Source: a bacterium (GTDB taxonomy: Bacteria; UBP6; UBA1177). Taken from it: a stretch of DNA of 64,000 nt. The position numbers were made by a program, and so were the translations under genes. The stretch covers positions 142,800-206,799 of the forward strand of contig JAFYIZ010000047.1 of assembly GCA_017538365.1 (NCBI GenBank), in the 5' to 3' direction. The stretch's first letter is position 1, and each line of letters starts with the position of its first letter. Under the pieces are notes generated by a model. That model did no database searches. It saw nothing but the letters and a program-made list of their open reading frames with translations, and was not told the origin of the DNA. Shown one piece after another: positions 1-64,000 of this stretch.

Positions 1-756
1 GGCGACAGGTTTCTGTGCGAATATCCCGATGACTTGGGAACTTTCGACTTTGATTCGGTAGAAAGGCGCGTAAAAAATGAAAAAGTAAATCTTGTTTTGC
101 TATGCTCGCCAGGAAATCCGCTCGGAAAAATCTGGAAAAAAGAAGAAATTTCAAGGCTTTACAAAATATGCAGAAAATATGGCGCAAACCTTGTTTTTGA
201 CGCGGTTTACAGCGATTTATATTTTAATGAAAAGCCGTATCTTCCGTTTGACCTTGTTGATGAAACTCTTTTTGTCGTTTCGGCGTTTTCAAAAATGCTC
301 TCAATCACCGGCTGGCGTGTCGGTTACATCGTAGGGGAGGCGCAGCATATTGAAAATCTGGCGAAAATCCATGATTACACAGGGCTTTGCACTCCTTCGA
401 TCCTGCAGGCGGCGATTGCCGGATATCTGGAAAAAAACAATTTCGGTTCATATTATCTTGCTTTTTTGAGAGAAAAGGTTAGCGCCTCTTTCAAAATCAT
501 GCACTCAACACTTGAAAAAAGCGGTTTTTTCATGCCTCCGATCGACGGCGGTTACTTCGTATGGGCTAAAATTCCGCAGAAATTCGATGACGGTTTCAAA
601 TTCGCGATGGATTTATACGAAAGCAAAAAGGTCGGTACAGTTCCCGGAATTCATTTTAGCGAAAAAGGCAATAATTTCATCAGGATAAGTATTGCGAAAG
701 ATGCAGCTGAAATCGAAGAAGCTGCAAAACGCATCATTGATTTCGTCAAGCATTAA
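1..756 (+). CDS. PLP-dependent aminotransferase class I/II, C-terminal part (5' end outside window)
   Basis: The frame is open from base 1, so the N-terminus lies upstream of the window; about 251 residues are visible. It has the fold-type I aminotransferase layout: an SPGNPLGK segment (substrate and phosphate region), DAVYSDLYF supplying the conserved Asp and Tyr that hold the pyridine ring, and SAFSKMLSITGWRVGY, whose Lys should form the Schiff base with PLP. The C-terminal domain ends normally in a TAA stop. The family includes aspartate-type aminotransferases and MalY/PatB-like C-S lyases. Substrate cannot be read from the fragment. The next gene starts 81 bases on behind its own promoter, so this is probably the end of a transcription unit. 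Confidence 0.88.
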   Translation, partial: GDRFLCEYPDDLGTFDFDSVERRVKNEKVNLVLLCSPGNPLGKIWKKEEISRLYKICRKYGANLVFDAVYSDLYFNEKPYLPFDLVDETLFVVSAFSKMLSITGWRVGYIVGEAQHIENLAKIHDYTGLCTPSILQAAIAGYLEKNNFGSYYLAFLREKVSASFKIMHSTLEKSGFFMPPIDGGYFVWAKIPQKFDDGFKFAMDLYESKKVGTVPGIHFSEKGNNFIRISIAKDAAEIEEAAKRIIDFVKH

Positions 757-783
757 ATACCTTTAGACACATTTCTTTCAAGA

Positions 784-812
784 TTGGACTTTAATAAATT
801 TTTTCCTATAAT
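784..812 (+). promoter_or_regulatory. Sigma70-type promoter for the small membrane protein operon
   Basis: TTGGAC (784-789), a 17-nt spacer and a perfect TATAAT (807-812). It is followed by AGGAGG at 825-830 and a TTG start at 838. It argues against the earlier in-frame TTG at 784, which is itself the -35 box. Confidence 0.6.
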
Positions 813-837
813 TCGTAGTTTTTTAGGAGGTGCTTTT

Positions 838-1491
838 TTGGCCAAGCTGCTTTTTTGTCTCTCTTTCTGTAAAAAAATATTTTTTCTATGTGCGATTTTT
901 CTTCTTTTTTTCGTGCAGGAAAGGCTTTTTGTCTATGTTGAAAATATGGTTGCCTGCTTTCCGATAACGATAATCACGACTCAGAAAGCGCCTGTCGAAG
1001 AGAAAATTTCGGCAATGAATGTTTGCTCAGTTTCGGTGCAGAGCGAAAGGATGACATTTGATTCGTCGATTTTCAACCACTATGAAACCCTTCCTGTGAA
1101 AGAAATCTATCTCTATTCGATGAAAATTCCTTACGAAAACTGGAGTGAAGTTAAAAATATGGAAGACGTAATCACTGAAGCCAATCCCTACATAGAGGAC
1201 ATTGTTTCCTTGTACGGTGTTTCAAAGATTAAATTCCAGCTTTTTTCCTTTGTTTTTATGATGCTCATGGGCGCTTATTTCGTCTTTAAAATCGTTGCGT
1301 CAAATAAAGTGACAAAAAAATCGTTTTTTGTAATTTCTATAATAATTTCGATATCTTATATCTTGGCAACTGCTGCTCTTCTGAATCTGTCACCGGCGTT
1401 TGTCATGCCGCTTTCGGCAATTTCCTCCGGAGTGTTGTTCTTGGTTTATGTAATAATAACTTTGATAAACTACAGGTTGGCAAAATGGTAA
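838..1491 (+). CDS. Small membrane protein with FtsX-like topology, unknown function
   Basis: 217 residues from a TTG start at 838, preceded by a strong AGGAGG (825-830) seven bases upstream. The same frame is open back to 784, but that TTG overlaps the promoter. The protein has one N-terminal hydrophobic segment (about residues 10-26), a soluble region of about 100 residues, and three closely spaced C-terminal membrane segments (about 128-150, 157-180, 183-210). One plus three helices around an outside domain is the topology of FtsX, and the protein is somewhat shorter than a usual FtsX. No ftsE is nearby, and I cannot point to diagnostic residues, so the FtsX link is only a suggestion. It overlaps the next gene by 7 bases and appears to head an operon running to the HD-GYP pair. 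Confidence 0.6.
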   Translation: MAKLLFCLSFCKKIFFLCAIFLLFFVQERLFVYVENMVACFPITIITTQKAPVEEKISAMNVCSVSVQSERMTFDSSIFNHYETLPVKEIYLYSMKIPYENWSEVKNMEDVITEANPYIEDIVSLYGVSKIKFQLFSFVFMMLMGAYFVFKIVASNKVTKKSFFVISIIISISYILATAALLNLSPAFVMPLSAISSGVLFLVYVIITLINYRLAKW

Positions 1492-2711
1492 ATAGAATCT
1501 ACAAAATTCTCTGCACATTATTTTGTGCATTTATTCTTTTTTCCTGCATGTCGCACGGAAATGCGGTTGTAGTAGACAATGATTCGGTCGATACGACATC
1601 CGAAATTTCCGATGTTTCTGATTCTGCAACAGATGAAGATTACACGGAAGATGAGGATTCTGCCGAAAATAGCGATGACAGTGAAAAAAAAGATATTTTA
1701 ACTGACGAAGATGTTGATTTTGTTGAAGATTCAGATACTGCAGAAACTGATGAAGACACTGATTCTGATGACGATTTTGATGTTTCTACAGATGAAGATA
1801 ACGATTCAACCGAAGAACCTGACGTTGTTCCGGATGAAGAAGTCGAAGATACAGAACCTTACGACGGCGATTCAATTCAAATCAGAATTGTTGCGGGAAA
1901 CATCTCAAGTAGAAAGGAAAATGTCTGTTCACAATGTTACGATCCGGGGCACGGAATACGGATTTTTCAGGCGCTAAAGCCTGATATCGCTCTTGTTCAG
2001 GAGATGAATTACAAAAACAATTCGACAAGCGACTACAAATCGTTTGCACAGCAGATTGTCGGAACAAACTACTATGCAGTTGACAGCGCGGATTATCAGA
2101 TTCCGAACGGAGTAGTGAGCAGATATCCGATAACTTCGCACGGTTACTGGAAGGATCCGAACATCAGTAACCGTGCTTTAATGTGGGCTGTCGTCGATAT
2201 TCCGGGAAACACAGATATTTTTGCAATCAGTGTCCATCTGCACACAAGTCCGGACAGTGATCAGGTCAAAGCGGCGCAGGTCATCGTTGATGAAATTGCA
2301 AAGGTCAAAGCAAATAATCCGGGAAAATATTACTATGTCGTAGGCGGCGATTTCAACGGAACTTCGGCGGTTTCTTCAAACGGATTCGGCAAAAACAACA
2401 CTTTTTATGTTGACGGACCTCATCCGGTTGACGAAAAAGGTGATGAAGAGACTAATGCTGGCAGAAAGGAGCAGTACGATTTCGTTTTAGCTGACTATCC
2501 GCTGCATGGATTTCAGGTTCCTACAGTTTATTATTCCTCAAAAGATTCAACAAAAACAAAAAGTTACGCAAACGGACTCGTTTTTGATACTCGTGTTTAC
2601 ACACAGAGTGTGCTTGATGAGTATTTTTCTCCGGCTCAGACAAGCGATTCAAAAGCTGATGAGATGCAGCACATGGCAGTCGTAAAAGATTTTTTGATAG
2701 AACTTAAATGA
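1485..2711 (+). CDS. Lipoprotein with acidic linker and endonuclease/exonuclease/phosphatase domain
   Basis: 408 residues. A signal peptide ends in a lipobox (LFSC, Cys about residue 21), so the protein should be lipid-anchored outside the inner membrane. Residues about 30-130 are a low-complexity Asp/Glu/Ser/Thr linker. From about 132 there is an EEP (exonuclease-endonuclease-phosphatase) fold: RIVAGNISS at the first strand, ALVQEM with the metal-binding Glu, SVHLHTS, GGDFNG with the catalytic Asp/Asn, YDFVLAD, and a late MQHMAVV with the probable catalytic His. Family members cleave DNA, RNA or phosphodiesters with Mg2+; an extracellular nuclease or phosphodiesterase is most likely. It starts 7 bases inside the preceding gene and shares ATGA with birA. 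Substrate is unknown. Confidence 0.85.
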   Translation: MVNRIYKILCTLFCAFILFSCMSHGNAVVVDNDSVDTTSEISDVSDSATDEDYTEDEDSAENSDDSEKKDILTDEDVDFVEDSDTAETDEDTDSDDDFDVSTDEDNDSTEEPDVVPDEEVEDTEPYDGDSIQIRIVAGNISSRKENVCSQCYDPGHGIRIFQALKPDIALVQEMNYKNNSTSDYKSFAQQIVGTNYYAVDSADYQIPNGVVSRYPITSHGYWKDPNISNRALMWAVVDIPGNTDIFAISVHLHTSPDSDQVKAAQVIVDEIAKVKANNPGKYYYVVGGDFNGTSAVSSNGFGKNNTFYVDGPHPVDEKGDEETNAGRKEQYDFVLADYPLHGFQVPTVYYSSKDSTKTKSYANGLVFDTRVYTQSVLDEYFSPAQTSDSKADEMQHMAVVKDFLIELK

Positions 2712-3460
2712 AAGAAGAAATTCTCTCCGCAAACAGATTTGAAAAAATCTACCGCTTCGGCGAAGTTACTTCAACGATGGATGTGTGTGAAGATTTGATA
2801 AAATCAGGCGTTTGCAGGGGAATAGCCGTTGCAGAGTCGCAAACTTCAGGGCGCGGCAGAAATGCGAAAAAGTGGAGCTCAAAAGCAAACGGGAACATAT
2901 ATCTATCTTTTTTTGACGAACTCAATGTCGGTTCCATCCCGCAGAGATGCGCCGTCGCTGCTTATTCGGCAGTTTCGCAGTTCGTGAAAAAAGCTGAAGT
3001 TGTGCGGATAAAGTGGCCTAACGATATACTCATCGGTATGAAAAAAGTTTCCGGAATTATTGCTAAAATTTTGGATTTCGGCGGAAAAAGGTTTTATATC
3101 TGCGGAATCGGAATCAATGTTTTTATGCCGCATGAACCGGAGATGAATTTTGTATGGGAACCGGCTGCACTCAACGATTATGCGGAAACGACGACGGAAG
3201 AAGTTTTGAAGGCGCTCGTTGAAAATATTGATCGCGCATTTTCTTCTGAAGTATCTGAAATTATTGGTATTTACAAACGGAATATAAACTGGATGATCAG
3301 AAAAAACATAGTGTTTTCACAAGATTTGATAAGAAAAGAAAACGGCAGGATCGCCGGATTTTCCGATGATTTTTCGGTGATAAAAATTGAGACGGATGAC
3401 GGCTTGAATGAGCTTTCGGCGCTTTCCATTCTTTCTTTGGACTGCAGGTGTGAGAAATGA
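2708..3460 (+). CDS. birA: Biotin--[acetyl-CoA-carboxylase] ligase
   Basis: 250 residues. It attaches biotin, via biotinyl-AMP, to the carrier lysine of biotin-dependent carboxylases in the cytoplasm. Visible motifs are GRGR (residues 48-51) with Trp56 in the adenylate-binding loop, KWPNDI (102-107), a Lys in the following KKVSG segment, and GIGINV. It lacks the N-terminal winged-helix DNA-binding domain of E. coli BirA, so it is a ligase only, not a repressor. The start shares ATGA with the upstream lipoprotein stop, and its own stop shares ATGA with the first HD-GYP gene, so the three are probably translationally coupled. Confidence 0.93.
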   Translation: MKEEILSANRFEKIYRFGEVTSTMDVCEDLIKSGVCRGIAVAESQTSGRGRNAKKWSSKANGNIYLSFFDELNVGSIPQRCAVAAYSAVSQFVKKAEVVRIKWPNDILIGMKKVSGIIAKILDFGGKRFYICGIGINVFMPHEPEMNFVWEPAALNDYAETTTEEVLKALVENIDRAFSSEVSEIIGIYKRNINWMIRKNIVFSQDLIRKENGRIAGFSDDFSVIKIETDDGLNELSALSILSLDCRCEK

Positions 3461-5580
3461 ACGAACAAAACAGCTCTGAAAAAGTCAAAAACAACCGTTT
3501 CGGAAATATTTTGCTGATCACGGTTCTTTCCCTCATTCTGAACATCATTCTTTCCAAACTGGCGCTTTACTTCAAAATGCCGCTCTATCTGGATACGGTC
3601 GGAACGATTCTGGCCGCAATGCTGGGTGGTAATCTTTCAGCCGTTGCAGTCGGTTTTTTCGTTAATGTGATAAACGGTCTGACGGATGTTTCTACGGTTT
3701 ATTACGGTATAATTAACATTCTTATCGCAGTGTTTGCCGTTATTTTGCACAAGAGGGGGGCTTTCGACCGCATCGGCGGGATTGTTGCTGCGATAGTTGT
3801 TTTTTCAATTATCGGCGGAGGATTAGGGTCGCTGATTACATATTTTTTGAACGGTTTTGATTTCGGCGATGTGGTTTCTGCTCCGTTAGTTGTTGCGATA
3901 TACGAAAGATTCGGTCTTTCCAAGTTCCTTTCCCAGCTTTTGGCCGATATTTCGGTCGATATCTTTGATAAAACGGTGGCTGTTGCGCTTTCCGTGATAA
4001 TTTACCGCCTGATTCCAGGTTCATATAAAGGAGAACAGAGGTCAATCTTTGTTCTCTCTCCTGATTCTGCCGGTTCTGAAGAACATCGGCACAAATATTC
4101 CATAAAGCGTTCGCTTATAAGAAAGGTCGTTGTAATGGTCATAATCGCCGAAATACTTCTCGGAACTCTTGCGAGCATCACCGGTTTCATTCTTTACAGA
4201 CAGGCGGCTTTAAGCAAGTTTACCGATATCGCGGACGGTGTTGCCAAAGCGGCTGCGGTTCTCATTGATGCGGAAAGGACTGACGAATTTCTTGAAAAGG
4301 GGAGAGCCGCTGAAGGTTACAATGAAATCGAGAAAAATCTTTACAAAATAAAGGAAAGTTTTCCTCAGACGACCTATCTTTATGTCTACAAGATTCTTGA
4401 AGACGGCTGTCATGTCGTTTTTGATCTCGATTCGGAAGGAGGAGTTGAAGCAAGCCAGCCGGGTGATATAGTTGAGTTCGATCCGACTTTTGTTCCATAT
4501 CTGCCGAAACTTTTCAAGGGAGAGGAGATCGAACCGATCATTTCCGATGACCAGTTCGGCAAACTTCTCACTGTTTACAAGCCGCTTAAAGGTTCGACTT
4601 ATGTTGCGGCCGATATCGCGATAGGCGAGATCGTGGCTGATGAGGCAAAATTCGTGATCAAACTGCTTTCGATGTTTTTCGCGCTTTCAGTTATCATCAT
4701 GAGCATCGTACTGGAATTGGTAAACCGCGGCATCGTATATCCGGTAAACCGCATGGCGTCGGCTTCGATGAGTTTCGCCTACAAGTTTGATCGGGACGGG
4801 GAATCGGGTCTCAGATTCATGGAGTCGCTGAAAATACACACTTTTGATGAGATAGAGTATCTTTACAAATCTCTTATGAAAATGTGCCGCGATCTCTTGA
4901 ATTACATCAAACAGCTAAGTGTTCAGAACAAGCGTATCACAAGAATGCAGGACGAAATTATCATCAACTTCGCGGAAATGGTCGAAGCGCGTGACAACAG
5001 CACAGGCAACCACATCAAGAAAACGGCGTTTTACGTCGAAGCTATAGCTAAAGAACTTCAGAAAAACGGAAAGTTTACCGATATTCTGACTGATGAATAC
5101 ATTGCCAAGCTCAAACGCTCGGCTCCGCTTCACGACATCGGAAAAATCGCAGTTTCCGATTCAATTCTGAACAAACCGGGGAAACTGACGCCTGAGGAGT
5201 TCGCGATTATGAAAGGTCATACGACCGAAGGGGAGAAAATACTTAAGAAAATAGAGGCTAACGCAAGTGATTCGATGGATGACGACTACCTGAAAGAGTC
5301 AATAGAAATGGCGTTTTACCACCATGAAAAGTGGGACGGAACAGGTTATCCGAACGGTCTGAAAGGCGATGATATTCCTCTTTCAGCGCGGATCATGGCT
5401 GTTGCCGATGTTTTTGATGCTCTTATTGCGGAACGGGTGTACAAAACATCGCTGCCTTATGACAAGGCGATGGAAATAATTCTCGAAGGAGCCGGAAAGG
5501 CTTTCGATCCGGTTGTCGTCGAGGCTTTTTCACACATTGCGAAAGAGCTTTATGACGAGCGCACTATACTGAAAAAATAA
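3457..5580 (+). CDS. Membrane receptor: ECF S-component-like N-terminus, periplasmic sensor, HD-GYP phosphodiesterase
   Basis: 707 residues. Residues about 12-190 form a six-helix membrane domain with the look of an ECF-type vitamin transporter S component (a Leu-Asp-Thr-Val-Gly segment followed by GGNLSAVAVGFFVN). A transmembrane helix near 225-245 and another near 400-420 flank an extracytoplasmic region of about 150 residues with a Cache-like pattern. The C-terminal HD-GYP domain is complete: an upstream His in TGNHIKK, the His559-Asp560 pair in HDIGK, HHE at 622-624, then DGTGYP and RIMAVADVFDAL. HD-GYP enzymes hydrolyse cyclic di-GMP, so this should couple an outside or membrane ligand to c-di-GMP level. 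It is coupled to birA by ATGA and followed 21 bases on by a paralogue. Confidence 0.88.
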   Translation: MNEQNSSEKVKNNRFGNILLITVLSLILNIILSKLALYFKMPLYLDTVGTILAAMLGGNLSAVAVGFFVNVINGLTDVSTVYYGIINILIAVFAVILHKRGAFDRIGGIVAAIVVFSIIGGGLGSLITYFLNGFDFGDVVSAPLVVAIYERFGLSKFLSQLLADISVDIFDKTVAVALSVIIYRLIPGSYKGEQRSIFVLSPDSAGSEEHRHKYSIKRSLIRKVVVMVIIAEILLGTLASITGFILYRQAALSKFTDIADGVAKAAAVLIDAERTDEFLEKGRAAEGYNEIEKNLYKIKESFPQTTYLYVYKILEDGCHVVFDLDSEGGVEASQPGDIVEFDPTFVPYLPKLFKGEEIEPIISDDQFGKLLTVYKPLKGSTYVAADIAIGEIVADEAKFVIKLLSMFFALSVIIMSIVLELVNRGIVYPVNRMASASMSFAYKFDRDGESGLRFMESLKIHTFDEIEYLYKSLMKMCRDLLNYIKQLSVQNKRITRMQDEIIINFAEMVEARDNSTGNHIKKTAFYVEAIAKELQKNGKFTDILTDEYIAKLKRSAPLHDIGKIAVSDSILNKPGKLTPEEFAIMKGHTTEGEKILKKIEANASDSMDDDYLKESIEMAFYHHEKWDGTGYPNGLKGDDIPLSARIMAVADVFDALIAERVYKTSLPYDKAMEIILEGAGKAFDPVVVEAFSHIAKELYDERTILKK

Positions 5581-5601
5581 TAAGAATATACGGGGTACAG
5601 T

Positions 5602-7758
5602 ATGAAAAACGGTAGATCGGCAAAATGGATCGGTTTCGGACAAGCCGTCCTGTTTGTTTTTGCGGCGCTTCTGCTCAATATTATTCCTTCAAAGACCGCT
5701 CTTGCTTTAAATCTGCCGCTCTTCCTCGATTCGATAGGGACTATTTTTGCGGCGATGCTGGGAGGAAACCTTCCTGCCGTAATCGTCGGTTTCTGCGTTA
5801 ATGCAATCAACGGAATTTCGGATATAACAACGCTTTACTACGGTATAATCAGCATTCTTATCGGTGTTGCGGCGGCACTTTTCCAGCGCAACGGCTTTTT
5901 CAAGACTCCGGGTAAAATAGTTGTAACAATCATCACTTTTTCGTTTTTGGGCGGCGGTCTCGGCTCGGTTCTTACATATTTCCTTTTCGGCTACGATTTC
6001 GGTGAAGGAATCTCCGCTCCGTTCGCTCTTGCGGTATATGAACACCTCGGTTTTTCCAAGTTTTTCGCGCAGCTTACCGCCGATATAATTCTGGATGTTT
6101 TCGACAAAACGATCGTTGTTATTGCGGCTGTTGCGCTTCAGCGCGTTGTTCCGCAGCAGCTGAAAGACAGAACAGGCAAACTTTTTCTTTTCAACCAGGA
6201 TCCGGTCAGGTCTGACGAGGAAAAGTTGTTCGAGGGAAAATTAGTCAAGCGCTCACTTATAAGAAAAGTCGTTGTCATGGTAATTGTTGCAGAAATTCTT
6301 TTGGGAGCTCTTGCCAGCACTACCGGATATATCCTTTACAGTCAGGCTGCAGTCAACGAATACATCGATATTACAAAGGGCGTTTCGAAAGCGACATCTG
6401 TTGTTGTCGACGGCGACAGGATCGACGAATTTTTAGAAAAGGGACGTGAGGCTGAAGGTTACGCCGATATAGAAAAACGTCTTTACAGAATCAAGGAGAC
6501 ATTCCCGCATGTCATGTATCTTTACATTTACCGCATTATGGAAGACGGTTCGCACGTCATTTTTGACCTCGAATCCGAAGATATTGACGATGTAAAGGCG
6601 GTAAAGGCTGATCAGCCTGGCGATGTCGTTGATTTTGACGAGACTTTTGCAGATGTGAAAGAAAATCTGATCCGCGGCGAAAAAGTTGAACCTAGAATTT
6701 CGGATGATGAATTCGGCTGGCTGCTTACAAGCTATGAACCGCTTCTCAATTCGGAGGGAAAGCCTGTCGCACAGATCGGAGTCGATTTGTACATGGGTGA
6801 TGTAAACGGCGAACAGGCGACATTCTTTATCAAACTTCTTTCGATGTTTTTCGGGCTTTCGATAATCATCATGAGTGTTGTTCTCGAGTTCGTAAACCGC
6901 GGCATCGTCTATCCGGTGAACAGAATGGCGGCAGCATCGATACATTTCGCCTACAATCTGGAACAAGGTGTCGAGAGCGGCAACAACTTAAAGGCGATCG
7001 AAGACTTGAAAATACACACATTCGACGAAATTGAATATCTTTACAGAGCAATCACGAAAATGGGAGGAGACTCACTGCGCTACATTGATGAACTCAACAA
7101 GCAGACCGAGCGAATCACCAATATGCAGGAAGAGATTATCGTCAATTTCGCTGAAATGGTTGAAGCGCGCGACATGAGCACAGGCAACCACGTCAAAAAG
7201 ACGGCGTTCTACGTCGAGGCGATCGCAAAGGAACTCCAGAAGGAAGGCAAGTTCAAAGATATTCTAACAGATTCCTACATCAAGGTTCTGAAACGCTCGG
7301 CACCGCTTCACGATATAGGAAAAATCGCGATTTCAGACCTCATTCTGAATAAGCCTGGAAGATTCACCGAAGACGAATTCAAAATCATGCAGAGCCACAC
7401 GACCGAAGGCAAAAACATCCTGACCAAGATCGAAACTAATGCAAGCGATATGGACGAAGGATACCTGAAAGAATCGATTGAAATGGCGCAGTATCACCAT
7501 GAAAAATGGGACGGAACCGGTTATCCGTGCGGAGTCAAAGGGGATGAAATTCCGATTTCGGCACGAATCATGGCTGTTGCCGATGTTTTCGACGCACTTG
7601 TCGCGGAAAGGGTCTACAAGGCAGCATTCCCGTACGAAAAGGCGATGGAAATAATCACCGGAGGAGCAGGAAAGGCTTTTGATCCCGATGTAGTCGAAGC
7701 ATTCACGCACATTTCAAAAGAGCTTTACGACAAGCGCACCAGACTCGAGAAAAAATAA
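5602..7758 (+). CDS. Second, tandem paralogue of the ECF-like/HD-GYP receptor
   Basis: 718 residues with the same order of parts as the preceding gene: S-component-like membrane domain (about residues 10-190), helix, Cache-like outer region, helix, HD-GYP. The output domain is nearly the same word for word, including HDIGKIAISD, HHEKWDGTGYP and RIMAVADVFDAL, and all HD-GYP metal ligands are kept. The outer sensor region differs most and carries about 11 extra residues around IDDVKAVKADQPGD. This is a tandem gene duplication in which output is conserved while the sensing part diverges, so the two probably respond to different ligands or levels. It ends the operon; an inverted repeat follows before the convergent pepF. 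Confidence 0.88.
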   Translation: MKNGRSAKWIGFGQAVLFVFAALLLNIIPSKTALALNLPLFLDSIGTIFAAMLGGNLPAVIVGFCVNAINGISDITTLYYGIISILIGVAAALFQRNGFFKTPGKIVVTIITFSFLGGGLGSVLTYFLFGYDFGEGISAPFALAVYEHLGFSKFFAQLTADIILDVFDKTIVVIAAVALQRVVPQQLKDRTGKLFLFNQDPVRSDEEKLFEGKLVKRSLIRKVVVMVIVAEILLGALASTTGYILYSQAAVNEYIDITKGVSKATSVVVDGDRIDEFLEKGREAEGYADIEKRLYRIKETFPHVMYLYIYRIMEDGSHVIFDLESEDIDDVKAVKADQPGDVVDFDETFADVKENLIRGEKVEPRISDDEFGWLLTSYEPLLNSEGKPVAQIGVDLYMGDVNGEQATFFIKLLSMFFGLSIIIMSVVLEFVNRGIVYPVNRMAAASIHFAYNLEQGVESGNNLKAIEDLKIHTFDEIEYLYRAITKMGGDSLRYIDELNKQTERITNMQEEIIVNFAEMVEARDMSTGNHVKKTAFYVEAIAKELQKEGKFKDILTDSYIKVLKRSAPLHDIGKIAISDLILNKPGRFTEDEFKIMQSHTTEGKNILTKIETNASDMDEGYLKESIEMAQYHHEKWDGTGYPCGVKGDEIPISARIMAVADVFDALVAERVYKAAFPYEKAMEIITGGAGKAFDPDVVEAFTHISKELYDKRTRLEKK

Positions 7759-7830
7759 ATAATCAACAATCAACAAATAATAAAAAGAGACAGGCGGATT
7801 GGCAAGAAATTTTAAAACAACACACGCTCT

Positions 7831-7888
7831 CGTCATGTTGAGCTTTGGCGAAACATCTCTGAGATTCTTCGCTACGCTCAGAATGACG
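7831..7888. repeat. Imperfect inverted repeat between convergent genes
   Basis: Left arm 7831-7860 (CGTCATGTTGAGCTTTGG...) pairs imperfectly with right arm 7861-7888 (GAGATTCTTCGCTACGCTC...). The right arm, read on the minus strand, starts CGTCATTCTGAGCGTAGCG, a sequence I know as a dispersed hairpin in many unrelated bacterial genomes. It lies between the ends of the HD-GYP operon and pepF and could act as a terminator for both, or be a small mobile or REP-like repeat. The rest of the 180-base gap holds an AT-rich stretch (7759-7800) and a GGAGAGGGATTAAGGGTGAG element (7912-7931), also a commonly dispersed motif. Confidence 0.65.
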
Positions 7889-7938
7889 GTCTCTTTTCCA
7901 TCACCGCCATTGGAGAGGGATTAAGGGTGAGGTCTTGC

Positions 7939-9735
7939 TTACAGCAATTCTTTCAACTGCTGCAGTTTTTCGGTAAAGATTTTTTCAAATGTTTTGTAGG
8001 GAGCGATATCGGTCATGTCGACGCCTGCGTCCTTGAGGATTTCAAGCGGCGGTTTGGATGTGCCGGCTTTCAGGAAACCGTTGATATACTGCTCTGCCGG
8101 GATTTTTCCGCTTCTGACACCTTCTGCAAGCGAAAGTGCGCCGATGAAGCCGACAACATACTTGTAAACATAGTAGTTGTAGTAGAAGTGCGGAACAAAA
8201 GCCCACTCGTTTTTGTAGAGCTCATCAATTTTCATAAGGCCGTATTCTTCGCCGTAGTATCTGCTCAAAGTCTTGCCGTAAAGGTCGTTGAGGAAATCGG
8301 GGGTAAGAACTTCGCCCGCTTCGACTTTCTTGTAGATTCCGTCTTCGAATTCTGCAAACTGCATCTGTCTGAAAACGGTTGATCTTGCCATTTCAATGAA
8401 GTGGTTGAGGAGGAATTTCTTTTCTTCCTTATCCTGCGTCGTGTCAAGAAGGTGATTTATGAGCATTATTTCGTTGAAAGTACTTGCGACTTCGGCAACG
8501 AAAATGGTGTACTGCGACTTTTCGTATGGCTGGAACTTGTTGGAGTAGTACGAATGAATCGCGTGTCCCATTTCGTGAGCCAGAGTTGAAGCCGAATTGT
8601 AGTCGTCAATGTGATTGAGAAGGACGTAGGGATGCGTGTCGTAAGCCATGCCTTCCATGTATGCGCCGCTTACTTTTCCTTCATTCGGATAAATATCGAC
8701 CCAGCCGTTTGCCGGGTCCATAGCGGTCGCGATTGCGTTTCTGTATTCTTCGGTCATGCAGGACATTGCCTGATTTACGAGTTTGACGGAATCTTCGTAG
8801 GTGTAGGCCTTGTTGTTTCCGCCTTTTACCATTGTTGCGTAAATATCGTGGTAGCCCTGATCAGGAATGTTGAGAACTTCTTTTTTGAGTGCCAAGTATT
8901 CGTGAAGTGCCGGCAGAATGGCGCGGACGTTGTCGCGCAGAGTGTAGAAGAAGCTCGACGGAAGCTCGTTTTCCTTCATTTCCTTATCGAGTGCGTCTGC
9001 ATAATGTCTGATTTTTGCGACGGTAGCATAATATTTTGTCTGGTAGTGGAGCATCTTCGAAATCGAATTTTTGTAGCTGTCGTAAGTTGTCCAGAACGCG
9101 TCGAAAACCTTTTTTCTCGTATCACGGTCGTCGCTCTGACGGTATTTTGCGTAAGTCTGGATATTTGCTTCCATTTTTTCGCCGTCGATTTCGATTTCGG
9201 GGAATTTCATATCAGTTGATGAGAATGTCGAATAGGTTTCGTATTCGCCGAGTGCGAGACCGCCGAACTCTGCCATGATTTTTTCTTCGGGTTCGCCCAA
9301 AGTGTGCGGCTTGTTCAGAAGAATCGCATCAAAGTATCTTGAAAAATCACTGAAATCGGGATCGTTTTTGAATTTGAGCAGCATCTCTTCGCTGTAGGAG
9401 AGAAGTTCCGGTTCAATGAAAGAACTTGCCGCAGCCAGTCTTGTCGTTGCCGCCGTTACCATGCCCGAAAGCTCCTGCCATCTGCTTACGCTCATGTCGA
9501 CGTCACGGTTTCTGTCGGCATAGCACTGAAGTTTAGCGCTTCTTCTCATCGCTTCGCTCGAAATTCTGAGCGCTTTGAGAAGGCTCTCTTTTTCGTTGAG
9601 TTTTCCTGCAAATTTCACGATTTCAGCTGCCGCTTTTTCGATAAGTTCAAACTCACTAGCGACCTCTTCATCGTTTTTGTAAAGGTGTTCGGTCTGCCAG
9701 AAATTTTTCGGATCGATCTCATTTCTTTTTTTCAT
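7939..9735 (-). CDS. pepF: Oligoendopeptidase F, M3-family metallopeptidase
   Basis: 598 residues from the ATG at 9735, chosen because GAGGGG lies just upstream; the frame stays open to 10116, but that would run into alaS on the other strand and has no ribosome site. The zinc site is HEMGH at residues 387-391, followed about 25 residues later by the third ligand in the EVASTFNE segment, as in the M3B (PepF) group. The usual length is about 600. It degrades short peptides (roughly 7-17 residues) in the cytoplasm. It is divergently transcribed from alaS across a 114-base shared promoter region and convergent with the HD-GYP operon. Confidence 0.94.
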   Translation of the reverse strand: MKKRNEIDPKNFWQTEHLYKNDEEVASEFELIEKAAAEIVKFAGKLNEKESLLKALRISSEAMRRSAKLQCYADRNRDVDMSVSRWQELSGMVTAATTRLAAASSFIEPELLSYSEEMLLKFKNDPDFSDFSRYFDAILLNKPHTLGEPEEKIMAEFGGLALGEYETYSTFSSTDMKFPEIEIDGEKMEANIQTYAKYRQSDDRDTRKKVFDAFWTTYDSYKNSISKMLHYQTKYYATVAKIRHYADALDKEMKENELPSSFFYTLRDNVRAILPALHEYLALKKEVLNIPDQGYHDIYATMVKGGNNKAYTYEDSVKLVNQAMSCMTEEYRNAIATAMDPANGWVDIYPNEGKVSGAYMEGMAYDTHPYVLLNHIDDYNSASTLAHEMGHAIHSYYSNKFQPYEKSQYTIFVAEVASTFNEIMLINHLLDTTQDKEEKKFLLNHFIEMARSTVFRQMQFAEFEDGIYKKVEAGEVLTPDFLNDLYGKTLSRYYGEEYGLMKIDELYKNEWAFVPHFYYNYYVYKYVVGFIGALSLAEGVRSGKIPAEQYINGFLKAGTSKPPLEILKDAGVDMTDIAPYKTFEKIFTEKLQQLKELL

Positions 9736-9778
9736 TTTTTCCCCTCTAAAAAAATTGTCCATAAACAAATTGCGCGGC

Positions 9779-9806
9779 ATTATATTTTTTCTTGAGAAAA
9801 GCACAA
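9779..9806 (-). promoter_or_regulatory. pepF promoter
   Basis: On the minus strand TTGTGC (9806-9801), 16-nt spacer, perfect TATAAT (9784-9779). It overlaps the alaS promoter on the other strand, so the two genes share about 40 bases of control DNA. Confidence 0.55.
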
Positions 9807-9819
9807 ACAAAACTAAAAT
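9792..9819 (+). promoter_or_regulatory. alaS promoter
   Basis: TTGAGA (9792-9797), 16-nt spacer, TAAAAT (9814-9819). The -10 box runs into a perfect 16-nt palindrome at 9815-9830. Confidence 0.55.
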
Positions 9820-9830
9820 CGCGCGATTTT
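9815..9830. promoter_or_regulatory. Perfect palindrome at the alaS transcription start, candidate operator
   Basis: AAAATCGCGCGATTTT is its own reverse complement and covers the -10 box and probable start point of alaS. E. coli AlaRS is known to repress its own gene by binding a palindrome flanking the transcription start, so an analogous autoregulatory site is a reasonable guess. The E. coli sequence itself is not claimed to match. Confidence 0.4.
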
Positions 9831-9849
9831 GTTTTTTAAGGAGGGAATT

Positions 9850-12474
9850 ATGGAAAACTGGACGATAGACAAAGTCAGAAGGACTTTTTTGGATTTCTTC
9901 AAGGCTAAAGGGCACACAGAAGTTGCAAGTTCGCCGCTTCTTCCGGCTGAAGACAAGACTCTTCTTTTCGCGAATGCCGGAATGAACCAGTTCAAAAAAC
10001 TTTTTCTCGGGCTCGAGAAAAGAAGTTACACCCGTGCATGCAGCGCTCAGAAATGTGTGAGAGCGGGCGGAAAGCACAACGACCTTGAAAATGTCGGCTT
10101 CACGACGCGTCACCACACATTTTTTGAGATGCTCGGAAACTTCTCTTTCGGTGACTACTTCAAGGAAGACGCGATAAAATATGCATGGGAGCTTGTCACT
10201 GAAGTTTTCAAACTCGACAAATCGCGCCTTTATGTCACCGTTTTCAGAGAGGATGACGAGGCCGAGCAGCTATGGCTCAAAAATACCGACGTTGACCCGA
10301 AACATATTTTCCGTCTCGACGAACACGACAACTTCTGGCAGATGGGCGATACCGGTCCGTGCGGCCCGTGCAGCGAGATCCACTACGATCTGGGCGAAGG
10401 CTTCAAAGTTGAAAAGCCTTTCTTCGACAACGGAATGCCCGATTTCGACTGCGGCAGATTCGTAGAGATCTGGAACCTCGTTTTCATGCAGTTCAACCGC
10501 GACGAGAGCGGCAAACTGACTCCGCTCCCGAAGCCGAATATCGATACCGGAATGGGGCTTGAGAGGATAACTTCGATACTCAACGGCAAACTTTCGAACT
10601 ATGAGATCGATGTTTTCCAGGATCTCATTCATTTCACCGAAGATCTGCTCGGGAAAACAGTTCCGGCTGAATTCCGTTCAAGTCTCAACGTAATCGCAGA
10701 CCACGCGAGAAGCACTTCTTTCCTCATCGCAGACACGATCACGCCGTCGAACGAGGGAAGGGGATATGTTCTCCGCAGGATCATGCGCCGCGCCATCAGA
10801 CACGGCCACAAACTCGGTTTCAACGGCCTTTTCTTCTGGAAAGTCTGCGGCGAAGTCATCAAAATCATGGGTGAGCACTATCCCGAACTTGTCGAAAAAT
10901 CAGAACTCATCCTCAATATCGTCCGTGACGAGGAATCGCGCTTCAGACAGACGCTCGACAAAGGTCTTGCGCTTCTTGATGACGGAATAAAAGAGATGCT
11001 TGCAAGCGGCAGAAAGGAATTCCCCGGTGAGCTCGTCTTCAAACTTTACGACACTTACGGATTCCCGTCAGACCTCACCGAGACGATACTTGAAGAGAAG
11101 GGATTTTCCTTCAATCAGGCTGAATACGAAAAGGCGATGCAGGAGCAGAAACTCCGCGGCAAGGCTTCGTGGAGCGCAAAAATGGATTCCAAAAAGCTTT
11201 CTGCGGTCAAGGAACTTCTTGACGGCGGCATGAAGGAGCCCGTTTTCAAAGGTTACGATGTCGAAGAGTGCGAAGGAAAGATAGTTGCCCTTTTTGACGA
11301 TGAATTTACGAAAAAAGAGAGCGTAAGCTACGGAAACTGCTACGCTATTTTTGATCCGGTAGTTTTCTATGCCGAATCGGGCGGTCAGCTTGCCGATCTC
11401 GGTACAGTTTCGATAAACGGCAAGATCGCGGCAAAAGTCATCGATGTCATAAAAGTTCACGATATAAAAGTCGCTAAACTTGAAGTGCTTGATATCCTTA
11501 ATGAAAATGTAACTGCTTTGCAGGAGATCGACCACGAGAGAAGATCAGCTACAAGGCGCAATCACTCGGCGACGCACCTTCTTCACAACGCTTTGAAGAA
11601 AGTTTTGGGACCTCACGTCAACCAGGCTGGTTCGCTTGTCGGCCCCGAAAGGCTCCGTTTTGACTTCAACCACTTTCAGGCTATGACCAAAGAAGAACTT
11701 AAAAAGGTCGAGACCGAAGTAAACCGCATGATCGAGGCAAACTCCCCGCAGAATACCGTCGTAAAAGGGATCGAAGAGGCTAAGAAAGAGGGCGCGATGG
11801 CTCTTTTCGGCGAAAAATACGGTGAAAACGTCCGTGTCGTAACGATGGGAGACAGCAAGGAACTCTGCGGCGGAACCCACGTAAAAGCGACTGGTGACAT
11901 CGGTCTTTTCAAGATCGTTAAAGAAGAAGGGATCGCAGCTGGAGTCCGCAGGATCGAGGCTGTTACAGGGCTCGGCGCACTTGCTCTTTTCCAGGAATAC
12001 GACGAAACGATCAATGCGATATCCGAAATGACGGGAAGCGAAAAAGCGCTCGTTCTCAAAGGTGTTGAAAAGCAGATCGAAACGGCAAAACAGCTCTCGC
12101 GCGACCTCAAGGAAGCAGGCAGAAAACTTGCCGCGATGCAGACTTCCTCTCTTGAACCAATATGCGAAAAAGACGGCACCAAGATCTTTGCGATAAATTC
12201 GGGCAAAAACCGCGCCGAATCGCTTGAACTCGTCGATTCTCTCAAAGCGAAGTTCGATAACGCCGTTATTGCGGTAGTCGGCGACGATGCAGGCAAAGCA
12301 CTCGTAATAATTTCTGCTACAGGAGCTGCAAAAACCAAATTCCACGCAGGAAACATCCTCAAAAACATACTGGCTGAATTCGGCGGCCGCGGCGGAGGCA
12401 AACCTGACATGGCTCAGGGCGGAGCACCCGCGGTTGATTTCAATAAGTTCTCGGAATTATTGAAGAATATCTAA
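9850..12474 (+). CDS. alaS: Alanine--tRNA ligase
   Basis: 874 residues from the ATG at 9850, preceded by AAGGAGGG; the frame extends seven codons further to 9829 without support. It charges tRNA-Ala and clears mischarged Ser/Gly-tRNA. The N-terminal class II catalytic core occupies about residues 1-440 (SPLLPAEDKTLLFANAGMNQ region, then GPCGPCSEIHYD). The editing domain has the zinc motif HSATH (572-576) and CGGTH (673-677), and a DHHA1/C-Ala domain closes the protein with the glycine-rich FGGRGGGKPDMAQGG segment. Length is normal for bacteria. It has its own promoter, divergent from pepF. Confidence 0.97.
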   Translation: MENWTIDKVRRTFLDFFKAKGHTEVASSPLLPAEDKTLLFANAGMNQFKKLFLGLEKRSYTRACSAQKCVRAGGKHNDLENVGFTTRHHTFFEMLGNFSFGDYFKEDAIKYAWELVTEVFKLDKSRLYVTVFREDDEAEQLWLKNTDVDPKHIFRLDEHDNFWQMGDTGPCGPCSEIHYDLGEGFKVEKPFFDNGMPDFDCGRFVEIWNLVFMQFNRDESGKLTPLPKPNIDTGMGLERITSILNGKLSNYEIDVFQDLIHFTEDLLGKTVPAEFRSSLNVIADHARSTSFLIADTITPSNEGRGYVLRRIMRRAIRHGHKLGFNGLFFWKVCGEVIKIMGEHYPELVEKSELILNIVRDEESRFRQTLDKGLALLDDGIKEMLASGRKEFPGELVFKLYDTYGFPSDLTETILEEKGFSFNQAEYEKAMQEQKLRGKASWSAKMDSKKLSAVKELLDGGMKEPVFKGYDVEECEGKIVALFDDEFTKKESVSYGNCYAIFDPVVFYAESGGQLADLGTVSINGKIAAKVIDVIKVHDIKVAKLEVLDILNENVTALQEIDHERRSATRRNHSATHLLHNALKKVLGPHVNQAGSLVGPERLRFDFNHFQAMTKEELKKVETEVNRMIEANSPQNTVVKGIEEAKKEGAMALFGEKYGENVRVVTMGDSKELCGGTHVKATGDIGLFKIVKEEGIAAGVRRIEAVTGLGALALFQEYDETINAISEMTGSEKALVLKGVEKQIETAKQLSRDLKEAGRKLAAMQTSSLEPICEKDGTKIFAINSGKNRAESLELVDSLKAKFDNAVIAVVGDDAGKALVIISATGAAKTKFHAGNILKNILAEFGGRGGGKPDMAQGGAPAVDFNKFSELLKNI

Positions 12475-12480
12475 ATCAAT

Positions 12481-12520
12481 ATCGATATAACGATATCTCG
12501 ATATCTCGATATATCGAGAT
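12481..12520. repeat. Palindrome-rich AT element between convergent alaS and the purQ unit
   Basis: CGATATCT-type units repeat several times, ending in a perfect 18-nt palindrome ATCTCGATATATCGAGAT at 12503-12520. It sits directly between the alaS stop and the stop of the small minus-strand ORF. It can fold into nested hairpins on either strand but lacks a following T-run, so a terminator role is possible, not shown. Confidence 0.5.
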
Positions 12521-12651
12521 TAAAACAAGGCAATAATCTTATTTATAAGTTCAACATTGAATTTGTGGATAACCGGAAGAGTATCGCTTATCCCTAGGAT
12601 TATCGTGATAAAAATGGAAACCATCAGGACGATGAGGAACTTTTTTTTCAT
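12520..12651 (-). CDS. Tiny membrane protein translationally coupled to purQ
   Basis: 43 residues, beginning MKKKFLIVLMVSIFITIILG. It has a positively charged N-terminus, one transmembrane helix (about residues 4-22) and a short polar tail ending NKIIALF. The ATG overlaps the purQ stop as ATGA, a typical coupling arrangement, and AGAGA lies a few bases upstream. I recognise no family. The helix, the coupling and a stop immediately before the palindrome make it a plausible real gene, but it is short enough that chance cannot be excluded. Confidence 0.5.
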   Translation of the reverse strand: MKKKFLIVLMVSIFITIILGISDTLPVIHKFNVELINKIIALF

Positions 12652-13442
12652 AATTTTTCTCTGACGTATTTAACCGCGTTGGAGAAGATTTTAAGTCCGA
12701 GTGCTTCCGGCATTTTGTCCATTCTTGTCCACTCGGGATGCTGTGTTCCGTTGATGAAAACTTCGGGGTGTGGCATCATGCCGAGAACATTGCCTCTTTT
12801 GTTGGTGATTCCCGCGATCGCAAGTTCCGAGCCGTTCGGGTTTTCGGGGTAGTTCTGCGTAATCTCTCCGTTTTTATCGACATACTGGAACGCGATCATG
12901 TTTCCTTCTTTTATCATGCGGAGGTCGTGCTGCTGCGCGATGAATTTGCCTTCGCCGTGGCGTATCGCGACATCGAAAATATCGATTCCTTCAAGGAAAG
13001 GCGAGGGATTGTTCGGGTTTGCCTTGATGCGGACCCATCTGTCCTCGTATTTCGCCGAGTCGTTGTGTGTGAGTGTTGCGACCTGTTTTTTGAAAACTTC
13101 CTTTTCGTCTCCCGGAAGAACGCCCATTTTGACGAGAGTCTGGAAGCCGTTGCAGATACCGATGACGAGTTTGCCGTCAAGTATGAACTTTTTGAGCTTT
13201 TCGCCCATCTCTTTTTTGACTTTGAGCCCTAAGACTCTGCCCGAAGCGATGTGGTCACCGAACGAAAATCCGCCGGGAAAGACCATGATCTGGAAATCTT
13301 CGGGATTGACTTCGCCGTTTACGACGCGGTTGACGTGGACTCTTTCGATCCTGTCTGCACCTGCAGCCTCAAAAGCCCAACCCGTCTCGACATCGCAGTT
13401 GATGCCGTAGCCTGTAAGTATCAGAACGCTCACTTTTTCCAT
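12648..13442 (-). CDS. purQ: Phosphoribosylformylglycinamidine synthase, glutaminase subunit
   Basis: 264 residues from the ATG at 13442, which has GGAGGGA upstream. A class I glutamine amidotransferase that hands ammonia to PurL in step four of purine synthesis. The nucleophile is Cys97 in GICNGFQ, and the C-terminal PHPEVF supplies the His and Glu of the triad. HGEGKF is a PurQ-specific segment. FPGGFSFGDHIASGR is typical of the family. At 264 residues it belongs to the longer PurQ form. purL and purS are not in the window. Transcription comes from a promoter at 13470-13497, and a tiny ORF follows in ATGA overlap. Confidence 0.95.
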   Translation of the reverse strand: MEKVSVLILTGYGINCDVETGWAFEAAGADRIERVHVNRVVNGEVNPEDFQIMVFPGGFSFGDHIASGRVLGLKVKKEMGEKLKKFILDGKLVIGICNGFQTLVKMGVLPGDEKEVFKKQVATLTHNDSAKYEDRWVRIKANPNNPSPFLEGIDIFDVAIRHGEGKFIAQQHDLRMIKEGNMIAFQYVDKNGEITQNYPENPNGSELAIAGITNKRGNVLGMMPHPEVFINGTQHPEWTRMDKMPEALGLKIFSNAVKYVREKL

Positions 13443-13469
13443 AAATCCCTCCATTAAAAAAACCGCGGG

Positions 13470-13497
13470 AATATAGCACAATAATGGATGATTGCAA
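13470..13497 (-). promoter_or_regulatory. purQ promoter
   Basis: Minus strand TTGCAA (13497-13492), 16-nt spacer, TATATT (13475-13470), 28 bases from the -10 to the ATG. Confidence 0.5.
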
Positions 13498-13508
13498 ACT
13501 TTGAAGGC

Positions 13509-13535
13509 AAAAAAAAGGCGGCCTTTCGACCGCCT
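13509..13535 (-). terminator. Rho-independent terminator of groES-groEL
   Basis: On the minus strand AGGCGG (13535-13530), an eight-base loop region, CCGCCT (13521-13516), then a run of seven to eight T. It starts 24 bases after the groEL stop. Confidence 0.8.
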
Positions 13536-13559
13536 GATATTAAAGAGAAGGAGGTTAGA

Positions 13560-15242
<1,683 letters not shown>

Positions 15243-15246
15243 TTAC

Positions 15247-15534
15247 TTATTCAACAACTGCAAGGATGTCGTCTTCTCTGAGGATAAGGTGTTCCTCGCC
15301 GCCGATCTTTACTTCGGTGCCGCTGTATTTGCCGAAAAGGACTTTGTCACCGACTTTTACCTGCATCGGCTGTCTCGTGCCGTTGTCAAGCATTTTGCCT
15401 GTGCCGACAGCTATTACTTCAGCTTCTACCGGTTTTTCTTTCGCGGTGTCGGGGATGATGATCCCGCCGAGTGTTTTTGTTTCGCTTTCTACTCTCTTAA
15501 CGATGACTCTGTCGTTCAAAGGTTTAAGTGTCAT
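15247..15534 (-). CDS. groES: Co-chaperonin GroES, 10 kDa
   Basis: 95 residues from the ATG at 15534 with GGAGGAA upstream; a four-codon longer version from 15546 has no ribosome site and exceeds the family length. It forms the heptameric lid of GroEL. The N-terminal [13 protein letters not shown], the mobile loop around [10 protein letters not shown] that contacts Gro[17 protein letters not shown] and the final [11 protein letters not shown] are canonical. It is first in the operon. No CIRCE element (TTAGCACTC-N9-GAGTGCTAA) is found upstream, so HrcA control of the classical type is not supported. Confidence 0.97.
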
Positions 15535-15577
15535 AATTTCCTCCAATATAAAAAGTTAAATAAAATTAACAACATCG

Positions 15578-15591
15578 GGGAATTTCTTCCC
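15578..15591 (-). promoter_or_regulatory. 5' UTR hairpin of groES mRNA
   Basis: The minus strand reads GGGAA-GAAA-TTCCC, a short stem closed by a GAAA tetraloop, between the promoter and the groES start. It could stabilise the mRNA or tune translation. It is too far from the ribosome site (about 35 bases) for a simple thermometer that hides it. Confidence 0.35.
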
Positions 15592-15604
15592 GAAAGCGCC
15601 CTTA

Positions 15605-15631
15605 TTTATAAGCATAAAAAACGAGAGTCAA
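15605..15631 (-). promoter_or_regulatory. groES-groEL promoter candidate
   Basis: Minus strand CTTGACT (its TTGACT at 15631-15626), 15-nt spacer, TATAAA (15610-15605). It looks like a housekeeping promoter. The -10 does not match the CCCCAT type of sigma32. Confidence 0.45.
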
Positions 15632-15683
15632 GGGAGAAAATGAAAAATTTTTTTGAGGTCTTATCCCATAAGAGTTTCATGAA

Positions 15684-15944
15684 CTAATCCTCAATCAGTT
15701 CGTGCTCGCGCAACTTAGCTTTTCCAGAATCGATCTCGCTGATTACTTTCTTCAAATAATTCATGTTGGACTCGGAATAAAAAGGATCGACCGAAACCTC
15801 GAACGGGATTCTTTTTTCGCGGGTCATCTTTTTTGCAAAGATCGTGAACGCTGTCGTTATGTTCATTCCGAGCTCCTGACAGGTCTGCTCCATGTTTTGT
15901 TTCAAGTCTTCATCCATTCTAAAATTAACTAATGTCTGTGCCAT
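15684..15944 (-). CDS. RelB/DinJ-family antitoxin without adjacent toxin
   Basis: 86 residues from the ATG at 15944, preceded by GGAGGT seven bases away; the frame extends to 15989 without support. The N-terminus TLVNFRMDEDLKQ is the ribbon-helix-helix strand and first helix that binds DNA in DinJ/RelB antitoxins, followed by the LGMNITTAFTIFAKKM helix with the family's typical wording. The C-terminal half (FYSESNMNYLKKVISEIDSGK) is the toxin-wrapping tail. The downstream 137 bases before groES contain no RelE/YafQ-like ORF on either strand, nor does the upstream gap. It may be a solitary remnant, a regulator, or pair with a distant toxin. Confidence 0.85.
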   Translation of the reverse strand: MAQTLVNFRMDEDLKQNMEQTCQELGMNITTAFTIFAKKMTREKRIPFEVSVDPFYSESNMNYLKKVISEIDSGKAKLREHELIED

Positions 15945-16026
15945 GTTGATTACCTCCGTCAATGTTTTAGCACGCTGGTTTGAAATCATGGTAATCTACA
16001 GCGCTCCGAAAAAACCGATCATCTTG

Positions 16027-16054
16027 TTGACCTCGGCAAAATGATAATTACAAT
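16027..16054 (+). promoter_or_regulatory. Promoter of the Ntn-hydrolase gene
   Basis: TTGACC (16027-16032), 16-nt spacer, TACAAT (16049-16054); GGAGG at 16072-16076 and ATG at 16081 follow. Confidence 0.55.
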
Positions 16055-16080
16055 CCGGCGGTTCTGTTCACGGAGGAAAT

Positions 16081-16773
16081 ATGTGCACCAGTATCATTTC
16101 AAACAGAAATAAGACGATAGTCGGATGGAATCTCGATATTCTCGATATGGAGCATCGGGTGCGGACCGACAAACTCGGGGTATATATCGAAATAAACGAC
16201 CCTAAGGAAGGCTGGCTGCCGCTCTTCGGGGCGAATTCGCGCGGTGATTTCGTGGGGATGCCGACTTGCTGGCCGTTTGACAAAAGGAGCGATCCTGTCG
16301 GCGGGGAAAACCACATCATTCTCTTGGATATCGACCTGCTTTTGATGAAAAAAACGCTGACTGAGATCAAAGAGATTGCGGGATCGGGCAGGGTCTGCAG
16401 TGTGCTGGGCATTACGTTCATGTCGTCGCTTTCAGATGCTGATGGAAATATCCTGCAGATAGTTCCGGGGCAGGGCTGCATGTATTTCCAGAAGCCAAAA
16501 TACAAGGTGATGACGAACTTTTCACCTTACAAAATGGATAGTGAGACTCATCCGTGGATGGGGTGGGACCGCTATCAGAAGGCGAGTGAGATGCTTGAGG
16601 CGGCAAGCGACGGTTTCGATGTCAAAGATTGCTTTGCAATACTCAGGGAAGTCTCTCAGACAGTGTGCCCGACAGTAGTTTCAATGGTCTATGACGTGAC
16701 GGAAAGAACTGTTTACTGGTGCGAAAAGAGAATTTGGGATCATTTGGAAAAGTTTGATTTCAGGAATATTTGA
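16081..16773 (+). CDS. N-terminal-nucleophile (Ntn) hydrolase, choloylglycine hydrolase/penicillin acylase-like
   Basis: 230 residues. The sequence begins Met-Cys-Thr-Ser, so removal of Met would expose Cys as the catalytic N-terminal nucleophile, as in linear amide C-N hydrolases (bile salt hydrolase, penicillin V acylase, acid ceramidase-like). GWNLD near residues 15-20 matches the Arg/Trp-Asn-x-Asp region that orients the nucleophile, and TNFSPYKM near 146 holds the conserved Asn. At 230 residues it is shorter than BSH/PVA (about 320), so it is probably a separate subgroup. There is no signal peptide, so a cytoplasmic amidase is expected. It stands alone behind its own promoter and converges with an ABC-F gene. 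Substrate unknown. Confidence 0.75.
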   Translation: MCTSIISNRNKTIVGWNLDILDMEHRVRTDKLGVYIEINDPKEGWLPLFGANSRGDFVGMPTCWPFDKRSDPVGGENHIILLDIDLLLMKKTLTEIKEIAGSGRVCSVLGITFMSSLSDADGNILQIVPGQGCMYFQKPKYKVMTNFSPYKMDSETHPWMGWDRYQKASEMLEAASDGFDVKDCFAILREVSQTVCPTVVSMVYDVTERTVYWCEKRIWDHLEKFDFRNI

Positions 16774-16781
16774 TTTCGAGA

Positions 16782-18710
16782 TTAATTTTCTGAAATTTTT
16801 TCAAGTTCGATGCTTTTTTCTTCCCATTTTTCCATGAGTTCAAGAAGTTCGTCTTCGATCTTGTTGAGCCGTGAGGCGAGGGCGGCATCGAATGCTGAAG
16901 TAGAGAGTTTGTCGCAGATATCTTTTTTCTCTTTTTCCAGAGTATCGATCTTATCTTGAAGGGAATCTATTTCTTTCTTTAATTTATTCAGGCGGTTGCG
17001 CAATTCTTTCTGCTGCGCGAAGTCCAATTTTCCTTTCGTGTCTTCGGCCGGTTCGGTAGAAGTTTTTACAGGTTTTGCCTCACTTTCCTCGGTGATGATC
17101 TCGTGGCCGTACATCTGGAGATACTCTTCGTAAGTCCCTTCAAAATTTACGATTTCGCCGCGTTTTTTGAAGTAGACGACCGAAGTCGCGAGCGAATTTA
17201 TGAAGTGGGAATCGTGCGAAACGAAAATTATCGTTGCCGGGATGCTTTTCAAAGTGTTGAGCAGGATCTCTTTTGAATCAATGTCGAGGTGTGTCGTCGG
17301 CTCGTCGAGAAGGAGAAGGTTGCCCGGCGTCATTATGAATTTGATGAAGGCAAGGCGCACTTTTTCGCCGCCGCTTAAGACCGCGATCTTTTTGTCCCAG
17401 TCGTCTTCAAAAAATAGGAAGCAGCCCAGAATGTTCTTTATTTTCGTCATCATTTCGAACGGTGCGATAGATTCGACAAAACTCTGGACAGTCATGTCGG
17501 TAGGAAGTGTCGAGATCTCGTGCTGACGGAAGTAGCAGATATCGATCCCTGCGCCTATTTTGCAGATTCCTGAGGTCGGAACGAGTTCCTGCCCGATGAT
17601 GTTGATGAGAGTCGATTTGCCGAAGCCGTTTCTTCCGACGAGGGCGACCCTTTCTCCGCGACGGACTATCCTTTTGTAGTTTGAAATGACTTCAAGATCG
17701 CCGAATTTCTGGCAGATATCGCTGAGTTCGACGACTATCTCGCCGCCCCGCTTGGGTTCGGGAAGGCGGAAAGTCATTGTCGGAGTTTTCGGCGGAAGCA
17801 CGATGAGCTCGCTTTTGAGTTTTTCCAAAGCCTTGAGTTTCGACTGAGCCAGAGCTGCATGAGCCGCGTTCGTGTGGTTTTTGTCGTAGTAATCCTGCAG
17901 GTCCTTGATCTCGATGAGCTGTTTTTCGCGCTGCTTTTCGAGAAGTGCGATCTTTGCATTCCGTTCTTTCAGGTAAAAATCGTAATTTCCTTTGTATATC
18001 GTTATATCGCCGTTGAATATCTCCCATGTCTCTTCCGCAACATTGTTGAGAAAATCGCGGTCGTGCGAAACTAAAAGCACCTGACCTTCGAATTTTTTGA
18101 GCCAGCTGGTAAGAAAGTCGATAGTTACGATATCGAGATAGTTCGTGGGCTCGTCAAGCATGATGACATCGGGTTCTCTCACAAGAACGCGGGCGAGGGC
18201 GATCCTCATCTGCCAGCCGCCGCTAAGAGTTGACGCTGGGCGGGGCCAGTCCTCTCTGCGGAAGCCGAGATTTAAAAGGATCGTTTCGACAGAGTTTTTC
18301 TGTTTTGTCTTTACTTCTATCCTGTGGATCTCTTCAACGATCTCATTGAGCCTGAGAAGCAGCTTTTCGTCGGGATCTTTTAAATATTCGATTTTCTTAA
18401 TAATTTCAGCTTGTTCCAAAATAAGTGAGTCGTAAGTTCCTGAATCGAGCGCGGAAGAGACTTCTTCAAAAACCGTTCCTTTGAAGTTGTAGACCGCCTG
18501 CTGCGGCAGGTATTCGATGGATGCGTTCTTCTTGAAAGAAATCTCGCCTGAATCGCAGTATTCGATCCCCGCGATTATCTTCATCAAAGTCGATTTGCCG
18601 GAACCATTCTTTCCGACAAGCGCCGTTATGTGTTTTGAGAGCGGCAGACTCACGTCGTTTAGGATCGTCTGACCTGAAAACTGCTTTGAAATCCCTTTCA
18701 GTAAAAGCAT
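16782..18710 (-). CDS. ABC-F family ATPase (ribosome-associated type)
   Basis: 642 residues from the ATG at 18710 with GGAGGT upstream. Two ABC domains in one chain and no membrane part: first Walker A GKNGSGKST, signature LSGGWQ, Walker B MLDEPTNYLD; second Walker A GRNGFGKST, signature LSGGEK, Walker B LLDEPTTHLD. A charged linker between the domains (about residues 240-300) and a C-terminal coiled coil (about 560-640) follow the EttA/Uup/YbiT layout. ABC-F proteins act at the ribosomal E site to free stalled complexes; some give antibiotic resistance. Which subfamily this is cannot be settled by eye. It is divergent from the next gene; a minus-strand TTGACT at 18762-18757 may be its -35. 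Confidence 0.9.
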   Translation of the reverse strand: MLLLKGISKQFSGQTILNDVSLPLSKHITALVGKNGSGKSTLMKIIAGIEYCDSGEISFKKNASIEYLPQQAVYNFKGTVFEEVSSALDSGTYDSLILEQAEIIKKIEYLKDPDEKLLLRLNEIVEEIHRIEVKTKQKNSVETILLNLGFRREDWPRPASTLSGGWQMRIALARVLVREPDVIMLDEPTNYLDIVTIDFLTSWLKKFEGQVLLVSHDRDFLNNVAEETWEIFNGDITIYKGNYDFYLKERNAKIALLEKQREKQLIEIKDLQDYYDKNHTNAAHAALAQSKLKALEKLKSELIVLPPKTPTMTFRLPEPKRGGEIVVELSDICQKFGDLEVISNYKRIVRRGERVALVGRNGFGKSTLINIIGQELVPTSGICKIGAGIDICYFRQHEISTLPTDMTVQSFVESIAPFEMMTKIKNILGCFLFFEDDWDKKIAVLSGGEKVRLAFIKFIMTPGNLLLLDEPTTHLDIDSKEILLNTLKSIPATIIFVSHDSHFINSLATSVVYFKKRGEIVNFEGTYEEYLQMYGHEIITEESEAKPVKTSTEPAEDTKGKLDFAQQKELRNRLNKLKKEIDSLQDKIDTLEKEKKDICDKLSTSAFDAALASRLNKIEDELLELMEKWEEKSIELEKISEN

Positions 18711-18747
18711 GAAAACCTCCGAAAAGCCGCCGCACGGTATCAAAAAC

Positions 18748-18775
18748 TTGCCGTAGAGTCAAACACCTTTAAAAT
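18748..18775 (+). promoter_or_regulatory. Promoter of the membrane-anchored hypothetical gene
   Basis: TTGCCG (18748-18753), 16-nt spacer, TAAAAT (18770-18775), then GAGAGGTG before the ATG at 18806. Confidence 0.45.
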
Positions 18776-18805
18776 AGCATGTTTTGCGTTTTTGAGAGGT
18801 GTTTC

Positions 18806-19621
18806 ATGTTTTCGAAATTTATTGTTGCTATCAACACGATAGTTTTGCTGATCCTGTTAGGCACGGGAGTGACGCTGCTTAAATTATGGGGTGACAAAAA
18901 AGCAGATGCCGAGACGCTCTCCCAGGCCCAGCTTCGGATAAGCGATCTTGAAGAGAAGATGCGGCATTCTGAGCACGCGACGCTGCATTTCGGTAAACTC
19001 CACAATATTCTTGAACTCGGACTGGTCAATGTCGAGATCTCTGGAACTAAATTTATAAAAGAGCCGCTTCAGGAGAGCATTCAGAAAACTTTTTTTCCGT
19101 GGAGCGACAATTACCGCGACTACTATCTCGAAGTTGCGACATTTTCGTTCGATGCCACATACAGCGTGGATCTGAAGGATGTTTTCATCAAAGAAGATCC
19201 AGATAAAGTTGTGATCTACGGGCTTAAAGTCATCGGTCCTAAACGGACGAATGAAAAGTGGAAGACCGAATACACAACGATAATTCGCTATCCTGCCAAA
19301 AAAATCAAAGATTCAAGCGGCAGAAAAATAGAAGTCCTGGACGAAACGAAGTTCGAGGATGTGAAAGCGAAATACCGGAAAGAAGGCTACGAGCAGTTTA
19401 CACAGCTCAGCAATAAGGCGAAAGAGGATTTTTTCAATAACTGCGACCAGGGGCATGAAGTAGGATACGTCAACAAGATAGTGCTCGAAAACGCCGAAGG
19501 TTTTTTCAAAAGTCTCTTCGCTCTTCCCGATTCAAAGAAAAAAGTTGAATTCGATTACAGCGGTGAACCCGATTCAAGCGCGATAAATTTCAAAGAATTG
19601 AAGATTCAATTGGGAAATTGA
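18806..19621 (+). CDS. Membrane-anchored protein of unknown function, DUF4230-like
   Basis: 271 residues from the ATG at 18806, which has GAGAGGTG upstream; the frame extends nine codons earlier but that start would sit at the probable transcription start. An uncleaved N-terminal helix (about residues 4-25) precedes a short coiled segment and a mainly beta soluble domain. The stretch LEVATFSFDATYSVDLKDVF and the following VVIYGLKVIGP resemble the core of DUF4230 proteins, which I recall as membrane-anchored with unknown function; this match is by impression. It ends one base before the stop of the convergent ABC-F gene. Confidence 0.65.
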   Translation: MFSKFIVAINTIVLLILLGTGVTLLKLWGDKKADAETLSQAQLRISDLEEKMRHSEHATLHFGKLHNILELGLVNVEISGTKFIKEPLQESIQKTFFPWSDNYRDYYLEVATFSFDATYSVDLKDVFIKEDPDKVVIYGLKVIGPKRTNEKWKTEYTTIIRYPAKKIKDSSGRKIEVLDETKFEDVKAKYRKEGYEQFTQLSNKAKEDFFNNCDQGHEVGYVNKIVLENAEGFFKSLFALPDSKKKVEFDYSGEPDSSAINFKELKIQLGN

Positions 19622-21487
19622 TTATTCCTTTTCCGAGAGTTCGATATATTCCTCAAACATGGAGTCGTATTTTGATTTGAGTTCAGAGTATTTCGCCGAA
19701 AGTTCCGCCATATTGTTTTTGCTTTCTTCGTAGTTTGACATCTTTTTTTCGATCTCGGCGATCTCGTTTTCAGTCTCAGGTATCAGTTTTTCGAGCTCGG
19801 CAAGTCTTATGCGCTGGGAGTAGGTGAGCTTGGGGGCGTCAGCCTGTAAAGTTCTCGGCTTGACGGCGTCTTCCTTGGGTTTTGCTGCTTTTTTCTGCTC
19901 AGTTCTCGCGTTTTTGCGCTCAGCTTCTATCCACTCGCTTGCTTTGCCGACAAAACTTTCTATGACGCCGCTGCCTCTGAAAATAAGGAGGGTATCGACT
20001 GTTCTATCAAGAAAATAGCGGTCGTGGCTTACGACGACAATAGGTCCCGCAAACGATGAAAGGAAGTCTTCAAGCACCGAAAGCGTCTTGATGTCGAGAT
20101 CGTTAGTCGGCTCGTCGAGAACGATGAAATTTGGATTGTTCATAAGTATCGCGACGAGATAAAGCCTCCGTTTTTCGCCGCCTGAAAGTTTTTCGATCTT
20201 CGTGTAGTGGATGGATGAGTCGAACAAAAATTTTTCGAGCATCTGCGAGGCTGATATCTTGGATCCGTCGGCAAGAGTTATGTTTTCACCTTTTGATTTG
20301 ACGAAATCGATGAGTCTCATATCGGGCGGAAGGTCGCGCGAAGTCTGGTCAAAGTATGAAAATTCGGTGTTTACGCCGAGGTCGTATTCACCGCTTTTGG
20401 GAGCCAGCCTGCCGGTGAGGATATCAAGAAATGTGGTTTTTCCGCTTCCGTTGTTGCCGACGATTCCGAGTCTCGTATCTTTTTTGAAGGCAAACGAAAA
20501 ATCATGTAAAATAGGAGAGTTGTTCCAATCGAAAGAGATGTTTTTCATCTCGAGTATCTTTTTGCCGATCCTTTTTCCCTGAACTGCGAGTTCGATGTTT
20601 TTTTCCTCTTCGGGTTTCTCGCGCTGCATCATTTTCTGGATGTTTTCGATGCGGTCTTTCGATTTCGTGGCACGCGCTCTGGGACCACGCGCGAGCCATG
20701 CAAGTTCTCGCCTTAGTATCGCGCGGATCCGCTCTTCATTTGATACAAGTGACTGAAAATATTCCGATTTCTTTTCAAGATAGTAGTCGTAACAGCCTTT
20801 ATAGTGAAAGAGGTCTGAGCCTTCGATCTCATAGATTGAAGTGCATACAGCATCAAGGAAATAGCGGTCGTGAGTAACCATGATGACAGCTTTTTTTGTC
20901 TCTTTGAGATACTCTTCAAGCCAGACGATCGTTTCGATATCGAGATGGTTCGTGGGTTCATCGAGCAGAAGAAGCCCGGAATCCTTGACGATGCACTGCG
21001 CCAGAGCCACTTTTTTAACCATTCCGCCCGAAAGTTCGCCCATTTTGAGGGTGAGGTCGGTTATCCCGAGGCGGGTGAGTATCGCCTTGATCTCAGATTC
21101 GTAACTTCTCACGTTGAGAGCGTCTATCTTTTCGGAAAGTTCAAGCGCGTTTTCAGTCCCTAAACCGCTGCAAGCCATCTCGTAACGCTTGATGAGACTC
21201 AGCTTTTCATCGTTTCCGGAAAATATGTGGTCTGCGATCGTGTCATCAGGATTTACTTCAGGGATCTGGCTCAAAAATGCGACATTGACCGACTTGTTTA
21301 TCGCGACTTTTCCGCTTTCGGGCTCTTCAAGCCCCGCGATTATCTTTAGCAGAGTCGATTTTCCGCAGCCGTTGACACCGATTAGGGCGACTTTTTCGCC
21401 GCTTTCGACCCCGAAAGAGATATTCTGGAAAAGGACTCTCTCAGCTTTGATGCTGGTGACTTCTGAAACTGAAACTACGTTCGGCAT
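19622..21487 (-). CDS. ABC-F family ATPase, second copy (Uup/YfmR-like)
   Basis: 621 residues. Tandem ABC domains: Walker [10 protein letters not shown], signature LSGGMVKK, Walker [11 protein letters not shown]; second Walker [10 protein letters not shown], signature LSGGEKRR, Walker [11 protein letters not shown]. The linker has the [15 protein letters not shown] segment typical of Uup/YfmR proteins, and a C-terminal coiled coil (about residues 555-620) would contact DNA or the ribosome. It starts 7 bases after the pfkA stop with only a weak ribosome site, so translation coupling to pfkA is likely. It is distinct in sequence from the other ABC-F in the window; the two are not a recent duplication. 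Confidence 0.9.
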
Positions 21488-21494
21488 GATTCTT

Positions 21495-22856
21495 CTACAT
21501 CACCGGCGGTTGTCCGGTCTCTTCAAGGACAGAGAGCCAGAGCGGGCCGTTGAGGTCTATCTTTTTGCGTTTCGAGGTGGCGAGATCCATCGGGATGTGG
21601 ATGAACTGACCGTTGAGGTATCCGACGACCATTCCTGTTCTGCCGCTCATTCCTGCGTGAACTGCCATCTGGGCAAGCTGCGAGCAGAAAATCGAGTCGT
21701 TAGGGGTAGGCGGGCAGGAGCGGATGATGTAGCTCGGATCGATGTATTTTATTCCAAAAAGAAGTCCTTTTGCGGTGAGATAGCTTTTGATCTTGTCTTT
21801 GATGAAAACGCCGATATCGCCTAATTTCGCGTTGCCGGATGCGTCGTACTGGATCTTTTCGGGGTCTCTGACATATTCCTGACCTGCGCCTTCTGCTACT
21901 ACGATGACGCAGAATTTTTTGCGGCGCAGTCTCTTTTCGACCGAATCAAGGAAGCCTCCTTCGCCGGTCATTCTGAAATCCATTTCGGGGATGAGGCAGA
22001 AATCGACCTGGTTCGTTGCAAGTGTCGCGTTTGCCGCTATGAAGCCCGACTCTCTTCCCATGAGTTTGACGATGCCGATGCCGTTGTGGATCGAAGTCGC
22101 CTCGGTGTAAGCCGAATTTATCGATTCGCACGCTTCGGAGAATGCCGTTTCGGTTCCGAAAGAGCGTTCTATGTAGTTGATGTCGTTGTCGATCGTCTTG
22201 GGAATGCCGATGACCGAGATCTTGAGGTTTCTCTTTTCGATCTCGTTGATGAGCGATATCGCGCCGCGCTGCGTGCCGTCACCGCCTATCGTGTAGAGGA
22301 TGTTGACTCCGAGTTCGTCAAGTCTGTCGACCATTTTTTCGGCATCCTGATTGCCGCGGCTCGTGCCGATGAATGTGCCGCCCTGAAGCTGCTTGTTTTC
22401 GACCATCGCCGGAGTCAGGTGCTTGATCTCATAGCCTAATTCCTTAACTAAACCTGCGTAGCCGTAGTTTATTCCGAGCGTTCTCTGGTTGTTGTAGCGG
22501 TAGTAGTTCATGACGACGATCCCTCGGATGACTGCGTTGAGTCCGGGGCAGATGCCGCCGCAGGTGACTACTGCCGAAGTCGTTTCTCCTGGCTCGAAAA
22601 AGAGCTTCGTTCTGGGACCGGCCTTTTCGAACGAGGGAACCTTGAGCCCCTTTTCCTGGATCGATTCGACCACGCTTTTGTCGATGAAGGCGAGAACTCT
22701 TTCGTCTTCGGGGATCATCTGCGATTCGTAGATCTTTTTATTTGATGTGAGCGGCGAAACAAAACTCTGTTCTCCCAACTTCTTTATTTCCATATCGTGC
22801 CTGAAAAGCTCGTAATCCTCTTCATTGAGCCCTTTGATCTGCGGGATGTCAGCCAT
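21495..22856 (-). CDS. pfkA: 6-phosphofructokinase, plant/trypanosome-like ATP-dependent group
   Basis: 453 residues. It phosphorylates fructose 6-phosphate, the committed step of glycolysis. [19 protein letters not shown]-like [30 protein letters not shown], and [12 protein letters not shown] mark a PFK. The GGDGT wording (Gly, not the Asp of pyrophosphate enzymes) indicates ATP use. The order [12 protein letters not shown] followed by [10 protein letters not shown] is close to plant ATP-PFKs rather than to the 320-residue E. coli type, and the length agrees. It has AAGGAGTG before the ATG. It heads a two-gene unit with an ABC-F ATPase. Confidence 0.93.
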
Positions 22857-22930
22857 TTTTCACTCCTTAAAAAAGTCTGAAACAAACAAAAACGGTAAAT
22901 CATAGTGATTTTTAAAAAAATTTCGACTTT

Positions 22931-22959
22931 TTGACTTTTGCTTTTCCTGTAGATACTAT
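22931..22959 (+). promoter_or_regulatory. Promoter of xseB-pgeF
   Basis: TTGACT (22931-22936), 17-nt spacer, TACTAT (22954-22959); GGAGGT at 22974-22979 leads to the ATG at 22984. Confidence 0.5.
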
Positions 22960-22983
22960 TTTTCGGTTTTTGTGGAGGTAAAA

Positions 22984-23220
22984 ATGGAAAAAAAGAATAA
23001 TCTGGCGTCCAAAATGAAACGCCTTGAGGAGATCGTCGAAAAACTCAATGAAAATCCCGAGATAGAAGAGGCTGTAAAGCTCTACGAAGAAGGTGTGAAG
23101 CTCTCTGTTTCGATAAAAACCTATCTCGAAGATGCACAGACGAAGATCCGAGTACTTACCGAAGAGGGTGAAAAGTCGATCGATCCCGAAAAACTGGGCA
23201 GAAAGGATTTCAATGATTGA
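22984..23220 (+). CDS. xseB: Exodeoxyribonuclease VII small subunit
   Basis: 78 residues from the ATG at 22984 with GGAGGT upstream; a GTG at 22972 would overlap that site. The sequence has the two-helix hairpin typical of XseB: KMKRLEEIVEKLNENPEIEEAVKLYEEGVKL is the family core (long helix, Leu-Glu-x-Ala turn, second helix), with a charged tail. Several XseB chains wrap XseA to make the single-strand DNA exonuclease used in mismatch and damage repair. xseA is not in the window. It overlaps the next gene by 8 bases. Confidence 0.9.
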   Translation: MEKKNNLASKMKRLEEIVEKLNENPEIEEAVKLYEEGVKLSVSIKTYLEDAQTKIRVLTEEGEKSIDPEKLGRKDFND

Positions 23221-23818
23221 TCTCGGATTCATAAAAGAGCGCGATGCCAAAGCAGAACTCGCTGAAATTGCTGCGGAATTGAAACAAAAGTACTCTCTTG
23301 AAACTTTGTGGCGGCCGCATCAAGTCCACAGCGACACGATCTTTGTAGATGGAGAAGGCGAGGGCGACGGAATAATCATTACAAAACCCTCGATCGCACT
23401 TATCAGAACGGCTGACTGCGTGCCTGTCGTCCTTTTTGACGAAACTGCTGATATCGCAGGAGTTTTCCACAGCGGCTGGCGCGGGACTGAACTCAAAATA
23501 GTTTCAAAAGGGCTTGCAAAAATGAAGGATTTCGGCTGCAAAAATATTTCAGCAGTCATTTTCCCTGCGATCGGTTTCTGCTGCTTCGAAATAGGCAAAG
23601 AACTTTTAGAGAGATTCGCAGATGCCGGAATACCCACGGAAAAACGCGGTGAAAAATACTATGCAGACTTGAAAACTGCTATAAAAAACGAGCTTAAAAA
23701 CGGCGGAGTCACCGATATTTCCGACAGATCCGAATGCACTTTCTGCGGCGAAGGCTATTTTTCCTACCGCAAAAACAAGACCGAAAAAAGGCACGCGACT
23801 TTTGTTGCAGTGAAATAA
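23213..23818 (+). CDS. pgeF: YfiH/PgeF-type purine nucleoside phosphorylase or laccase-domain protein
   Basis: 201 residues from the ATG at 23213, which overlaps the xseB stop. The zinc site of the family is seen as PHQVHSD, RTADCVPV (Cys) and HSGWRGT (His). GFCCFEIG and FSYRKNK also match. The family was described as polyphenol oxidase, then as a purine nucleoside phosphorylase/adenosine deaminase (YlmD/FAMIN) and as PgeF, which corrects peptidoglycan stem-peptide errors in E. coli. Slightly shorter than the usual 240-260 residues, the difference being at the N-terminus. Confidence 0.88.
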   Translation: MIDLGFIKERDAKAELAEIAAELKQKYSLETLWRPHQVHSDTIFVDGEGEGDGIIITKPSIALIRTADCVPVVLFDETADIAGVFHSGWRGTELKIVSKGLAKMKDFGCKNISAVIFPAIGFCCFEIGKELLERFADAGIPTEKRGEKYYADLKTAIKNELKNGGVTDISDRSECTFCGEGYFSYRKNKTEKRHATFVAVK

Positions 23819-23891
23819 ATCCTTAGAAAAATTGCCAAGTTCTGGAAAATAAGCGATAAAGGCTTGTTTTTGTTTTTTTATGGAGATTTTT

Positions 23892-24086
23892 ATGGTCAAA
23901 ATTAACGGTCAGGAAATCGATGCGGCAGGAAAAACTATTTCCGAGATCATCGAAAAAGAGGGCTACAACGCGGCGAGACTGGCGGTAGAACTCAACGGGT
24001 CGATAGTTCCGAAGGCAAAATATGCCGAAACTGTCGTCAAGGAAAACGATGTTATTGAAGTTGTCCGTTTTGTGGGAGGCGGCTAG
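23892..24086 (+). CDS. thiS: Sulfur carrier protein ThiS
   Basis: 64 residues. A small beta-grasp protein whose C-terminal Gly-Gly is adenylated and then thiocarboxylated to carry sulfur for the thiazole of thiamine. VKINGQEID opens the fold, AVELNGSIVPKAKY is a characteristic ThiS stretch, and the chain ends FVGGG, with one extra Gly over the usual GG. The ATG at 23892 is chosen over 23880 because the earlier start leaves no room for a ribosome site. It is directly followed by thiF with no gap. Confidence 0.92.
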   Translation: MVKINGQEIDAAGKTISEIIEKEGYNAARLAVELNGSIVPKAKYAETVVKENDVIEVVRFVGGG

Positions 24087-24722
24087 ATGATTCCTACAAA
24101 AGAAGAGTTTTTCAATGGTCTTGCGGCAAAACACGGGGCAGAGCTCCAGAAAAAATTCGCTGCTGCTTCAGTCGCTGTCTGCGGTGCTGGAGGTCTCGGC
24201 TCGAATATCGCGATCGCTCTGGCGAGAGCAGGGGTAGGGCGGCTCAAGATCATCGATTTTGACAAAATTGAAATCACAAATCTCAACCGTCAGCAGTATT
24301 TCGCGGACCAGATCGGTTTGTTCAAGGCCCAAGCTTTGAAAGAAAATTTGTCTAAAATCGCTCCTTACTGTGAAGTTACGGCTGAAGTTGCGAAAATCAC
24401 AGAAGAAAATGTTACATCGCTTCTCAAAGGCTTTCCGATAGTCTGCGAGGCTTTCGACAAAGCCGAGGCAAAGGCAATGCTCGTGAACGCGATCCTTGAA
24501 AATATGCCTGAGACTTATCTCGTTTCAGGTTCGGGAATGGCGAGTCTCAATTCGGCAAACTCAATAAAAACCAGAAAAATCACTGACAGATTCTATCTCT
24601 GCGGAGACCTCACGAACGATGTCGATGCCGGAGACGGCCTTTTTGGAGCGCGTGTTCTCGTCTGCGCCGCTCATCAGGCCCACACTATCTTAAGAATAAT
24701 TGCGGGCGAATTTGAGGCTTAA
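24087..24722 (+). CDS. thiF: ThiS adenylyltransferase ThiF (family 2)
   Basis: 211 residues. An E1-like enzyme that adenylates the ThiS C-terminus. GAGGLGSNIA is the nucleotide-binding glycine loop, followed by IIDFDKIEITNLNRQQY, where Asp and Arg bind ATP. The two CxxC zinc pairs of E. coli ThiF are missing, which fits the short ThiF family 2. LFGARVLVCAAHQAHTILR near the end is typical of that group. It starts at the base after the thiS stop. The rest of the thiazole pathway (thiG, thiH) is not in the window. Confidence 0.88.
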   Translation: MIPTKEEFFNGLAAKHGAELQKKFAAASVAVCGAGGLGSNIAIALARAGVGRLKIIDFDKIEITNLNRQQYFADQIGLFKAQALKENLSKIAPYCEVTAEVAKITEENVTSLLKGFPIVCEAFDKAEAKAMLVNAILENMPETYLVSGSGMASLNSANSIKTRKITDRFYLCGDLTNDVDAGDGLFGARVLVCAAHQAHTILRIIAGEFEA

Positions 24723-24725
24723 AGT

Positions 24726-26408
24726 TCAGATTTTTTTCCTTTCTGTGATTATCTCTTTCTGACGTTTTCTCTTTGAGAAATTTTTTTCGACAAAAATCCT
24801 TTTGCCGTCAAAACTTTTTTCTGTCCAGTAGAGCGCGGTCGCTTCTGTTGAAGGGGTAGGCGTGAAAATCTGGACCTGTTTCGGGTTGGTTTTCAGAATT
24901 TGAGAAATGAATTTTTTCGCTTCTATCTGGTCGCGCTCGGTGCAGCCCGGAAACGCGGCAATAAAGTAATATGTGAGAAAGAACGGACTTTTGAGCTTCT
25001 TAACGGTTCTGTCAAATAACTCTTTGAATTCCTTAAGATTTCTGCCATCAGGTTTGTTCATGAGATCTGTGACGTTTTTGATTATATGTTCCGGAGCAAT
25101 CTTCATCTGTCCTGAAATGTGGTGCGTCAGAATTTCCCGAAGATACTCTTCTCCGTGTATTTTGTCGGCTAAAATAAGGTCGTAGCGTATACCTGACGAA
25201 ATGAATATATGCTTAATATTCTTAATGTTTCTCACTTTTCTGAGAAGTGCGATCTGGCGCGAATGGTCAACGGGAAGTTTGTTGCAGACTTCGGGAAAAA
25301 GGCACTCTTTCAAAGCGCAGTGACCGTTTTCGCCTTTGACGAAATCCATTCCGTACATGTTTGCAGTCGGGCCTCCGAGGTCGTTTATCACCCCGTTGAA
25401 ATCAGGGCGTTTCGCAATTTCTGTTATCTCTCTGATTATCGATCCTTCGCTTCTGGAAACGATGTCTGCTCCCTGATGAGCGGTGATTGAGCAGAATGAG
25501 CACGCGCCGAAGCAGCCGCGGTGAGTTAGAACCGAAGTCTTTATCGTGTCTAGTGCGCGGACTTCTCCCATTGCGGCGTAGTAGGGGTGGACTTTCCTTT
25601 CAAAATCAAGTTCGTGAATTTCATCAAGTTCCGCACTTGTGAGTGGCAGCGCGGGAGGGTTCTGCACAACGAACCTTCCTGCTTGTTTTTGTGCGATTCC
25701 TTTTTTGAGTTTGCACGATCTGAAAAAGAGTTTCGACATTTCGAGGAACTTATCTTTTGAAGCTGCGCACTCTTCAAAATCGGGAAGCTGCACGAAACCA
25801 TCGGGTACGACTTTGCTCATGCGGCATATCCCGCGGATTTCTTCAATATTTCCGCCGCTTTTCAGTGTTTCTGCAAGTTCAAGATTTGCTCTTTCACCCA
25901 TTCCGAAAACGAGGATATCGGCCTTTGAATCGGCTAATATCGAGCCTCTGATCTTATCTGTGTGAGAGTCGTAGTGTGCGAAACGCCTGAGTGACGCTTC
26001 GATTCCGCCTATAGTTATCAGTTTTTTCTCGGTAAAAGTGCGCTGAATTAGGTTTACATACTTTAAAACCGCTCTGTCGGGGCGCTTGTTGTTGATTCCG
26101 CCGGGAGTGAGGTCGTCCTCTTTGCGTCTGAGCCCGAGTGAAGTGTAATTCGCCACCATGCTGTCCATAGCGCCGCCGCTAACTCCCCAGAAAAGTTCCG
26201 GAACGCCGAGCCTGCTGATGTCTTCTGGCAAATTTATGTCGGGCTGAGAGATTATTCCGACGCGGAAACCGTGTTTTATCAGATACTTGCCTAAAAGAGC
26301 GCAACCGTCGAAGTATGTGTCAATGTAGGCATCTCCGCTTACGAAAATGATGTCGCACTTTTCCCAGCCGAGAGACTCAAGTTCTTTTTTTGTAGTCGGT
26401 ATGAACAT
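24726..26408 (-). CDS. YgiQ-family radical SAM protein
   Basis: 560 residues. The iron-sulfur motif is the CFGACSFC of the radical SAM domain in RGCFGACSFCSI, about residue 300. The N-terminal third (DIIFVSGDAYIDTYFDG, ISQPDI) is the B12-binding-like domain seen in UPF0313/YgiQ proteins. The C-terminal segment (YFIAAFPGCTE, VQIFTPTPSTEATALYWT) is also typical. Length is near the usual 600-700, lacking some of the long C-terminal extension. Function in the family is not established. Convergent with thiF, leaving only three bases between the stops. Confidence 0.9.
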   Translation of the reverse strand: MFIPTTKKELESLGWEKCDIIFVSGDAYIDTYFDGCALLGKYLIKHGFRVGIISQPDINLPEDISRLGVPELFWGVSGGAMDSMVANYTSLGLRRKEDDLTPGGINNKRPDRAVLKYVNLIQRTFTEKKLITIGGIEASLRRFAHYDSHTDKIRGSILADSKADILVFGMGERANLELAETLKSGGNIEEIRGICRMSKVVPDGFVQLPDFEECAASKDKFLEMSKLFFRSCKLKKGIAQKQAGRFVVQNPPALPLTSAELDEIHELDFERKVHPYYAAMGEVRALDTIKTSVLTHRGCFGACSFCSITAHQGADIVSRSEGSIIREITEIAKRPDFNGVINDLGGPTANMYGMDFVKGENGHCALKECLFPEVCNKLPVDHSRQIALLRKVRNIKNIKHIFISSGIRYDLILADKIHGEEYLREILTHHISGQMKIAPEHIIKNVTDLMNKPDGRNLKEFKELFDRTVKKLKSPFFLTYYFIAAFPGCTERDQIEAKKFISQILKTNPKQVQIFTPTPSTEATALYWTEKSFDGKRIFVEKNFSKRKRQKEIITERKKI

Positions 26409-26438
26409 GAATTACCTTAAAAAATCAACCTCGAACTG

Positions 26439-26466
26439 AATTTAATGATAAAGCGCGGCGAAGCAA
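26439..26466 (-). promoter_or_regulatory. Promoter of the YgiQ gene
   Basis: Minus strand TTGCTT (26466-26461), 16-nt spacer, TAAATT (26444-26439). Confidence 0.4.
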
Positions 26467-26486
26467 ATTTTTCACGCTTTTTCAGA

Positions 26487-26514
26487 TTGACAAGTACCGG
26501 CAAAACTATAATAT
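26487..26514 (+). promoter_or_regulatory. Promoter of the flippase-like gene
   Basis: A perfect TTGACA (26487-26492). Either TAATAT at 26509-26514 (16-nt spacer) or TATAAT at 26507-26512 (14-nt spacer) could be the -10. Confidence 0.5.
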
Positions 26515-26548
26515 ACGCCGCTTGTTTTTTGGCGTTAAGAGATTGTCA

Positions 26549-27547
26549 ATGGAAGCTAAAACAAAATCTAAACTAAAGAATTTATTAAGAATATTTCTTT
26601 TTGCAACATCTCTTGTGATCCTGTTTTTTCTCTTGAAAGAGATAGGTTTCGACAAGGTCGGAGAGGTTTTCGTCAAAGTCGGTGTCGGCGGTATGCTGAT
26701 ACTCATCGTCTGCGAGATTTTAGAAAACGGTTCCGATGCGCTGGCGCTCTATTACACACTTCCTGAAAAGAAAAATTTTCTTCAGATTTTTCCTTCGAAC
26801 TGTCTCGGAGCGCTTATCAACCAGATCATTCCGTGGGAAGTAGGCGAACTCGTAAAAATCGGTCTTATAAAAGAGGTGACCGGCTCTGAAAACTCGATAA
26901 AAAGCGTGGTTTTGTGGAATTACATCTATAAACTTTCAAAAGGATGCGCGCTTTTCGCAATAGTCATTCTCTCTCTTCTCGTCTATGTTTTTGTCGATGA
27001 TCCTTATTTCAACGCTGAAATATTCCTGATAGTTGCTATGTGCGCTCTTTTGGGTTATCTGCCGTATTTGGGAATGATGATCCTTTTGAAGCTCAATATT
27101 TCCGAAAAGGTGGCTAAGATATTGAAATATTTCGGTAAAAAGAATCCTGACGAATTTATAGAAAAAGCTAAAAAAATGGATAGAGACCTTAATCTTTTCA
27201 GAAAAGAGAGACCTTCCGACTACAAAAAAGTGTTCTGGATTCAGTTCTTTGCAAGGTTTGTCGCTCTTTTCTCCTATTTTCTCTGCATCCGTTTCGCAGG
27301 ATTCGACAGCTATCCGGCTCCGACGATAATGCTTGCCTTCTGTGCAGTAAAACTCGGCAACTACATCCTGGCGTTCATTCCGATGAAACTCGGAGTGGGA
27401 GAGGGAATAGGATACGTCATCTTCAATTTTGTCGGATTTTCCGGTGCCGACGGCGGTGTCATAACATTCATCGCGAGAATCAAAACGCTGATCGCAATGG
27501 GAATAGTTTCGAGTCTTATCCTTTTTAAACCTAAAGAGAAAAAATGA
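26549..27547 (+). CDS. Flippase-like integral membrane protein (UPF0104/LPG synthase TM region)
   Basis: 332 residues from the ATG at 26549. About seven to eight transmembrane helices. The IIPWEVGELVKIGLIKEVTG segment and the later AFIPMKLGVGEGIGYVIF are the two conserved glycine-containing motifs of the lysylphosphatidylglycerol synthase transmembrane / flippase-like family (UPF0104). Related proteins move or modify lipids; some act with glycosyltransferases. No C-terminal synthase domain is present. It overlaps the threonine aldolase by ATGA. Its ribosome site is weak, so the start is less certain than the gene. Confidence 0.82.
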   Translation: MEAKTKSKLKNLLRIFLFATSLVILFFLLKEIGFDKVGEVFVKVGVGGMLILIVCEILENGSDALALYYTLPEKKNFLQIFPSNCLGALINQIIPWEVGELVKIGLIKEVTGSENSIKSVVLWNYIYKLSKGCALFAIVILSLLVYVFVDDPYFNAEIFLIVAMCALLGYLPYLGMMILLKLNISEKVAKILKYFGKKNPDEFIEKAKKMDRDLNLFRKERPSDYKKVFWIQFFARFVALFSYFLCIRFAGFDSYPAPTIMLAFCAVKLGNYILAFIPMKLGVGEGIGYVIFNFVGFSGADGGVITFIARIKTLIAMGIVSSLILFKPKEKK

Positions 27548-28596
27548 TAAAGTTCGACTGCGACTACCTTGAAGGATGCCATCCGAAAATACTGGATCTG
27601 CTTGCAAAGACCAACTTCGAGCAGAGTGACGGCTACGGCTGTGACAAATACTGCGAAAAGGCAAAAAAACTCATTCTTGCCTCTTGCGGATTTGCAGGGA
27701 AGCGCGGGAAAAACGTTCCTGATGTCCATTTTTTAGTTGGCGGAACTCAGACAAATACGACGGTAATCGCTTCGATTCTCCGTCCGCATCAGGGCGTCAT
27801 CGCGGCTGTTACAGGACACATAAACGTCCACGAAACCGGAGCTATCGAATCGACCGGTCACAAAGTTCTTGCGCTCCCTTCAAAAGACGGAAAACTGACC
27901 TCTGAACAGGTTGAAAAATATGTTGAGTCATGCGAGAACGACTGTAACTATGAGCATATTGTTCAGCCGGGTATGGTTTATATTTCATTTCCGACGGAAA
28001 ACGGAACAATTTATTCCAAAAGCGAACTTTCGGCGATTTACGGCGTCTGCAGAAAGCACGGACTTCCGCTTTTTATCGACGGAGCGCGTCTCGGTTACGG
28101 ACTTGCGGCTGCTGAAAACGACCTCACGCTGCCTGAAATCGCCTCGCTCTGCGATGTTTTTTACATCGGCGGAACGAAGATCGGCGCTCTTTTCGGCGAA
28201 GCTGTTGTGATAAAAGACAACGCTTTCAAAAAGGATTTCCGCAACATAATAAAGCAGCGCGGCGGCATGCTGGCGAAGGGAAGACTGCTCGGAATCCAGT
28301 TCATAGCGCTCTTTACCGACAACCTTTATTTTAAACTTGCACGTCACGCGGTTGTTGCTGCAGGAAAAATAAAAAGTGTGCTTGAGGCAAAAGGAATAAA
28401 ATTCCTTTTCGATTCGCCGACAAACCAGATATTTCCGGTTTTACCGGACGAACTTTATAAAAAGCTCTCGGAACGCTTTTCTTTTGCTTTCTGGGAAAAG
28501 ACGGATGAGCGGCACACGGCAGTGAGAATATGTACAAGCTGGGCTACAAAAGATGAAGATGTCGAAAAACTTATCGATTTCTTTAATCGAATTTAA
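27544..28596 (+). CDS. Low-specificity L-threonine aldolase family, PLP-dependent
   Basis: 350 residues. PLP enzyme of the beta-eliminating lyase/threonine aldolase fold: FDCDYLEGCHPKIL at the N-terminus, VHFLVGGTQTN near the phosphate site, TGHINVHETGAIESTGHK with the His that stacks on PLP, FIDGARLGYG with the Asp, and GGTKIGALFGEA with the probable Schiff-base Lys. It splits threonine or allo-threonine to glycine and acetaldehyde. Length is normal. The start codon shares ATGA with the stop of the flippase-like gene, giving a two-gene operon with no obvious functional link. Confidence 0.88.
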   Translation: MIKFDCDYLEGCHPKILDLLAKTNFEQSDGYGCDKYCEKAKKLILASCGFAGKRGKNVPDVHFLVGGTQTNTTVIASILRPHQGVIAAVTGHINVHETGAIESTGHKVLALPSKDGKLTSEQVEKYVESCENDCNYEHIVQPGMVYISFPTENGTIYSKSELSAIYGVCRKHGLPLFIDGARLGYGLAAAENDLTLPEIASLCDVFYIGGTKIGALFGEAVVIKDNAFKKDFRNIIKQRGGMLAKGRLLGIQFIALFTDNLYFKLARHAVVAAGKIKSVLEAKGIKFLFDSPTNQIFPVLPDELYKKLSERFSFAFWEKTDERHTAVRICTSWATKDEDVEKLIDFFNRI

Positions 28597-28611
28597 GAAC
28601 GGGTAAAAAAC

Positions 28612-29962
<1,351 letters not shown>

Positions 29963-30015
29963 GATTTTTGATGAATAAAATATATAATCAAATCAATCAC
30001 TTAAGATAAAAAGTG

Positions 30016-30043
30016 TTGACAACGTGCTTTTGCGCTCTATTAT
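30016..30043 (+). promoter_or_regulatory. Promoter of the sigma region-4 protein
   Basis: Perfect TTGACA (30016-30021), 16-nt spacer, TATTAT (30038-30043). It leaves a leader of about 80 bases before the ATG at 30133, in which I see no structure. Confidence 0.55.
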
Positions 30044-30132
30044 TCGGCGCCGTTTTTGTTTTTTTGTGAGTGGGATGACAGAATTCAACCGTTTGAAAAT
30101 ACAACATTACCAACTTTTTTCAGAGTAAAGCA

Positions 30133-30576
30133 ATGGCATCGAAAGAGAAATCCAAAAAGAAGGAGAAACCTTACACCGAGGTCATCACGGAGCAGAAGGG
30201 AAAGCTCGAAGAGGGTTCGATTTACTGGGATCTGATTGACATTACGTCGTATCAGAAGCCGAAAAACCGTTCGGAATGTCTCAAACTTAAGAGACCGTGC
30301 CTTTTTGTTTCGTGCAAGTATCACCTTTTTCTCGATGTAAATCCCGAAACAAAGTCGATAAAATTCAATTTCCCAGGCAAAGAAGTGTGGGAACTCCGCG
30401 AAACTTGCGCACTTGATGTCGCTGACAAAGGCGGAGTAACACTTGAAGAAGTCGGAACGATCATGAACCTGACAAGAGAAAGGATCCGTCAGGTCGAAAT
30501 GAGGGCATTGCAGAAACTTCGTCAGAACAGCTCTCAGTACAACGTTCAGAGCATCAGTTTCCTGAGCGACAGATAG
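30133..30576 (+). CDS. Small DNA-binding protein with sigma70 region-4 helix-turn-helix
   Basis: 147 residues. The C-terminal part, [31 protein letters not shown] (about residues 103-133), is a full sigma70 region 4.2 helix-turn-helix, but no region 2, the part that melts DNA, is present. The middle [16 protein letters not shown] with two Cys is a conserved stretch I associate with deltaproteobacterial homologues annotated as sigma-like HTH proteins. It may be a transcriptional regulator that contacts -35 boxes or RNA polymerase rather than a working sigma factor. The N-terminus is lysine-rich. It is followed 18 bases on by a membrane protein gene. Confidence 0.8.
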
Positions 30577-30594
30577 TTAAAATACTCAATTTCT

Positions 30595-32775
30595 ATGAAA
30601 GAAAAAATCACCGCTTTTTTCTTCGCGTTTCTTTTTTTCATATTGTACGTTCTTGTTGCAACGGATTTGCATGTTTTTACTTATTTTACTTCTTTCTGGC
30701 CTAATTTGCATATCTGCATGGCGGTCACATTTGTTGTTTTCTTTGCAATATATCGAATAAAACCGGATATTCTGGCAAAAACCGGTGAAATTGTCGTAAA
30801 ATATTCCATATATGTTCTTCCTGTTGTGATGTTTCTCGCTACGCTTGCAGTAAACCGGATATTTATTGTTAGTGAAATGCCGGATGACGGAGCTCATTAT
30901 GTCTGGTTGGCAAAACTTATCGCGAATGGTAAATTCTATCTCCCTTTACCTGATTTTGCAGAGCATTATTCTGCTCTTTTTATGTTCATGCACAACGACA
31001 AATATACCTCGATTTTTCTGCCGGGGTATAGTCTGGCTCTTGTTCCTTTCGTTAAATTCGGGTTGGAATATATGTTTAATCCGATGGTTGCAGGAATAAA
31101 CACCTTTTTGGTAGGAATTCACGCCGAAAAACTGAAAAACAGACATGCGGCATTGATTGCAATGCTTATGTTTTCCGCTGCTCCGATCCATATCATGCAC
31201 GGTGCTCTCTATTTTTCTCATCACTTCGGGCTCATGCTTGTTTTGGCATCGTCTTATTTGTTGATTCATAAGTCTGAAAAATCATTAAATTTCTTATTTG
31301 CCGGAGCAATTCTTTCATATTCACTGATGATGCGTCCTCAAAATGCATTGTATGTTTATGCAGCACTGGCGTTTTTTATTCTCTCAAGAGACAAGAGCGT
31401 GAAAAAATTGGCACTTTTTACTGTTCCGTTTGTTGCAATGGGACTGATTTTAATGGCTTATAACCGGTTTTTTACAGGAGATCCGTTCATTTTCACGCAG
31501 GATATCCTTTTCAATACCATGGATCTTAAAGAATTCTGTCACAGGCCTGGTTTGGGAAAAGGATGCAACTTAGTGGCTCCTCTGAGAAGCTGGACTCCGT
31601 TGGAAGGAACTACGATCCCGTTTTTGGCTCATATTTCGTTTCTCAGAATCAATGGTTTCATTCACTGGATAACATTTCATCCTTTAATGCTCTTGTTTAT
31701 ATTTCCTGCAATAATATCAAAACCTTACAAATATTTTCCATACTATTTTACTCCGCTTTGCGCTTTGTTTTTCTATTTTTGGTTTTTTCTCGAAGGAAAC
31801 TATTTCGGACCGCGTTATCTGATGGAGTCCGGAGCTATGATTCTGATTTTAGCCGCCTGCGGTTTTGTGGAAACTTATAACAAATTGCTCGATAAAAACA
31901 GCGGTTTGTCCAGATTTGCGGCTTTGTCGATGCACGGTTTTGTTTTAGGGGCGCTGATTTTTTTCATGTTTTACAGTATACCTCTTTTCCCGAAAAGACT
32001 TCCAGGACTATACAATCCGGCTTCGATAGAGAGGATTATAGAAGAAAAAAATATAAAAAACTCAATAGTTTTGGTTCCTTTCCATCTGCTGTTTCATTTT
32101 GAATCAATTTTAAGACTCCAGAAGAATCCACCTTTTGACGAACACGGTAATTTGATTCTCTATTCGAGGGGAGAGAAATCTGACACGAATCTTAGAAAAT
32201 ATTATTCTGAAAAAGATTTTGAAGCGATATGGAAAATGGAAATAGAAAAAGAGGATATGTTTGGGGATCCTCTTGCCAATAGAATTTTCCGTGCCGAAAA
32301 AATTTCTTTTCTTGAAGATGACGGCATTTATTATGCCAATTTCGGATATAAAATACTTCCGAATGAAGGGCAGCCTCAGATGGTTTATATGCTGGACAAT
32401 TCCTACAACAAAATTCTGGAAGATATTTTAGGTTCGTATATTTCCGATAATTTCAAGTTTGACGAACAAGGTCTTTTTATCATTTTCGGCGAAAATACGG
32501 GGAAAAACTATTACGGATTCGAACAGTCGGTAAAACGTGAAGGAATTTACGATATTAAAATCACAATGATTCCGACTAAATGCACTCCGAATTTTTCTGT
32601 GGAAATAAACGGAAAAAAATCAGTGACTTATGCTCACGAAAATACCGAAAACGACGGGTTGCCGTATGTTCTTGAATTTGACGGAACAATGCAAAGCGGC
32701 AGAAACAAACTGAAAATCGTTCCCGAAGCCAATGGTTGTCTTATACTTTCTGATATGGTTTTGCAAAAAAGATAA
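30595..32775 (+). CDS. Large integral membrane protein, GT-C glycosyltransferase-like, with soluble C-terminal domain
   Basis: 726 residues. Residues about 1-480 contain roughly 11-12 transmembrane helices. After the third helix lies EMPDDGAHYVWLAKLI, an acidic pair in the first outer loop such as GT-C enzymes (PMT/ArnT type) use for catalysis. The later PLRSWTP and FGPRYLMESGA segments also resemble this class, the latter being a common GT-C wording. The last 200 residues are soluble, beta-rich and end in a possible carbohydrate-binding-like sandwich. It likely transfers a sugar from a polyprenyl phosphate donor on the periplasmic side. No sugar-related neighbours help. Base composition is more AT-rich than in adjoining genes. 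Confidence 0.7.
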   Translation: MKEKITAFFFAFLFFILYVLVATDLHVFTYFTSFWPNLHICMAVTFVVFFAIYRIKPDILAKTGEIVVKYSIYVLPVVMFLATLAVNRIFIVSEMPDDGAHYVWLAKLIANGKFYLPLPDFAEHYSALFMFMHNDKYTSIFLPGYSLALVPFVKFGLEYMFNPMVAGINTFLVGIHAEKLKNRHAALIAMLMFSAAPIHIMHGALYFSHHFGLMLVLASSYLLIHKSEKSLNFLFAGAILSYSLMMRPQNALYVYAALAFFILSRDKSVKKLALFTVPFVAMGLILMAYNRFFTGDPFIFTQDILFNTMDLKEFCHRPGLGKGCNLVAPLRSWTPLEGTTIPFLAHISFLRINGFIHWITFHPLMLLFIFPAIISKPYKYFPYYFTPLCALFFYFWFFLEGNYFGPRYLMESGAMILILAACGFVETYNKLLDKNSGLSRFAALSMHGFVLGALIFFMFYSIPLFPKRLPGLYNPASIERIIEEKNIKNSIVLVPFHLLFHFESILRLQKNPPFDEHGNLILYSRGEKSDTNLRKYYSEKDFEAIWKMEIEKEDMFGDPLANRIFRAEKISFLEDDGIYYANFGYKILPNEGQPQMVYMLDNSYNKILEDILGSYISDNFKFDEQGLFIIFGENTGKNYYGFEQSVKREGIYDIKITMIPTKCTPNFSVEINGKKSVTYAHENTENDGLPYVLEFDGTMQSGRNKLKIVPEANGCLILSDMVLQKR

Positions 32776-32783
32776 ATATTTTA

Positions 32784-32810
32784 TTGAATAGTCGGAAACT
32801 TTGCTATACA
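32784..32810 (+). promoter_or_regulatory. Promoter of the acyl-CoA ligase gene
   Basis: TTGAAT (32784-32789), 15-nt spacer, TATACA (32805-32810). Confidence 0.4.
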
Positions 32811-32855
32811 TTGCCGCGTCAAACTTTTTGACAGTTTTGTTTGTTGAGAGGAAAA

Positions 32856-34523
32856 ATGATAAAAGAAAATCTCGTCGAAACGCTTGAAAAATCAATTCTT
32901 AAAAATTGGGATTCTCCATGTTTCAGCGATTACGGCGGGGCGACATGCTCGTATGGCGATGTTGCGGCAAGTATAGTCAGAATACATGAACTTTTTAAAG
33001 ATTTCGGAATAAAAAAAGGCGACAAGATCGCTTTGTGCGGAAGAAATTCATCGAATTGGGGGATAGTTTATCTCGCTTCGGTCACTTGCGGAGCGGTAAT
33101 TGTTCCGATTCTGGTCGATTTTTCGCCTGAAGAGATTGTTCACATTGTAAACCACTCTGATTCGAAGCTGTTTTTTGCGGCTGAATCTGTCTTTGAGAAG
33201 ACAAAACAACTTACTCTTGAAAATGCGGAAGCGGTAATTTCGCTTGAAAGCTTTGCTTTTTTCTTTGTGAGAGATGAAGAAAAAAAGGCGCTTGCAGAAA
33301 AAAATGATGCTGATTTTGTTGAAAAACTTAAGCAAAATCCGCTTCTTAAAGAAAACTTCCATTTCGATGCCGTATCAAACGACACTCAGGCTTCGATCGT
33401 TTATACTTCTGGAACGACAGGCTTTTCAAAAGGTGTCATGCTGACTCACAACGCTCTCATGGTGAATGTGAAATTTTTCGTTGACAACCTTATGAAAGAC
33501 GAACCCGGGAATGTTCTTGCGTTTCTTCCGCTTGCTCACTGCTTCGGCTGCGCTTACGACTTTTTGTCTCAGTTTGCGCGCGGCGCACACATTTATTTCC
33601 TCGGAAAAATCCCGACTCCGAAAGTGATTCTTCAGGCTTTTGAAGAGATAAATCCCGTCATTGTTGTAACAGTTCCTTTGATTCTGGAAAAAATATATCA
33701 GTCGAAAATCGTTCCGCTTCTTGAAAAAGGGCTTTTAGCGACACTTATCAAAATCCCGCTTCTGAACAGATTGATATATTCGAAAATCGGAAAAGAGATA
33801 AACAGCGCTTTCGGCAGCAACCATTTTGAACTGCTTATCGGCGGCGCCGCTTTCAATCCGCAGATCGAAGAGTTTTTCATGAAGTGCGGCGTCAGATTCA
33901 CAGTCGGCTACGGCATGACCGAATGCGCTCCGCTTATCGCTTACACGCACTATTTCGACGGTCGTCCGGTCGGAAGCTGCGGAAAGGTTATTGAATACCT
34001 TCAGGCAAAGATTGATGCTCCGGATGAAAACGGAGTAGGTGAAATCTGCGTAAAAGGCGAAAACGTTTTCACAGGTTATTACAAAATGGAGAAGGAAACC
34101 TCAGAAGCATTTGACGGCGAAGGCTGGTTCCACACAGGCGATCTCGGATTTATTGATAACAACGGATTTTTGTTCATAAAAGGGCGCATCAAAAGCATGA
34201 TTCTCTCCGCTTCCGGGCAGAACATTTATCCCGAAGAGATAGAAGCTAAACTCAATTCGATGCCTTATGTCGCAGAATCGCTTGTCATCGAAAACAAGGA
34301 GCACAAACTCGCAGCCTTTGTTTATCCAGACACGGCAAAAGCCAGAAAAGACGGCGTAACTGACGAGCAACTTGCTGAAATCATGGAAGAAAACCGCGTC
34401 AAATTAAATGCTGTTTCTTCTTCATTCACAAAGATATCGGAAATAAAAATTCATCCGCAGGAATTCGAAAAGACTTCAACTAAAAAGATAAAAAGAAGAC
34501 TTTATCAGAATCTTGCTGACTAA
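32856..34523 (+). CDS. AMP-forming acyl-CoA synthetase (long-chain fatty acid--CoA ligase type)
   Basis: 555 residues from the ATG at 32856 with GAGAGGAA upstream. ANL-superfamily adenylating enzyme: the P-loop-like YTSGTTGFSKGVMLTH (about 183-198), VGYGMTECAPLIAY, WFHTGDLGFIDNNGFLFIKGR, and the final KTSTKKIKR with the catalytic Lys. The lengths and the FLPLAHCFG segment favour fatty acyl-CoA ligases. It activates a carboxylic acid as acyl-AMP and transfers it to CoA. Convergent with the MFS transporter, five bases apart. Chain-length preference cannot be read. Confidence 0.88.
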   Translation: MIKENLVETLEKSILKNWDSPCFSDYGGATCSYGDVAASIVRIHELFKDFGIKKGDKIALCGRNSSNWGIVYLASVTCGAVIVPILVDFSPEEIVHIVNHSDSKLFFAAESVFEKTKQLTLENAEAVISLESFAFFFVRDEEKKALAEKNDADFVEKLKQNPLLKENFHFDAVSNDTQASIVYTSGTTGFSKGVMLTHNALMVNVKFFVDNLMKDEPGNVLAFLPLAHCFGCAYDFLSQFARGAHIYFLGKIPTPKVILQAFEEINPVIVVTVPLILEKIYQSKIVPLLEKGLLATLIKIPLLNRLIYSKIGKEINSAFGSNHFELLIGGAAFNPQIEEFFMKCGVRFTVGYGMTECAPLIAYTHYFDGRPVGSCGKVIEYLQAKIDAPDENGVGEICVKGENVFTGYYKMEKETSEAFDGEGWFHTGDLGFIDNNGFLFIKGRIKSMILSASGQNIYPEEIEAKLNSMPYVAESLVIENKEHKLAAFVYPDTAKARKDGVTDEQLAEIMEENRVKLNAVSSSFTKISEIKIHPQEFEKTSTKKIKRRLYQNLAD

Positions 34524-34528
34524 AAGTT

Positions 34529-36091
34529 CTATTTTTCCGCTTCAACGGAAAGTTTTCTCATAAAGAATTTGCCGAAACAGAAAAGCGTAATAGGCGTGAG
34601 AAGTGCCATTGCACCGATCCAGAACCATATCATCGCGTGATCCGGTGAGGCGGGAAGGGGATGACCGTTTTCAAACGGAGTGTAAATTTTGATAAGCAGT
34701 CCCGACATCGGGCCTACAAAGAATTTTGCCGCAAACCATGGCAGGATCGAAAGGGCGATGTATGTTCCTTCCTTTCCTTTGGGTGCGATCTCAGCCGTGA
34801 ACTGCATAAGGCGCGGTGACCAGATCGATTCGCCTATCGTGAAAACGAAAATGAAGAAAATAAGCGGCCAGTATTCAGAGACTGCTGTGATCCCAGACAT
34901 TTTTTCGGGTGAATCGACAAGCCCCAGCCACTTTATGAAGACAAGTTCTCCGAGCGGAGTGTTGGTAAGCCCTTCAAAAAATGACGGCGGGATGACTGCG
35001 ATGAAGCATGCGAGCGACGAAACGATAGAACCGATAATCATCATTTTGTAGGAAGAAGTCTTTTTCGTGATGTAGGAGACTATCGGAACCGCGAAAATGA
35101 TTAGGACGGAGTTCAGAAAACCGTAAATGTTGCCGATCGGAGCACCTTCGCCCAGAACGCTGATGCCGTATTTCGGGAAAGTGTAGGAGAAGTGGAAGAA
35201 TACGCAGCGGACGAAAAGAGTGAGGGCGAGAATTCCGATATAAATCCAGAAAGTCTTTTCCACAACGACGTTCTTGAGCATCGTCGCAACGTCGATAGCT
35301 GAGTTCTTGACCGATTCAAGGCCGCTTCCGAGCTCTTTTTTAGGCGTTTTGACAAGTTCTCCTTCATCGTTGATTTCAATGTGGTCTCTGATGAAAAATG
35401 CGACAATCAAACTTATGATGGTGAAGCCGAAACCGATGACAAAAACCATCTGATAGGTCGTGAAATGGAATCCGAAAAGCATTGTTCCTGCGTTCTCGTT
35501 GACTGCTCCGGCAGCGTCTGTGACAGAGAAAAAGCCTCTGATTTTGTCAAAAAGCATCGAGCCTATCGCGTAACCCAGGTTCATGAGAACGTAGAAAAGG
35601 CCGAATCCCATTGCCGCTGTCTCTTTCGTTGTGTACTTTTTGATCGCGATAGATACGAGCGGGCCGACAACGGCGAAACCTATCGCCATCGGGATGAAGC
35701 CGAGGACGAAAATAAGCGCCGGATTGGTGACGAACGACATGAAAAACCGCGAAAACAAGAGGAAAAATATGCTTATAAGCAGTGTTTTTCTTATGCCTAT
35801 CGTGTCAACGACAGCACCTGTCAGCATGCCGATAATCGAAAGGAGTATCGACCAAACCATGATATAGGAGCCTGCGCCGAGATCGCTTATCCCGCAGTCT
35901 GCCGTGAGCCAGAGCGTGAGAGTGAGGTTCATCGCCATGTAGGCGGTGTATTCGATTATGTTGTAAATGAAAAGAAGCCACATGTCGCGCGGACTTTTGC
36001 GCAGACCTTTCGCGTAGCTCCAAATAATTCCGGCAAATGCCAGAACGGCACCTGCTCCTAAAGAATAAGTAATAAAATCAACAACTTGCAA
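34529..36091 (-). CDS. Major facilitator superfamily transporter
   Basis: 520 residues from a TTG at 36091, three bases after the stop of the upstream lipoprotein gene; GGAGG precedes it by about 10 bases, and no ATG fits better. About 12 transmembrane helices. GAVVDTIGIRKTLLIS is the loop 2-3 motif of MFS carriers (Gly-x-x-x-Asp-x-x-Gly-x-Arg/Lys). The central cytoplasmic loop is around residues 235-270 (KTPKKELGSG). The long loop between later helices and the general wording are reminiscent of peptide (POT) or nucleoside MFS groups, but substrate is unknown. Transcribed with the DUF1566 lipoprotein. Confidence 0.8.
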   Translation of the reverse strand: MQVVDFITYSLGAGAVLAFAGIIWSYAKGLRKSPRDMWLLFIYNIIEYTAYMAMNLTLTLWLTADCGISDLGAGSYIMVWSILLSIIGMLTGAVVDTIGIRKTLLISIFFLLFSRFFMSFVTNPALIFVLGFIPMAIGFAVVGPLVSIAIKKYTTKETAAMGFGLFYVLMNLGYAIGSMLFDKIRGFFSVTDAAGAVNENAGTMLFGFHFTTYQMVFVIGFGFTIISLIVAFFIRDHIEINDEGELVKTPKKELGSGLESVKNSAIDVATMLKNVVVEKTFWIYIGILALTLFVRCVFFHFSYTFPKYGISVLGEGAPIGNIYGFLNSVLIIFAVPIVSYITKKTSSYKMMIIGSIVSSLACFIAVIPPSFFEGLTNTPLGELVFIKWLGLVDSPEKMSGITAVSEYWPLIFFIFVFTIGESIWSPRLMQFTAEIAPKGKEGTYIALSILPWFAAKFFVGPMSGLLIKIYTPFENGHPLPASPDHAMIWFWIGAMALLTPITLFCFGKFFMRKLSVEAEK

Positions 36092-36094
36092 ATC

Positions 36095-37762
36095 TTATTT
36101 TCCTCCTCTTACACACATTGCATTGTATGAACTGGTTTTCGTTGCAGGAGCTGTAAGACCTGTTTTCGTTGCCATTTTCCAAGCTGATGTTGAAGAGCTT
36201 GTCGCATTTTTGGGAGTCTTTGAAGTCGAACTCCAGAGAGTGATACTGTCAATATCCGGAAAAACCGTTGCAGGAGAATATTTTGCGTAATCCATGATGG
36301 AAATAAGTTCGTTGATGTTGGGAAGTCTCCAGTCTGTATTGCCTCCGAAAGTGAGGTTTTCGCAGTATTCAAGTGCTTCGAGCCATTTCTTTCCAGTTGC
36401 ATTCGATTTTGTCCACTGAAGTCCGCTTGCCGTATCTGTGATTACCAGACCTCCATCGATCTGTTCTTCATTGAAAACGATTGTTCCTTTTCTGAAAACT
36501 TCGCCTCTGACGCATACGGCGTAATTGGTTTTGGTCTCAGCATAGTCGTCGATTCCTGTCATAGTGTTCGGAGAGAAGTTTATTCCGAGACGGGATACCG
36601 TGCTGGAACCTGAAGCATAGAGGGTGTTCGACCAGAAAGCGCCGCTTGTCGGGAAATCGGGGAAAACTGACTCATCGACGAAATTGTAGAAAGAGTAATC
36701 GATTATTGTTGCAAGTTCCTGAATCTCGGGAAGTCTCCAGTCTGTGTATCCGCCGTATTCAAGACCTTCGCAGTAACTTACTGCTTCTTCAAATGTTGCA
36801 AGTGTTCCGTTGTAGGTTTTCTGCCATTCAAGACCGGTGTTGCTGTCAATGTTGGTCGGATTTGTGTTTGTGCCGCCGGTTGTGAAGTTTCTTGCAGCAC
36901 AGGTATCTGTACGCTGCGGATCCTGTCCGAAATATCCAGATTCAGGATTGCTGTCGCACTCTTCAAGCGGTTTGTTGTCGGTTCCGTAGCAGAGAGCAGC
37001 ACCGGTGCAGGAGAGAGTGTAGGGTTCCTGTACAACTTCGGGTTCTTCGGTAGGATCGTCCGTAGGCTCTTCAGTAGGTTCCTCTGTTGGTTCGTCCGTA
37101 GGCTCGGTCGTTGGTTCGTCAGTAGGTTCTGCGGTTGGTTCATCGGTCGGCTCAGTTGTCGGTTCGATCGGGCTTGTGCCGGTTTCAACCAGTATAAAAG
37201 CATAACTTGAGAAGTGTCCCGCATTCATCATAATCGGGTCTCCTGCCATAATCGGGTCGCCGCCCATAATCGGATCACCGGCCATAATCGGATCCCCTGC
37301 CATTATCGGGTCACCGCCCATGATCGGATCGCCGCCTGCTTCGCGGTGAGACCATTTTGTTCCTGCGAGGAATGCCGGAACTACCGCCATATTTTCGGGA
37401 ACAGTCGTGTAGGTCGAGTCAATAGTCAGCGTGATCGTTACATCTTTGTTGAAGACAAGGCCTGTTGGCTCGAAAGTTACGACCTTTGAAACAAGTTTGT
37501 CTTCATCGGGGAAACTTTTTTTCTCAAAAAGTGTCATCGTGATCTCAGTGTCTTGATCAAGAGCACCGGCAGGAATTTCGATCTTAGCGGCTCCGCCCTC
37601 AGTTTCGATTGTGCCGCCGTCTGTTGCCGAAACAGTCATTTTTGTAGAGGTGATCTGCTGTTTTTCACCGTTGTTTTCAGGCTCTTTTTCTTTTTTGCTG
37701 CTTCCGCATGCAGAGAGAACAAGAATCAAAACCATGAAAATTGAAATCAGGAACTTTTTCAT
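36095..37762 (-). CDS. Lipoprotein with ZU5-like domain, GDPIM repeats, Thr/Glu/Pro stalk and two DUF1566 domains
   Basis: 555 residues from the ATG at 37762 (GGAGGAG upstream). Signal peptide with lipobox LSAC (Cys about residue 19). Residues about 40-130 read like a ZU5-type beta domain (GGTIETEGGAAKIEIPAGAL). Then six perfect-length hexapeptide repeats (G/A)GDPIM, then a PT-rich stalk of about 45 residues built from TEPTDEP units, then two DUF1566 (Lcl-type) domains, each with the YGGYTDWRLPEIQEL or FGGNTDWRLPNINEL signature and C-terminal CVRG. DUF1566 is found on secreted and surface proteins and includes adhesion-related Lcl. It is the first gene of a unit with the MFS transporter. Confidence 0.85.
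   Translation of the reverse strand: MKKFLISIFMVLILVLSACGSSKKEKEPENNGEKQQITSTKMTVSATDGGTIETEGGAAKIEIPAGALDQDTEITMTLFEKKSFPDEDKLVSKVVTFEPTGLVFNKDVTITLTIDSTYTTVPENMAVVPAFLAGTKWSHREAGGDPIMGGDPIMAGDPIMAGDPIMGGDPIMAGDPIMMNAGHFSSYAFILVETGTSPIEPTTEPTDEPTAEPTDEPTTEPTDEPTEEPTEEPTDDPTEEPEVVQEPYTLSCTGAALCYGTDNKPLEECDSNPESGYFGQDPQRTDTCAARNFTTGGTNTNPTNIDSNTGLEWQKTYNGTLATFEEAVSYCEGLEYGGYTDWRLPEIQELATIIDYSFYNFVDESVFPDFPTSGAFWSNTLYASGSSTVSRLGINFSPNTMTGIDDYAETKTNYAVCVRGEVFRKGTIVFNEEQIDGGLVITDTASGLQWTKSNATGKKWLEALEYCENLTFGGNTDWRLPNINELISIMDYAKYSPATVFPDIDSITLWSSTSKTPKNATSSSTSAWKMATKTGLTAPATKTSSYNAMCVRGGK
37229..37336 (-). repeat. Six tandem 18-bp repeats encoding (G/A)GDPIM
   Basis: Six in-frame 18-base units lie head to tail inside the lipoprotein gene. 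They differ mainly at third codon positions (ATC/ATT/ATA, GGT/GGC/GGA), so the peptide is more conserved than the DNA. This suggests selection on protein sequence rather than fresh slippage. Confidence 0.9.
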
Positions 37763-37791
37763 TTTCTCCTCCATTAAAAAAATAACGGAAA

Positions 37792-37819
37792 ATTATAGTG
37801 AGAAGCGGTTTTAAATCAA
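37792..37819 (-). promoter_or_regulatory. Promoter of the DUF1566 lipoprotein-MFS unit
   Basis: Minus strand TTGATT (37819-37814), 16-nt spacer, perfect TATAAT (37797-37792). Its -35 lies only four bases from the -35 of the divergent aroA promoter. Confidence 0.6.
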
Positions 37820-37823
37820 TAAT

Positions 37824-37851
37824 TTGATTTAGTGGAGCCCTATGGCATAAT
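37824..37851 (+). promoter_or_regulatory. aroA promoter
   Basis: TTGATT (37824-37829), 16-nt spacer, CATAAT (37846-37851); GAGAGGA precedes the ATG at 37874. Confidence 0.5.
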
Positions 37852-37873
37852 TGCGCGGTTTTTGAGAGGAATC

Positions 37874-39037
37874 ATGCTGCTGAACGAATTTATTCCGGTA
37901 GATAAAAGCTCGGCGATAAGGGCATTTCTTTTTTCGCTTTTTACTGATGACGATGTCGAAGTGATCTGCGGCAGCGTTCTTCCCGAAGATGTGATTTCTG
38001 CAATTAACTGCCTGAATTTATTCGGTAAAATTGTTGAGCAAAATGGCGTGAGTTTCAAAATTTCTAGTAAAGCGAAGAAGCCTGTTAAAGCAATCGACTG
38101 CGGAAATTCGGCGACGATGATGCACATTCTGATGGGGATTTCGGTTTATCTCGGAGATGATTTTGAACTCACAGGTGACAAATCCTTAATGTCGCGTAAT
38201 CACAGCGATTTTTCTGAGGCTGCAAAACTTTATCACGGAAATTTTGTTGAAACAACTCTCACGAAAGAGAGTGCCCAGCTCAAGTCTTTTCACCTGATCT
38301 CGATGCTGAAGAACGGCGGAAAACTTCATTTTAAGAGCAGGACACGCAGGAATACCGAAGATCTTCTCACCAAAATGGGGGCGAAAATCGTTGAAAATCA
38401 GAATTGCATTGAAGTTTTTTCCCTTGAAACTCTGCACGGCTATTCAGTTGAGATCAAACTTGATCCGTCGTCAGCTTTCATTACCGCGTGCGCCGCTTTT
38501 GTTTTCGGAAGATCGTTTGAAATTTCAAATATTTATCACGATGATTCGCGCATGACACCTTTTCTGTTGCTTCAAAATGCCGGTTTTGACATAAAGATCG
38601 AAGAAGATGCTGATTCTTTCAAAGTTTCCGGAACTCCGCTTTGCAAAGAAATGCACGATATAAATGTTTCTAAAGATCAAGTTGCCGAGATCATTGATGA
38701 AATACCTTTTATTGCCTTCATTGTGGCACGAATCGGAAAAACATTCACAGTAAAAAATGCATCGTGGCTCAGAAACAAGGAGAGCGACCGCATCAGCGAG
38801 AGCGTAAAGAGGTTTTCTCTTACGTTTGAAACTGAGGAGTTTACCGATGGTTTCAGCGTTTCAGGTGCTGCAGGACACGCTTTGAAAGGCGATATCCCGC
38901 ACAGTTTTGATCACAGGATGGAGATGCTTTCAAGTTTGATAGCACTTGATAACGGTGTAGATTTTAAAATGAATGCTTCCTATAAAATTTCATTTCCAAA
39001 ATTTTACGAACTTTTTAAATATTTGAAAAATGACTAA
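37874..39037 (+). CDS. aroA: 3-phosphoshikimate 1-carboxyvinyltransferase (EPSP synthase), divergent
   Basis: 387 residues from the ATG at 37874. It joins shikimate 3-phosphate and PEP, the sixth step to chorismate. Recognisable sites are DKSSAIRA (Lys, Ser and Arg at the spacing of E. coli 22/23/27), SAQLKS (Gln171), SSAFITACAA, DEIPFIA (catalytic Asp313), RNKESDRI (Glu341), DHRMEM and a Lys in SYKISFPKF. The PEP loop reads GNSATMMH where E. coli has LGNAGTAMR: Gly96 is Ala and Arg100 is His. GDKSLMSRNH replaces the usual GD-x-S-L-x-x-RPM. It is shorter than the usual 427. Ala at position 96 is known from glyphosate-insensitive enzymes. It overlaps aroQ by 8 bases. Confidence 0.87.
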   Translation: MLLNEFIPVDKSSAIRAFLFSLFTDDDVEVICGSVLPEDVISAINCLNLFGKIVEQNGVSFKISSKAKKPVKAIDCGNSATMMHILMGISVYLGDDFELTGDKSLMSRNHSDFSEAAKLYHGNFVETTLTKESAQLKSFHLISMLKNGGKLHFKSRTRRNTEDLLTKMGAKIVENQNCIEVFSLETLHGYSVEIKLDPSSAFITACAAFVFGRSFEISNIYHDDSRMTPFLLLQNAGFDIKIEEDADSFKVSGTPLCKEMHDINVSKDQVAEIIDEIPFIAFIVARIGKTFTVKNASWLRNKESDRISESVKRFSLTFETEEFTDGFSVSGAAGHALKGDIPHSFDHRMEMLSSLIALDNGVDFKMNASYKISFPKFYELFKYLKND

Positions 39038-39278
39038 TGAAATCAAAGAGTTAAGAGCTAAACTCGATTTGCTTGATGACAAAATTTCCGATCTCATTTC
39101 GGAAAGAGTCAAAACCGCAAGAAAAATCGTTGAAATCAAAGGCAGAAACGATATGCCGAAAGACGATTTTTCAAGAGAAAGCGCTATTTTGAATCGTATT
39201 TCGGAACTTCACCCCGAAAATTCGGAACTTTTGAAAGAAATCTACGGGAGAATATTCGATTGGGTGAAAAATCACTAA
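39030..39278 (+). CDS. aroQ: Chorismate mutase, AroQ type
   Basis: 82 residues. All-helical enzyme that converts chorismate to prephenate. Conserved positions are Arg9 in ELRAKLDLLDDKI, Arg26 in ISERVKTARKIVEIKG with its Lys, and DDFSRESAILNRI, where Arg-Glu bind substrate. The length is that of a stand-alone domain. The start lies 8 bases inside aroA, so the two consecutive chorismate steps are translationally coupled. No prephenate dehydratase or dehydrogenase is fused or nearby. Confidence 0.9.
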   Translation: MTNEIKELRAKLDLLDDKISDLISERVKTARKIVEIKGRNDMPKDDFSRESAILNRISELHPENSELLKEIYGRIFDWVKNH

Positions 39279-40315
39279 ATAAGGGAAAATATTTAAGAAA
39301 ATTAGAATTTATCCTTATAGTTTCAATCTCTTTTTTCCTCTATTTTCTGCTGAAAGAGACGCCTCAAAAAGAGGAAATTCCCAAAATTCAGGAGCCGGAA
39401 ACCGTTCACGCTCAAGTTGAGCCGGAAAAGCCTGAAACTGAAGAAAAAATTTCAGTTTATTTCGACAGAGACGTTCAAACAATAGTTGAAAAAATGATAA
39501 AAAGTGCCCAAAAAACGATCGATGCGGCGACTTACACTTATTCTCGGAATGAAATAACGGAACTTTTGGAAAAGCAGGCTTCAGAAGGAGTGAAAGTGCG
39601 TCTTGCGGCGGGAAAAAACAAGGATAAAACTCTTCCCGCGTTCGATTTTTCGCTCGCAAAAACGGATAAAGGGATCTATCACCCGAAATTTTTCGTTTTT
39701 GATGACAAGGACGTGCTGATCCTTTCTGCAAATATCTCTTCTTCATCTGACGCTTCGAACAACGCCGTTCTTTTCAGAAACGTTCCCGAGGCAGCCGCGA
39801 TACTTAGAAGCGAGATCGACGATGTTTTTGCAGGAATTGTCGGAAAAAGGTGCGCTGAAGGCTGCGGTACTGAGATCGGAACGATAATTTTCAATCCGGG
39901 AAAGGGTTGTGTGAAGGTGCGCGACGAATTTCTTGCCGCAGAAAAATCGGTAAAAGGGGCGGTTTATACCGTGACACAGAAAAATCCGATCATCACAGGG
40001 CTTAAAAAAGCGGTTAAGCGCGGTATCGGGGTGCAGCTCATCATAGACAACTGGCGCGGAGAAGACGGAAAAATCGTAAATAAAAAAGCGGCGAATTACC
40101 TTGAAAGTATCGGTATAAAACTCAAATACGACGAGCCAGAAAGCCGTGACGAGCATCTTTTTCACCACAAATTCGCCGAGATCGATGAAAAAACGGCAGT
40201 TTTCGGATCAATGAACTGGACCGCTTCGGCGTGTTACAGAAACCGCGAAATAATCGTCATTTCAAAAGATCCGTTCATTGCTGCCTCTTTTGCCGGTTAT
40301 TTCGATAAATTCTGA
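39260..40315 (+). CDS. Membrane-anchored phospholipase D-like protein with two HKD motifs
   Basis: 351 residues. The only usable start in frame is TTG at 39260, nine bases after GGGAG and 19 bases inside aroQ. An N-terminal helix (about residues 16-31) anchors the protein; a Glu/Pro-rich linker follows. Two PLD domains carry HPKFFVFDDKD (HxK, about residue 137) and HHKFAEID (HxK-x4-D, about 296), with SGSMNWTASA-type GSMNWT after the second. PLD enzymes hydrolyse phosphodiesters in lipids or nucleic acids; the single-anchor bacterial type is often a nuclease or lipase. Why it is coupled to aroQ is unclear. Confidence 0.85.
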   Translation: MGEKSLNKGKYLRKLEFILIVSISFFLYFLLKETPQKEEIPKIQEPETVHAQVEPEKPETEEKISVYFDRDVQTIVEKMIKSAQKTIDAATYTYSRNEITELLEKQASEGVKVRLAAGKNKDKTLPAFDFSLAKTDKGIYHPKFFVFDDKDVLILSANISSSSDASNNAVLFRNVPEAAAILRSEIDDVFAGIVGKRCAEGCGTEIGTIIFNPGKGCVKVRDEFLAAEKSVKGAVYTVTQKNPIITGLKKAVKRGIGVQLIIDNWRGEDGKIVNKKAANYLESIGIKLKYDEPESRDEHLFHHKFAEIDEKTAVFGSMNWTASACYRNREIIVISKDPFIAASFAGYFDKF

Positions 40316-40336
40316 TTTTTTGTTCAGCCGATTTCT

Positions 40337-40364
40337 TTGTAAAAATTTTCAAACAATATAAAGT
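40337..40364 (+). promoter_or_regulatory. Promoter of the Lon-like protease gene
   Basis: TTGTAA (40337-40342), 16-nt spacer, TAAAGT (40359-40364); AGGAGGT lies before the ATG at 40396. Confidence 0.4.
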
Positions 40365-40395
40365 GCCCTGTTTTTGTGAATTGAAGGAGGTAAAA

Positions 40396-42776
40396 ATGAA
40401 GCCGGCGCTTAAAGAACTTAAACCGAAAGATTTGAGATACTATCCCGAACTTGCCAAATATAAAGGCAAAACTACCAAAGATATCAAGCCAGTTTCGCTT
40501 TTTTCATTCCAGAAAAGGGGATTCGAAGCGCTTGATTTCGGAATGGATGTCCGCAAAAAAGGTTTCAATATTTATGTCGCAGGAGATCCGGGAAGCGGAA
40601 AAACTTCGAATGTAAAGAAATATATCGAGGATGTCGCAAAGCATCTGCCTGTTCCCGATGATCTGCTTTATGTTTACAACTTCGAGGATTACGATTCGCC
40701 GAACATGCTTTTCATGAAGGCGGGAAGCGGCGAAAAGTTCATCAAAGACATGGACGAGCTTCTTGACGGCTTCATCGAACAGATTCCGAGACAGATGGAA
40801 AGCGAGAATTTCGAGAGTCTGCGTGCCGAAGTAGCCCAGACATACCGCGACAGAATGCAGAAAAGTTATAATGAACTTGAAGCAGAGGCGGCAAAACTCG
40901 ATTTCGCACTGAGTTCTACCGAAAACGGTCTTGTGCTGAATCCGATAGTTGACGGAAAACCGATAAACAAAGAGGAATACGAGTCTCTTGACGAAAGCAA
41001 CAAAGAAAAAATAAGGAAAAACGAGAGCGCGCTTCAGGAAAAGCTGATTGCATATTTCCATCAGGACAGAAAGAACGAGAAGGAATACAAGGAAAAAATG
41101 AGCGATCTGCAGCGCACGACTGTTAAAAAGATAATTTCCGAGCCGCTGAACGACCTTGCTAAAAAATACGGCAAAAATGAAGGAGTCAGGGAATATCTCG
41201 ATTCGATCGCAGAGTTTACAATCAATAACTTTTCCGATTTTTTCACTTACCGCGATTTCCTCGAAGGAAAAGTCGATCCGATGAAGACGCTTATTCCCGA
41301 TTTTAAGGAATACAAGGTCAATCTGCTCATCAACAACAAGGATCTGAAAGGAGCTCCGGTAATTTACGAGACAAATCCGACTTTCCAGAACATCATCGGA
41401 TATTTCGAATACGAAGAGAACCACAATTCGCTTTTCACCGATTTCACGAGGCTGAAACCGGGTGCTCTGCACCGCGCAAACGGCGGATTTCTGATAATCC
41501 AGGCCGACGACATTCTGAAAAACTACTACGCATGGACCGCTTTGAAACGCGCTGTCCGCAACAGGTTGATAAAAATCGAGGATATGGACGCAGATTTCAA
41601 ATACCGCGTGATTTCAGCACCTAATCCTGAGGCTGTTCCGCTTGAAATCAAGGTCGTTCTTATCGGAGACGAAGAAATTTACCATCTGCTTTACGAGCGT
41701 GACCCCGAGTTTAGGCGTATTTTCAAGGTCAAAGCTGATTTTGAGTCCGTTGTCGATGTCAACGCTTCAACGACAGACACTCTCATCGGTTTCATTTCGA
41801 GAATCGTCAACGACGACTGCGAGCTTCCGTTCGATCTGTCGGCTATAAGAAGACTTCTTTTCTATAGTTCGAGACGCGCCGAAGACCAGACAAAATACAG
41901 AGTTCACGCAAGCGATATCGTTGAAATCATTGTGGAAGCTGTTTACTGGGCGCAGCACAAAAACAAGAAAGTGGTTTCGGAAGACATGGTTATTACCGCG
42001 ATAGAAAGCCGCGAAAAAAGATACGACAGATTCCGCGAACACTACTTCGAATCGATAAAGAAAGGAACGATTCTGATAGATGTCAAAGGAGCGAAAGTAG
42101 GGCAGATCAACGGTCTTGCGGTTTATCAGATAGGCGATTTCAGTTTCGGAATCCCGTCGAGAATCACGGCTAAGGCTTTGCAGGTCAGAGAGAGATCGTA
42201 AATATCGAGCGCGAAGCGATGCTTTCAGGTGCTATTCACGACAAAGGTTCAATGATTTTGGCAGGTTACCTGGGCGGGCTCTTTGCTGTCAAAAAGCCGC
42301 TTTCTTTCTCAGCTTCAATCGCGTTCGAGCAGAGTTACGGCGGAGTCGACGGCGACAGTGCAAGTTCAACCGAGCTTTACGCGCTCATGTCGGCACTCGG
42401 CGATGTTCCGATAAAGCAGTCGATCGCAGTCACCGGTTCAATCAACCAGATGGGTGAAATTCAGCCTATAGGCGGTGTAAATGAAAAGATTGAAGGCTTC
42501 TTTGAAATCTGCAATCTTCGCGGACTTACTGGCGATCAAGGTGTCATGATCCCGATTCAGAATGTTGCGAACCTCAACCTAAGCGATGATGTTGTCAAAG
42601 CGGTCGAAAACGGCAAATTCCACATTTACGCAATCAAGAACGTTCTTGAAGGAATCGAGATTCTGACCGGTGTTCCGGCGGGAACGAGAGGAAAAGACGG
42701 CAAATTCACGAAAGGTTCGGTCTTTGAAAAAATAGATGCAAAACTTGAAGCACTCAGAGGAGACGGAGAGAAATAA
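40396..42776 (+). pseudogene. Lon-like ATP-dependent protease (AAA_32/Lon_C), interrupted by a frameshift
   Basis: The first frame (40396-42201) holds the N-terminal part and AAA+ domain with Walker A GDPGSGKT. It ends at TAA just after RITAKALQVRER. The rest is in the -1 frame: reading it back from the ATG at 42219 gives EIVNIEREAMLSG directly joined to the first part, with the protease dyad Ser47 (GGVDGDSASS) and Lys90 (GVNEKIEGF) counted from that ATG. The family reads RITA-x5-RGEVVDIERE here, so loss of one G in the AGAGAGAG run (42187-42194) explains it exactly. Both halves are otherwise clean, so the damage is recent, a sequencing or assembly error, or a programmed shift. It degrades unfolded proteins if intact. 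AGGAGGT supports the start. Confidence 0.85.
42187..42194 (+). other. Frameshift site in the Lon-like gene (AG dinucleotide run)
   Basis: AGAGAGAG at 42187-42194. The codon series GTC-AGA-GAG-AGA-TCG-TAA stops here, while GAG-ATC-GTA-AAT in the -1 frame restores the conserved protease sequence. No classical X-XXY-YYZ slippery heptamer is present. Confidence 0.8.
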
Positions 42777-43063
42777 TGTCAACAGTAAACATCAACTACA
42801 AACCGGCAAAACCGGAAGAATACGTCTGGAACTGGATTGATGAGAATCTTGAAAAAATGGTGGCGAGAAAAGTTCCGACCGAAAACATAAGACTTGTTAT
42901 TGATAAACCAAGACAAGTTGTTGAATTTAAAGGAAAAACAATCGCTGGACTTATGACTTTCAAAGAAGGCGTGATCGATATGAACATTGAAATTCCGCTT
43001 CTTTACAGAATGTTCGGTCAAACGATCAGAACTTCGATTCTCGATATTCTTAAATCTATGTAA
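42776..43063 (+). CDS. Small conserved-looking protein of unknown function
   Basis: 95 residues. The start ATG shares its A with the TAA of the Lon-like gene (TAATG), so it is translationally coupled. No signal peptide or membrane helix. The second half (IRLVIDKPRQVVEFKGKTIAGLMTFKEGVIDMNIEIPLLYRMFG) suggests a beta-strand-rich domain followed by a short C-terminal helix. The pattern of a short, soluble protein ending in LLYRMFGQTI with a helix faintly recalls PHA-granule regulator proteins, but this is not good enough for a call. It is followed 14 bases on by the cyclophilin gene. Confidence 0.7.
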   Translation: MSTVNINYKPAKPEEYVWNWIDENLEKMVARKVPTENIRLVIDKPRQVVEFKGKTIAGLMTFKEGVIDMNIEIPLLYRMFGQTIRTSILDILKSM

Positions 43064-43077
43064 TTTGGGAGTTTGAA

Positions 43078-43758
43078 ATGAAAAAAAGTTTTAAAATTAT
43101 TGCTGTTTTTTTGTTATTAGCGGCTCTTTTTCTTGCCGTTTCCTGCGGCGAATCAGAGAAAAAGCCCGATCCGCTTGAAATCACCCACAAAGTTCTGCTT
43201 GAAACAAGCGAAGGAAACATCACGCTCGGTCTTTACGGCAACGGAATGCCTGTCACGGTAGAAAATTTCATCGGCTATGTTGACCGCGGCTTCTACAACG
43301 GTCTTATTTTCCACAGAGTTGTAAAAGGTTTTGTAATTCAGGGCGGCGGACTTGATGAAAATCTGAACGAAAAAGAGACACTTCCGCCGATAAAACTTGA
43401 AATGCCGCCGAGTGCCGAAGTAAAGGACGAATCAGGCAAAGTCACAGGCAGAAAACTTCTTATAAGCCACGACAAATACACTCTTGCAATGGCGAGAAGG
43501 CGTGATCCCGACAGCGCTGCAAGCCAGTTCTACATCACGCTCGAAGCGACTCACAACCTCGATCCGAATCCGAGTTTTGACCAGCCCAACGGCTATGCTC
43601 CTTTCGGAAAAGTTCTCGAGGGTTTTGAAGTCGTTGACAAAATCGGAGCAAAACCGGTAACGAATAAAAACATGTATCAGGGTGTTCCGGTCGAAAACGT
43701 AAAAATCGTAAAAATGAGCGTTGTTGCAAGACCACAGCCGAAAGAGGAGAAAAAATAA
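43078..43758 (+). CDS. Cyclophilin-type peptidyl-prolyl isomerase lipoprotein
   Basis: 226 residues. Signal peptide with lipobox AVSC (Cys about residue 23), so it should sit in the periplasm on a membrane. The cyclophilin core begins at about residue 38; NGLIFHRVVKGFVIQGG contains the catalytic Arg and the FxxQ strand, and AASQFYITLEATHNLD the second conserved stretch. A 20-residue insert (EKETLPPIKLEMPPSAEVKD) lies between them, as in several bacterial cyclophilins. It catalyses proline cis-trans isomerisation for folding exported proteins. Its stop overlaps the start of queD by one base. Confidence 0.92.
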   Translation: MKKSFKIIAVFLLLAALFLAVSCGESEKKPDPLEITHKVLLETSEGNITLGLYGNGMPVTVENFIGYVDRGFYNGLIFHRVVKGFVIQGGGLDENLNEKETLPPIKLEMPPSAEVKDESGKVTGRKLLISHDKYTLAMARRRDPDSAASQFYITLEATHNLDPNPSFDQPNGYAPFGKVLEGFEVVDKIGAKPVTNKNMYQGVPVENVKIVKMSVVARPQPKEEKK

Positions 43759-44135
43759 TGAAACTTGAAGTTTACCGCGAGGTGCAGTTTTCTTCGGCGC
43801 ACCGGCTCAGAAACTATCACGGAAAATGCGAGAATATGCACGGTCACAACTGGCGCGTACGCCTTTTCGTAACGAGGGAAAATCTTGATGAAACGGGCTT
43901 TGTCATGGATTTCAAGGTTCTTGATGCCGTTTTGAAGAAGATTATGGAGCTTCTTGACCATAAGGATTTAAATTCATTGGAAGAATTTCAAACGGTCAAT
44001 CCGACTGCCGAAAACATCGCCCTCCTTATTTTCAGACTTGCCGAAAAAGAAATCTCAGCAATCGATAAAGAAGTGAAAGTTTCAAAGGTCAGTGTCTGGG
44101 AAAGCGATAAATCCTGTGCAATAGTCGAGGCGTAA
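43758..44135 (+). CDS. queD: 6-carboxy-5,6,7,8-tetrahydropterin synthase
   Basis: 125 residues. T-fold enzyme that makes 6-carboxytetrahydropterin from dihydroneopterin triphosphate, the second step to queuosine. Zinc ligands are His15 (SSAHRL), His28 and His30 (MHGHNW), with catalytic Cys24 just before them. Glu in the WESDKSCAIVE segment near the end binds the pterin. The TAATG overlap with the cyclophilin gene indicates coupling. The other queuosine genes are not in the window. A 6-pyruvoyl-type synthase is the only near alternative; Cys24 in KCENMHGH favours QueD. Confidence 0.9.
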   Translation: MKLEVYREVQFSSAHRLRNYHGKCENMHGHNWRVRLFVTRENLDETGFVMDFKVLDAVLKKIMELLDHKDLNSLEEFQTVNPTAENIALLIFRLAEKEISAIDKEVKVSKVSVWESDKSCAIVEA

Positions 44136-44136
44136 A

Positions 44137-44592
44137 GTGAATTTAAGACAAAATGCTGCGGCAGTAATCGAGAACAGTGAAGGGCTGATTCTGGCATGCG
44201 AAAGGCGCAATATCAGAGGTGCTTGGCAGGTTCCTCAGGGTGGAATAGACGAGGGCGAAAGCGCTGAAGAGGCTGTTCTGCGTGAAGTCAGGGAAGAGAC
44301 GGGGATCGACAGTAAATTTTTGAAAATTGTGGCAAAATCTTCAAAAGTCTCCTACCTTTTTCCTCACACTGTGAGCTGGAAATCCAACAAGGGAAAATAT
44401 GATGGTCAGGAACAGGTCTATTTTCATCTGAAAATTGCCGATTCTGGCTGGAAACTTGCTGAAGAAACCGAAGAATTCGTTTCTTTCGAGTGGATTACCA
44501 GAAAAGAGATGATAGAGCGCATCGTTCCGTTCAAAAAAGATTGTTATGTCAAGGCTTTTAAAGAGCTTTTCGGAGAAGATTATGAAAACTGA
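44137..44592 (+). CDS. rppH: RNA pyrophosphohydrolase (Nudix)
   Basis: 151 residues from GTG at 44137, with GAGG in the queD end providing the ribosome site. The Nudix box runs from Gly36: GGIDEGES, then REVREETGI (49-57), giving the full G-x5-E-x7-REUxEE-x-GU pattern. The preceding RRNIRGAWQVPQGG is typical of RppH/NudH and of ApnA hydrolases, which remove pyrophosphate from mRNA 5' ends or split diadenosine polyphosphates. Lys/Trp-rich VSWKSNKGKYDGQEQVYF also matches. It overlaps mazG by 11 bases. Confidence 0.88.
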   Translation: MNLRQNAAAVIENSEGLILACERRNIRGAWQVPQGGIDEGESAEEAVLREVREETGIDSKFLKIVAKSSKVSYLFPHTVSWKSNKGKYDGQEQVYFHLKIADSGWKLAEETEEFVSFEWITRKEMIERIVPFKKDCYVKAFKELFGEDYEN

Positions 44593-45370
44593 AAAAATAG
44601 AAAAACTGCTTGAAGTCATGCGGACTCTCCGCGGCGAACACGGCTGTCCGTGGGACAGGGAACAGACTATTCAGAGCCTTAGACCATACATCATCGAGGA
44701 GGCTTTCGAAACTGTCGAGGCGCTTGACGAATTCGACAGAGACAAGCCGGAAACACTCGCAGAACTTAAAAAAGAACTCGGAGATCTGCTTCTTCAGGTT
44801 GTTTTCGTCTCGCAGATTGCAAGTGAAGAAGGGCTTTTTAATTTCGAAGATGTCGCTGAGGCGATCACGGCAAAACTCATAACTCGTCACCCGCATGTTT
44901 TCGGAGACGAAAAAGTAGCTGACAGCGCGGAAGTGCTCAAAAATTGGAACCTCATCAAGAAAAACAAGGAAAGCCGCAAACATCTGCTTGACGGAATTCC
45001 GAAGTCAATGCCTTCCGTCCTGATTTCGCAAAGGTATGCATCGCGTGCTGCAAGTGTCGGATTCGACTGGAAAAATGCCGAAGATACATGGAAAAAAGTC
45101 GAGGAAGAAAAGGCTGAACTTGTTGAGGCGGTTCAGCAGGGAAATCCTGACCACATCGAAGAAGAATTCGGAGACCTCATGTTCGCACTTGTCAACTACG
45201 GCAGAAAACTCGGGCTCGACAGCGAAAAGGCCCTTAAAAGATGTGCCGGAAAGTTCAAAGCGCGTTTTGACGAGATGGAAAACCTCGATCCAACATTCGT
45301 CGAAGGGGGCAAACCGCTTGAAGAACTTGAAGAGTTGTGGCTCAAAGCGAAAAAGAATCTGAAAAAGTAA
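44582..45370 (+). CDS. mazG: Nucleoside triphosphate pyrophosphohydrolase MazG
   Basis: 262 residues from the ATG at 44582, with GGAGAAG inside the rppH end as ribosome site. Two MazG domains in tandem: the first has CPWDREQTIQSLRPYIIEEAFE, with the metal-binding Glu pairs in EEAFE and ELGDLLLQV; the second has EEEKAELVEAV and EEFGDLMFALVNY. It hydrolyses NTPs and noncanonical nucleotides and lowers ppGpp in E. coli. Length equals the family norm. Both MazG and RppH act on nucleotide polyphosphates, a reasonable pairing. The following SpoIID-like gene starts 14 bases on. Confidence 0.94.
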   Translation: MKTEKIEKLLEVMRTLRGEHGCPWDREQTIQSLRPYIIEEAFETVEALDEFDRDKPETLAELKKELGDLLLQVVFVSQIASEEGLFNFEDVAEAITAKLITRHPHVFGDEKVADSAEVLKNWNLIKKNKESRKHLLDGIPKSMPSVLISQRYASRAASVGFDWKNAEDTWKKVEEEKAELVEAVQQGNPDHIEEEFGDLMFALVNYGRKLGLDSEKALKRCAGKFKARFDEMENLDPTFVEGGKPLEELEELWLKAKKNLKK

Positions 45371-45384
45371 TTTGGGTATATAAA

Positions 45385-46920
45385 GTGCGTAAATATATTT
45401 TCTTTCTTTGTTTTTTCTTTGTTTCGACTCTTTCTGCTGACATTTCGCAGGAATTCGATTTCCTGCACAGCGCATCGTTTTCGTTTAAGAACAATGTTCC
45501 GTACATCAGGGTGCACGTCAAAAGTTATGAAAACGGTACTAAAATAGAAAATATAAAGAGTTTTGAGTGCGGAAACAGCGAAATTGCATTGAAATCATTC
45601 ACTTTTTCTGTCTCTTCTTTCACTCCTGCAGTGGTAAAATACAAAATTGCTTTTCAGGAACTCGCACAGAGCGAGCTCAGAAGTCATGCGGAGAAGGCGA
45701 AACTCTGGAGCATGAAAAGCGGTATGGAGACTGAGATCTTCGTTCACGGCGCGATATTTTCGATAAACAAGTCCACCATAGACAACCGCGAATACTTCAT
45801 CACTTCAAAAGAGCTTTTCGATAAAGATGAAAGTGAAAAACTTCTCAATAAATTCAGGGAAATGTTCCCCGAGCACAATATCGTTTCGATCCCGGTGCAT
45901 GAAAGCAATGCAAGTTCTCTCATAAATGTGAAAACTGATGACGGAAAAACCTATAAGTGCCCGAATCTGCTTCTTATTCACCCGAAAGCGGGTTTTATGG
46001 CGGGAAACGACGACTATCCGGGGGAGAAAAACTATTTTCTGACTCCTGTGGCAGGCGGAAAAGCCGAACTGGTGATAGAAGATTCGGTCGAAAGCATCCT
46101 GCAGCGCATCCTTCCGGGAGAAATGTTCCTCTCGGCTCCGCTTGAAACCCTCAAGGCACAGGCTGTAGCGGCTCGTACAGACATTTTCATGCAGCTCGGA
46201 AAGCGTCACGTTTCCGAAATATGGCATATCTGCAGCGAGGTCCACTGCCAGAAAGTGATCTGGAACGGAAAAATAGATTCCAAATTCGTTCAGGCGGTTA
46301 AGGAAACAGAAGGCGAGGTAATTCTTTTCAACGGAACTCACGTTGCGCGGTCTCCTTATTGCTCAAGCGCCGGAGGCAGGACAGAAGACATCAGAAACGT
46401 CTGGTTCACTGCCGAAAAACCTTATCTTTCGGGCGTCTGGGACGGTGACAAGCCGCTTGATCTCGACCTTTCCAAAGAAGCCGACCTCAGAACCTTTCTG
46501 CAGAGCGACTACGGCGAAGACAACATAAAAATGAACAAACGCCACCGCTGGGAAGTGCGCTTCAGCGAGGAAAAGATCGAAAATCTGCTGAATGCACGCA
46601 AAAAAATAGGAAAACTCGTCTCGATCAACGCTCTTTCACGCGGAGTTTCGGGGCGTATATACAAGATAGAATTTGCCGGGACCGAGGGAAAACTTATAGT
46701 TTACGGTGAACTTAACGTTAGAAAATTGTTGGATAATTTATATAGCTCCGCATTTCTTGCCCGCAGAGAGAAGAATGAATGGGTCTTCACCGGAATGGGC
46801 TGGGGACACGGAGTCGGAATGAGCCAGATGGGAGCCGTTTCGCTTGGTCGCAAAGGCAAGGATTTCCGCTTTATTTTGAAGAGATACTATCCGAAAACAG
46901 AAATATCAAAAATTTATTGA
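45385..46920 (+). CDS. SpoIID/LytB-domain protein, exported
   Basis: 511 residues from a GTG at 45385. The N-terminus VRKYIFFLCFFFVSTLSADI is a signal peptide, so the earlier in-frame starts back to 45337 would bury it; the ribosome site is weak. The SpoIID domain shows ILPGEMFLSAPLETLKAQAVAARTD (about 250-274), SSAGGRTEDIRNVW, and the terminal GMGWGHGVGMSQMGA. SpoIID enzymes cleave glycan strands of peptidoglycan that lack stem peptides. Outside sporulation the domain occurs in cell-wall amidase enhancers and lytic proteins of diderms. Here there is no sporulation gene nearby, so cell-wall remodelling or division is the likely role. Confidence 0.83.
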   Translation: MRKYIFFLCFFFVSTLSADISQEFDFLHSASFSFKNNVPYIRVHVKSYENGTKIENIKSFECGNSEIALKSFTFSVSSFTPAVVKYKIAFQELAQSELRSHAEKAKLWSMKSGMETEIFVHGAIFSINKSTIDNREYFITSKELFDKDESEKLLNKFREMFPEHNIVSIPVHESNASSLINVKTDDGKTYKCPNLLLIHPKAGFMAGNDDYPGEKNYFLTPVAGGKAELVIEDSVESILQRILPGEMFLSAPLETLKAQAVAARTDIFMQLGKRHVSEIWHICSEVHCQKVIWNGKIDSKFVQAVKETEGEVILFNGTHVARSPYCSSAGGRTEDIRNVWFTAEKPYLSGVWDGDKPLDLDLSKEADLRTFLQSDYGEDNIKMNKRHRWEVRFSEEKIENLLNARKKIGKLVSINALSRGVSGRIYKIEFAGTEGKLIVYGELNVRKLLDNLYSSAFLARREKNEWVFTGMGWGHGVGMSQMGAVSLGRKGKDFRFILKRYYPKTEISKIY

Positions 46921-46932
46921 GGTGAATGAATT

Positions 46933-48453
46933 ATGGAAAACAAAAAAGTTATGCTCATGATTCTTGACGGTTTCGGGATCAGGGAAAACAGCGATTTCAA
47001 CGCGGTAAAAACGGCGAAAACGCCTAATATCGATAAACTTTTAGCTTCTTCGCCGAAGTGCCAGCTCTCGGCAAGCGGCCTTGATGTCGGACTTCCGAAA
47101 GGTCAGATGGGAAACAGCGAAGTAGGGCACACAAATATCGGTGCCGGAAGAGTCGTTTATCAGGATTTGACCAAGATCGACAGAGCGATTGAAGACGGCT
47201 CTTTTTTTGAAAATCCCGTGCTTAAAGAGACAGTCAAAGAGCTCAAGATCCACGGTGGAACACTTCATCTCATGGGGCTCGTTTCTCCCGGCGGAGTCCA
47301 CAGCTCGATGGAACATCTCTACGCGCTTCTTGAATTCGGAAAGAGAAATAAACTCGAAGTCGTCGTCCACTGCTTTCTTGACGGTAGGGATACGCCTCCA
47401 CAGAGCGCGATAAACTATGTCAGAGAGCTTGACGAGAAGATGAAAAAAGAGGGTCTCGGCGAGATCGCGACCGTCATGGGCAGATTTTACGCGATGGACC
47501 GCGACAACCGCTGGGAAAGGGTGGAACAGGCTTACGATGCGCTTACGATGGGTTTCGGACTGCGCGCCGAAACACCGGTAGATGCTATACTCAACTCTTA
47601 CGCAAGAGGCGAATACGACGAATTCGTAAGGCCTACCATAATCATGAACGAAAGCGGTTTTCCGAAAGGGGTCATGCGCGATGAAGACGCCGTCATCTTC
47701 TTTAATTTCAGGGCTGACAGAGCGAGAGAGATCTCGATGGCGCTCAACTTTGAGGAATTTGACGGATTTATGAGAAAGCAGCGCGTCAACTTCAGCCAGT
47801 ATGCGACGATGACACGCTACCGCGCCGATTTTCCGTTCCCCGTTCTTTTCGAGCATGAAGAACTCAAAAACATTTTAGGCGAAGTCGTTTCCAAGGCGGG
47901 AAAAACGCAGCTCAGGATCGCCGAGACTGAAAAATACGCCCACGTCACATTCTTTTTCAACGGTGGAAAAGAGACCGTTTTTGATGGCGAAGAGCGTATC
48001 CTTGTCCCATCTCCAAAAGTTCAGACCTATGACCTCAAACCTGAGATGAGTGCCTATGAAGTTACAGAACAACTTCTTGAAAATATTGAAAAATTCGATC
48101 TTGTAATACTCAATTTCGCAAATCCCGACATGGTTGGTCACACCGGTGTCATGGAAGCTGCGGTAAAAGCGATCGAAGCTATCGACGAGTGCGTCGGAAA
48201 GATCATGACGAAAGTCAAAAAAGAGGGGAGAGTGCTCATTCTCACAGCCGATCACGGCAACAGCGAGCAGATGTTCGACGAGACGACCAAGGCTCCGCAC
48301 ACGGCACATACGACGAACCCCGTTCCTTTCGCGATTTACAACTACAAAAATGTCGATCTGCACAACGGAATTTTAGCCGATATCGCGCCGACGATACTCA
48401 AGATCATGGGACTTGAGATCCCTGCGGAAATGACGGGAAAAGAACTTTTCTGA
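46933..48453 (+). CDS. gpmI: 2,3-bisphosphoglycerate-independent phosphoglycerate mutase
   Basis: 506 residues. It converts 3- to 2-phosphoglycerate through a phosphoserine intermediate with Mn2+. The nucleophile is the Ser in GQMGNSEVGHTNIGAGR (about residue 61). Other conserved blocks are LDGRDTPPQSA, GRFYAMDRDNRWERV, FFNFRADRAREIS, NFANPDMVGHTG, and LTADHGNSEQM with the metal-binding Asp and His. Length is the normal 510. It follows the SpoIID-like gene by 12 bases and may be in the same unit. Confidence 0.97.
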   Translation: MENKKVMLMILDGFGIRENSDFNAVKTAKTPNIDKLLASSPKCQLSASGLDVGLPKGQMGNSEVGHTNIGAGRVVYQDLTKIDRAIEDGSFFENPVLKETVKELKIHGGTLHLMGLVSPGGVHSSMEHLYALLEFGKRNKLEVVVHCFLDGRDTPPQSAINYVRELDEKMKKEGLGEIATVMGRFYAMDRDNRWERVEQAYDALTMGFGLRAETPVDAILNSYARGEYDEFVRPTIIMNESGFPKGVMRDEDAVIFFNFRADRAREISMALNFEEFDGFMRKQRVNFSQYATMTRYRADFPFPVLFEHEELKNILGEVVSKAGKTQLRIAETEKYAHVTFFFNGGKETVFDGEERILVPSPKVQTYDLKPEMSAYEVTEQLLENIEKFDLVILNFANPDMVGHTGVMEAAVKAIEAIDECVGKIMTKVKKEGRVLILTADHGNSEQMFDETTKAPHTAHTTNPVPFAIYNYKNVDLHNGILADIAPTILKIMGLEIPAEMTGKELF

Positions 48454-48470
48454 TGAACGGATTCGACTTT

Positions 48471-48498
48471 TTTACATTTTTACAAAAATTGGTAATAT
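48471..48498 (+). promoter_or_regulatory. gltX promoter candidate
   Basis: TTTACA (48471-48476), 16-nt spacer, TAATAT (48493-48498), 66 bases before the ATG. Weaker -35 than the others. Confidence 0.35.
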
Positions 48499-48564
48499 CA
48501 GCTCCGTTTGAAGGGCATTTATATGCTTTTGATTGATAACTGATTGATTTTGCAGGAGAAATCT

Positions 48565-50028
48565 ATGAGTAATGAAAAAGTAAGGACAAGATTCGCGCCG
48601 AGTCCGACCGGTTATATGCACGTCGGAAATTTGAGAACGGCTCTCTATGCGTGGCTCATTGCGAGAAAAAATCACGGAACATTCGTTCTCAGAATCGAAG
48701 ATACCGACCAGGAAAGGAAGATCGAAGGAGCGGTCGATCTGATTTACAGGACTCTGGCTGAAACAGGACTTGACCACGACGAAGGTCCCGATGTAGGCGG
48801 CGATTACGGTCCTTACGTTCAGAGCGAGAGAATGGCTGCCGGAATTTACATGAAATACGCCGAAGAACTGATTGAAAAAGGGTATGCTTACAGATGTTTC
48901 TGCACGAAAGAGCGTCTTGACGACCTTCGCAAACACTGCGAGGAAAACCATGAACAGACAAAATACGACAGACACTGCCTCAGCCTTTCGAAAGAGGAAA
49001 TTCAGAAAAATCTCGATGCAGGAATTCCTTATGTTATCAGGCAGAAAATGCCAGATAGCGGAACGACTTCTTTCCACGATGAAGTTTACGGCGATATCGA
49101 AGTCGAAAACTCGACGATGGATGATCTAATCTTAATAAAATCAGATGGTTATCCTACTTACAACTTTGCAAACGTAGTTGATGACCACCTGATGGGTATC
49201 ACTCACGTCGTCCGCGGAAGCGAATACCTGATTTCGACTCCGAAATATAACCTGCTTTACGACGCTTTCGGCTGGGAAAAACCGCATTACGTCCATGTTT
49301 CGCCCGTTATGAGAGACGCTCAGCGCAAACTTTCGAAGCGTGACGGAGACGCGAGCTACGCCGATTTCATCAACAAAGGCTGCCTCAAGGACGCGCTTCT
49401 GAATTATGTCGCACTTTTGGGCTGGAACCCCGGAAACGACCGCGAGATCTTTACTCTTCCGGAACTTATCGAAGCTTTTGATATCAAAGGAATAGGCAAA
49501 TCTCCCGCCATTTTCGATGAAGTAAAACTCCGCTGGCTCAACAGTGAATATATCCGCGCAATGTCTCAGGACGAATTCTTAAAACACGCGATGCCATTCA
49601 TCAAGCAGGCAGTAAAACGCGAAGATGTCAACTTCGACGTTATTGCGGCTGGGCTTCACAAGAGAACGGAATACTTCAGCGATGTAATTCCTCAGCTTGA
49701 TTTCATCGATGAACTTCCGGAATATTCGGCTGAACTCTACGTCAACAAAAAGATGAAGACCGACAAGGAAAATTCGCTTCAGGCACTTCTTCTGCTTAAA
49801 CCGGAACTTGAAAAATTCGAGGATTGGGACCACGAAAAACTTTACTACAAAGTCGTTGATATCGCTGAAAAAGCGGGGATAAACAAAAAAGTCCTTCTCT
49901 GGTCGATGCGTGTTGCTTTAAGCGGAAAAGAGCTTACCCCAGGCGGCGGAAGCGACATAGCTGCGATCATCGGAAAAGCTGAATCTCTCAAAAGAATCGA
50001 CAAAGGCATCGAGCTTCTTCAAAAGTAA
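48565..50028 (+). CDS. gltX: Glutamate--tRNA ligase
   Basis: 487 residues from the ATG at 48565 with AGGAG upstream. Class I synthetase: RFAPSPTGYMHVGNLRTALY holds the HIGH-type motif (MHVG), RIEDTDQER binds substrate, and KLSKRDGD is the KMSKS motif. PKYNLLYDAFGWEKP and the C-terminal helical anticodon-binding domain follow. The CxCx-Cys zinc site region has CFCTKERLDDLRKHCEENHE. Length and the single copy suggest a standard GluRS; whether it also charges tRNA-Gln cannot be told here. Confidence 0.96.
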   Translation: MSNEKVRTRFAPSPTGYMHVGNLRTALYAWLIARKNHGTFVLRIEDTDQERKIEGAVDLIYRTLAETGLDHDEGPDVGGDYGPYVQSERMAAGIYMKYAEELIEKGYAYRCFCTKERLDDLRKHCEENHEQTKYDRHCLSLSKEEIQKNLDAGIPYVIRQKMPDSGTTSFHDEVYGDIEVENSTMDDLILIKSDGYPTYNFANVVDDHLMGITHVVRGSEYLISTPKYNLLYDAFGWEKPHYVHVSPVMRDAQRKLSKRDGDASYADFINKGCLKDALLNYVALLGWNPGNDREIFTLPELIEAFDIKGIGKSPAIFDEVKLRWLNSEYIRAMSQDEFLKHAMPFIKQAVKREDVNFDVIAAGLHKRTEYFSDVIPQLDFIDELPEYSAELYVNKKMKTDKENSLQALLLLKPELEKFEDWDHEKLYYKVVDIAEKAGINKKVLLWSMRVALSGKELTPGGGSDIAAIIGKAESLKRIDKGIELLQK

Positions 50029-50072
50029 ATCCTTTATCTTCTCCATATCAAAATAATCTGTTTTTAAATATC

Positions 50073-50099
50073 TTGATTTGTATTTGTGACATTTATATC
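50073..50099 (+). promoter_or_regulatory. Promoter of the XRE-type regulator gene
   Basis: TTGATT (50073-50078), 15-nt spacer, TATATC (50094-50099). A perfect palindrome follows at the probable transcript start. Confidence 0.35.
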
Positions 50100-50112
50100 T
50101 TGCAAAAACGAT

Positions 50113-50124
50113 AGCAGCGCTGCT
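50113..50124. promoter_or_regulatory. Palindrome AGCAGCGCTGCT, candidate operator of the XRE regulator
   Basis: A perfect 12-bp palindrome about 14 bases beyond the -10 and 45 bases before the regulator's ATG. It is GC-rich in an otherwise very AT-rich 140-base gap. Autoregulation by the downstream dimeric HTH protein is the simplest idea. Confidence 0.4.
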
Positions 50125-50168
50125 GTTCATATTTCATTTTTTACATTTAATTTTTTGGAGATTTTATA

Positions 50169-50732
50169 ATGAATTACGGTGACAAAATAAGAACAGTACG
50201 TGAAAAATTGAAAATCACACAAAAGGAAATGGCTAAAAGTTTAGAAATTTCACAGGCTTATCTTTCTGCTATCGAATCCGGTAAAATGCAGGCAAATGCA
50301 AAAGTGATTTTCGGGCTTGAAAGGATTTACGGTGTGAAAACTGAATGGCTCTATGAAGGTGATGGTGATGTTTTTGCCGGAAAAACGCCTGTCGTTGCTG
50401 AAAAAGGCAGCCGGTACATCGCTTCTTTCATAGGCGAGATCGGCTCTTCTATTGATGAAGGCAAGCTGCTTCTTTTCGATGTGACGAGCGACAACATGGA
50501 ACCAGGTTTTCTCATCGGAGACGAAGTTTTAGTCGATGTGTCGGACAAACACATGAAGAATTTCGGAGTCTATCTTTTCGAAATTGAATCCCGAATGGTG
50601 CTTAAGCGCTTTATTGACGGAGAGTTCGGGAAGCTCACCAACGACAAACCGGCAAAGAAAAACAACGACATTATTATGAACAGTTCAATAAGATGTGTCG
50701 GGAGGGCAGTGTGGATCATAAGAAAGTTGTAA
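50169..50732 (+). CDS. XRE-family transcriptional regulator with S24 (LexA/CI-like) C-terminal domain lacking the catalytic serine
   Basis: 187 residues; TTGGAG lies before the ATG. Residues about 5-60 are a Cro/CI-type helix-turn-helix (ITQKEMAKSLEISQAYLSAIESG). The C-terminal half has the S24 fold: VTSDNMEPGFLIGDEVLVD and, near 145, RMVLKRF with the expected Lys. In cleavable repressors the first motif reads GDSMEP; here the Ser position is Asn, so self-cleavage is not expected. It may act by ligand or partner binding rather than RecA-driven cleavage. It is alone between gltX and the zinc-type ABC transporter; no phage genes are near. Confidence 0.85.
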   Translation: MNYGDKIRTVREKLKITQKEMAKSLEISQAYLSAIESGKMQANAKVIFGLERIYGVKTEWLYEGDGDVFAGKTPVVAEKGSRYIASFIGEIGSSIDEGKLLLFDVTSDNMEPGFLIGDEVLVDVSDKHMKNFGVYLFEIESRMVLKRFIDGEFGKLTNDKPAKKNNDIIMNSSIRCVGRAVWIIRKL

Positions 50733-50752
50733 TTTAAATTTTTTTCAACAAA

Positions 50753-50788
50753 AGGCGGCAATTTGTCTGCAAAAGATGGTCGCCGCCT
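50753..50788. other. Inverted repeat downstream of the XRE gene
   Basis: AGGCGGC (50753-50759) and GCCGCCT (50782-50788) form a 7-bp stem over a 22-base loop. No T-run follows on the plus strand. The arms echo the AGGCGG/CCGCCT stem of the groEL terminator. It could be a weak terminator, or an upstream control site for the metal transporter. Confidence 0.35.
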
Positions 50789-50798
50789 GATTTCCGTG

Positions 50799-50826
50799 TA
50801 GATTTTCCCGAAAATTTGAGTATGAT
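50799..50826 (+). promoter_or_regulatory. Promoter of the zinc-type ABC transporter
   Basis: TAGATT (50799-50804), 16-nt spacer, TATGAT (50821-50826), immediately before GAGGAGGT and the TTG start. Confidence 0.35.
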
Positions 50827-50849
50827 GCCTCGGTTTTGAGGAGGTCGTT

Positions 50850-51590
50850 TTGGACAAACCTGAAGTCATAAATTTCGACAAAGTTTCGTTTTTTTACGGG
50901 AAGAATGAAATCCTGCGCGATGTTTCTTTTTCTGTCAAAAAAGAGGATTTCTTTGCGATAATAGGTCCCAACGGCGGCGGAAAGACGACGATCCTCAGGC
51001 TCATGCTCGGTTTTATCAAGCCGACAAGCGGTAAAATCACGGTTTTTGGAGATGAACCCGGCAGGAATTTCACGAAAATCGCATCTGTTCCTCAGTTTTC
51101 CTCCCACGACAGGCTTTTTCCGATAACTGTTGAGGAAGTTGTGCTTCAGGGGTTGGTCAAATCGACTTCTTTTCTTCCTTTTTACAGCAAAGCGGAAAAG
51201 GCGAAGGCTGAAGACGCGATGAAAAAACTCGGTATTTTTGACCGTGCAGACGCCCGTTTCGGCGATCTTTCCGGCGGACTCAAGCAGAGAACTCTCATTG
51301 CAAGGGCGATTGTGAGTGACCCGGAAATCCTTCTTCTAGATGAGCCTGTGGCAAGCGTTGACAGCTCTGTCGAAAAGGATATTTACGAGATGCTTCTCGA
51401 CATGAATAAAAAAATAACGATTGTCATGGTTTCTCACGACATCGGCTTTGTTTCGAGTTTCGTGACAAAAATAGGCTGTGTAAACAAGATTTTCGTCGAA
51501 CATCATTCAAAAGATGAGATGTGCTGTTTGGAGGAGCACCACGCATATAGTGGAAAAACAACTATGGTCCATCATAAGTGCGGTATTTAA
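50850..51590 (+). CDS. ZnuC-like metal ABC transporter ATP-binding protein with His/Cys-rich tail
   Basis: 246 residues from TTG at 50850, with GAGGAGGT upstream. Single ABC domain: Walker A GPNGGGKTT, signature LSGGLKQR, Walker B LLLDEPVASVD, switch His in MVSHDIGFV. Sequence and its partner place it in the zinc/manganese (ABC-3) importers. The last 30 residues contain six His and three Cys (VEHHSKDEMCC, EEHHAYSG, HHKCGI), a metal-binding tail also seen in some ZnuC proteins. It stops directly before the permease start. A solute-binding protein (znuA) is not in the window. Confidence 0.88.
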   Translation: MDKPEVINFDKVSFFYGKNEILRDVSFSVKKEDFFAIIGPNGGGKTTILRLMLGFIKPTSGKITVFGDEPGRNFTKIASVPQFSSHDRLFPITVEEVVLQGLVKSTSFLPFYSKAEKAKAEDAMKKLGIFDRADARFGDLSGGLKQRTLIARAIVSDPEILLLDEPVASVDSSVEKDIYEMLLDMNKKITIVMVSHDIGFVSSFVTKIGCVNKIFVEHHSKDEMCCLEEHHAYSGKTTMVHHKCGI

Positions 51591-52403
51591 ATGGGTTTTT
51601 TTAATGCGCTTTCGACATATTCGTTTTTGCAGAATGCAGTGATTGCGGCGCTTTTGGCGGCACTTTCATGCGGAATTTCCGGCACTTTTGTCCACATAAA
51701 CCGCATAACTTTTATTGCGGGCGGTATAGCTCATGCGGTTTTGGGCGGAGTAGGTGCTGCGGTATTTTTCGGATTTTCTCCGTTTGCAGGTGCGATAATC
51801 ACGGCGCTCATTTTCGCGGTTCTGCTCGGTATAATCAGGCTCAAGGCGACGCAGCACGAAGATACGGTGATAGGAGCTATGTGGGCGTGCGGAATGTCGG
51901 CAGGTATAATTTTCATTTATCTGACACCGGGTTATGCTGTAAATCTCAACAATTATCTTTTCGGAAATATTCTGCTCGTTTCGAAAAGCGATATTGCGGC
52001 ACTTTCTGTGCTCGCAGCGCTTGTAATTCTGGTAAGTGCGCTCTTTTTCAGGCAGTTCAAAGCGGTCAGTTTTGATGAGGAAAATGCCGAGCTTCACGGT
52101 GTAAAAGCGTCGCTCATTTATATTCTCATGCTTTCTGTTATAGCTCTCACGGTAGTTGTTCTGATGAAAGTCGTCGGTCTGATTTTAGTAATCGCTTTTA
52201 TGACTCTGCCCGCTGCAACGGCTGCGATTTTTCAGAGAAAAGTCGGCGGAATAATCCTTCTTTCGATAATTCTGAGCTTCATTTTCAGCATGAGCGGTTT
52301 GTTCGTTTCATACACTTGGAATCTCCCGACCGGAGCGGTCATCACGCTTGTTTCAGGCGCGGTTTACGCTCTTTCTCTTGCGTTTTCAAAAATCAAAGGA
52401 TAG
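51591..52403 (+). CDS. ZnuB-like metal ABC transporter permease (ABC-3 family)
   Basis: 270 residues; its ATG follows the TAA of the ATP-binding gene with no gap. About eight to nine transmembrane helices. GGIAHAVLGGVGAAVFFG is the conserved ABC-3 permease segment (the usual wording is DG/GGISHAVLPGV), and the Glu/Asp/His pattern around QHEDTVIGAMWACGMSAG matches. Together with the upstream ATPase it forms a high-affinity zinc or manganese importer that lacks only a binding protein here. It is convergent with yigZ. Confidence 0.88.
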   Translation: MGFFNALSTYSFLQNAVIAALLAALSCGISGTFVHINRITFIAGGIAHAVLGGVGAAVFFGFSPFAGAIITALIFAVLLGIIRLKATQHEDTVIGAMWACGMSAGIIFIYLTPGYAVNLNNYLFGNILLVSKSDIAALSVLAALVILVSALFFRQFKAVSFDEENAELHGVKASLIYILMLSVIALTVVVLMKVVGLILVIAFMTLPAATAAIFQRKVGGIILLSIILSFIFSMSGLFVSYTWNLPTGAVITLVSGAVYALSLAFSKIKG

Positions 52404-52408
52404 TGGAT

Positions 52409-53026
52409 TTATACAATTTTCGGTGTTATTTTGCCACCGGTTTTTTCAACCATTTCGGCAATGAATTTTTCAACTGATGCAATCGGGATTCTGACTGTAA
52501 CAGAACTTCCTGTTTCAGTGTAAGTTGTTGATTTTATTTCCAAACCGTCAAATCTTCCGATATAACTCATTGCAATTCCGGTAAAATCGAAAGGGATATC
52601 GACTTTGAGTTCTTTTTTTATGATTACGGTTTCTACTTCACATGAATCGAGTGCAACTCTTGCCGATGCGCCGTAAGTTCTGGTGAGCCCGCCTGTTCCG
52701 AGTTTGATTCCGCCGTAATATCTGACGCTTGTTACTAGAACATTGAAGAGTTCCTTCCTCAGAATTTCGTTGTAAATCGGAAGTCCGGCTGTTCCCGAAG
52801 GTTCGCCGTCATCGCTGTAGCGGAAAGTGGTGATTTCACCTTCGCCAAGAAGGTAGGCAAAGCAGATGTGGGTGCAGTCGTAGTGAATTTTCCAGAGTTT
52901 TTTGACTGTTTCTTCAGCTTCCTCTTTTGTCGAAACAGGGAAACACTGTGATATGAAACGGCTGTTTTTTTCTTTTATTTCAACTGGTTGAGTCGATTTA
53001 AAGATTGTTTTGAACTGTTCGATCAT
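52409..53026 (-). CDS. YigZ/IMPACT family protein
   Basis: 205 residues. The IMPACT fold is shown by YSDDGEPSGTAGLPI and VTSVRYYGGIKLGTGGLTRTYG, both nearly invariant in YigZ. The C-terminal domain resembles EF-G domain IV/V. Related eukaryotic IMPACT proteins bind the translation regulator GCN1; the bacterial role is unknown. It starts 29 bases inside the end of lgt on the same strand, so it is the third gene of the lspA-lgt unit. Confidence 0.92.
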   Translation of the reverse strand: MIEQFKTIFKSTQPVEIKEKNSRFISQCFPVSTKEEAEETVKKLWKIHYDCTHICFAYLLGEGEITTFRYSDDGEPSGTAGLPIYNEILRKELFNVLVTSVRYYGGIKLGTGGLTRTYGASARVALDSCEVETVIIKKELKVDIPFDFTGIAMSYIGRFDGLEIKSTTYTETGSSVTVRIPIASVEKFIAEMVEKTGGKITPKIV

Positions 53027-53846
53027 TATTTTTTTCTTTCAAATTCTCTTCCGACGGAAGAACTAGAATCAAAACGCCGATTGTGAAGGTTATGAGCGCT
53101 ACGAGCTGCGAAGTCGAAAGCAGGTTGTTAAAGAAAAGTCCGCGGTCGTCAGCACGGAAAAATTCGATTATGAAGCGGAAAGTGCCGTACATCGTGAGCC
53201 AGAGACCCAGAAGTTCGCCGTCCTTTTTTTTGTGTTTGCGGAAGTAGAACCAGAGGACGAGGAAAATCGAAGATGTCACGAAAGTCGAAACCAGCTGTGT
53301 TGGCAGAACGGGGAGCGGAAGATCTTTCAGATTGAGCAGAATGTCGCGGGCGAACTGGTTTTTCGCGCTGAGGCCGTATCTTAAAAAAGTCTGAGCGAAA
53401 GGGGAAGCCGAGATTTCGCCGAAGCAGCAGCCGTTGAGGTAGCACGCAAATCTGCCGAGCCCGAGCCCGAAAGCAAGCCCAAGAATGTAGCAGTCGAGGT
53501 ACTTCATGAGCGGTGCTTTGTGTTTCGTGAACCACCAGACAGCTGTCGGAAGACCGAAAATGACTGTTCCGTAAAACGCGAGACCGCCTTTCCAGACTGC
53601 GAAAATCGCAAGCGGTTTCTGAATGTAAATATCGAGGAATCCGTCAAAAACAATGTGCATCACCCTTGCACCGAAATAACCCATTGTCGTAGTGATTACA
53701 GCACCTTGCAAAGCCATTTTTATATCGAGTTTGTTGCGTCTGATTTCCCACCAGGTGAGAAAATTTCCGACGATGACGCAGATGAAAACTACAAAATAGA
53801 ATGAGGAAACCGAAAAATCACCGATCGAAAAAAGGGTGGGGCGCAT
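52998..53846 (-). CDS. lgt: Prolipoprotein diacylglyceryl transferase
   Basis: 282 residues. It adds diacylglycerol from phosphatidylglycerol to the lipobox Cys, the first lipoprotein processing step. About seven transmembrane helices. The signature GRFACYLNGCC (usual GRxxCFLNGCC) and the later PTQLVST and YGTFRFIIEFFR segment with the Arg are present; the family His-Gly motif is less clear. The ATG shares one base with the lspA stop (TAATG), so step one and step two of the pathway are coupled. The start has GAGG just upstream. Confidence 0.94.
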   Translation of the reverse strand: MRPTLFSIGDFSVSSFYFVVFICVIVGNFLTWWEIRRNKLDIKMALQGAVITTTMGYFGARVMHIVFDGFLDIYIQKPLAIFAVWKGGLAFYGTVIFGLPTAVWWFTKHKAPLMKYLDCYILGLAFGLGLGRFACYLNGCCFGEISASPFAQTFLRYGLSAKNQFARDILLNLKDLPLPVLPTQLVSTFVTSSIFLVLWFYFRKHKKKDGELLGLWLTMYGTFRFIIEFFRADDRGLFFNNLLSTSQLVALITFTIGVLILVLPSEENLKEKNNDRTVQNNL

Positions 53847-54370
53847 TATTTTGCCTCTTTTTTATTTTTTTCACGCTTCGGCTGAAGGAAAAGAAGTTCA
53901 AAAGCAAGAAGGAAAATCGCAACGACGATTGCGACATCGGCAATGTTGAATGTCGGCCAGTGGTAGATTTCCCCTGCGTGCCAGTCGATGAAGTCGATGA
54001 CGGCGAAACCTCTGAAAAAGCGGTCGTAAAGGTTTCCGAACGCTCCGGCAAGGATGAGACCGTAAATTATTTTCATAAATTTAGTTTCTGCGAAAGCAAG
54101 AAGAAGATAAAGCACCAAAATGGTGATGAGTGATGAAAAACCTAAGAAAATCAGCTGCCTTACTGAATCAGGAAAGTTGGCGCCGAGTCCCCACAGAGCA
54201 CCTTTGTTTTCAACGTAAATGAAGTTCCACCAGCTCTCGAAAACGACGATTCCCTCTTTTCCCTTGAGGGTTAAAGCCCAGTTTTTGGTGAAAAGATCGA
54301 CGAGAAAGACCGGAAGAGTCACTGTCAGCAGATATATTGCGTTTTTCCAGTTGATTTTTGCGATTTTCAT
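53846..54370 (-). CDS. lspA: Lipoprotein signal peptidase (signal peptidase II)
   Basis: 174 residues. Aspartic protease that cuts lipoprotein signal peptides after lipidation. Four transmembrane helices. The catalytic Asp pair is in GNLYDRFFRG and FNIADVAI. IDFIDWHAG and ENKGALWGL are the family's outer-loop segments. It fits the local richness in lipoproteins, which all need LspA. First gene of the lspA-lgt-yigZ unit, with its promoter in the gap shared with the divergent Cys-rich lipoprotein gene. Confidence 0.95.
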   Translation of the reverse strand: MKIAKINWKNAIYLLTVTLPVFLVDLFTKNWALTLKGKEGIVVFESWWNFIYVENKGALWGLGANFPDSVRQLIFLGFSSLITILVLYLLLAFAETKFMKIIYGLILAGAFGNLYDRFFRGFAVIDFIDWHAGEIYHWPTFNIADVAIVVAIFLLAFELLFLQPKREKNKKEAK

Positions 54371-54411
54371 AAAGTCCTCATTTCAAAATGCCTCACGGCT
54401 AAAACCGAAGT

Positions 54412-54439
54412 AATATAATCGGATTTGAAGGTTATGCAA
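54412..54439 (-). promoter_or_regulatory. Promoter of lspA-lgt-yigZ
   Basis: Minus strand TTGCAT (54439-54434), 16-nt spacer, TATATT (54417-54412). Confidence 0.5.
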
Positions 54440-54452
54440 AAAAACTATTTTT

Positions 54453-54480
54453 TTGAAAAAAATTGCCGGATGAGTAAAAT
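54453..54480 (+). promoter_or_regulatory. Promoter of the Cys-rich lipoprotein gene
   Basis: TTGAAA (54453-54458), 16-nt spacer, TAAAAT (54475-54480); GTGGAGGTG precedes the ATG at 54507. Confidence 0.5.
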
Positions 54481-54506
54481 TCAGCGCTTTTTGTGGAGGT
54501 GTTGAT

Positions 54507-56216
54507 ATGAAAAAAAGCTGTTTTTTTGTTTTTCTGGCGTTTTTATTCGTTGTTTCGTGTTCTAACGGTGATGATCCGCTGATTCCATGTATAACTGTCG
54601 CAGACTGTCCGGACACTTCATATTCATGTTTTGACGGTTTTTGTGTTCATGCCGGTTCGTTAGTTGATCCAACTGATTCAGACAACGACAATTCTTCCGA
54701 TAACACAGTTCCTGATGATGATCAGAATGATGACGAAAATTCTTCAGACGGAAACAATAGTAATAACGATGGGGATTCGGAACGTCCAGATTCTGTAAAC
54801 GATAACGAAAATTCGGAGTCGTCTTCTGATAAAGACAATGATGAAACTTCCGATTCTGACGGTACTGAAGGCGATGACAGCTCAGAAACTTCAGATGTCG
54901 ACGATATTGAAGAAAATGACGGCGAAACGACAGACGGAAATAACGGCGAAAGCGGTGACAACGAATCTGATCCTTCATCGAATGACGAGGAAAATTCAGG
55001 TGATGAAGATGCTGATTCCGATTCCAATGATTCTGAAAATTCCGATGAGGATGTAGACATCGAAGAAAATCCGGTAGGGCAGGTTACAAACTGCGATACT
55101 GAAGCTGATTGCGCTTCAAATATCAACAACAAACGCTGCGACACCACTTTGAATAAATGTGTGATTTGTGTAAGTGACAGCGATTGTGATCCTGCTTTAG
55201 GACAGAAATGTGACCTTTCTACGCACGAATGTGTGTCAAATGCAACATGCGCTGCGGCGATAGAAAGGCTTCCTTACGCTGGAGTTTACGACTGGGAAGA
55301 CGGCACGACGCAGGGATTTTCCACGAATGCTTACTGGAATCTTGTAAACGATTCCATTCTTTCAAATGGAGCATATTCTTTCGGACAGTATTCCGGATAT
55401 ACTGACAATATGGATTATACTTCAGTTCTTCAGCCTGTTGATCTCTCCAAATGCTCCGGATGCGTGGTCAATGTTCTTTATTATGCAAAAGGAACGATCC
55501 CAAAGTCGGAAAACGGATATGATTTTATTCATCCGACATGCAACGGTGAGGGAAAAACGACAGCAAGAAATTCAACTGTTTCTATTCAGTCTCTGACACC
55601 ACAATCGCCATGGGAAATGGCGGAAGCTTATTATCAAAAGGTCAACAGCTATTCAACTGTCGCTTGGACGACATCGGAATGGCAACTTCCCGCATCTTGC
55701 AAAACGGATAAATTTGTTTTTGGTCTGAGATTCAGTAGTAACGGTAGCATAAGTTATGCAACCAATCACAGTTATCTCGGTCTTGTCGTTGACGATCTCA
55801 CGATTGCTTCAGCAGCTACCGGCTATGTACCAAACGGCGAATTTGAATCGGCAGCTAACGGCTATATCAAAGGCTGGGTTTGTGACCTTGACAATATAGA
55901 TAAAAATATTTTGGTTAAAGTCGAATACTACAAAAATAACGAATCCACTGCTTCTGCAACGCGCTGGGTTTATGCGAATATCGATATTCCCTCCAGCTCG
56001 GATTCTCCGCTTGCTACACAGTGCAACGGAACATACAACCATGGTTTCGGAGTGCCGTTTGACAGCGATCTTTACGAACTTTTGGGTGTAGGAACTCACA
56101 GTGCGGCTGTTTTTGCGGTTGATATTCCGTCAGCCGAGAATAATTGTGCCGGAACTTATAAAGAATTAGGTAAAAAAGAGTTCCAGATAACCAATTCAGA
56201 TCCTAAACAACAATAA
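54507..56216 (+). CDS. Lipoprotein with long Asp/Ser/Asn/Glu linker, Cys-rich module and C-terminal domain
   Basis: 569 residues. Lipobox VVSC (Cys about residue 18). A first Cys cluster (IPCITVADCPDTSYSCFDGFC, about 28-48) is followed by an extremely low-complexity linker of about 130 residues made of Asp, Ser, Asn, Glu and Gly (about 55-188). A second Cys-rich module (CDTEADC, KRCDTTLNKCVICVSDSDC, CDLSTHEC, about 195-245) has the spacing of small disulfide domains common in deltaproteobacterial surface proteins. The C-terminal 320 residues hold a beta-rich, MAM/jelly-roll-like portion (WEDGTTQGF at its start) and a final domain. No enzyme motif is recognised. Likely surface-exposed; function unknown. 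Confidence 0.8.
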   Translation: MKKSCFFVFLAFLFVVSCSNGDDPLIPCITVADCPDTSYSCFDGFCVHAGSLVDPTDSDNDNSSDNTVPDDDQNDDENSSDGNNSNNDGDSERPDSVNDNENSESSSDKDNDETSDSDGTEGDDSSETSDVDDIEENDGETTDGNNGESGDNESDPSSNDEENSGDEDADSDSNDSENSDEDVDIEENPVGQVTNCDTEADCASNINNKRCDTTLNKCVICVSDSDCDPALGQKCDLSTHECVSNATCAAAIERLPYAGVYDWEDGTTQGFSTNAYWNLVNDSILSNGAYSFGQYSGYTDNMDYTSVLQPVDLSKCSGCVVNVLYYAKGTIPKSENGYDFIHPTCNGEGKTTARNSTVSIQSLTPQSPWEMAEAYYQKVNSYSTVAWTTSEWQLPASCKTDKFVFGLRFSSNGSISYATNHSYLGLVVDDLTIASAATGYVPNGEFESAANGYIKGWVCDLDNIDKNILVKVEYYKNNESTASATRWVYANIDIPSSSDSPLATQCNGTYNHGFGVPFDSDLYELLGVGTHSAAVFAVDIPSAENNCAGTYKELGKKEFQITNSDPKQQ

Positions 56217-56232
56217 TTTTAAGGAGTTAAAA

Positions 56233-56583
56233 ATGTGTGACTGCATTTTCTGCAAAATCGTAAAAGGCGACATTCCCTCACCGAGACTTTATGAAGACGA
56301 GAATTTCATCGTTATCCGCGACATAAACCCGCTTTGCAAAGTTCACGATCTAATAATCACAAAAAAGCACATCAAATCGGTGAACGAGATCGAAAGAGAG
56401 GATGAAAAGATTTTCGCTTCGCTTTTCACGGTTGCAAAAAAGATTGCGGCTCTCGAAAACATGAGCGAAAGCGGCTACCGCGTAGTCGTAAATTCGGGCA
56501 AGGATTCAGGTCAGGCTGTTCCTCACTTCCACGCTCACGTTCTGGGCGGAGAAGATCTCAAAGGCAAACTTCAGGGAATGTAA
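56233..56583 (+). CDS. HIT-family (HinT-like) purine nucleotide phosphoramidase
   Basis: 116 residues; TTAAGGAG before the ATG. The histidine triad is HFHAHVLGG (His98, His100, His102). CIFCKIVKGDIPSPRLYEDE is the common HIT opening with two Cys, and the NSGKDSGQAVPHFHAH block is typical of HinT rather than of Fhit or GalT. It hydrolyses AMP-linked phosphoramidates and acyl adenylates. Size is normal. Nine bases separate it from the DUF2520 gene. Confidence 0.93.
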   Translation: MCDCIFCKIVKGDIPSPRLYEDENFIVIRDINPLCKVHDLIITKKHIKSVNEIEREDEKIFASLFTVAKKIAALENMSESGYRVVVNSGKDSGQAVPHFHAHVLGGEDLKGKLQGM

Positions 56584-56592
56584 TCCTCAAAA

Positions 56593-57297
56593 ATGAATAT
56601 TTTTCTAATCGGGCAGGGGAATGTAGGAACTGCTCTCTCTAATTTTCTTCAACTTTCTGAAATCACTTATGAAATCCTTGAAAAAGTGCCGGAAAATAAA
56701 GACGGAATCCTGTTTTTGGCGGTGTCAGATTCTGCTGTAAAACCGCTTCTTGAAGAAACTTTGAGGAAAGATCCCGGACTTTTCGCTGTTCATTTTTCGG
56801 CGGCGACCCATTTTGAAAGCGATAAAGTTTTTCTGCTTCATCCGTTTTCTTCGATAAATAAAAAAAGTGAATTAAATCAAATACTTTTTACGCTTTGGGG
56901 CGAGAAAAATCCTGCTTTTGAAAAAATGCTTAAAAAAACGGGGCTCAAATTTGTTTACTGCGGAAAAAATCCGGATCCGCTTTATCATGCATCGGCTGTA
57001 ATGAGCGGAAATTTCACGCAGTTTTTTGCTTTGAAAGCGTTAGAAATTCTCCAGTCATCGGGCTTTTCAAAAGAGGTCTCAGAGAAACTCATCCGCCAGC
57101 TTGTAAACTCGTCTATAGACAACGTTTTCCGTGACGGAATCAATGGAATCACAGGACCTGCAGCGCGCGGTGAAAAAGAAGTTTTGCTTAATGAAATCAA
57201 AGTATTATCTGAAAGAGGCAAAGAGTTTTCAGAACTTTTCAAAGCCGTGAACCAAGCCATTTCAGAGTCGTTTGCTGAAGCTGCAAAAAACAGATAA
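56593..57297 (+). CDS. Rossmann-like/DUF2520 oxidoreductase-like protein
   Basis: 234 residues. An N-terminal Rossmann motif (IFLIGQGNVGTALSNFL, residues 2-18) indicates NAD(P) or F420-type nucleotide binding. The middle LFLAVSDSAVKPLL and VHFSAATHF are characteristic of the Rossmann-like plus DUF2520 family, and LYHASAVMSGNFTQFFALKALEIL the helical C-terminal domain, related to 6-phosphogluconate/ketopantoate-type dehydrogenases. The conserved HASAVMSGN is kept. Function in the family is not known. It is in line with hinT but with no overlap. Confidence 0.82.
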   Translation: MNIFLIGQGNVGTALSNFLQLSEITYEILEKVPENKDGILFLAVSDSAVKPLLEETLRKDPGLFAVHFSAATHFESDKVFLLHPFSSINKKSELNQILFTLWGEKNPAFEKMLKKTGLKFVYCGKNPDPLYHASAVMSGNFTQFFALKALEILQSSGFSKEVSEKLIRQLVNSSIDNVFRDGINGITGPAARGEKEVLLNEIKVLSERGKEFSELFKAVNQAISESFAEAAKNR

Positions 57298-57300
57298 AAC

Positions 57301-57328
57301 TTGATTCTAAATGTTTTATCGCTATAAT
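57301..57328 (+). promoter_or_regulatory. Promoter of greA-recG-recN
   Basis: TTGATT (57301-57306), 16-nt spacer, perfect TATAAT (57323-57328); AGGAGG precedes the greA ATG at 57361. Confidence 0.6.
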
Positions 57329-57360
57329 ATTCCGCTTTTAGTTTTTTAGGAGGTTTTATT

Positions 57361-57831
57361 ATGTCTATTCCCATTACAAAAGGCGGTTACGAAAAAATAG
57401 TTGAAGAAGCAAGACACCTTAAAAAAGTCGAGCGTCCTGCAATAATTGCAAAAATAGCTGAAGCGAGAAGCCACGGTGATTTAAGTGAGAACGCGGAATA
57501 TCACGCTGCCCGCGAAAAACAGAGCTTCATTGAAGGAAGAATCGAATATTTGGACGGTGTAATTGCCGATGCTGAAGTTATTGATGTTGCAAAACTCAGC
57601 GGAGACAAAGTCCTTTTCGGTGCAACAGTCAAACTGCTTGATAACGATACCGATGAAGAAGTTGCCTACACGCTTGTAGGTGAAGTCGAAAGCGATCCTG
57701 AGCACGGAAGAATTTCTATTGCAAGCCCGAAGGGGCGTGCTCTGATCGGCAAAATGCTCGGTGACGACGTTGTCGTTCAGACTCCTGCAGGCGCGAGAGA
57801 ATACGAGATCCTCGAAGTCAAATATGTTTAA
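57361..57831 (+). CDS. greA: Transcription elongation factor GreA
   Basis: 156 residues; strong AGGAGG upstream. The N-terminal coiled coil (residues about 8-75) ends in the acidic tip (DLSENAEYHAAREKQ), which enters the RNA polymerase secondary channel and promotes cleavage of backtracked RNA. The C-terminal FKBP-like domain holds the SPKGRALIGKMLGDDVVVQTPAG signature. Length is normal. It overlaps recG by 8 bases. Confidence 0.97.
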   Translation: MSIPITKGGYEKIVEEARHLKKVERPAIIAKIAEARSHGDLSENAEYHAAREKQSFIEGRIEYLDGVIADAEVIDVAKLSGDKVLFGATVKLLDNDTDEEVAYTLVGEVESDPEHGRISIASPKGRALIGKMLGDDVVVQTPAGAREYEILEVKYV

Positions 57832-59947
57832 TCCTTCGGAAACTTCCGATATTTCCAAATTATTTTCTTTTTTGAATCAGCCGCTTGAATCGGCGGTCGA
57901 TCTTTCAAAAACACAGCTAAAAAAAATTTCAGCCGCTTTGGGAGGCAAAGTTTTCGATTTTTTAGTCGGAAATCTCCCCGAAAGTTACGAAACGCGCTTT
58001 CTCGTAACGAAATTTTCTGACTTCGAGCGCGGCAGCATCGCCACTTTCAAAGCGAAGGTCGTATCGGTAAAACGCGGCTTCGGCAAAATCCCGTCTTATC
58101 TCAAAGTCGATCTTGCGGGCTCGCTTGTGACGATCACTTTTTTCGGCAAACTCGGGATGATTTACTGCAATCTCTACAAAGAAGGGGATGAAGTTCTCGT
58201 TTCCGGCGAAGTGAGCACGAAATCCTATGCGATAAACCTTGTGAATCCTGAGATTTTCAAGTTCGACGAAGGGTGGAAAACGCTTCTCAGCGGCTATATT
58301 CCGGTTTACAAAAATATTGTCGGCGTTTCGCATCTTTTCATGCTTCGGACGGCGAAAATGCTCGTAAACACTTTGTCAGGACACCGCGGCGAGTGGCTGC
58401 CTGAAAGTCTGAAAAAAGAGTTTGATTTTCCCGATTTCGTCGAATCGCTGATGAACCTTCATTTTCCCCATTTGAGCGCCAATATCGACGAATTGAACGA
58501 CTTTAAAACGCGCTGGCACAAGCGCATCGCCTTCGATCAGCTTTTCTTTTTCCAGTTCGGCTCGCAGTTTTCGGCGATCGGGATGCGCACAGACAAAAAC
58601 CGCAGAATAAAAACTGAGTCTGAACTAAGTGTAAGTGTTGAAAAAAACATGGCTTTTGAGCTGACCAAGGCGCAAAAACGCGTTTTAGGCGAGATAAGAG
58701 GCGACCTTTCTTCAATCTATCCGATGAATAGATTGCTCCAGGGTGATGTCGGCAGTGGAAAAACGGCTGTCATGGTGCTAGCAAGCCTTGATGTGATTTC
58801 TAGCGGATACAAAAGCGTGATCATGGCTCCGACCGAAATCCTGGCGGCACAGCACTATAAAACGATTTCAAGCATGGTTCCCGAAAATATAAAGATCGAG
58901 CTTTTTTTAGGCGGTGTCACCGGCAAAAAGAAGAAAGCCGAGCGGCTTGAAAATGCGAAAAAGGCAGATTTTCTCATCGGCACGCACGCCCTTTTCGAGA
59001 ACATGGAATTCATGGAGGATATCGGCCTTATCATAATCGACGAGCAGCACCGTTTCGGCGTTTCGCAGCGGATGAAGTTACAATCGAAATCGATCCATCC
59101 CGATGTTCTGGTTGTCAGTGCGACTCCGATTCCGAGGACTCTGGCGCTCACCGTCTACGGCTCGACTGAAATAAGCGTAATCGACGAGATGCCTCCCGGA
59201 AGGATACCCGTAACAACAAGGCTCGTTAAGGCGGAAAACCGTTTTAAAGTATTTGATTTTGTTACTGAAATAATAAAAAATCAGAATAAAAAAGGATATT
59301 GGGTATGCCCCCTTGTCGAAGAGAGCGAAAGCGAAGAACTGAAATCAGAAATGAAGCACGTCGAAGGTGTTTACGAGGAGTTCTCGCAGGTTTTAGGCGA
59401 CAGAGCGGCGCTTCTGCACGGCAGGATGAAAGGAGAGGAAAAGCGCATCATCATCGACAGGCTCAAAAACGGAGAGATAAACCTTCTCGTGTCGACGATC
59501 GTTGTCGAAGTAGGCGTTGACGTTCCCGATGCAGTATTCATGGTTATTGAAAACGCAGAAAGATTCGGGCTTGCCCAGCTTCACCAGCTGCGGGGCAGGG
59601 TAGGCAGAGGAAAAGAAAAGTCATTCTGCGCTCTTATTGCAGGAAGCGAGATCAGCGACAAGGCTTTCAACCGCCTCGATTTCCTCTCAAAAACAGAAAA
59701 CGGCTTCAAGATCGCGGAATATGACCTCAAAACGCGCGGCCCCGGAGCTTTGACCGGCCTTGAGCAGAGCGGATTCAAAAATGACGCATACTTCTTATTG
59801 GCTGTCCGCCACGGCGAACTTGTTGAAAAGGCGCGAATATTTACAAAAAATATCCTTGCATCGGGAGATGAGGAATATATAAAATTCTGCAACAGAGTTT
59901 TCGAGCTCTTTTTTGCGGAACGCTTCAACCGCTTCCGCGCGAGTTAG
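57824..59947 (+). CDS. recG: ATP-dependent DNA helicase RecG
   Basis: 707 residues from the ATG at 57824, inside the greA end. RecG reverses stalled forks and processes Holliday junctions and R-loops. A wedge (OB-fold) domain occupies about residues 60-165. Helicase motifs: GDVGSGKTAVM (motif I), DEQHRFG (motif II, DEQH), SATPIPRTLALT (III), LHGRMKGEEKRI (IV), VVEVGVDVP (V), and LHQLRGRVGRG (VI), which are RecG wording. It ends with a short RecG C-terminal domain. Operon greA-recG-zinc ribbon-recN. Confidence 0.96.
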   Translation: MFNPSETSDISKLFSFLNQPLESAVDLSKTQLKKISAALGGKVFDFLVGNLPESYETRFLVTKFSDFERGSIATFKAKVVSVKRGFGKIPSYLKVDLAGSLVTITFFGKLGMIYCNLYKEGDEVLVSGEVSTKSYAINLVNPEIFKFDEGWKTLLSGYIPVYKNIVGVSHLFMLRTAKMLVNTLSGHRGEWLPESLKKEFDFPDFVESLMNLHFPHLSANIDELNDFKTRWHKRIAFDQLFFFQFGSQFSAIGMRTDKNRRIKTESELSVSVEKNMAFELTKAQKRVLGEIRGDLSSIYPMNRLLQGDVGSGKTAVMVLASLDVISSGYKSVIMAPTEILAAQHYKTISSMVPENIKIELFLGGVTGKKKKAERLENAKKADFLIGTHALFENMEFMEDIGLIIIDEQHRFGVSQRMKLQSKSIHPDVLVVSATPIPRTLALTVYGSTEISVIDEMPPGRIPVTTRLVKAENRFKVFDFVTEIIKNQNKKGYWVCPLVEESESEELKSEMKHVEGVYEEFSQVLGDRAALLHGRMKGEEKRIIIDRLKNGEINLLVSTIVVEVGVDVPDAVFMVIENAERFGLAQLHQLRGRVGRGKEKSFCALIAGSEISDKAFNRLDFLSKTENGFKIAEYDLKTRGPGALTGLEQSGFKNDAYFLLAVRHGELVEKARIFTKNILASGDEEYIKFCNRVFELFFAERFNRFRAS

Positions 59948-59956
59948 GAGGTAAAA

Positions 59957-60364
59957 ATGCTTGTTTGTCCGGTCTGCGGCTGTGATATGGCCGTTTTGGA
60001 ACTTCACGGAATAGAGATCGATTACTGTTTTTCGTGCGGCGGCATCTGGCTCGACGCCGGAGAACTCGAATACCTGATGGGCGACTCTGAAAAATCAACA
60101 AAAATTCTTGAATCTTTTCAGGATGTTACAAAATCGGTTAAAGAAAAGTCGAGACCATGCCCCATCTGCGGAAAAGCGATGAGAAAGGTGAGCGTTCCGA
60201 CTTCTGAAACCGAGATCATCATTGACAAATGCCCGAAAGAACACGGGATCTGGTTTGACAAAGACGAACTTTACAGAATAATCAACGAACTCGGCGAATC
60301 GAAAAACATGAAAGTCGCCGAATTTCTGAAGGATATGTTTCAAGGTGAATCGGAGAAAAAATGA
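59957..60364 (+). CDS. Protein with two zf-TFIIB-type zinc ribbons
   Basis: 135 residues. The first ribbon is CPVCGCDMAVL with a second Cys pair in YCFSCGGIWLDAGELEYL; the second is CPICGKAMRKV, with DKCPKEHGIWFDKDEL completing it, where one Cys of the usual CxxC pair is replaced by the CPKEHG wording. WLDAGEL/WFDKDEL after each ribbon is the hallmark of the zf-TFIIB family. GGAGGT precedes the ATG. The role is unknown, but its place between recG and recN, with which it shares ATGA at the 3' end, is worth noting. Confidence 0.85.
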   Translation: MLVCPVCGCDMAVLELHGIEIDYCFSCGGIWLDAGELEYLMGDSEKSTKILESFQDVTKSVKEKSRPCPICGKAMRKVSVPTSETEIIIDKCPKEHGIWFDKDELYRIINELGESKNMKVAEFLKDMFQGESEKK

Positions 60365-61992
60365 AAATAACGAACATATTTTTAAAGAATTTTCTCATAA
60401 TAAAAAAGTCGAATCTTGAATTGTCTTCGGGACTTACAACTGTTACAGGCGAGACTGGCAGCGGTAAGAGCCTTTTTGTTTCGGCGATGAAGGCTCTGCG
60501 CGGCGAAAGGCTTGCCAAAACTCTGCTCGGAAAGTGGGGAAAAAGCGGCGAGATATGTGCCGAGATAGCGTTGGAGGCAGGAGATGACGAGATCAGAAGT
60601 CTTCTTGCAGGCAATGACATCGAGCCTGAAAGCGACCATCTTCTTGTCCGGCGCGTTTTCGGGGACAAAAACAGCATTTATCTGAACGATACCCCTGTAA
60701 GTTCGGCGTTTTTAGCTTCACTTTTAGGTGAAATGATAGAGATCGGAAGCCAGTTCGAGAATAGAGAGCTTTTCAAAAAAGACTACCGCATGAAAGTTGT
60801 CGATCTCAAGGCTGAAGATGCTGCTCTTCTTGCTGATTACAAAGAAATTTTCCATAAAATTCAATCACTTAGAAAAACGATAGAAGAGCTTAAGGCAAAA
60901 GACGACATTTCAAAAAGAGATTATCTCGAATATCAGATTGGAGAGATCGAAAAGATCGAAACTTACGAAAATGAGGAGGCGGAGCTTCTTTCAAAAGTAA
61001 AATTCGCCGAAAACCGCGTGAAAATAGTGAAATACAGCAGTGAACTTTTAAATTCGCTCAATTCTTCGCTTGATTTTTTGAACAGCGCCGATTCATCTGC
61101 GGCTGATCTGGCGGAACTTGACGATATCGGCGATATTACGGCAAGAGTTTCCGCAGCCGCGATCGAACTCGACGACATTGCGAAAACATCGGCTACACTT
61201 TTTTCAAAATACGATGAACCTGTTGACAATATTGAAGAAATTCAGACAAGATTCGACAGACTTTCTTCACTTTTCATGAAGCACGGAGTCACGACTTCCT
61301 CAGATCTGCTGAAAAAACTCGATACGCTTAATGAAGAACTTTTTGAAATGAACAAGATTCCGCGAAAGACGGAAGAAGCCCAAAAAGAGCTTTCCGCAAT
61401 GCTCAAAAAAGGGGAGAAGTTAGCAGAAGATCTGCGTAAAAAGCGCCTCAAAGCGATAAAACCGCTTGAAGAAAACATTCTGAAATATCTACTCAAATTC
61501 GGGATGAAAGGAGTAAAGTTCTCGATTTTACTTAATAAACTTGAAGAACTCAACGAAACTGGTCTCGATGAAGTCGTTTTCGAGATAAATACGATCGGGA
61601 CTGAAAAAATGTTCGATATAACTTCGCTTTCTGGCGGCGAACTTTCGCGCCTGCTTCTTGCCGTAAAACTTATCGACGACGAAGAGGGAAAGGTCATCCT
61701 TTTTGATGAGATCGATAGCTCGATAGGCGGCGAAACAGCCCGCAATGCAGCCCTTGAAATGAAGAAAAATTCTCAAAAAAATCAAATAGTTGTAATTACT
61801 CACTTCCCGCAGACCGCATCTCTTGCAAACACTCACATCGTAGTCAGAAAAAGCGTGGAGAAAAGTGAAGTCGAAACCGAGATCTCGATCCTCGATAAAG
61901 ATGGAAGAATCAGAGAGCTTGCCAGGATGATGGGCAAGAGTGATTCAGCCGATTTCTTAGCTGCCGCTGAAAAAATGATTGCTGAAGGTTAG
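60361..61992 (+). CDS. recN: DNA repair protein RecN
   Basis: 543 residues. An SMC-like ATPase that bridges DNA ends in double-strand break repair. Walker A GETGSGKS (about residues 31-38) near the N-terminus, IGSQFENREL (Q-loop region; the usual RecN wording is HGQHE), a long coiled coil from about 150 to 400, then LSGGELSRLLLAVKL and Walker B VILFDEIDSSIGGETA with VITHFPQTASLA. It starts within the stop of the zinc ribbon gene (ATGA). RecN and RecG in one unit make this a repair operon. Confidence 0.93.
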   Translation: MKITNIFLKNFLIIKKSNLELSSGLTTVTGETGSGKSLFVSAMKALRGERLAKTLLGKWGKSGEICAEIALEAGDDEIRSLLAGNDIEPESDHLLVRRVFGDKNSIYLNDTPVSSAFLASLLGEMIEIGSQFENRELFKKDYRMKVVDLKAEDAALLADYKEIFHKIQSLRKTIEELKAKDDISKRDYLEYQIGEIEKIETYENEEAELLSKVKFAENRVKIVKYSSELLNSLNSSLDFLNSADSSAADLAELDDIGDITARVSAAAIELDDIAKTSATLFSKYDEPVDNIEEIQTRFDRLSSLFMKHGVTTSSDLLKKLDTLNEELFEMNKIPRKTEEAQKELSAMLKKGEKLAEDLRKKRLKAIKPLEENILKYLLKFGMKGVKFSILLNKLEELNETGLDEVVFEINTIGTEKMFDITSLSGGELSRLLLAVKLIDDEEGKVILFDEIDSSIGGETARNAALEMKKNSQKNQIVVITHFPQTASLANTHIVVRKSVEKSEVETEISILDKDGRIRELARMMGKSDSADFLAAAEKMIAEG

Positions 61993-64000
61993 TTATTTCG
62001 GCTGGTTTTTATTCCGCATCGACTCGAAGAATTCGTCGATCCACTTGTTGCATTTCACGAAATCGCCGTTTTGAAGTGCTTCTTTGATCTCTGCCGGAGC
62101 ATTTTTTTCGATTACGGCGCGCTGTTTGTCTGAAAGTTTGTTGTAATCCTTTTTTATCGGAGTCGTGTTCGTGTTGAAAACATAGTTGTTGCGCCTGATT
62201 TTCTCGAAAACCTTTTTGAGAAAAACTTCTGTTTCGGCTATGATCTCAGTTTCGCTTTTCAGAGCTTTTTTCTTAATAAATCCCGATAGTTCCTGCTCAA
62301 GATTCGCCGAAAAATCGGGGATCGTGAGCTCTTCAGGAAGGATGTCGTAAAGTTTTATGCCGAGGTCAGTCGGAATGTAGTTTCCTTCATTGGTTTTTAT
62401 GATGTAGCCGCGTTTCATGAGTAGCGGAGGGAATGATGCCCGTGTCGCCGCCGTGCCGATTCCGTCAGCTTCCTTCAGTGCCTTTTTAAGCTGAGGATCT
62501 TTGATCTGGAGATGCGCTTTTTCCATGAGGGTGAGAAGCGAGGCATCCTTGAAAAGTTTCGGCGGTTTTGTCATATCTTCTTTCATTTCAATATGACCGT
62601 CGAGCGAATCATTTTTCTTGTAACTGACTGAAATTATTTTATCTTCTTCCTCAGGCTCGGATTTATTCTCGTTACCTGGTTCTGCGTCGTCAGCTGCTTT
62701 CTTTTTATCCGATTTGATAAATTCGAGATAACCTAAATCGGTGTAATTCTTGAATTTTGCAAGGAAAAGGTAGTCGTCGATCTTTCCGTGGAATTCGGTA
62801 GTGTCGCCTTTTGCCGGATTTAGAAGAGTCGCGCAGAAGCGCTTTACGATGAGGTCGAAAATCAGTTTTTCGCCGCCTGCAAGCGCTGGAACAGTGTTTT
62901 TGTCGTAGGAAAGAACGGGGATTATCGCGTAGTGACCTTCGAGTTTTCCGATGTATTTTGAATTGAGTTCGAGCGTCGGATTCTGCGCTTTTACCGCCAT
63001 AACGAGCGGTTTGTAGTTGTCGAAGCGGTAAATCAGGTTCATCGCGTGACGCAGCTCTTTTGCTTCCTGTTCGCTTAGAACGGAGCAGTCGGTTCTGGGA
63101 TAGCTGATTAAATCATATTTTTCGTAAAGATTCTGGGCATATTTCAAAGTGTCGTCAGGTGAAATTCCGTAACGGGTTGCGGCATCTTTCTGAAGTGCTT
63201 TGAGGTCATACAGGCTCGGCGCATATTCAACGAACTTTTTCTTCTTAACACTTGTAATTACTAAGTTTTTGCCTTCGAGTGATGCGGCTATTTTATCAGC
63301 TTCAGCCAGATCCGTCGTTTTGAAAATTCGGTCGTCTTCATCGACCATCTGGAACGCAACACCTTCTTTAGACAAAAACGTGAAAGTTCTGAAAGGCTCC
63401 GGTTTAAAATCACGGTTTTCAAAAAATCTCTTAATAATTTCAGCAAGTAACCATGTTTGTACGCGACCGATGCTAACTGGTTTTCCGGGAGTTCCGTATT
63501 TCACGCTGTAAAGGATCGTGAGCTGGATTCCGATGAGCCAGTCGACGATTTCGCGCGTTTTTGCCGCTTTGTAGTAGCCTTCGTATTCGGTGTAGCTTTT
63601 TCTTGCCTCGAACGCTTTCTTGATTTCGGGTGCAGTTTCGCTGTGAAGCCAGATTCTCGTGATTTTGTCAGTCGAAACAGAACCGTTTTCCGTAGCAATT
63701 TCAAGTATATTGCGGTGAATGAGTTCTCCTTCGCGGTCAGGGTCGGCACCCAGAATGATTTCAGTCGCGTTTTTTAAGGCACGCTCGATTTCTCCGAAAA
63801 CCTGTTTGTTTGTTACCATGTGCTTGAAATCTTTGGGAATAAACGGCAGAAACTGCAAGACGTCTTTCCAGAAAGGTTTTTTCCCGCTTTGAAAATGATC
63901 CTGAAGATAAAATTCAAGATCCTGAAGCGATTCTATGTGACCGACGCTGGAAACGACCTTGACTTCACTTCCGAGTGCCGCCTCCATTTTGCGTTTCATG
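61993..64000 (-). CDS. DNA topoisomerase, type IA (topoisomerase III-like), 5' end missing
   Basis: About 668 residues visible. The usual start (a VIAEKPS-type segment) is absent and the first block seen is VVSSVGHIESL, the equivalent of the conserved GHL element, so roughly 20-40 N-terminal residues lie outside. DPDREGELI is the Toprim acidic motif, GYYKAAKTREIVDWLIGIQLT and VSIGRVQTWLLAEI are core segments, and the nucleophile is the Tyr of LISYPRTDC. GIGTAATRASFPPLL follows. No C-terminal zinc ribbons are seen. It relaxes or decatenates DNA through a 5'-phosphotyrosine. TopB fits better than TopA by layout. An acidic insert (EPGNENKSEPEEED) is near residue 435. Confidence 0.9.
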   Translation of the reverse strand, partial: MKRKMEAALGSEVKVVSSVGHIESLQDLEFYLQDHFQSGKKPFWKDVLQFLPFIPKDFKHMVTNKQVFGEIERALKNATEIILGADPDREGELIHRNILEIATENGSVSTDKITRIWLHSETAPEIKKAFEARKSYTEYEGYYKAAKTREIVDWLIGIQLTILYSVKYGTPGKPVSIGRVQTWLLAEIIKRFFENRDFKPEPFRTFTFLSKEGVAFQMVDEDDRIFKTTDLAEADKIAASLEGKNLVITSVKKKKFVEYAPSLYDLKALQKDAATRYGISPDDTLKYAQNLYEKYDLISYPRTDCSVLSEQEAKELRHAMNLIYRFDNYKPLVMAVKAQNPTLELNSKYIGKLEGHYAIIPVLSYDKNTVPALAGGEKLIFDLIVKRFCATLLNPAKGDTTEFHGKIDDYLFLAKFKNYTDLGYLEFIKSDKKKAADDAEPGNENKSEPEEEDKIISVSYKKNDSLDGHIEMKEDMTKPPKLFKDASLLTLMEKAHLQIKDPQLKKALKEADGIGTAATRASFPPLLMKRGYIIKTNEGNYIPTDLGIKLYDILPEELTIPDFSANLEQELSGFIKKKALKSETEIIAETEVFLKKVFEKIRRNNYVFNTNTTPIKKDYNKLSDKQRAVIEKNAPAEIKEALQNGDFVKCNKWIDEFFESMRNKNQPK

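Follow-up and report, generated by a model that had tools for sequence, protein, structure and literature searches.

The window (the whole stretch of DNA that was analysed, 64,000 nucleotides) comes from a draft genome of 2.3 Mb; the relatives of this genome, MAGs from the rumen and from other ruminant guts, are labelled UBP6. Three neighbouring genes on the same strand make up the locus: birA, joined to the first of two receptor genes by an ATGA overlap, and a second receptor gene that follows the first after 21 nt. Their positions in the window and those of the encoded domains are listed here with the evidence for each.

2708..3460, + strand: birA, biotin--protein ligase without the repressor HTH domain, 250 aa (TIGR00121, E 9.8e-31, above cut-off)
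3457..5580, + strand: receptor gene 1, S domain, Cache and HD-GYP, 707 aa
3490..4056, + strand: gene 1, S-component-type membrane domain, six helices, aa ~12-200 (NF045596; AlphaFold; Foldseek to RibU/ThiT)
4102..4191, + strand: gene 1, TM7, leading into the outer domain (hydropathy; long helix in the model)
4192..4644, + strand: gene 1, outer single Cache-type sensor, aa ~246-396 (AlphaFold; Foldseek; Pfam in some relatives)
4645..4926, + strand: gene 1, TM8 and HAMP-like linker (hydropathy; HAMP Pfam matches in 5 of 39 relatives)
4927..5577, + strand: gene 1, HD-GYP domain with HDIGK and HHEKWDGTGYP (Pfam HD_5; 4r8z; motif invariance)
5602..7758, + strand: receptor gene 2, tandem paralogue of gene 1, 718 aa (separate supported UBP6 subclade)
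5626..6192, + strand: gene 2, S-component-type membrane domain (NF045596, E 7.9e-15; domain alignment)
6334..6816, + strand: gene 2, outer Cache-type sensor with a 5-residue insertion (alignments)
7105..7755, + strand: gene 2, HD-GYP domain (Pfam HD_5, 3e-32; 79% identity to gene 1)

The open reading frames, the profile searches and the structure models confirm the initial annotation in its description of two adjacent genes with the order S-component-like domain, outer Cache domain and HD-GYP domain, and birA lies directly before gene 1, with the shared ATGA, at the positions claimed. No riboswitch was found in the window with Rfam, and promoter and terminator scans gave results near chance. 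Elsewhere in the window, two large open reading frames (30595-32772, 726 aa; 54507-56213, 569 aa) have no NCBIfam match at 1e-10.

Domains of the tandem receptors

The membrane domain matches NF045596, the NCBIfam model of the CD3073 family of putative ECF transporter S components, with an E-value of 4e-17 to 4.9e-17 for gene 1 and of 7.9e-15 for the isolated first ~200 residues of gene 2, and the match is found in all 41 relatives of the S-domain alignment. It spans the full model at 62 bits, against an equivalog cut-off of 180; with PF12822 the score is 15 bits against a cut-off of 30.7, and 18 of the 41 relatives match this second model. The AlphaFold model built from the 41-sequence alignment (pLDDT 88.8, pTM 0.85) has six membrane helices, some of them broken, and its top PDB matches are RibU of S. 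aureus and T. maritima together with ThiT (Foldseek probability 1.00, TM 0.54-0.62). The Foldseek E-values are modest, from 0.07 upward, as is expected for small helical membrane proteins, and since a direct profile search of the domain against PDB sequences gave no match, the evidence for the S fold comes from AlphaFold and Foldseek. A phmmer match of the gene 2 S domain to Crov588 was rejected as an artefact, the target being repetitive and no single stretch of it significant. When the MASE families were considered as an alternative identity, Pfam gave no MASE match in the full proteins, the isolated domains or the 41 relatives. The match to NF045596 and the likeness to RibU and ThiT therefore support, by sequence and by modelled fold, the assignment of this domain to the ECF S-component type that had been proposed from the DNA, and place it unusually near real transporters in sequence.

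Polar residues within the membrane domain are conserved, and several are common to receptors and transporter S components: nine residues (N, D, G, T, two G, N, D-K) are invariant across the Cache receptors, the cyclase and propeller types described below and the transporter S components of ECF operons. This conservation, together with the recurrence of the S module before another outer sensor (a propeller) and before other outputs, argues against a domain that is a mere membrane anchor or dimerisation module and leaves the sensing to the Cache domain. In many receptors a Cache domain by itself suffices as the sensor, and the two paralogues share just 53% identity in their S domains, both of which would fit an anchor; we nevertheless consider this reading rather unlikely, and propose that the S domain may well bind a ligand.

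The outer domain, between TM7 and TM8, is modelled as a single Cache domain (AlphaFold pLDDT 87.4). Its Foldseek matches are Cache domains, and one of the crystal-structure matches, 8py0 (TMt 0.60), is the formate-bound domain of a chemoreceptor from Oscillibacter ruminantium, a likeness to be taken as a lead on the class of the Cache ligand and no more. Pfam support for the assignment is patchy, with dCache_1 or sCache_3_3 in some relatives and dCache_1 in 6 of 39. The Cache fold is assigned to the outside of the membrane, flanked by TM helices, and the helix count gives a consistent topology, in which the N-terminus would be inside, the six helices would bring the chain back to the cytoplasm, TM7 would lead out to the Cache domain and TM8 would lead back.

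The output domain matches Pfam HD_5 in both proteins (E 7.6e-35 in gene 1 and 3e-32 in gene 2) and 4r8z with an E-value of 1.7e-43. The E, H, HD, H, HH and GYP motif residues are invariant in the 41 sequences, and the HHExxDGxGYP motif and the metal ligands are intact. On this basis both HD-GYP domains are predicted to be c-di-GMP phosphodiesterases. Counting against this main reading, HD-GYP domains in general can be inactive or cut other dinucleotides, and 5z7c is a 3'3'-cGAMP enzyme. In the host genome, two proteins with GGDEF and two with PilZ score over cut-off, so that a c-di-GMP circuit exists on which the HD-GYP output could act.

Comparison of the two paralogues gave identities of 53% for the S domain, 54% for the Cache domain, 83% for TM7 and TM8, 57% for the linker and 79% for the HD-GYP domain. 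Both candidate sensing domains have thus diverged, while the transmission helices and the output are kept. The view that the outputs are nearly identical and the outer sensors different has to be amended, since the HD-GYP domains are similar rather than near-identical and divergence is as great between the S domains as between the outer sensors, which do differ. Nor does gene 2 carry a single 11-residue insertion, as was first read: it has an insertion of 5 residues, and a separate deletion of 5 residues lies in gene 1 and its UBP6 orthologues at a site where Fibrobacter relatives keep them, 11 being the net difference in length of the two proteins (707 and 718 aa).

Distribution of the receptors and the birA neighbourhood

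The scan of genome contigs confirmed at least 534 relatives, the best 80 of which were analysed, a set biased to the nearest, mostly rumen, relatives. All of these 80 have the same design with an HD-GYP domain and typically ~710 aa, one being cut by the contig end before the output motif; since the architecture is kept at ~710 aa in nearly all the 80 nearest relatives, it is not a product of chance. The 80 relatives come from UBP6, Fibrobacter, Lachnospiraceae, Oscillospiraceae, Erysipelotrichaceae, Syntrophomonadaceae and Eggerthellaceae, and this kind of receptor is widespread in gut bacteria. In two Fibrobacter receptors of ~628 aa (L106:780-2666 and L119:4932-6815), the Cache domain is replaced by a far smaller outer domain. 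In two draft genomes (G024, locus L020; G017, locus L022) the receptor gene is broken, as a short frame or as two frames, by assembly errors or by decay.

Within the UBP6 phylum, the sensor family is present in all 15 genomes of the genus of the window and in none of the 13 others. The receptors of UBP6 and Fibrobacter group in a single clade with a support of 100, and the best tree nests UBP6 inside Fibrobacter; a single Fibrobacter clade is not rejected (AU p 0.19), so the paraphyly of Fibrobacter relative to UBP6 is not established. Because the UBP6 receptors group with those of Fibrobacter, a horizontal transfer of the gene between the two lineages is well supported by the sequences, and its direction was most likely from Fibrobacter to UBP6, by parsimony only.

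The position of the receptors behind birA had suggested a coupling to biotin, in which biotin or a precursor would be the ligand and the birA operon would couple biotin ligation to c-di-GMP. The ATGA overlap of birA with gene 1 is in agreement with this idea, as is the occurrence of the receptor directly after birA in 13 of the 14 genus genomes with a readable HD-GYP locus. In addition, birA is kept in 14 of the 15 genomes of the genus and neither BioY nor bioB is found over cut-off in any of the 15, so that the genus may depend on outside biotin. Several results speak against the coupling. Among the best 80 relatives, birA stands beside the receptor at all 8 loci of the UBP6 genus and at none of the 72 loci elsewhere (Fibrobacter, Bacillota, Eggerthellaceae); the adjacency is therefore found in more than this one genome, since other members of the genus share it, but is confined to one genus. 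Within the genus, a whole block of aminotransferase, membrane protein, endonuclease-like lipoprotein, birA and receptor genes is collinear across most members, so the adjacency of birA carries no special weight, and in one genome of the same genus (G014) the endonuclease-birA pair has no receptor behind it, the receptor being encoded on a different contig. The 50 best structure matches listed for the S-domain model do not include BioY, neither window protein matches PF02632 (BioY), and the genomic links of the sister transporter genes are to nucleoside and sugar enzymes rather than to biotin. The 107 genes surveyed round the non-UBP6 receptors fall into 101 different families and likewise showed no vitamin linkage. 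The apparent tie to biotin looks accidental, biotin as the ligand seems to us highly improbable, and birA is probably a neighbour outside the receptor system.

Other uses of the S module and the proposed mechanism

The combination of S and Cache domains is not restricted to HD-GYP proteins. A third copy in the same genome (L003:1027-3159, contig G000:C6) has a class III adenylate/guanylate cyclase as output (PF00211, E 6e-30), and counterparts of this cyclase are found in most genomes of the genus. In Bacillota, a CD3073-like S domain precedes a Reg_prop/Y_Y_Y propeller sensor with an HD-GYP domain or a full hybrid histidine kinase (L154-L157, L162), and at 16 Lachnospiraceae-type loci a gene for a propeller hybrid histidine kinase comes shortly after an S-Cache-HD-GYP gene, the two forming a recurrent unit. 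In an Eggerthellaceae locus, a GGDEF diguanylate cyclase gene (L072:7181-8593) overlaps the stop of the HD-GYP receptor, so that two opposing enzymes are neighbours. The CD3073-like family also has stand-alone S genes, some of which belong to ECF operons together with T and ABC genes (L163, L164), and ECF T/ABC genes also lie beside nine others (L181, L182, L200, L212, L214, L216, L220, L224, L226). An inosine-uridine-type nucleoside hydrolase adjoins 20 stand-alone S genes, two of which (L181, L216) also carry ECF genes, and others adjoin PfkB kinases, a ribulose-phosphate epimerase or a niacin-type 3H regulator.

S-Cache-HD-GYP gene with propeller kinase gene: L079, L080, L082, L085, L087, L089, L091, L092, L097, L102, L109, L111, L112, L115-L117
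S gene linked to a nucleoside hydrolase: L181, L183-L185, L187-L193, L195, L198, L199, L216, L222, L223, L227, L230, L231

The nucleoside hydrolase neighbours predict a nucleoside or nucleobase ligand for the CD3073-like S components. For the receptors, the ECF, nucleoside hydrolase and PfkB linkage of the stand-alone relatives weakly favours a nucleoside- or sugar-like ligand, a better guess than biotin and a tentative one, because the S genes nearest to the receptors (L164, L200) have ECF genes and no nucleoside hydrolase. A literature search on 'CD3073' and 'QrtT' found no paper that names the substrate of CD3073.

In unrooted trees of the S domain, the Cache receptors group as a single clade (99) to which the ECF-operon S genes L164 and L200 are nearest, and the propeller receptors fall with the S gene L165 on another branch. 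A single origin of all the fused receptors is disfavoured, not quite rejected (AU p 0.06). Since the trees are unrooted, the direction of change between transporter and receptor can only be inferred. It is conceivable, if speculative, that S components gave rise to signalling receptors on two or more occasions and on separate branches, one leading to the Cache/HD-GYP and Cache/cyclase types and another to the propeller/HD-GYP and propeller/hybrid-kinase types, and that keeping the nucleoside or sugar site of the transporter and adding a second outer sensor made a two-input second-messenger switch.

The absence of an import motor bears directly on the function of the receptor S domain. No EcfT was found with PF02361 in any of the 15 genomes of the genus (the control search gave matches in 10 of 14), and it is absent from 27 of the 28 genomes of the phylum, counts subject to the completeness of draft genomes, several of which are 97-99% complete. 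As the genus has neither EcfT nor BioY, the S domain should sense and not import, and nutrient import by it would be excluded in this genus, subject to the same completeness. This result weighs against a dual-function transceptor, in which the S domain would still dock on an ECF module and both import and sense, an idea that draws on the ECF A and T genes found next to sister S components in the genomes of related Bacillota. The AXXXA motif is also missing from helix 1 of both window proteins and present in 5 of 41 family members, an absence that does not discriminate here, since the transporter S genes L163-L165 likewise lack it in helix 1. We give such a dual function very little credence.

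Taken together, we propose that each gene encodes a transmembrane receptor adjusting the breakdown of c-di-GMP. The six-helix S-component homologue would bind a small nutrient from outside and, as the genus has no EcfT, could not pass it to an import motor; the outer single Cache domain would take another ligand, which may be a small carboxylate. With ligand bound to either domain or to both, TM7, TM8 and the HAMP-like linker would shift, and this movement would switch the HD-GYP domain that hydrolyses c-di-GMP, the phosphodiesterase being in this way under the presumed control of the ligand. Rumen bacteria akin to Fibrobacter were most likely the source from which the genus received the gene, which would then have inserted behind birA and is present as a tandem pair in some species. 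We consider this explanation as a whole, a two-input receptor of Fibrobacter-like origin acting on a c-di-GMP phosphodiesterase, to be likely.

Comparison with known systems

Receptors built on the S-component fold are already known as the 5TMR-LYT family (PF07694: LytS, YpdA, BtsS), in which this fold serves as receptor with varied cytoplasmic outputs, including GGDEF/EAL (PMC11109136). The two proteins could accordingly be members of this family with an HD-GYP output, and the same overall fold by the published analysis (PMC11109136) and weak PF07694 matches in 8 of 41 relatives (best 5.2e-6) are in agreement with this. The NXR motif and the helix H0, however, are defining features of 5TMR-LYT (PMC11109136), and the motif is found between helices 1 and 2 in none of the 41 sequences, while helix 1 starts at about residue 13 and begins a set of six helices only, leaving no room for H0. 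The window proteins have no PF07694 match, compared with matches to the CD3073 S-component model in 41 of 41, so that membership is quite improbable. The receptors described here differ further in the extra outer Cache domain, the two more TM helices and the HD-GYP output, and their S domain is closer in sequence to real S components.

The nearest likeness is to the CD3073 ECF S components (NF045596; PF12822), which share the membrane domain family and the invariant N, D, GT, N and DK residues, and whose two closest stand-alone genes belong to ECF operons and are neighbours of the receptor clade in the S tree; unlike them, the receptors fuse the S domain to a sensor and an enzyme, in a genus with no ECF motor. 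The output domain, with its full motif, resembles the solved HD-GYP phosphodiesterases (4r8z; 4mcw), which have other sensors or none, and the outer domain has the fold of single Cache sensors (8py0), with a sequence so divergent that most Pfam Cache models do not match it. In the literature searched, which covered a minority of subscription papers, no paper has both 'HD-GYP' and 'energy-coupling factor', and a review of c-di-GMP sensing does not mention ECF or S components; the fusion of an ECF-family S domain to Cache and HD-GYP domains was not found in that literature. From these data, c-di-GMP receptors whose domain for nutrient sensing has gone unrecognised are predicted to form a large class in the gut and rumen. 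Partipilo and Slotboom noted that importers and 5TMR receptors share their fold and left the origin of one from the other unresolved, the sequences being too distant (PMC11109136). In contrast, the fused receptors and the S components of ECF operons can still be aligned and placed in one tree, which makes the step from transporter to receptor open to direct testing.

Follow-up and report, generated by a model that had tools for sequence, protein, structure and literature searches.

A divergent, probable EPSP synthase with alanine at the glyphosate-contact position, and its overlapping chorismate mutase gene, in the candidate phylum UBP6

The gene described here was found in a 64,000-nucleotide stretch of DNA (the window), whose host is taken to be a ruminant-gut bacterium of the candidate phylum UBP6. 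It very probably encodes an EPSP synthase (AroA). With good though not full confidence we read it as the working and sole EPSP synthase gene of its genome, divergent and nearest to class II, with a product that would tolerate glyphosate and would be translated together with the chorismate mutase encoded by the overlapping gene aroQ. The novelty is a combination: Ala at the place of E. coli Gly96 together with His at that of Arg100, an Arg-[ND]-His segment, Trp at column 336, a lost stretch of the chain and the link to aroQ.

The locus and its genome

The elements of the locus are as follows:
37864-37870, plus strand: GAGAGGA, putative ribosome-binding-like stretch before aroA, read directly
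37874-39037, plus strand: aroA, divergent and very probable EPSP synthase of 387 amino acids, ATG start, assigned from the PF00275 and TIGR01356 profiles and the fold
39030-39278, plus strand: aroQ, short AroQ-type chorismate mutase of 82 amino acids, assigned from CM_2 and the fold, overlapping aroA by 8 bases
39260-40315, plus strand: PLD-domain gene, a syntenic neighbour beyond aroQ for which no mechanistic part is claimed

Window AroA scores 127.6 bits against PF00275 (cut-off 22.8). Against TIGR01356, the NCBI aroA equivalog, it scores 162.4 bits, under the curated cut-off of 287.25, and standard annotation might therefore miss the AroA name; a match above this cut-off was found in 24 of 33 other genomes. 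The window genome (97.6% complete, in 49 contigs) also encodes DAHP synthase, aroB (DHQ synthase), aroE and aroC (chorismate synthase), with an aroK-like ORF, read by eye, between aroC and aroB. The initial annotation made its reading depend on the lack of a second, normal aroA: a PF00275 search of the genome found no second AroA and gave, besides this gene, only a separate MurA gene.

An aroA of this type is present in 16 of the 19 searched genomes of the window's family (hereafter the family). These span three genera, and the other 15 proteins share 44-90% identity with window AroA over the whole or longest match. Among eight relatives of the window locus, some derive from samples of goat, yak and red deer and others from further metagenome assemblies. 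A profile built from nine family members gave 16 matches above 400 bits in 386 genomes, all in-family, the next best reaching 150 bits; no donor of aroA was found in these 386 genomes with this profile.

Two other features of the window were observed. A Lon-like protease is read in two frames (40363-42201 and 42219-42776) and in one frame in G006 and in L035; the split reflects a shift of one base, which may be an error of assembly. On the minus strand, 36095-37774 encodes a lipoprotein-like protein that has Lcl_C domains, (G/A)GDPIM repeats in a row and a PT-rich segment.

Fold and function

EPSP synthase would convert shikimate-3-phosphate and PEP into EPSP and phosphate, in the two-domain fold of its family. 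The AlphaFold2 model of window AroA (pLDDT 87.5) has as its best solved match the S. pneumoniae enzyme (Z 42.0, 380 residues aligned), followed by the enzymes of B. halodurans (40.1), Coxiella (40.0) and CP4 (39.7, 2gg6); E. coli AroA (35.5) and MurA (32.4) come lower. The MurA profile NF006873 gives 20 bits of 297, and columns 340-341 hold KE where three of three MurA rows hold [YF]F. MurA-like second genes were also seen in two other genomes, G018 and G020 (L116 and L069). In three of three close pairs, dN/dS is 0.21-0.22 (NG86) or 0.21-0.25 (YN00).

The conserved catalytic set described below, the predicted fold, the synteny and the purifying selection, all computed, together indicate that the enzyme is most likely a working EPSP synthase. 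Counting against this are the TIGR01356 score under cut-off, the change of Arg100 to His, the absence of RPMxR from all 16 family members and a stretch missing from 14 of them.

Diagnostic residues

Window AroA was aligned with E. coli AroA (NC_000913) and CP4. The correspondences, all on the plus strand, are as follows, columns being numbered hereafter as in E. coli:
38102-38125, plus: GNSATMMH; Ala80 (38111-38113) is at the place of Gly96 and His84 (38123-38125) at that of Arg100
38174-38203, plus: GDKSLMSRNH; Arg108 corresponds to Arg124, and N109-H110 replace P-M/I (Pro125-Ile126 in E. coli)
38228-38269, plus: stretch where other EPSP synthases hold about 20 extra residues, between Arg124 and Gln171 (alignment and model secondary structure)
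38270-38284, plus: SAQLK, the class II S-A-Q-x-K motif; Gln135 corresponds to Gln171
38345-38359, plus: RRNTE, at the site of class II R-x-H-x-E (alignment)
38696-38698, plus: Asp275, corresponding to Asp313 (alignment)
38765-38788, plus: WLRNKESDR, W298 to R306; Trp298 is at the place of Asn336, and Lys302, Glu303 and Arg306 correspond to Lys340, Glu341 and Arg344
38909-38917, plus: DHR; His347 and Arg348 correspond to His385 and Arg386

The substitutions for Gly96 and Arg100 proposed in the initial annotation were borne out by this alignment; a Gly at position 96 was what would have spoken against it, and the residue is Ala. The active-site Asp, Glu and Lys that it listed as retained are present (Asp313, Glu341, Lys22 and Lys340). 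Its altered GDKSLMSRNH segment was right as to the P and M, which are replaced, but Arg124 itself is kept. Window AroA retains Ser23 and, like all 16 family members, Lys22, Arg27, Gln171, Asp313, Lys340, Glu341, Arg344, His385 and Arg386; Arg124 is likewise conserved in 16/16. We take this set, from Lys22 to Arg386, to be catalytic in EPSP synthase. The Lys411 column holds Ile in window AroA; of the 75 class II-like enzymes, 25 likewise have Ile there and 74 lack Lys411.

The family was compared with 94 other EPSP synthases (95 rows, L144 duplicating L091). Four weak matches taken as MurA-like (L105-L107 and L116) had been removed before alignment, a fragment (L104) before trees and residue counts, and the MurA rows before residue counts. 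Family members hold Ala96 (16/16), His100 (15/16, with Arg in L018), [ND]125 (16/16), His126 (16/16) and Trp336 (16/16). In the other enzymes Gly96 is found in 90/94, Arg100 in 94/94, Pro125 in 89/94 and Trp336 in 0/94. Ala96 occurs in 4/94 (CP4, L080, L042 and L045), a count that gives no estimate for bacteria since the 59 survey genes were chosen as best matches to the family, with class II thus over-represented. At 44 columns the other enzymes have one letter in at least 90% of cases; the family keeps 32 of these and is changed at 9.

Ala96 is already known from CP4 and is thus not itself new, L080, L042 and L045 sharing it as well; it is not this residue that would support the new class suggested as possible in the initial annotation. 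The traits distinctive of the lineage are His100, the lost RPMxR, Trp336, the lost stretch before Gln171 and the overlap or fusion with aroQ. As a side observation, L042 (G016) and L045 (G019) are EPSP synthases of another type (GES motif) from the same order, with Ala at the Gly96 place, and L043, L044 and L046 have Gly there; Ala96 thus appears to have more than one origin in the phylum.

Two explanations of these letters bear on their age and reality. Recent selection of Ala96 by glyphosate residues in feed would suit relatives that come from ruminant gut samples, but the residue is fixed in 16/16 members, in three genera and down to 43-44% identity, and so is likely to be much older than the herbicide; we regard this explanation as highly improbable. 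An assembly or frame error can for practical purposes be set aside: the assembly is in 49 contigs and a nearby protease gene is frameshifted, but genomes assembled independently, from goat, yak, red deer and further samples, carry the same motifs, and the recurrence of these letters in 16 genomes shows that they are not a chance or assembly slip.

Glyphosate

According to PMC3411725, the Gly96Ala change in the E. coli enzyme raises the Ki for glyphosate more than 1000-fold and the Km for PEP 23-fold, in agreement with the insensitivity and lowered PEP affinity stated in the initial annotation. CP4, whose Ala100 is the Gly96 equivalent, is reported to tolerate glyphosate (IC50 11 mM) and its A100G mutant to be sensitive again (PMC8983318). 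By analogy with these two cases, the window enzyme is probably glyphosate-tolerant. Against tolerance counts the absence of RPMxR: Li et al. (2009), by its title as cited in PMC3411725, states that this class II motif is required for activity and glyphosate resistance. We suggest that the methyl group of Ala80 would crowd glyphosate as that of Ala100 does in CP4, and that the co-fixed His84, N109-H110, Trp298 and the lost stretch before Gln135 may keep the use of PEP acceptable.

Length of the protein

The protein had been noted as about 40 residues short; it is exactly 40 residues shorter than the 427 of E. coli. There are 11 residues fewer before Lys22 (Lys11 in window AroA), the interval from Arg124 to Gln171 has 26 residues against 46 in E. 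coli, and the remaining deficit is scattered. In the family this interval has 26-27 residues in 14/16 members and 43-44 in two members of genus g4; elsewhere its median is 46, L102 being the one other short enzyme. The stretch missing from the 14 members is a strand-turn-strand, and in the AlphaFold2 model helix 111-120 runs to strand 125-128. Since the g4 members keep most of it, the roughly 20-residue stretch was apparently lost within the lineage.

Class of the enzyme

Class II EPSP synthases are characterized by four motifs: S-A-Q-x-K, R-x-H-x-E, N-x-T-R and G-D-K-[S/T]. These, together with RPMxR, were counted in the 16 family members and in 76 class II-like rows (75 distinct, L144 duplicating L091). 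They are distributed as follows: S-A-Q-x-K in 16/16 and 74/76; R-x-H-x-E in 0/16 at the site (with one stray match elsewhere) and 75/76; N-x-T-R in 0/16 and 65/76; RPMxR in 0/16 and 74/76. At the PxDKS site G-D-K-[S/T] is not found, position 20 being Val in 13, Pro in 2 and Ala in 1 of the 16; Asp21-Lys22-Ser23 is retained and the GDKS strings of 4/16 members sit elsewhere, the string itself being present in just 56/76 class II-like rows. Asp at 21 and Ala at 170 are found in the family as in class II.

Three quick trees were computed, with 54 rows, 57 rows (9/16 family rows and 15/60 survey rows, L103 and L046 removed) and 31 rows (6/16 family rows). The family is one clade in each, with a stem of 2.8-3.3 changes per site, and in the two trees with MurA rows (54 and 31 rows) it joins class II with SH-aLRT of 98 and 100. 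AU tests rejected neither class II without the family (p 0.71) nor the family with the other AroAs (p 0.56). The family thus appears nearest to class II, yet lacks three of its four motifs, and a derivation from class II seems likelier than a separate class.

It is conceivable, though on balance somewhat unlikely, that this is an ordinary class II enzyme on a fast-evolving branch, its unusual residues the product of neutral drift and its mechanism the usual one. SAQxK, Asp21, Ala170 and the SH-aLRT values of 98 and 100 in two trees agree with this. However, the altered columns, fixed in the family, are either almost invariant in other enzymes or never show the family's residues in them; three of four motifs fail at their sites; and the AU tests reject neither placement. 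We keep to the reading of a divergent enzyme nearest to class II.

The chorismate mutase gene

Window AroQ scores 54.8 bits against CM_2 (PF01817, cut-off 27) and is the sole CM_2 match found in the genome. The same search in 12 genomes gave one match each in 10 family genomes, two in G020 and none in G013; in 9/9 searched genomes with a family aroA, the sole match lies beside or inside that gene. The two genes overlap by 4-11 bases in 13/16 genomes and form one ORF of 491-496 residues in 3/16 (L015, L018 and L019). Because the tree neighbours L016 and L017 are not joined, the 54-row tree suggests that the joining takes two events. The overlap could allow aroA and aroQ to be translated together, which would keep production of the two enzymes in step, a coupling that would have become one chain in two lineages.

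The predicted AroQ has a three-helix fold (Z 11.2 to 2d8d), in common with the E. coli chorismate mutase (1ecm, Z 10.2) and the chorismate mutase-like domain of B. subtilis DAHP synthase (5go2, Z 11.0). Residues R9, R26, K37, D46, R49 and E50, presumably catalytic, are invariant in 9/9. With residues 3..82 set against 5..87 of E. coli, a register that we infer, window AroQ ends at the place of residue 87, before Gln88, and has Val at the place of Ser84; we assume that both E. coli residues, Gln88 being in the last helix, have roles in the reaction. The next place beyond 87 is reached in 2/16 AroQs (Gln in L011, Asp in L018).

Other fusions are known in the aromatic pathway: TyrA-EPSP synthase, chorismate mutase-prephenate dehydratase, chorismate mutase-prephenate dehydrogenase, DAHP synthase-chorismate mutase and exported chorismate mutase-CDT (PMC1173090 and PMC10520331, in the parts consulted, which do not name an EPSP synthase-chorismate mutase fusion). 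No published report of the latter was found in the literature searched, which covers a minority of subscription papers.

Two further observations concern these genes. Between the closest species aroQ is far less conserved than aroA (identity with L034 is 62% for aroQ and 90% for aroA; L035 was also compared), and L013/L039 shares the later part of window aroQ, which looks like recombination of aroQ alleles. In family f4 of the same phylum, chorismate synthase is followed within one ORF by a chorismate mutase-like domain in L221 (G025, 403-1746, 448 amino acids) and L223 (G027, 392-1753, 454 amino acids); the domain was recognized by an hmmsearch match for G027 (L075) and by likeness of the ORF end for G025.

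A bolder reading, which we offer tentatively and judge unlikely, is that of a fifth kind of EPSP synthase, its PEP side rebuilt around Ala96, paired with a minimal chorismate mutase completed or controlled by contact and twice fused to it. His100, Arg-[ND]-His, Trp336 and the lost hairpin would make up a pocket that shuts out glyphosate, and the mutase, which has no catalytic Gln at the usual place in its last helix, might be completed or controlled by contact with the EPSP synthase or a neighbouring DAHP synthase. In Mycobacterium, the activity of chorismate mutase is completed or controlled by contact with DAHP synthase.

Gene order and origin

The order of the genes differs among genera. 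In the sister genus g3 (G016), DAHP synthase is followed by aroQ and the PLD gene, and this genome has a different aroA at another place, next to aroE and aroC. G015, of g2, has DAHP synthase, aroA and aroQ in that order. In g4 (G017 and G018) the joined aroA-aroQ comes after DAHP synthase, and in G018 the PLD gene follows it. Genus g1 has the order aroA, aroQ, PLD (8/8 named loci and G006), and DAHP synthase is on a separate contig in the three of three genomes checked (G000, G003 and G006). Most simply, aroA would have been inserted between the genes for DAHP synthase and AroQ, and in g1 it would later have become separated from the former. Chorismate synthase scores 243-272 bits in the genera that carry this aroA and 379 in G016, as if aroA and aroC had been replaced together.

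G013, of the same genus and 97% complete, has DAHP synthase, aroB, aroE and aroC; no match for the family aroA or for CM_2 was found there, and its sole PF00275 match (L133) scores like MurA. A gap at the locus was considered as the cause and rejected: other ORFs (queA-like and DUF58-like by eye) occupy the region preceding the Lon-like gene. The two genes are therefore missing from this locus, though they could lie in the unassembled part. G001, also of this genus, has no aroA match, but its contig ends at the locus, so the absence says nothing.

The G013 genome bears on one more explanation: an enolpyruvyl transferase with a shifted acceptor, or a decaying EPSP synthase, in strains that take aromatic compounds from the rumen. 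Besides a 97% complete genome of the same genus without matches for aroA or CM_2, the replacement of Arg100 by His, the lost RPMxR and stretch, the long stem (2.8-3.3) and the TIGR01356 score under cut-off would fit it. Yet the catalytic residues are kept in 16/16 and dN/dS is about 0.2, and DAHP synthase, aroB, aroE and aroC are in the genome, with the chorismate mutase overlap beside them. We consider this explanation quite improbable, and a working EPSP synthase remains the preferred reading.

The interest of the family is threefold. It is a natural lineage that has fixed the resistance residue of CP4 plus changes at positions where none of 94 other enzymes varies in this way, and it lets one test how PEP affinity is kept while glyphosate is excluded. 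Its living relatives show a path from adjacent to overlapping genes and then to one EPSP synthase-chorismate mutase ORF. It also yields a prediction of which ruminant gut bacteria glyphosate in feed would spare.

Comparison with known EPSP synthases

The literature mentions a class III motif series (PMC9145961) and a class IV EPSP synthase, DGT-28 (PMC12554703). The class IV structure (7m0o) has Z 31.3 to the window model, less than the structures from class II and from E. coli. E. coli AroA (class I, 1g6s) and its G96A mutant (1mi4) give Z 35.5 and 35.3; the catalytic residues are common and the same reaction is expected, but the wild type has Gly96 and Arg100 and 20% identity to window AroA. 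The S. pneumoniae enzyme (1rf4), the closest in fold, has Gly at 96, 427 residues and 24% identity. The class II enzyme of Agrobacterium sp. CP4 (2gg4, 2gg6 and 2ggd), the Roundup Ready enzyme, shares with window AroA the Ala at the Gly96 place, Asp21, SAQxK, Arg124, the catalytic residues and the fold (Z 39.7 to 2gg6), with 25% identity in the structural alignment; unlike window AroA, it has Arg100, RPMGR, RDHTE, NPTR, Glu336 and the full stretch before Gln171.
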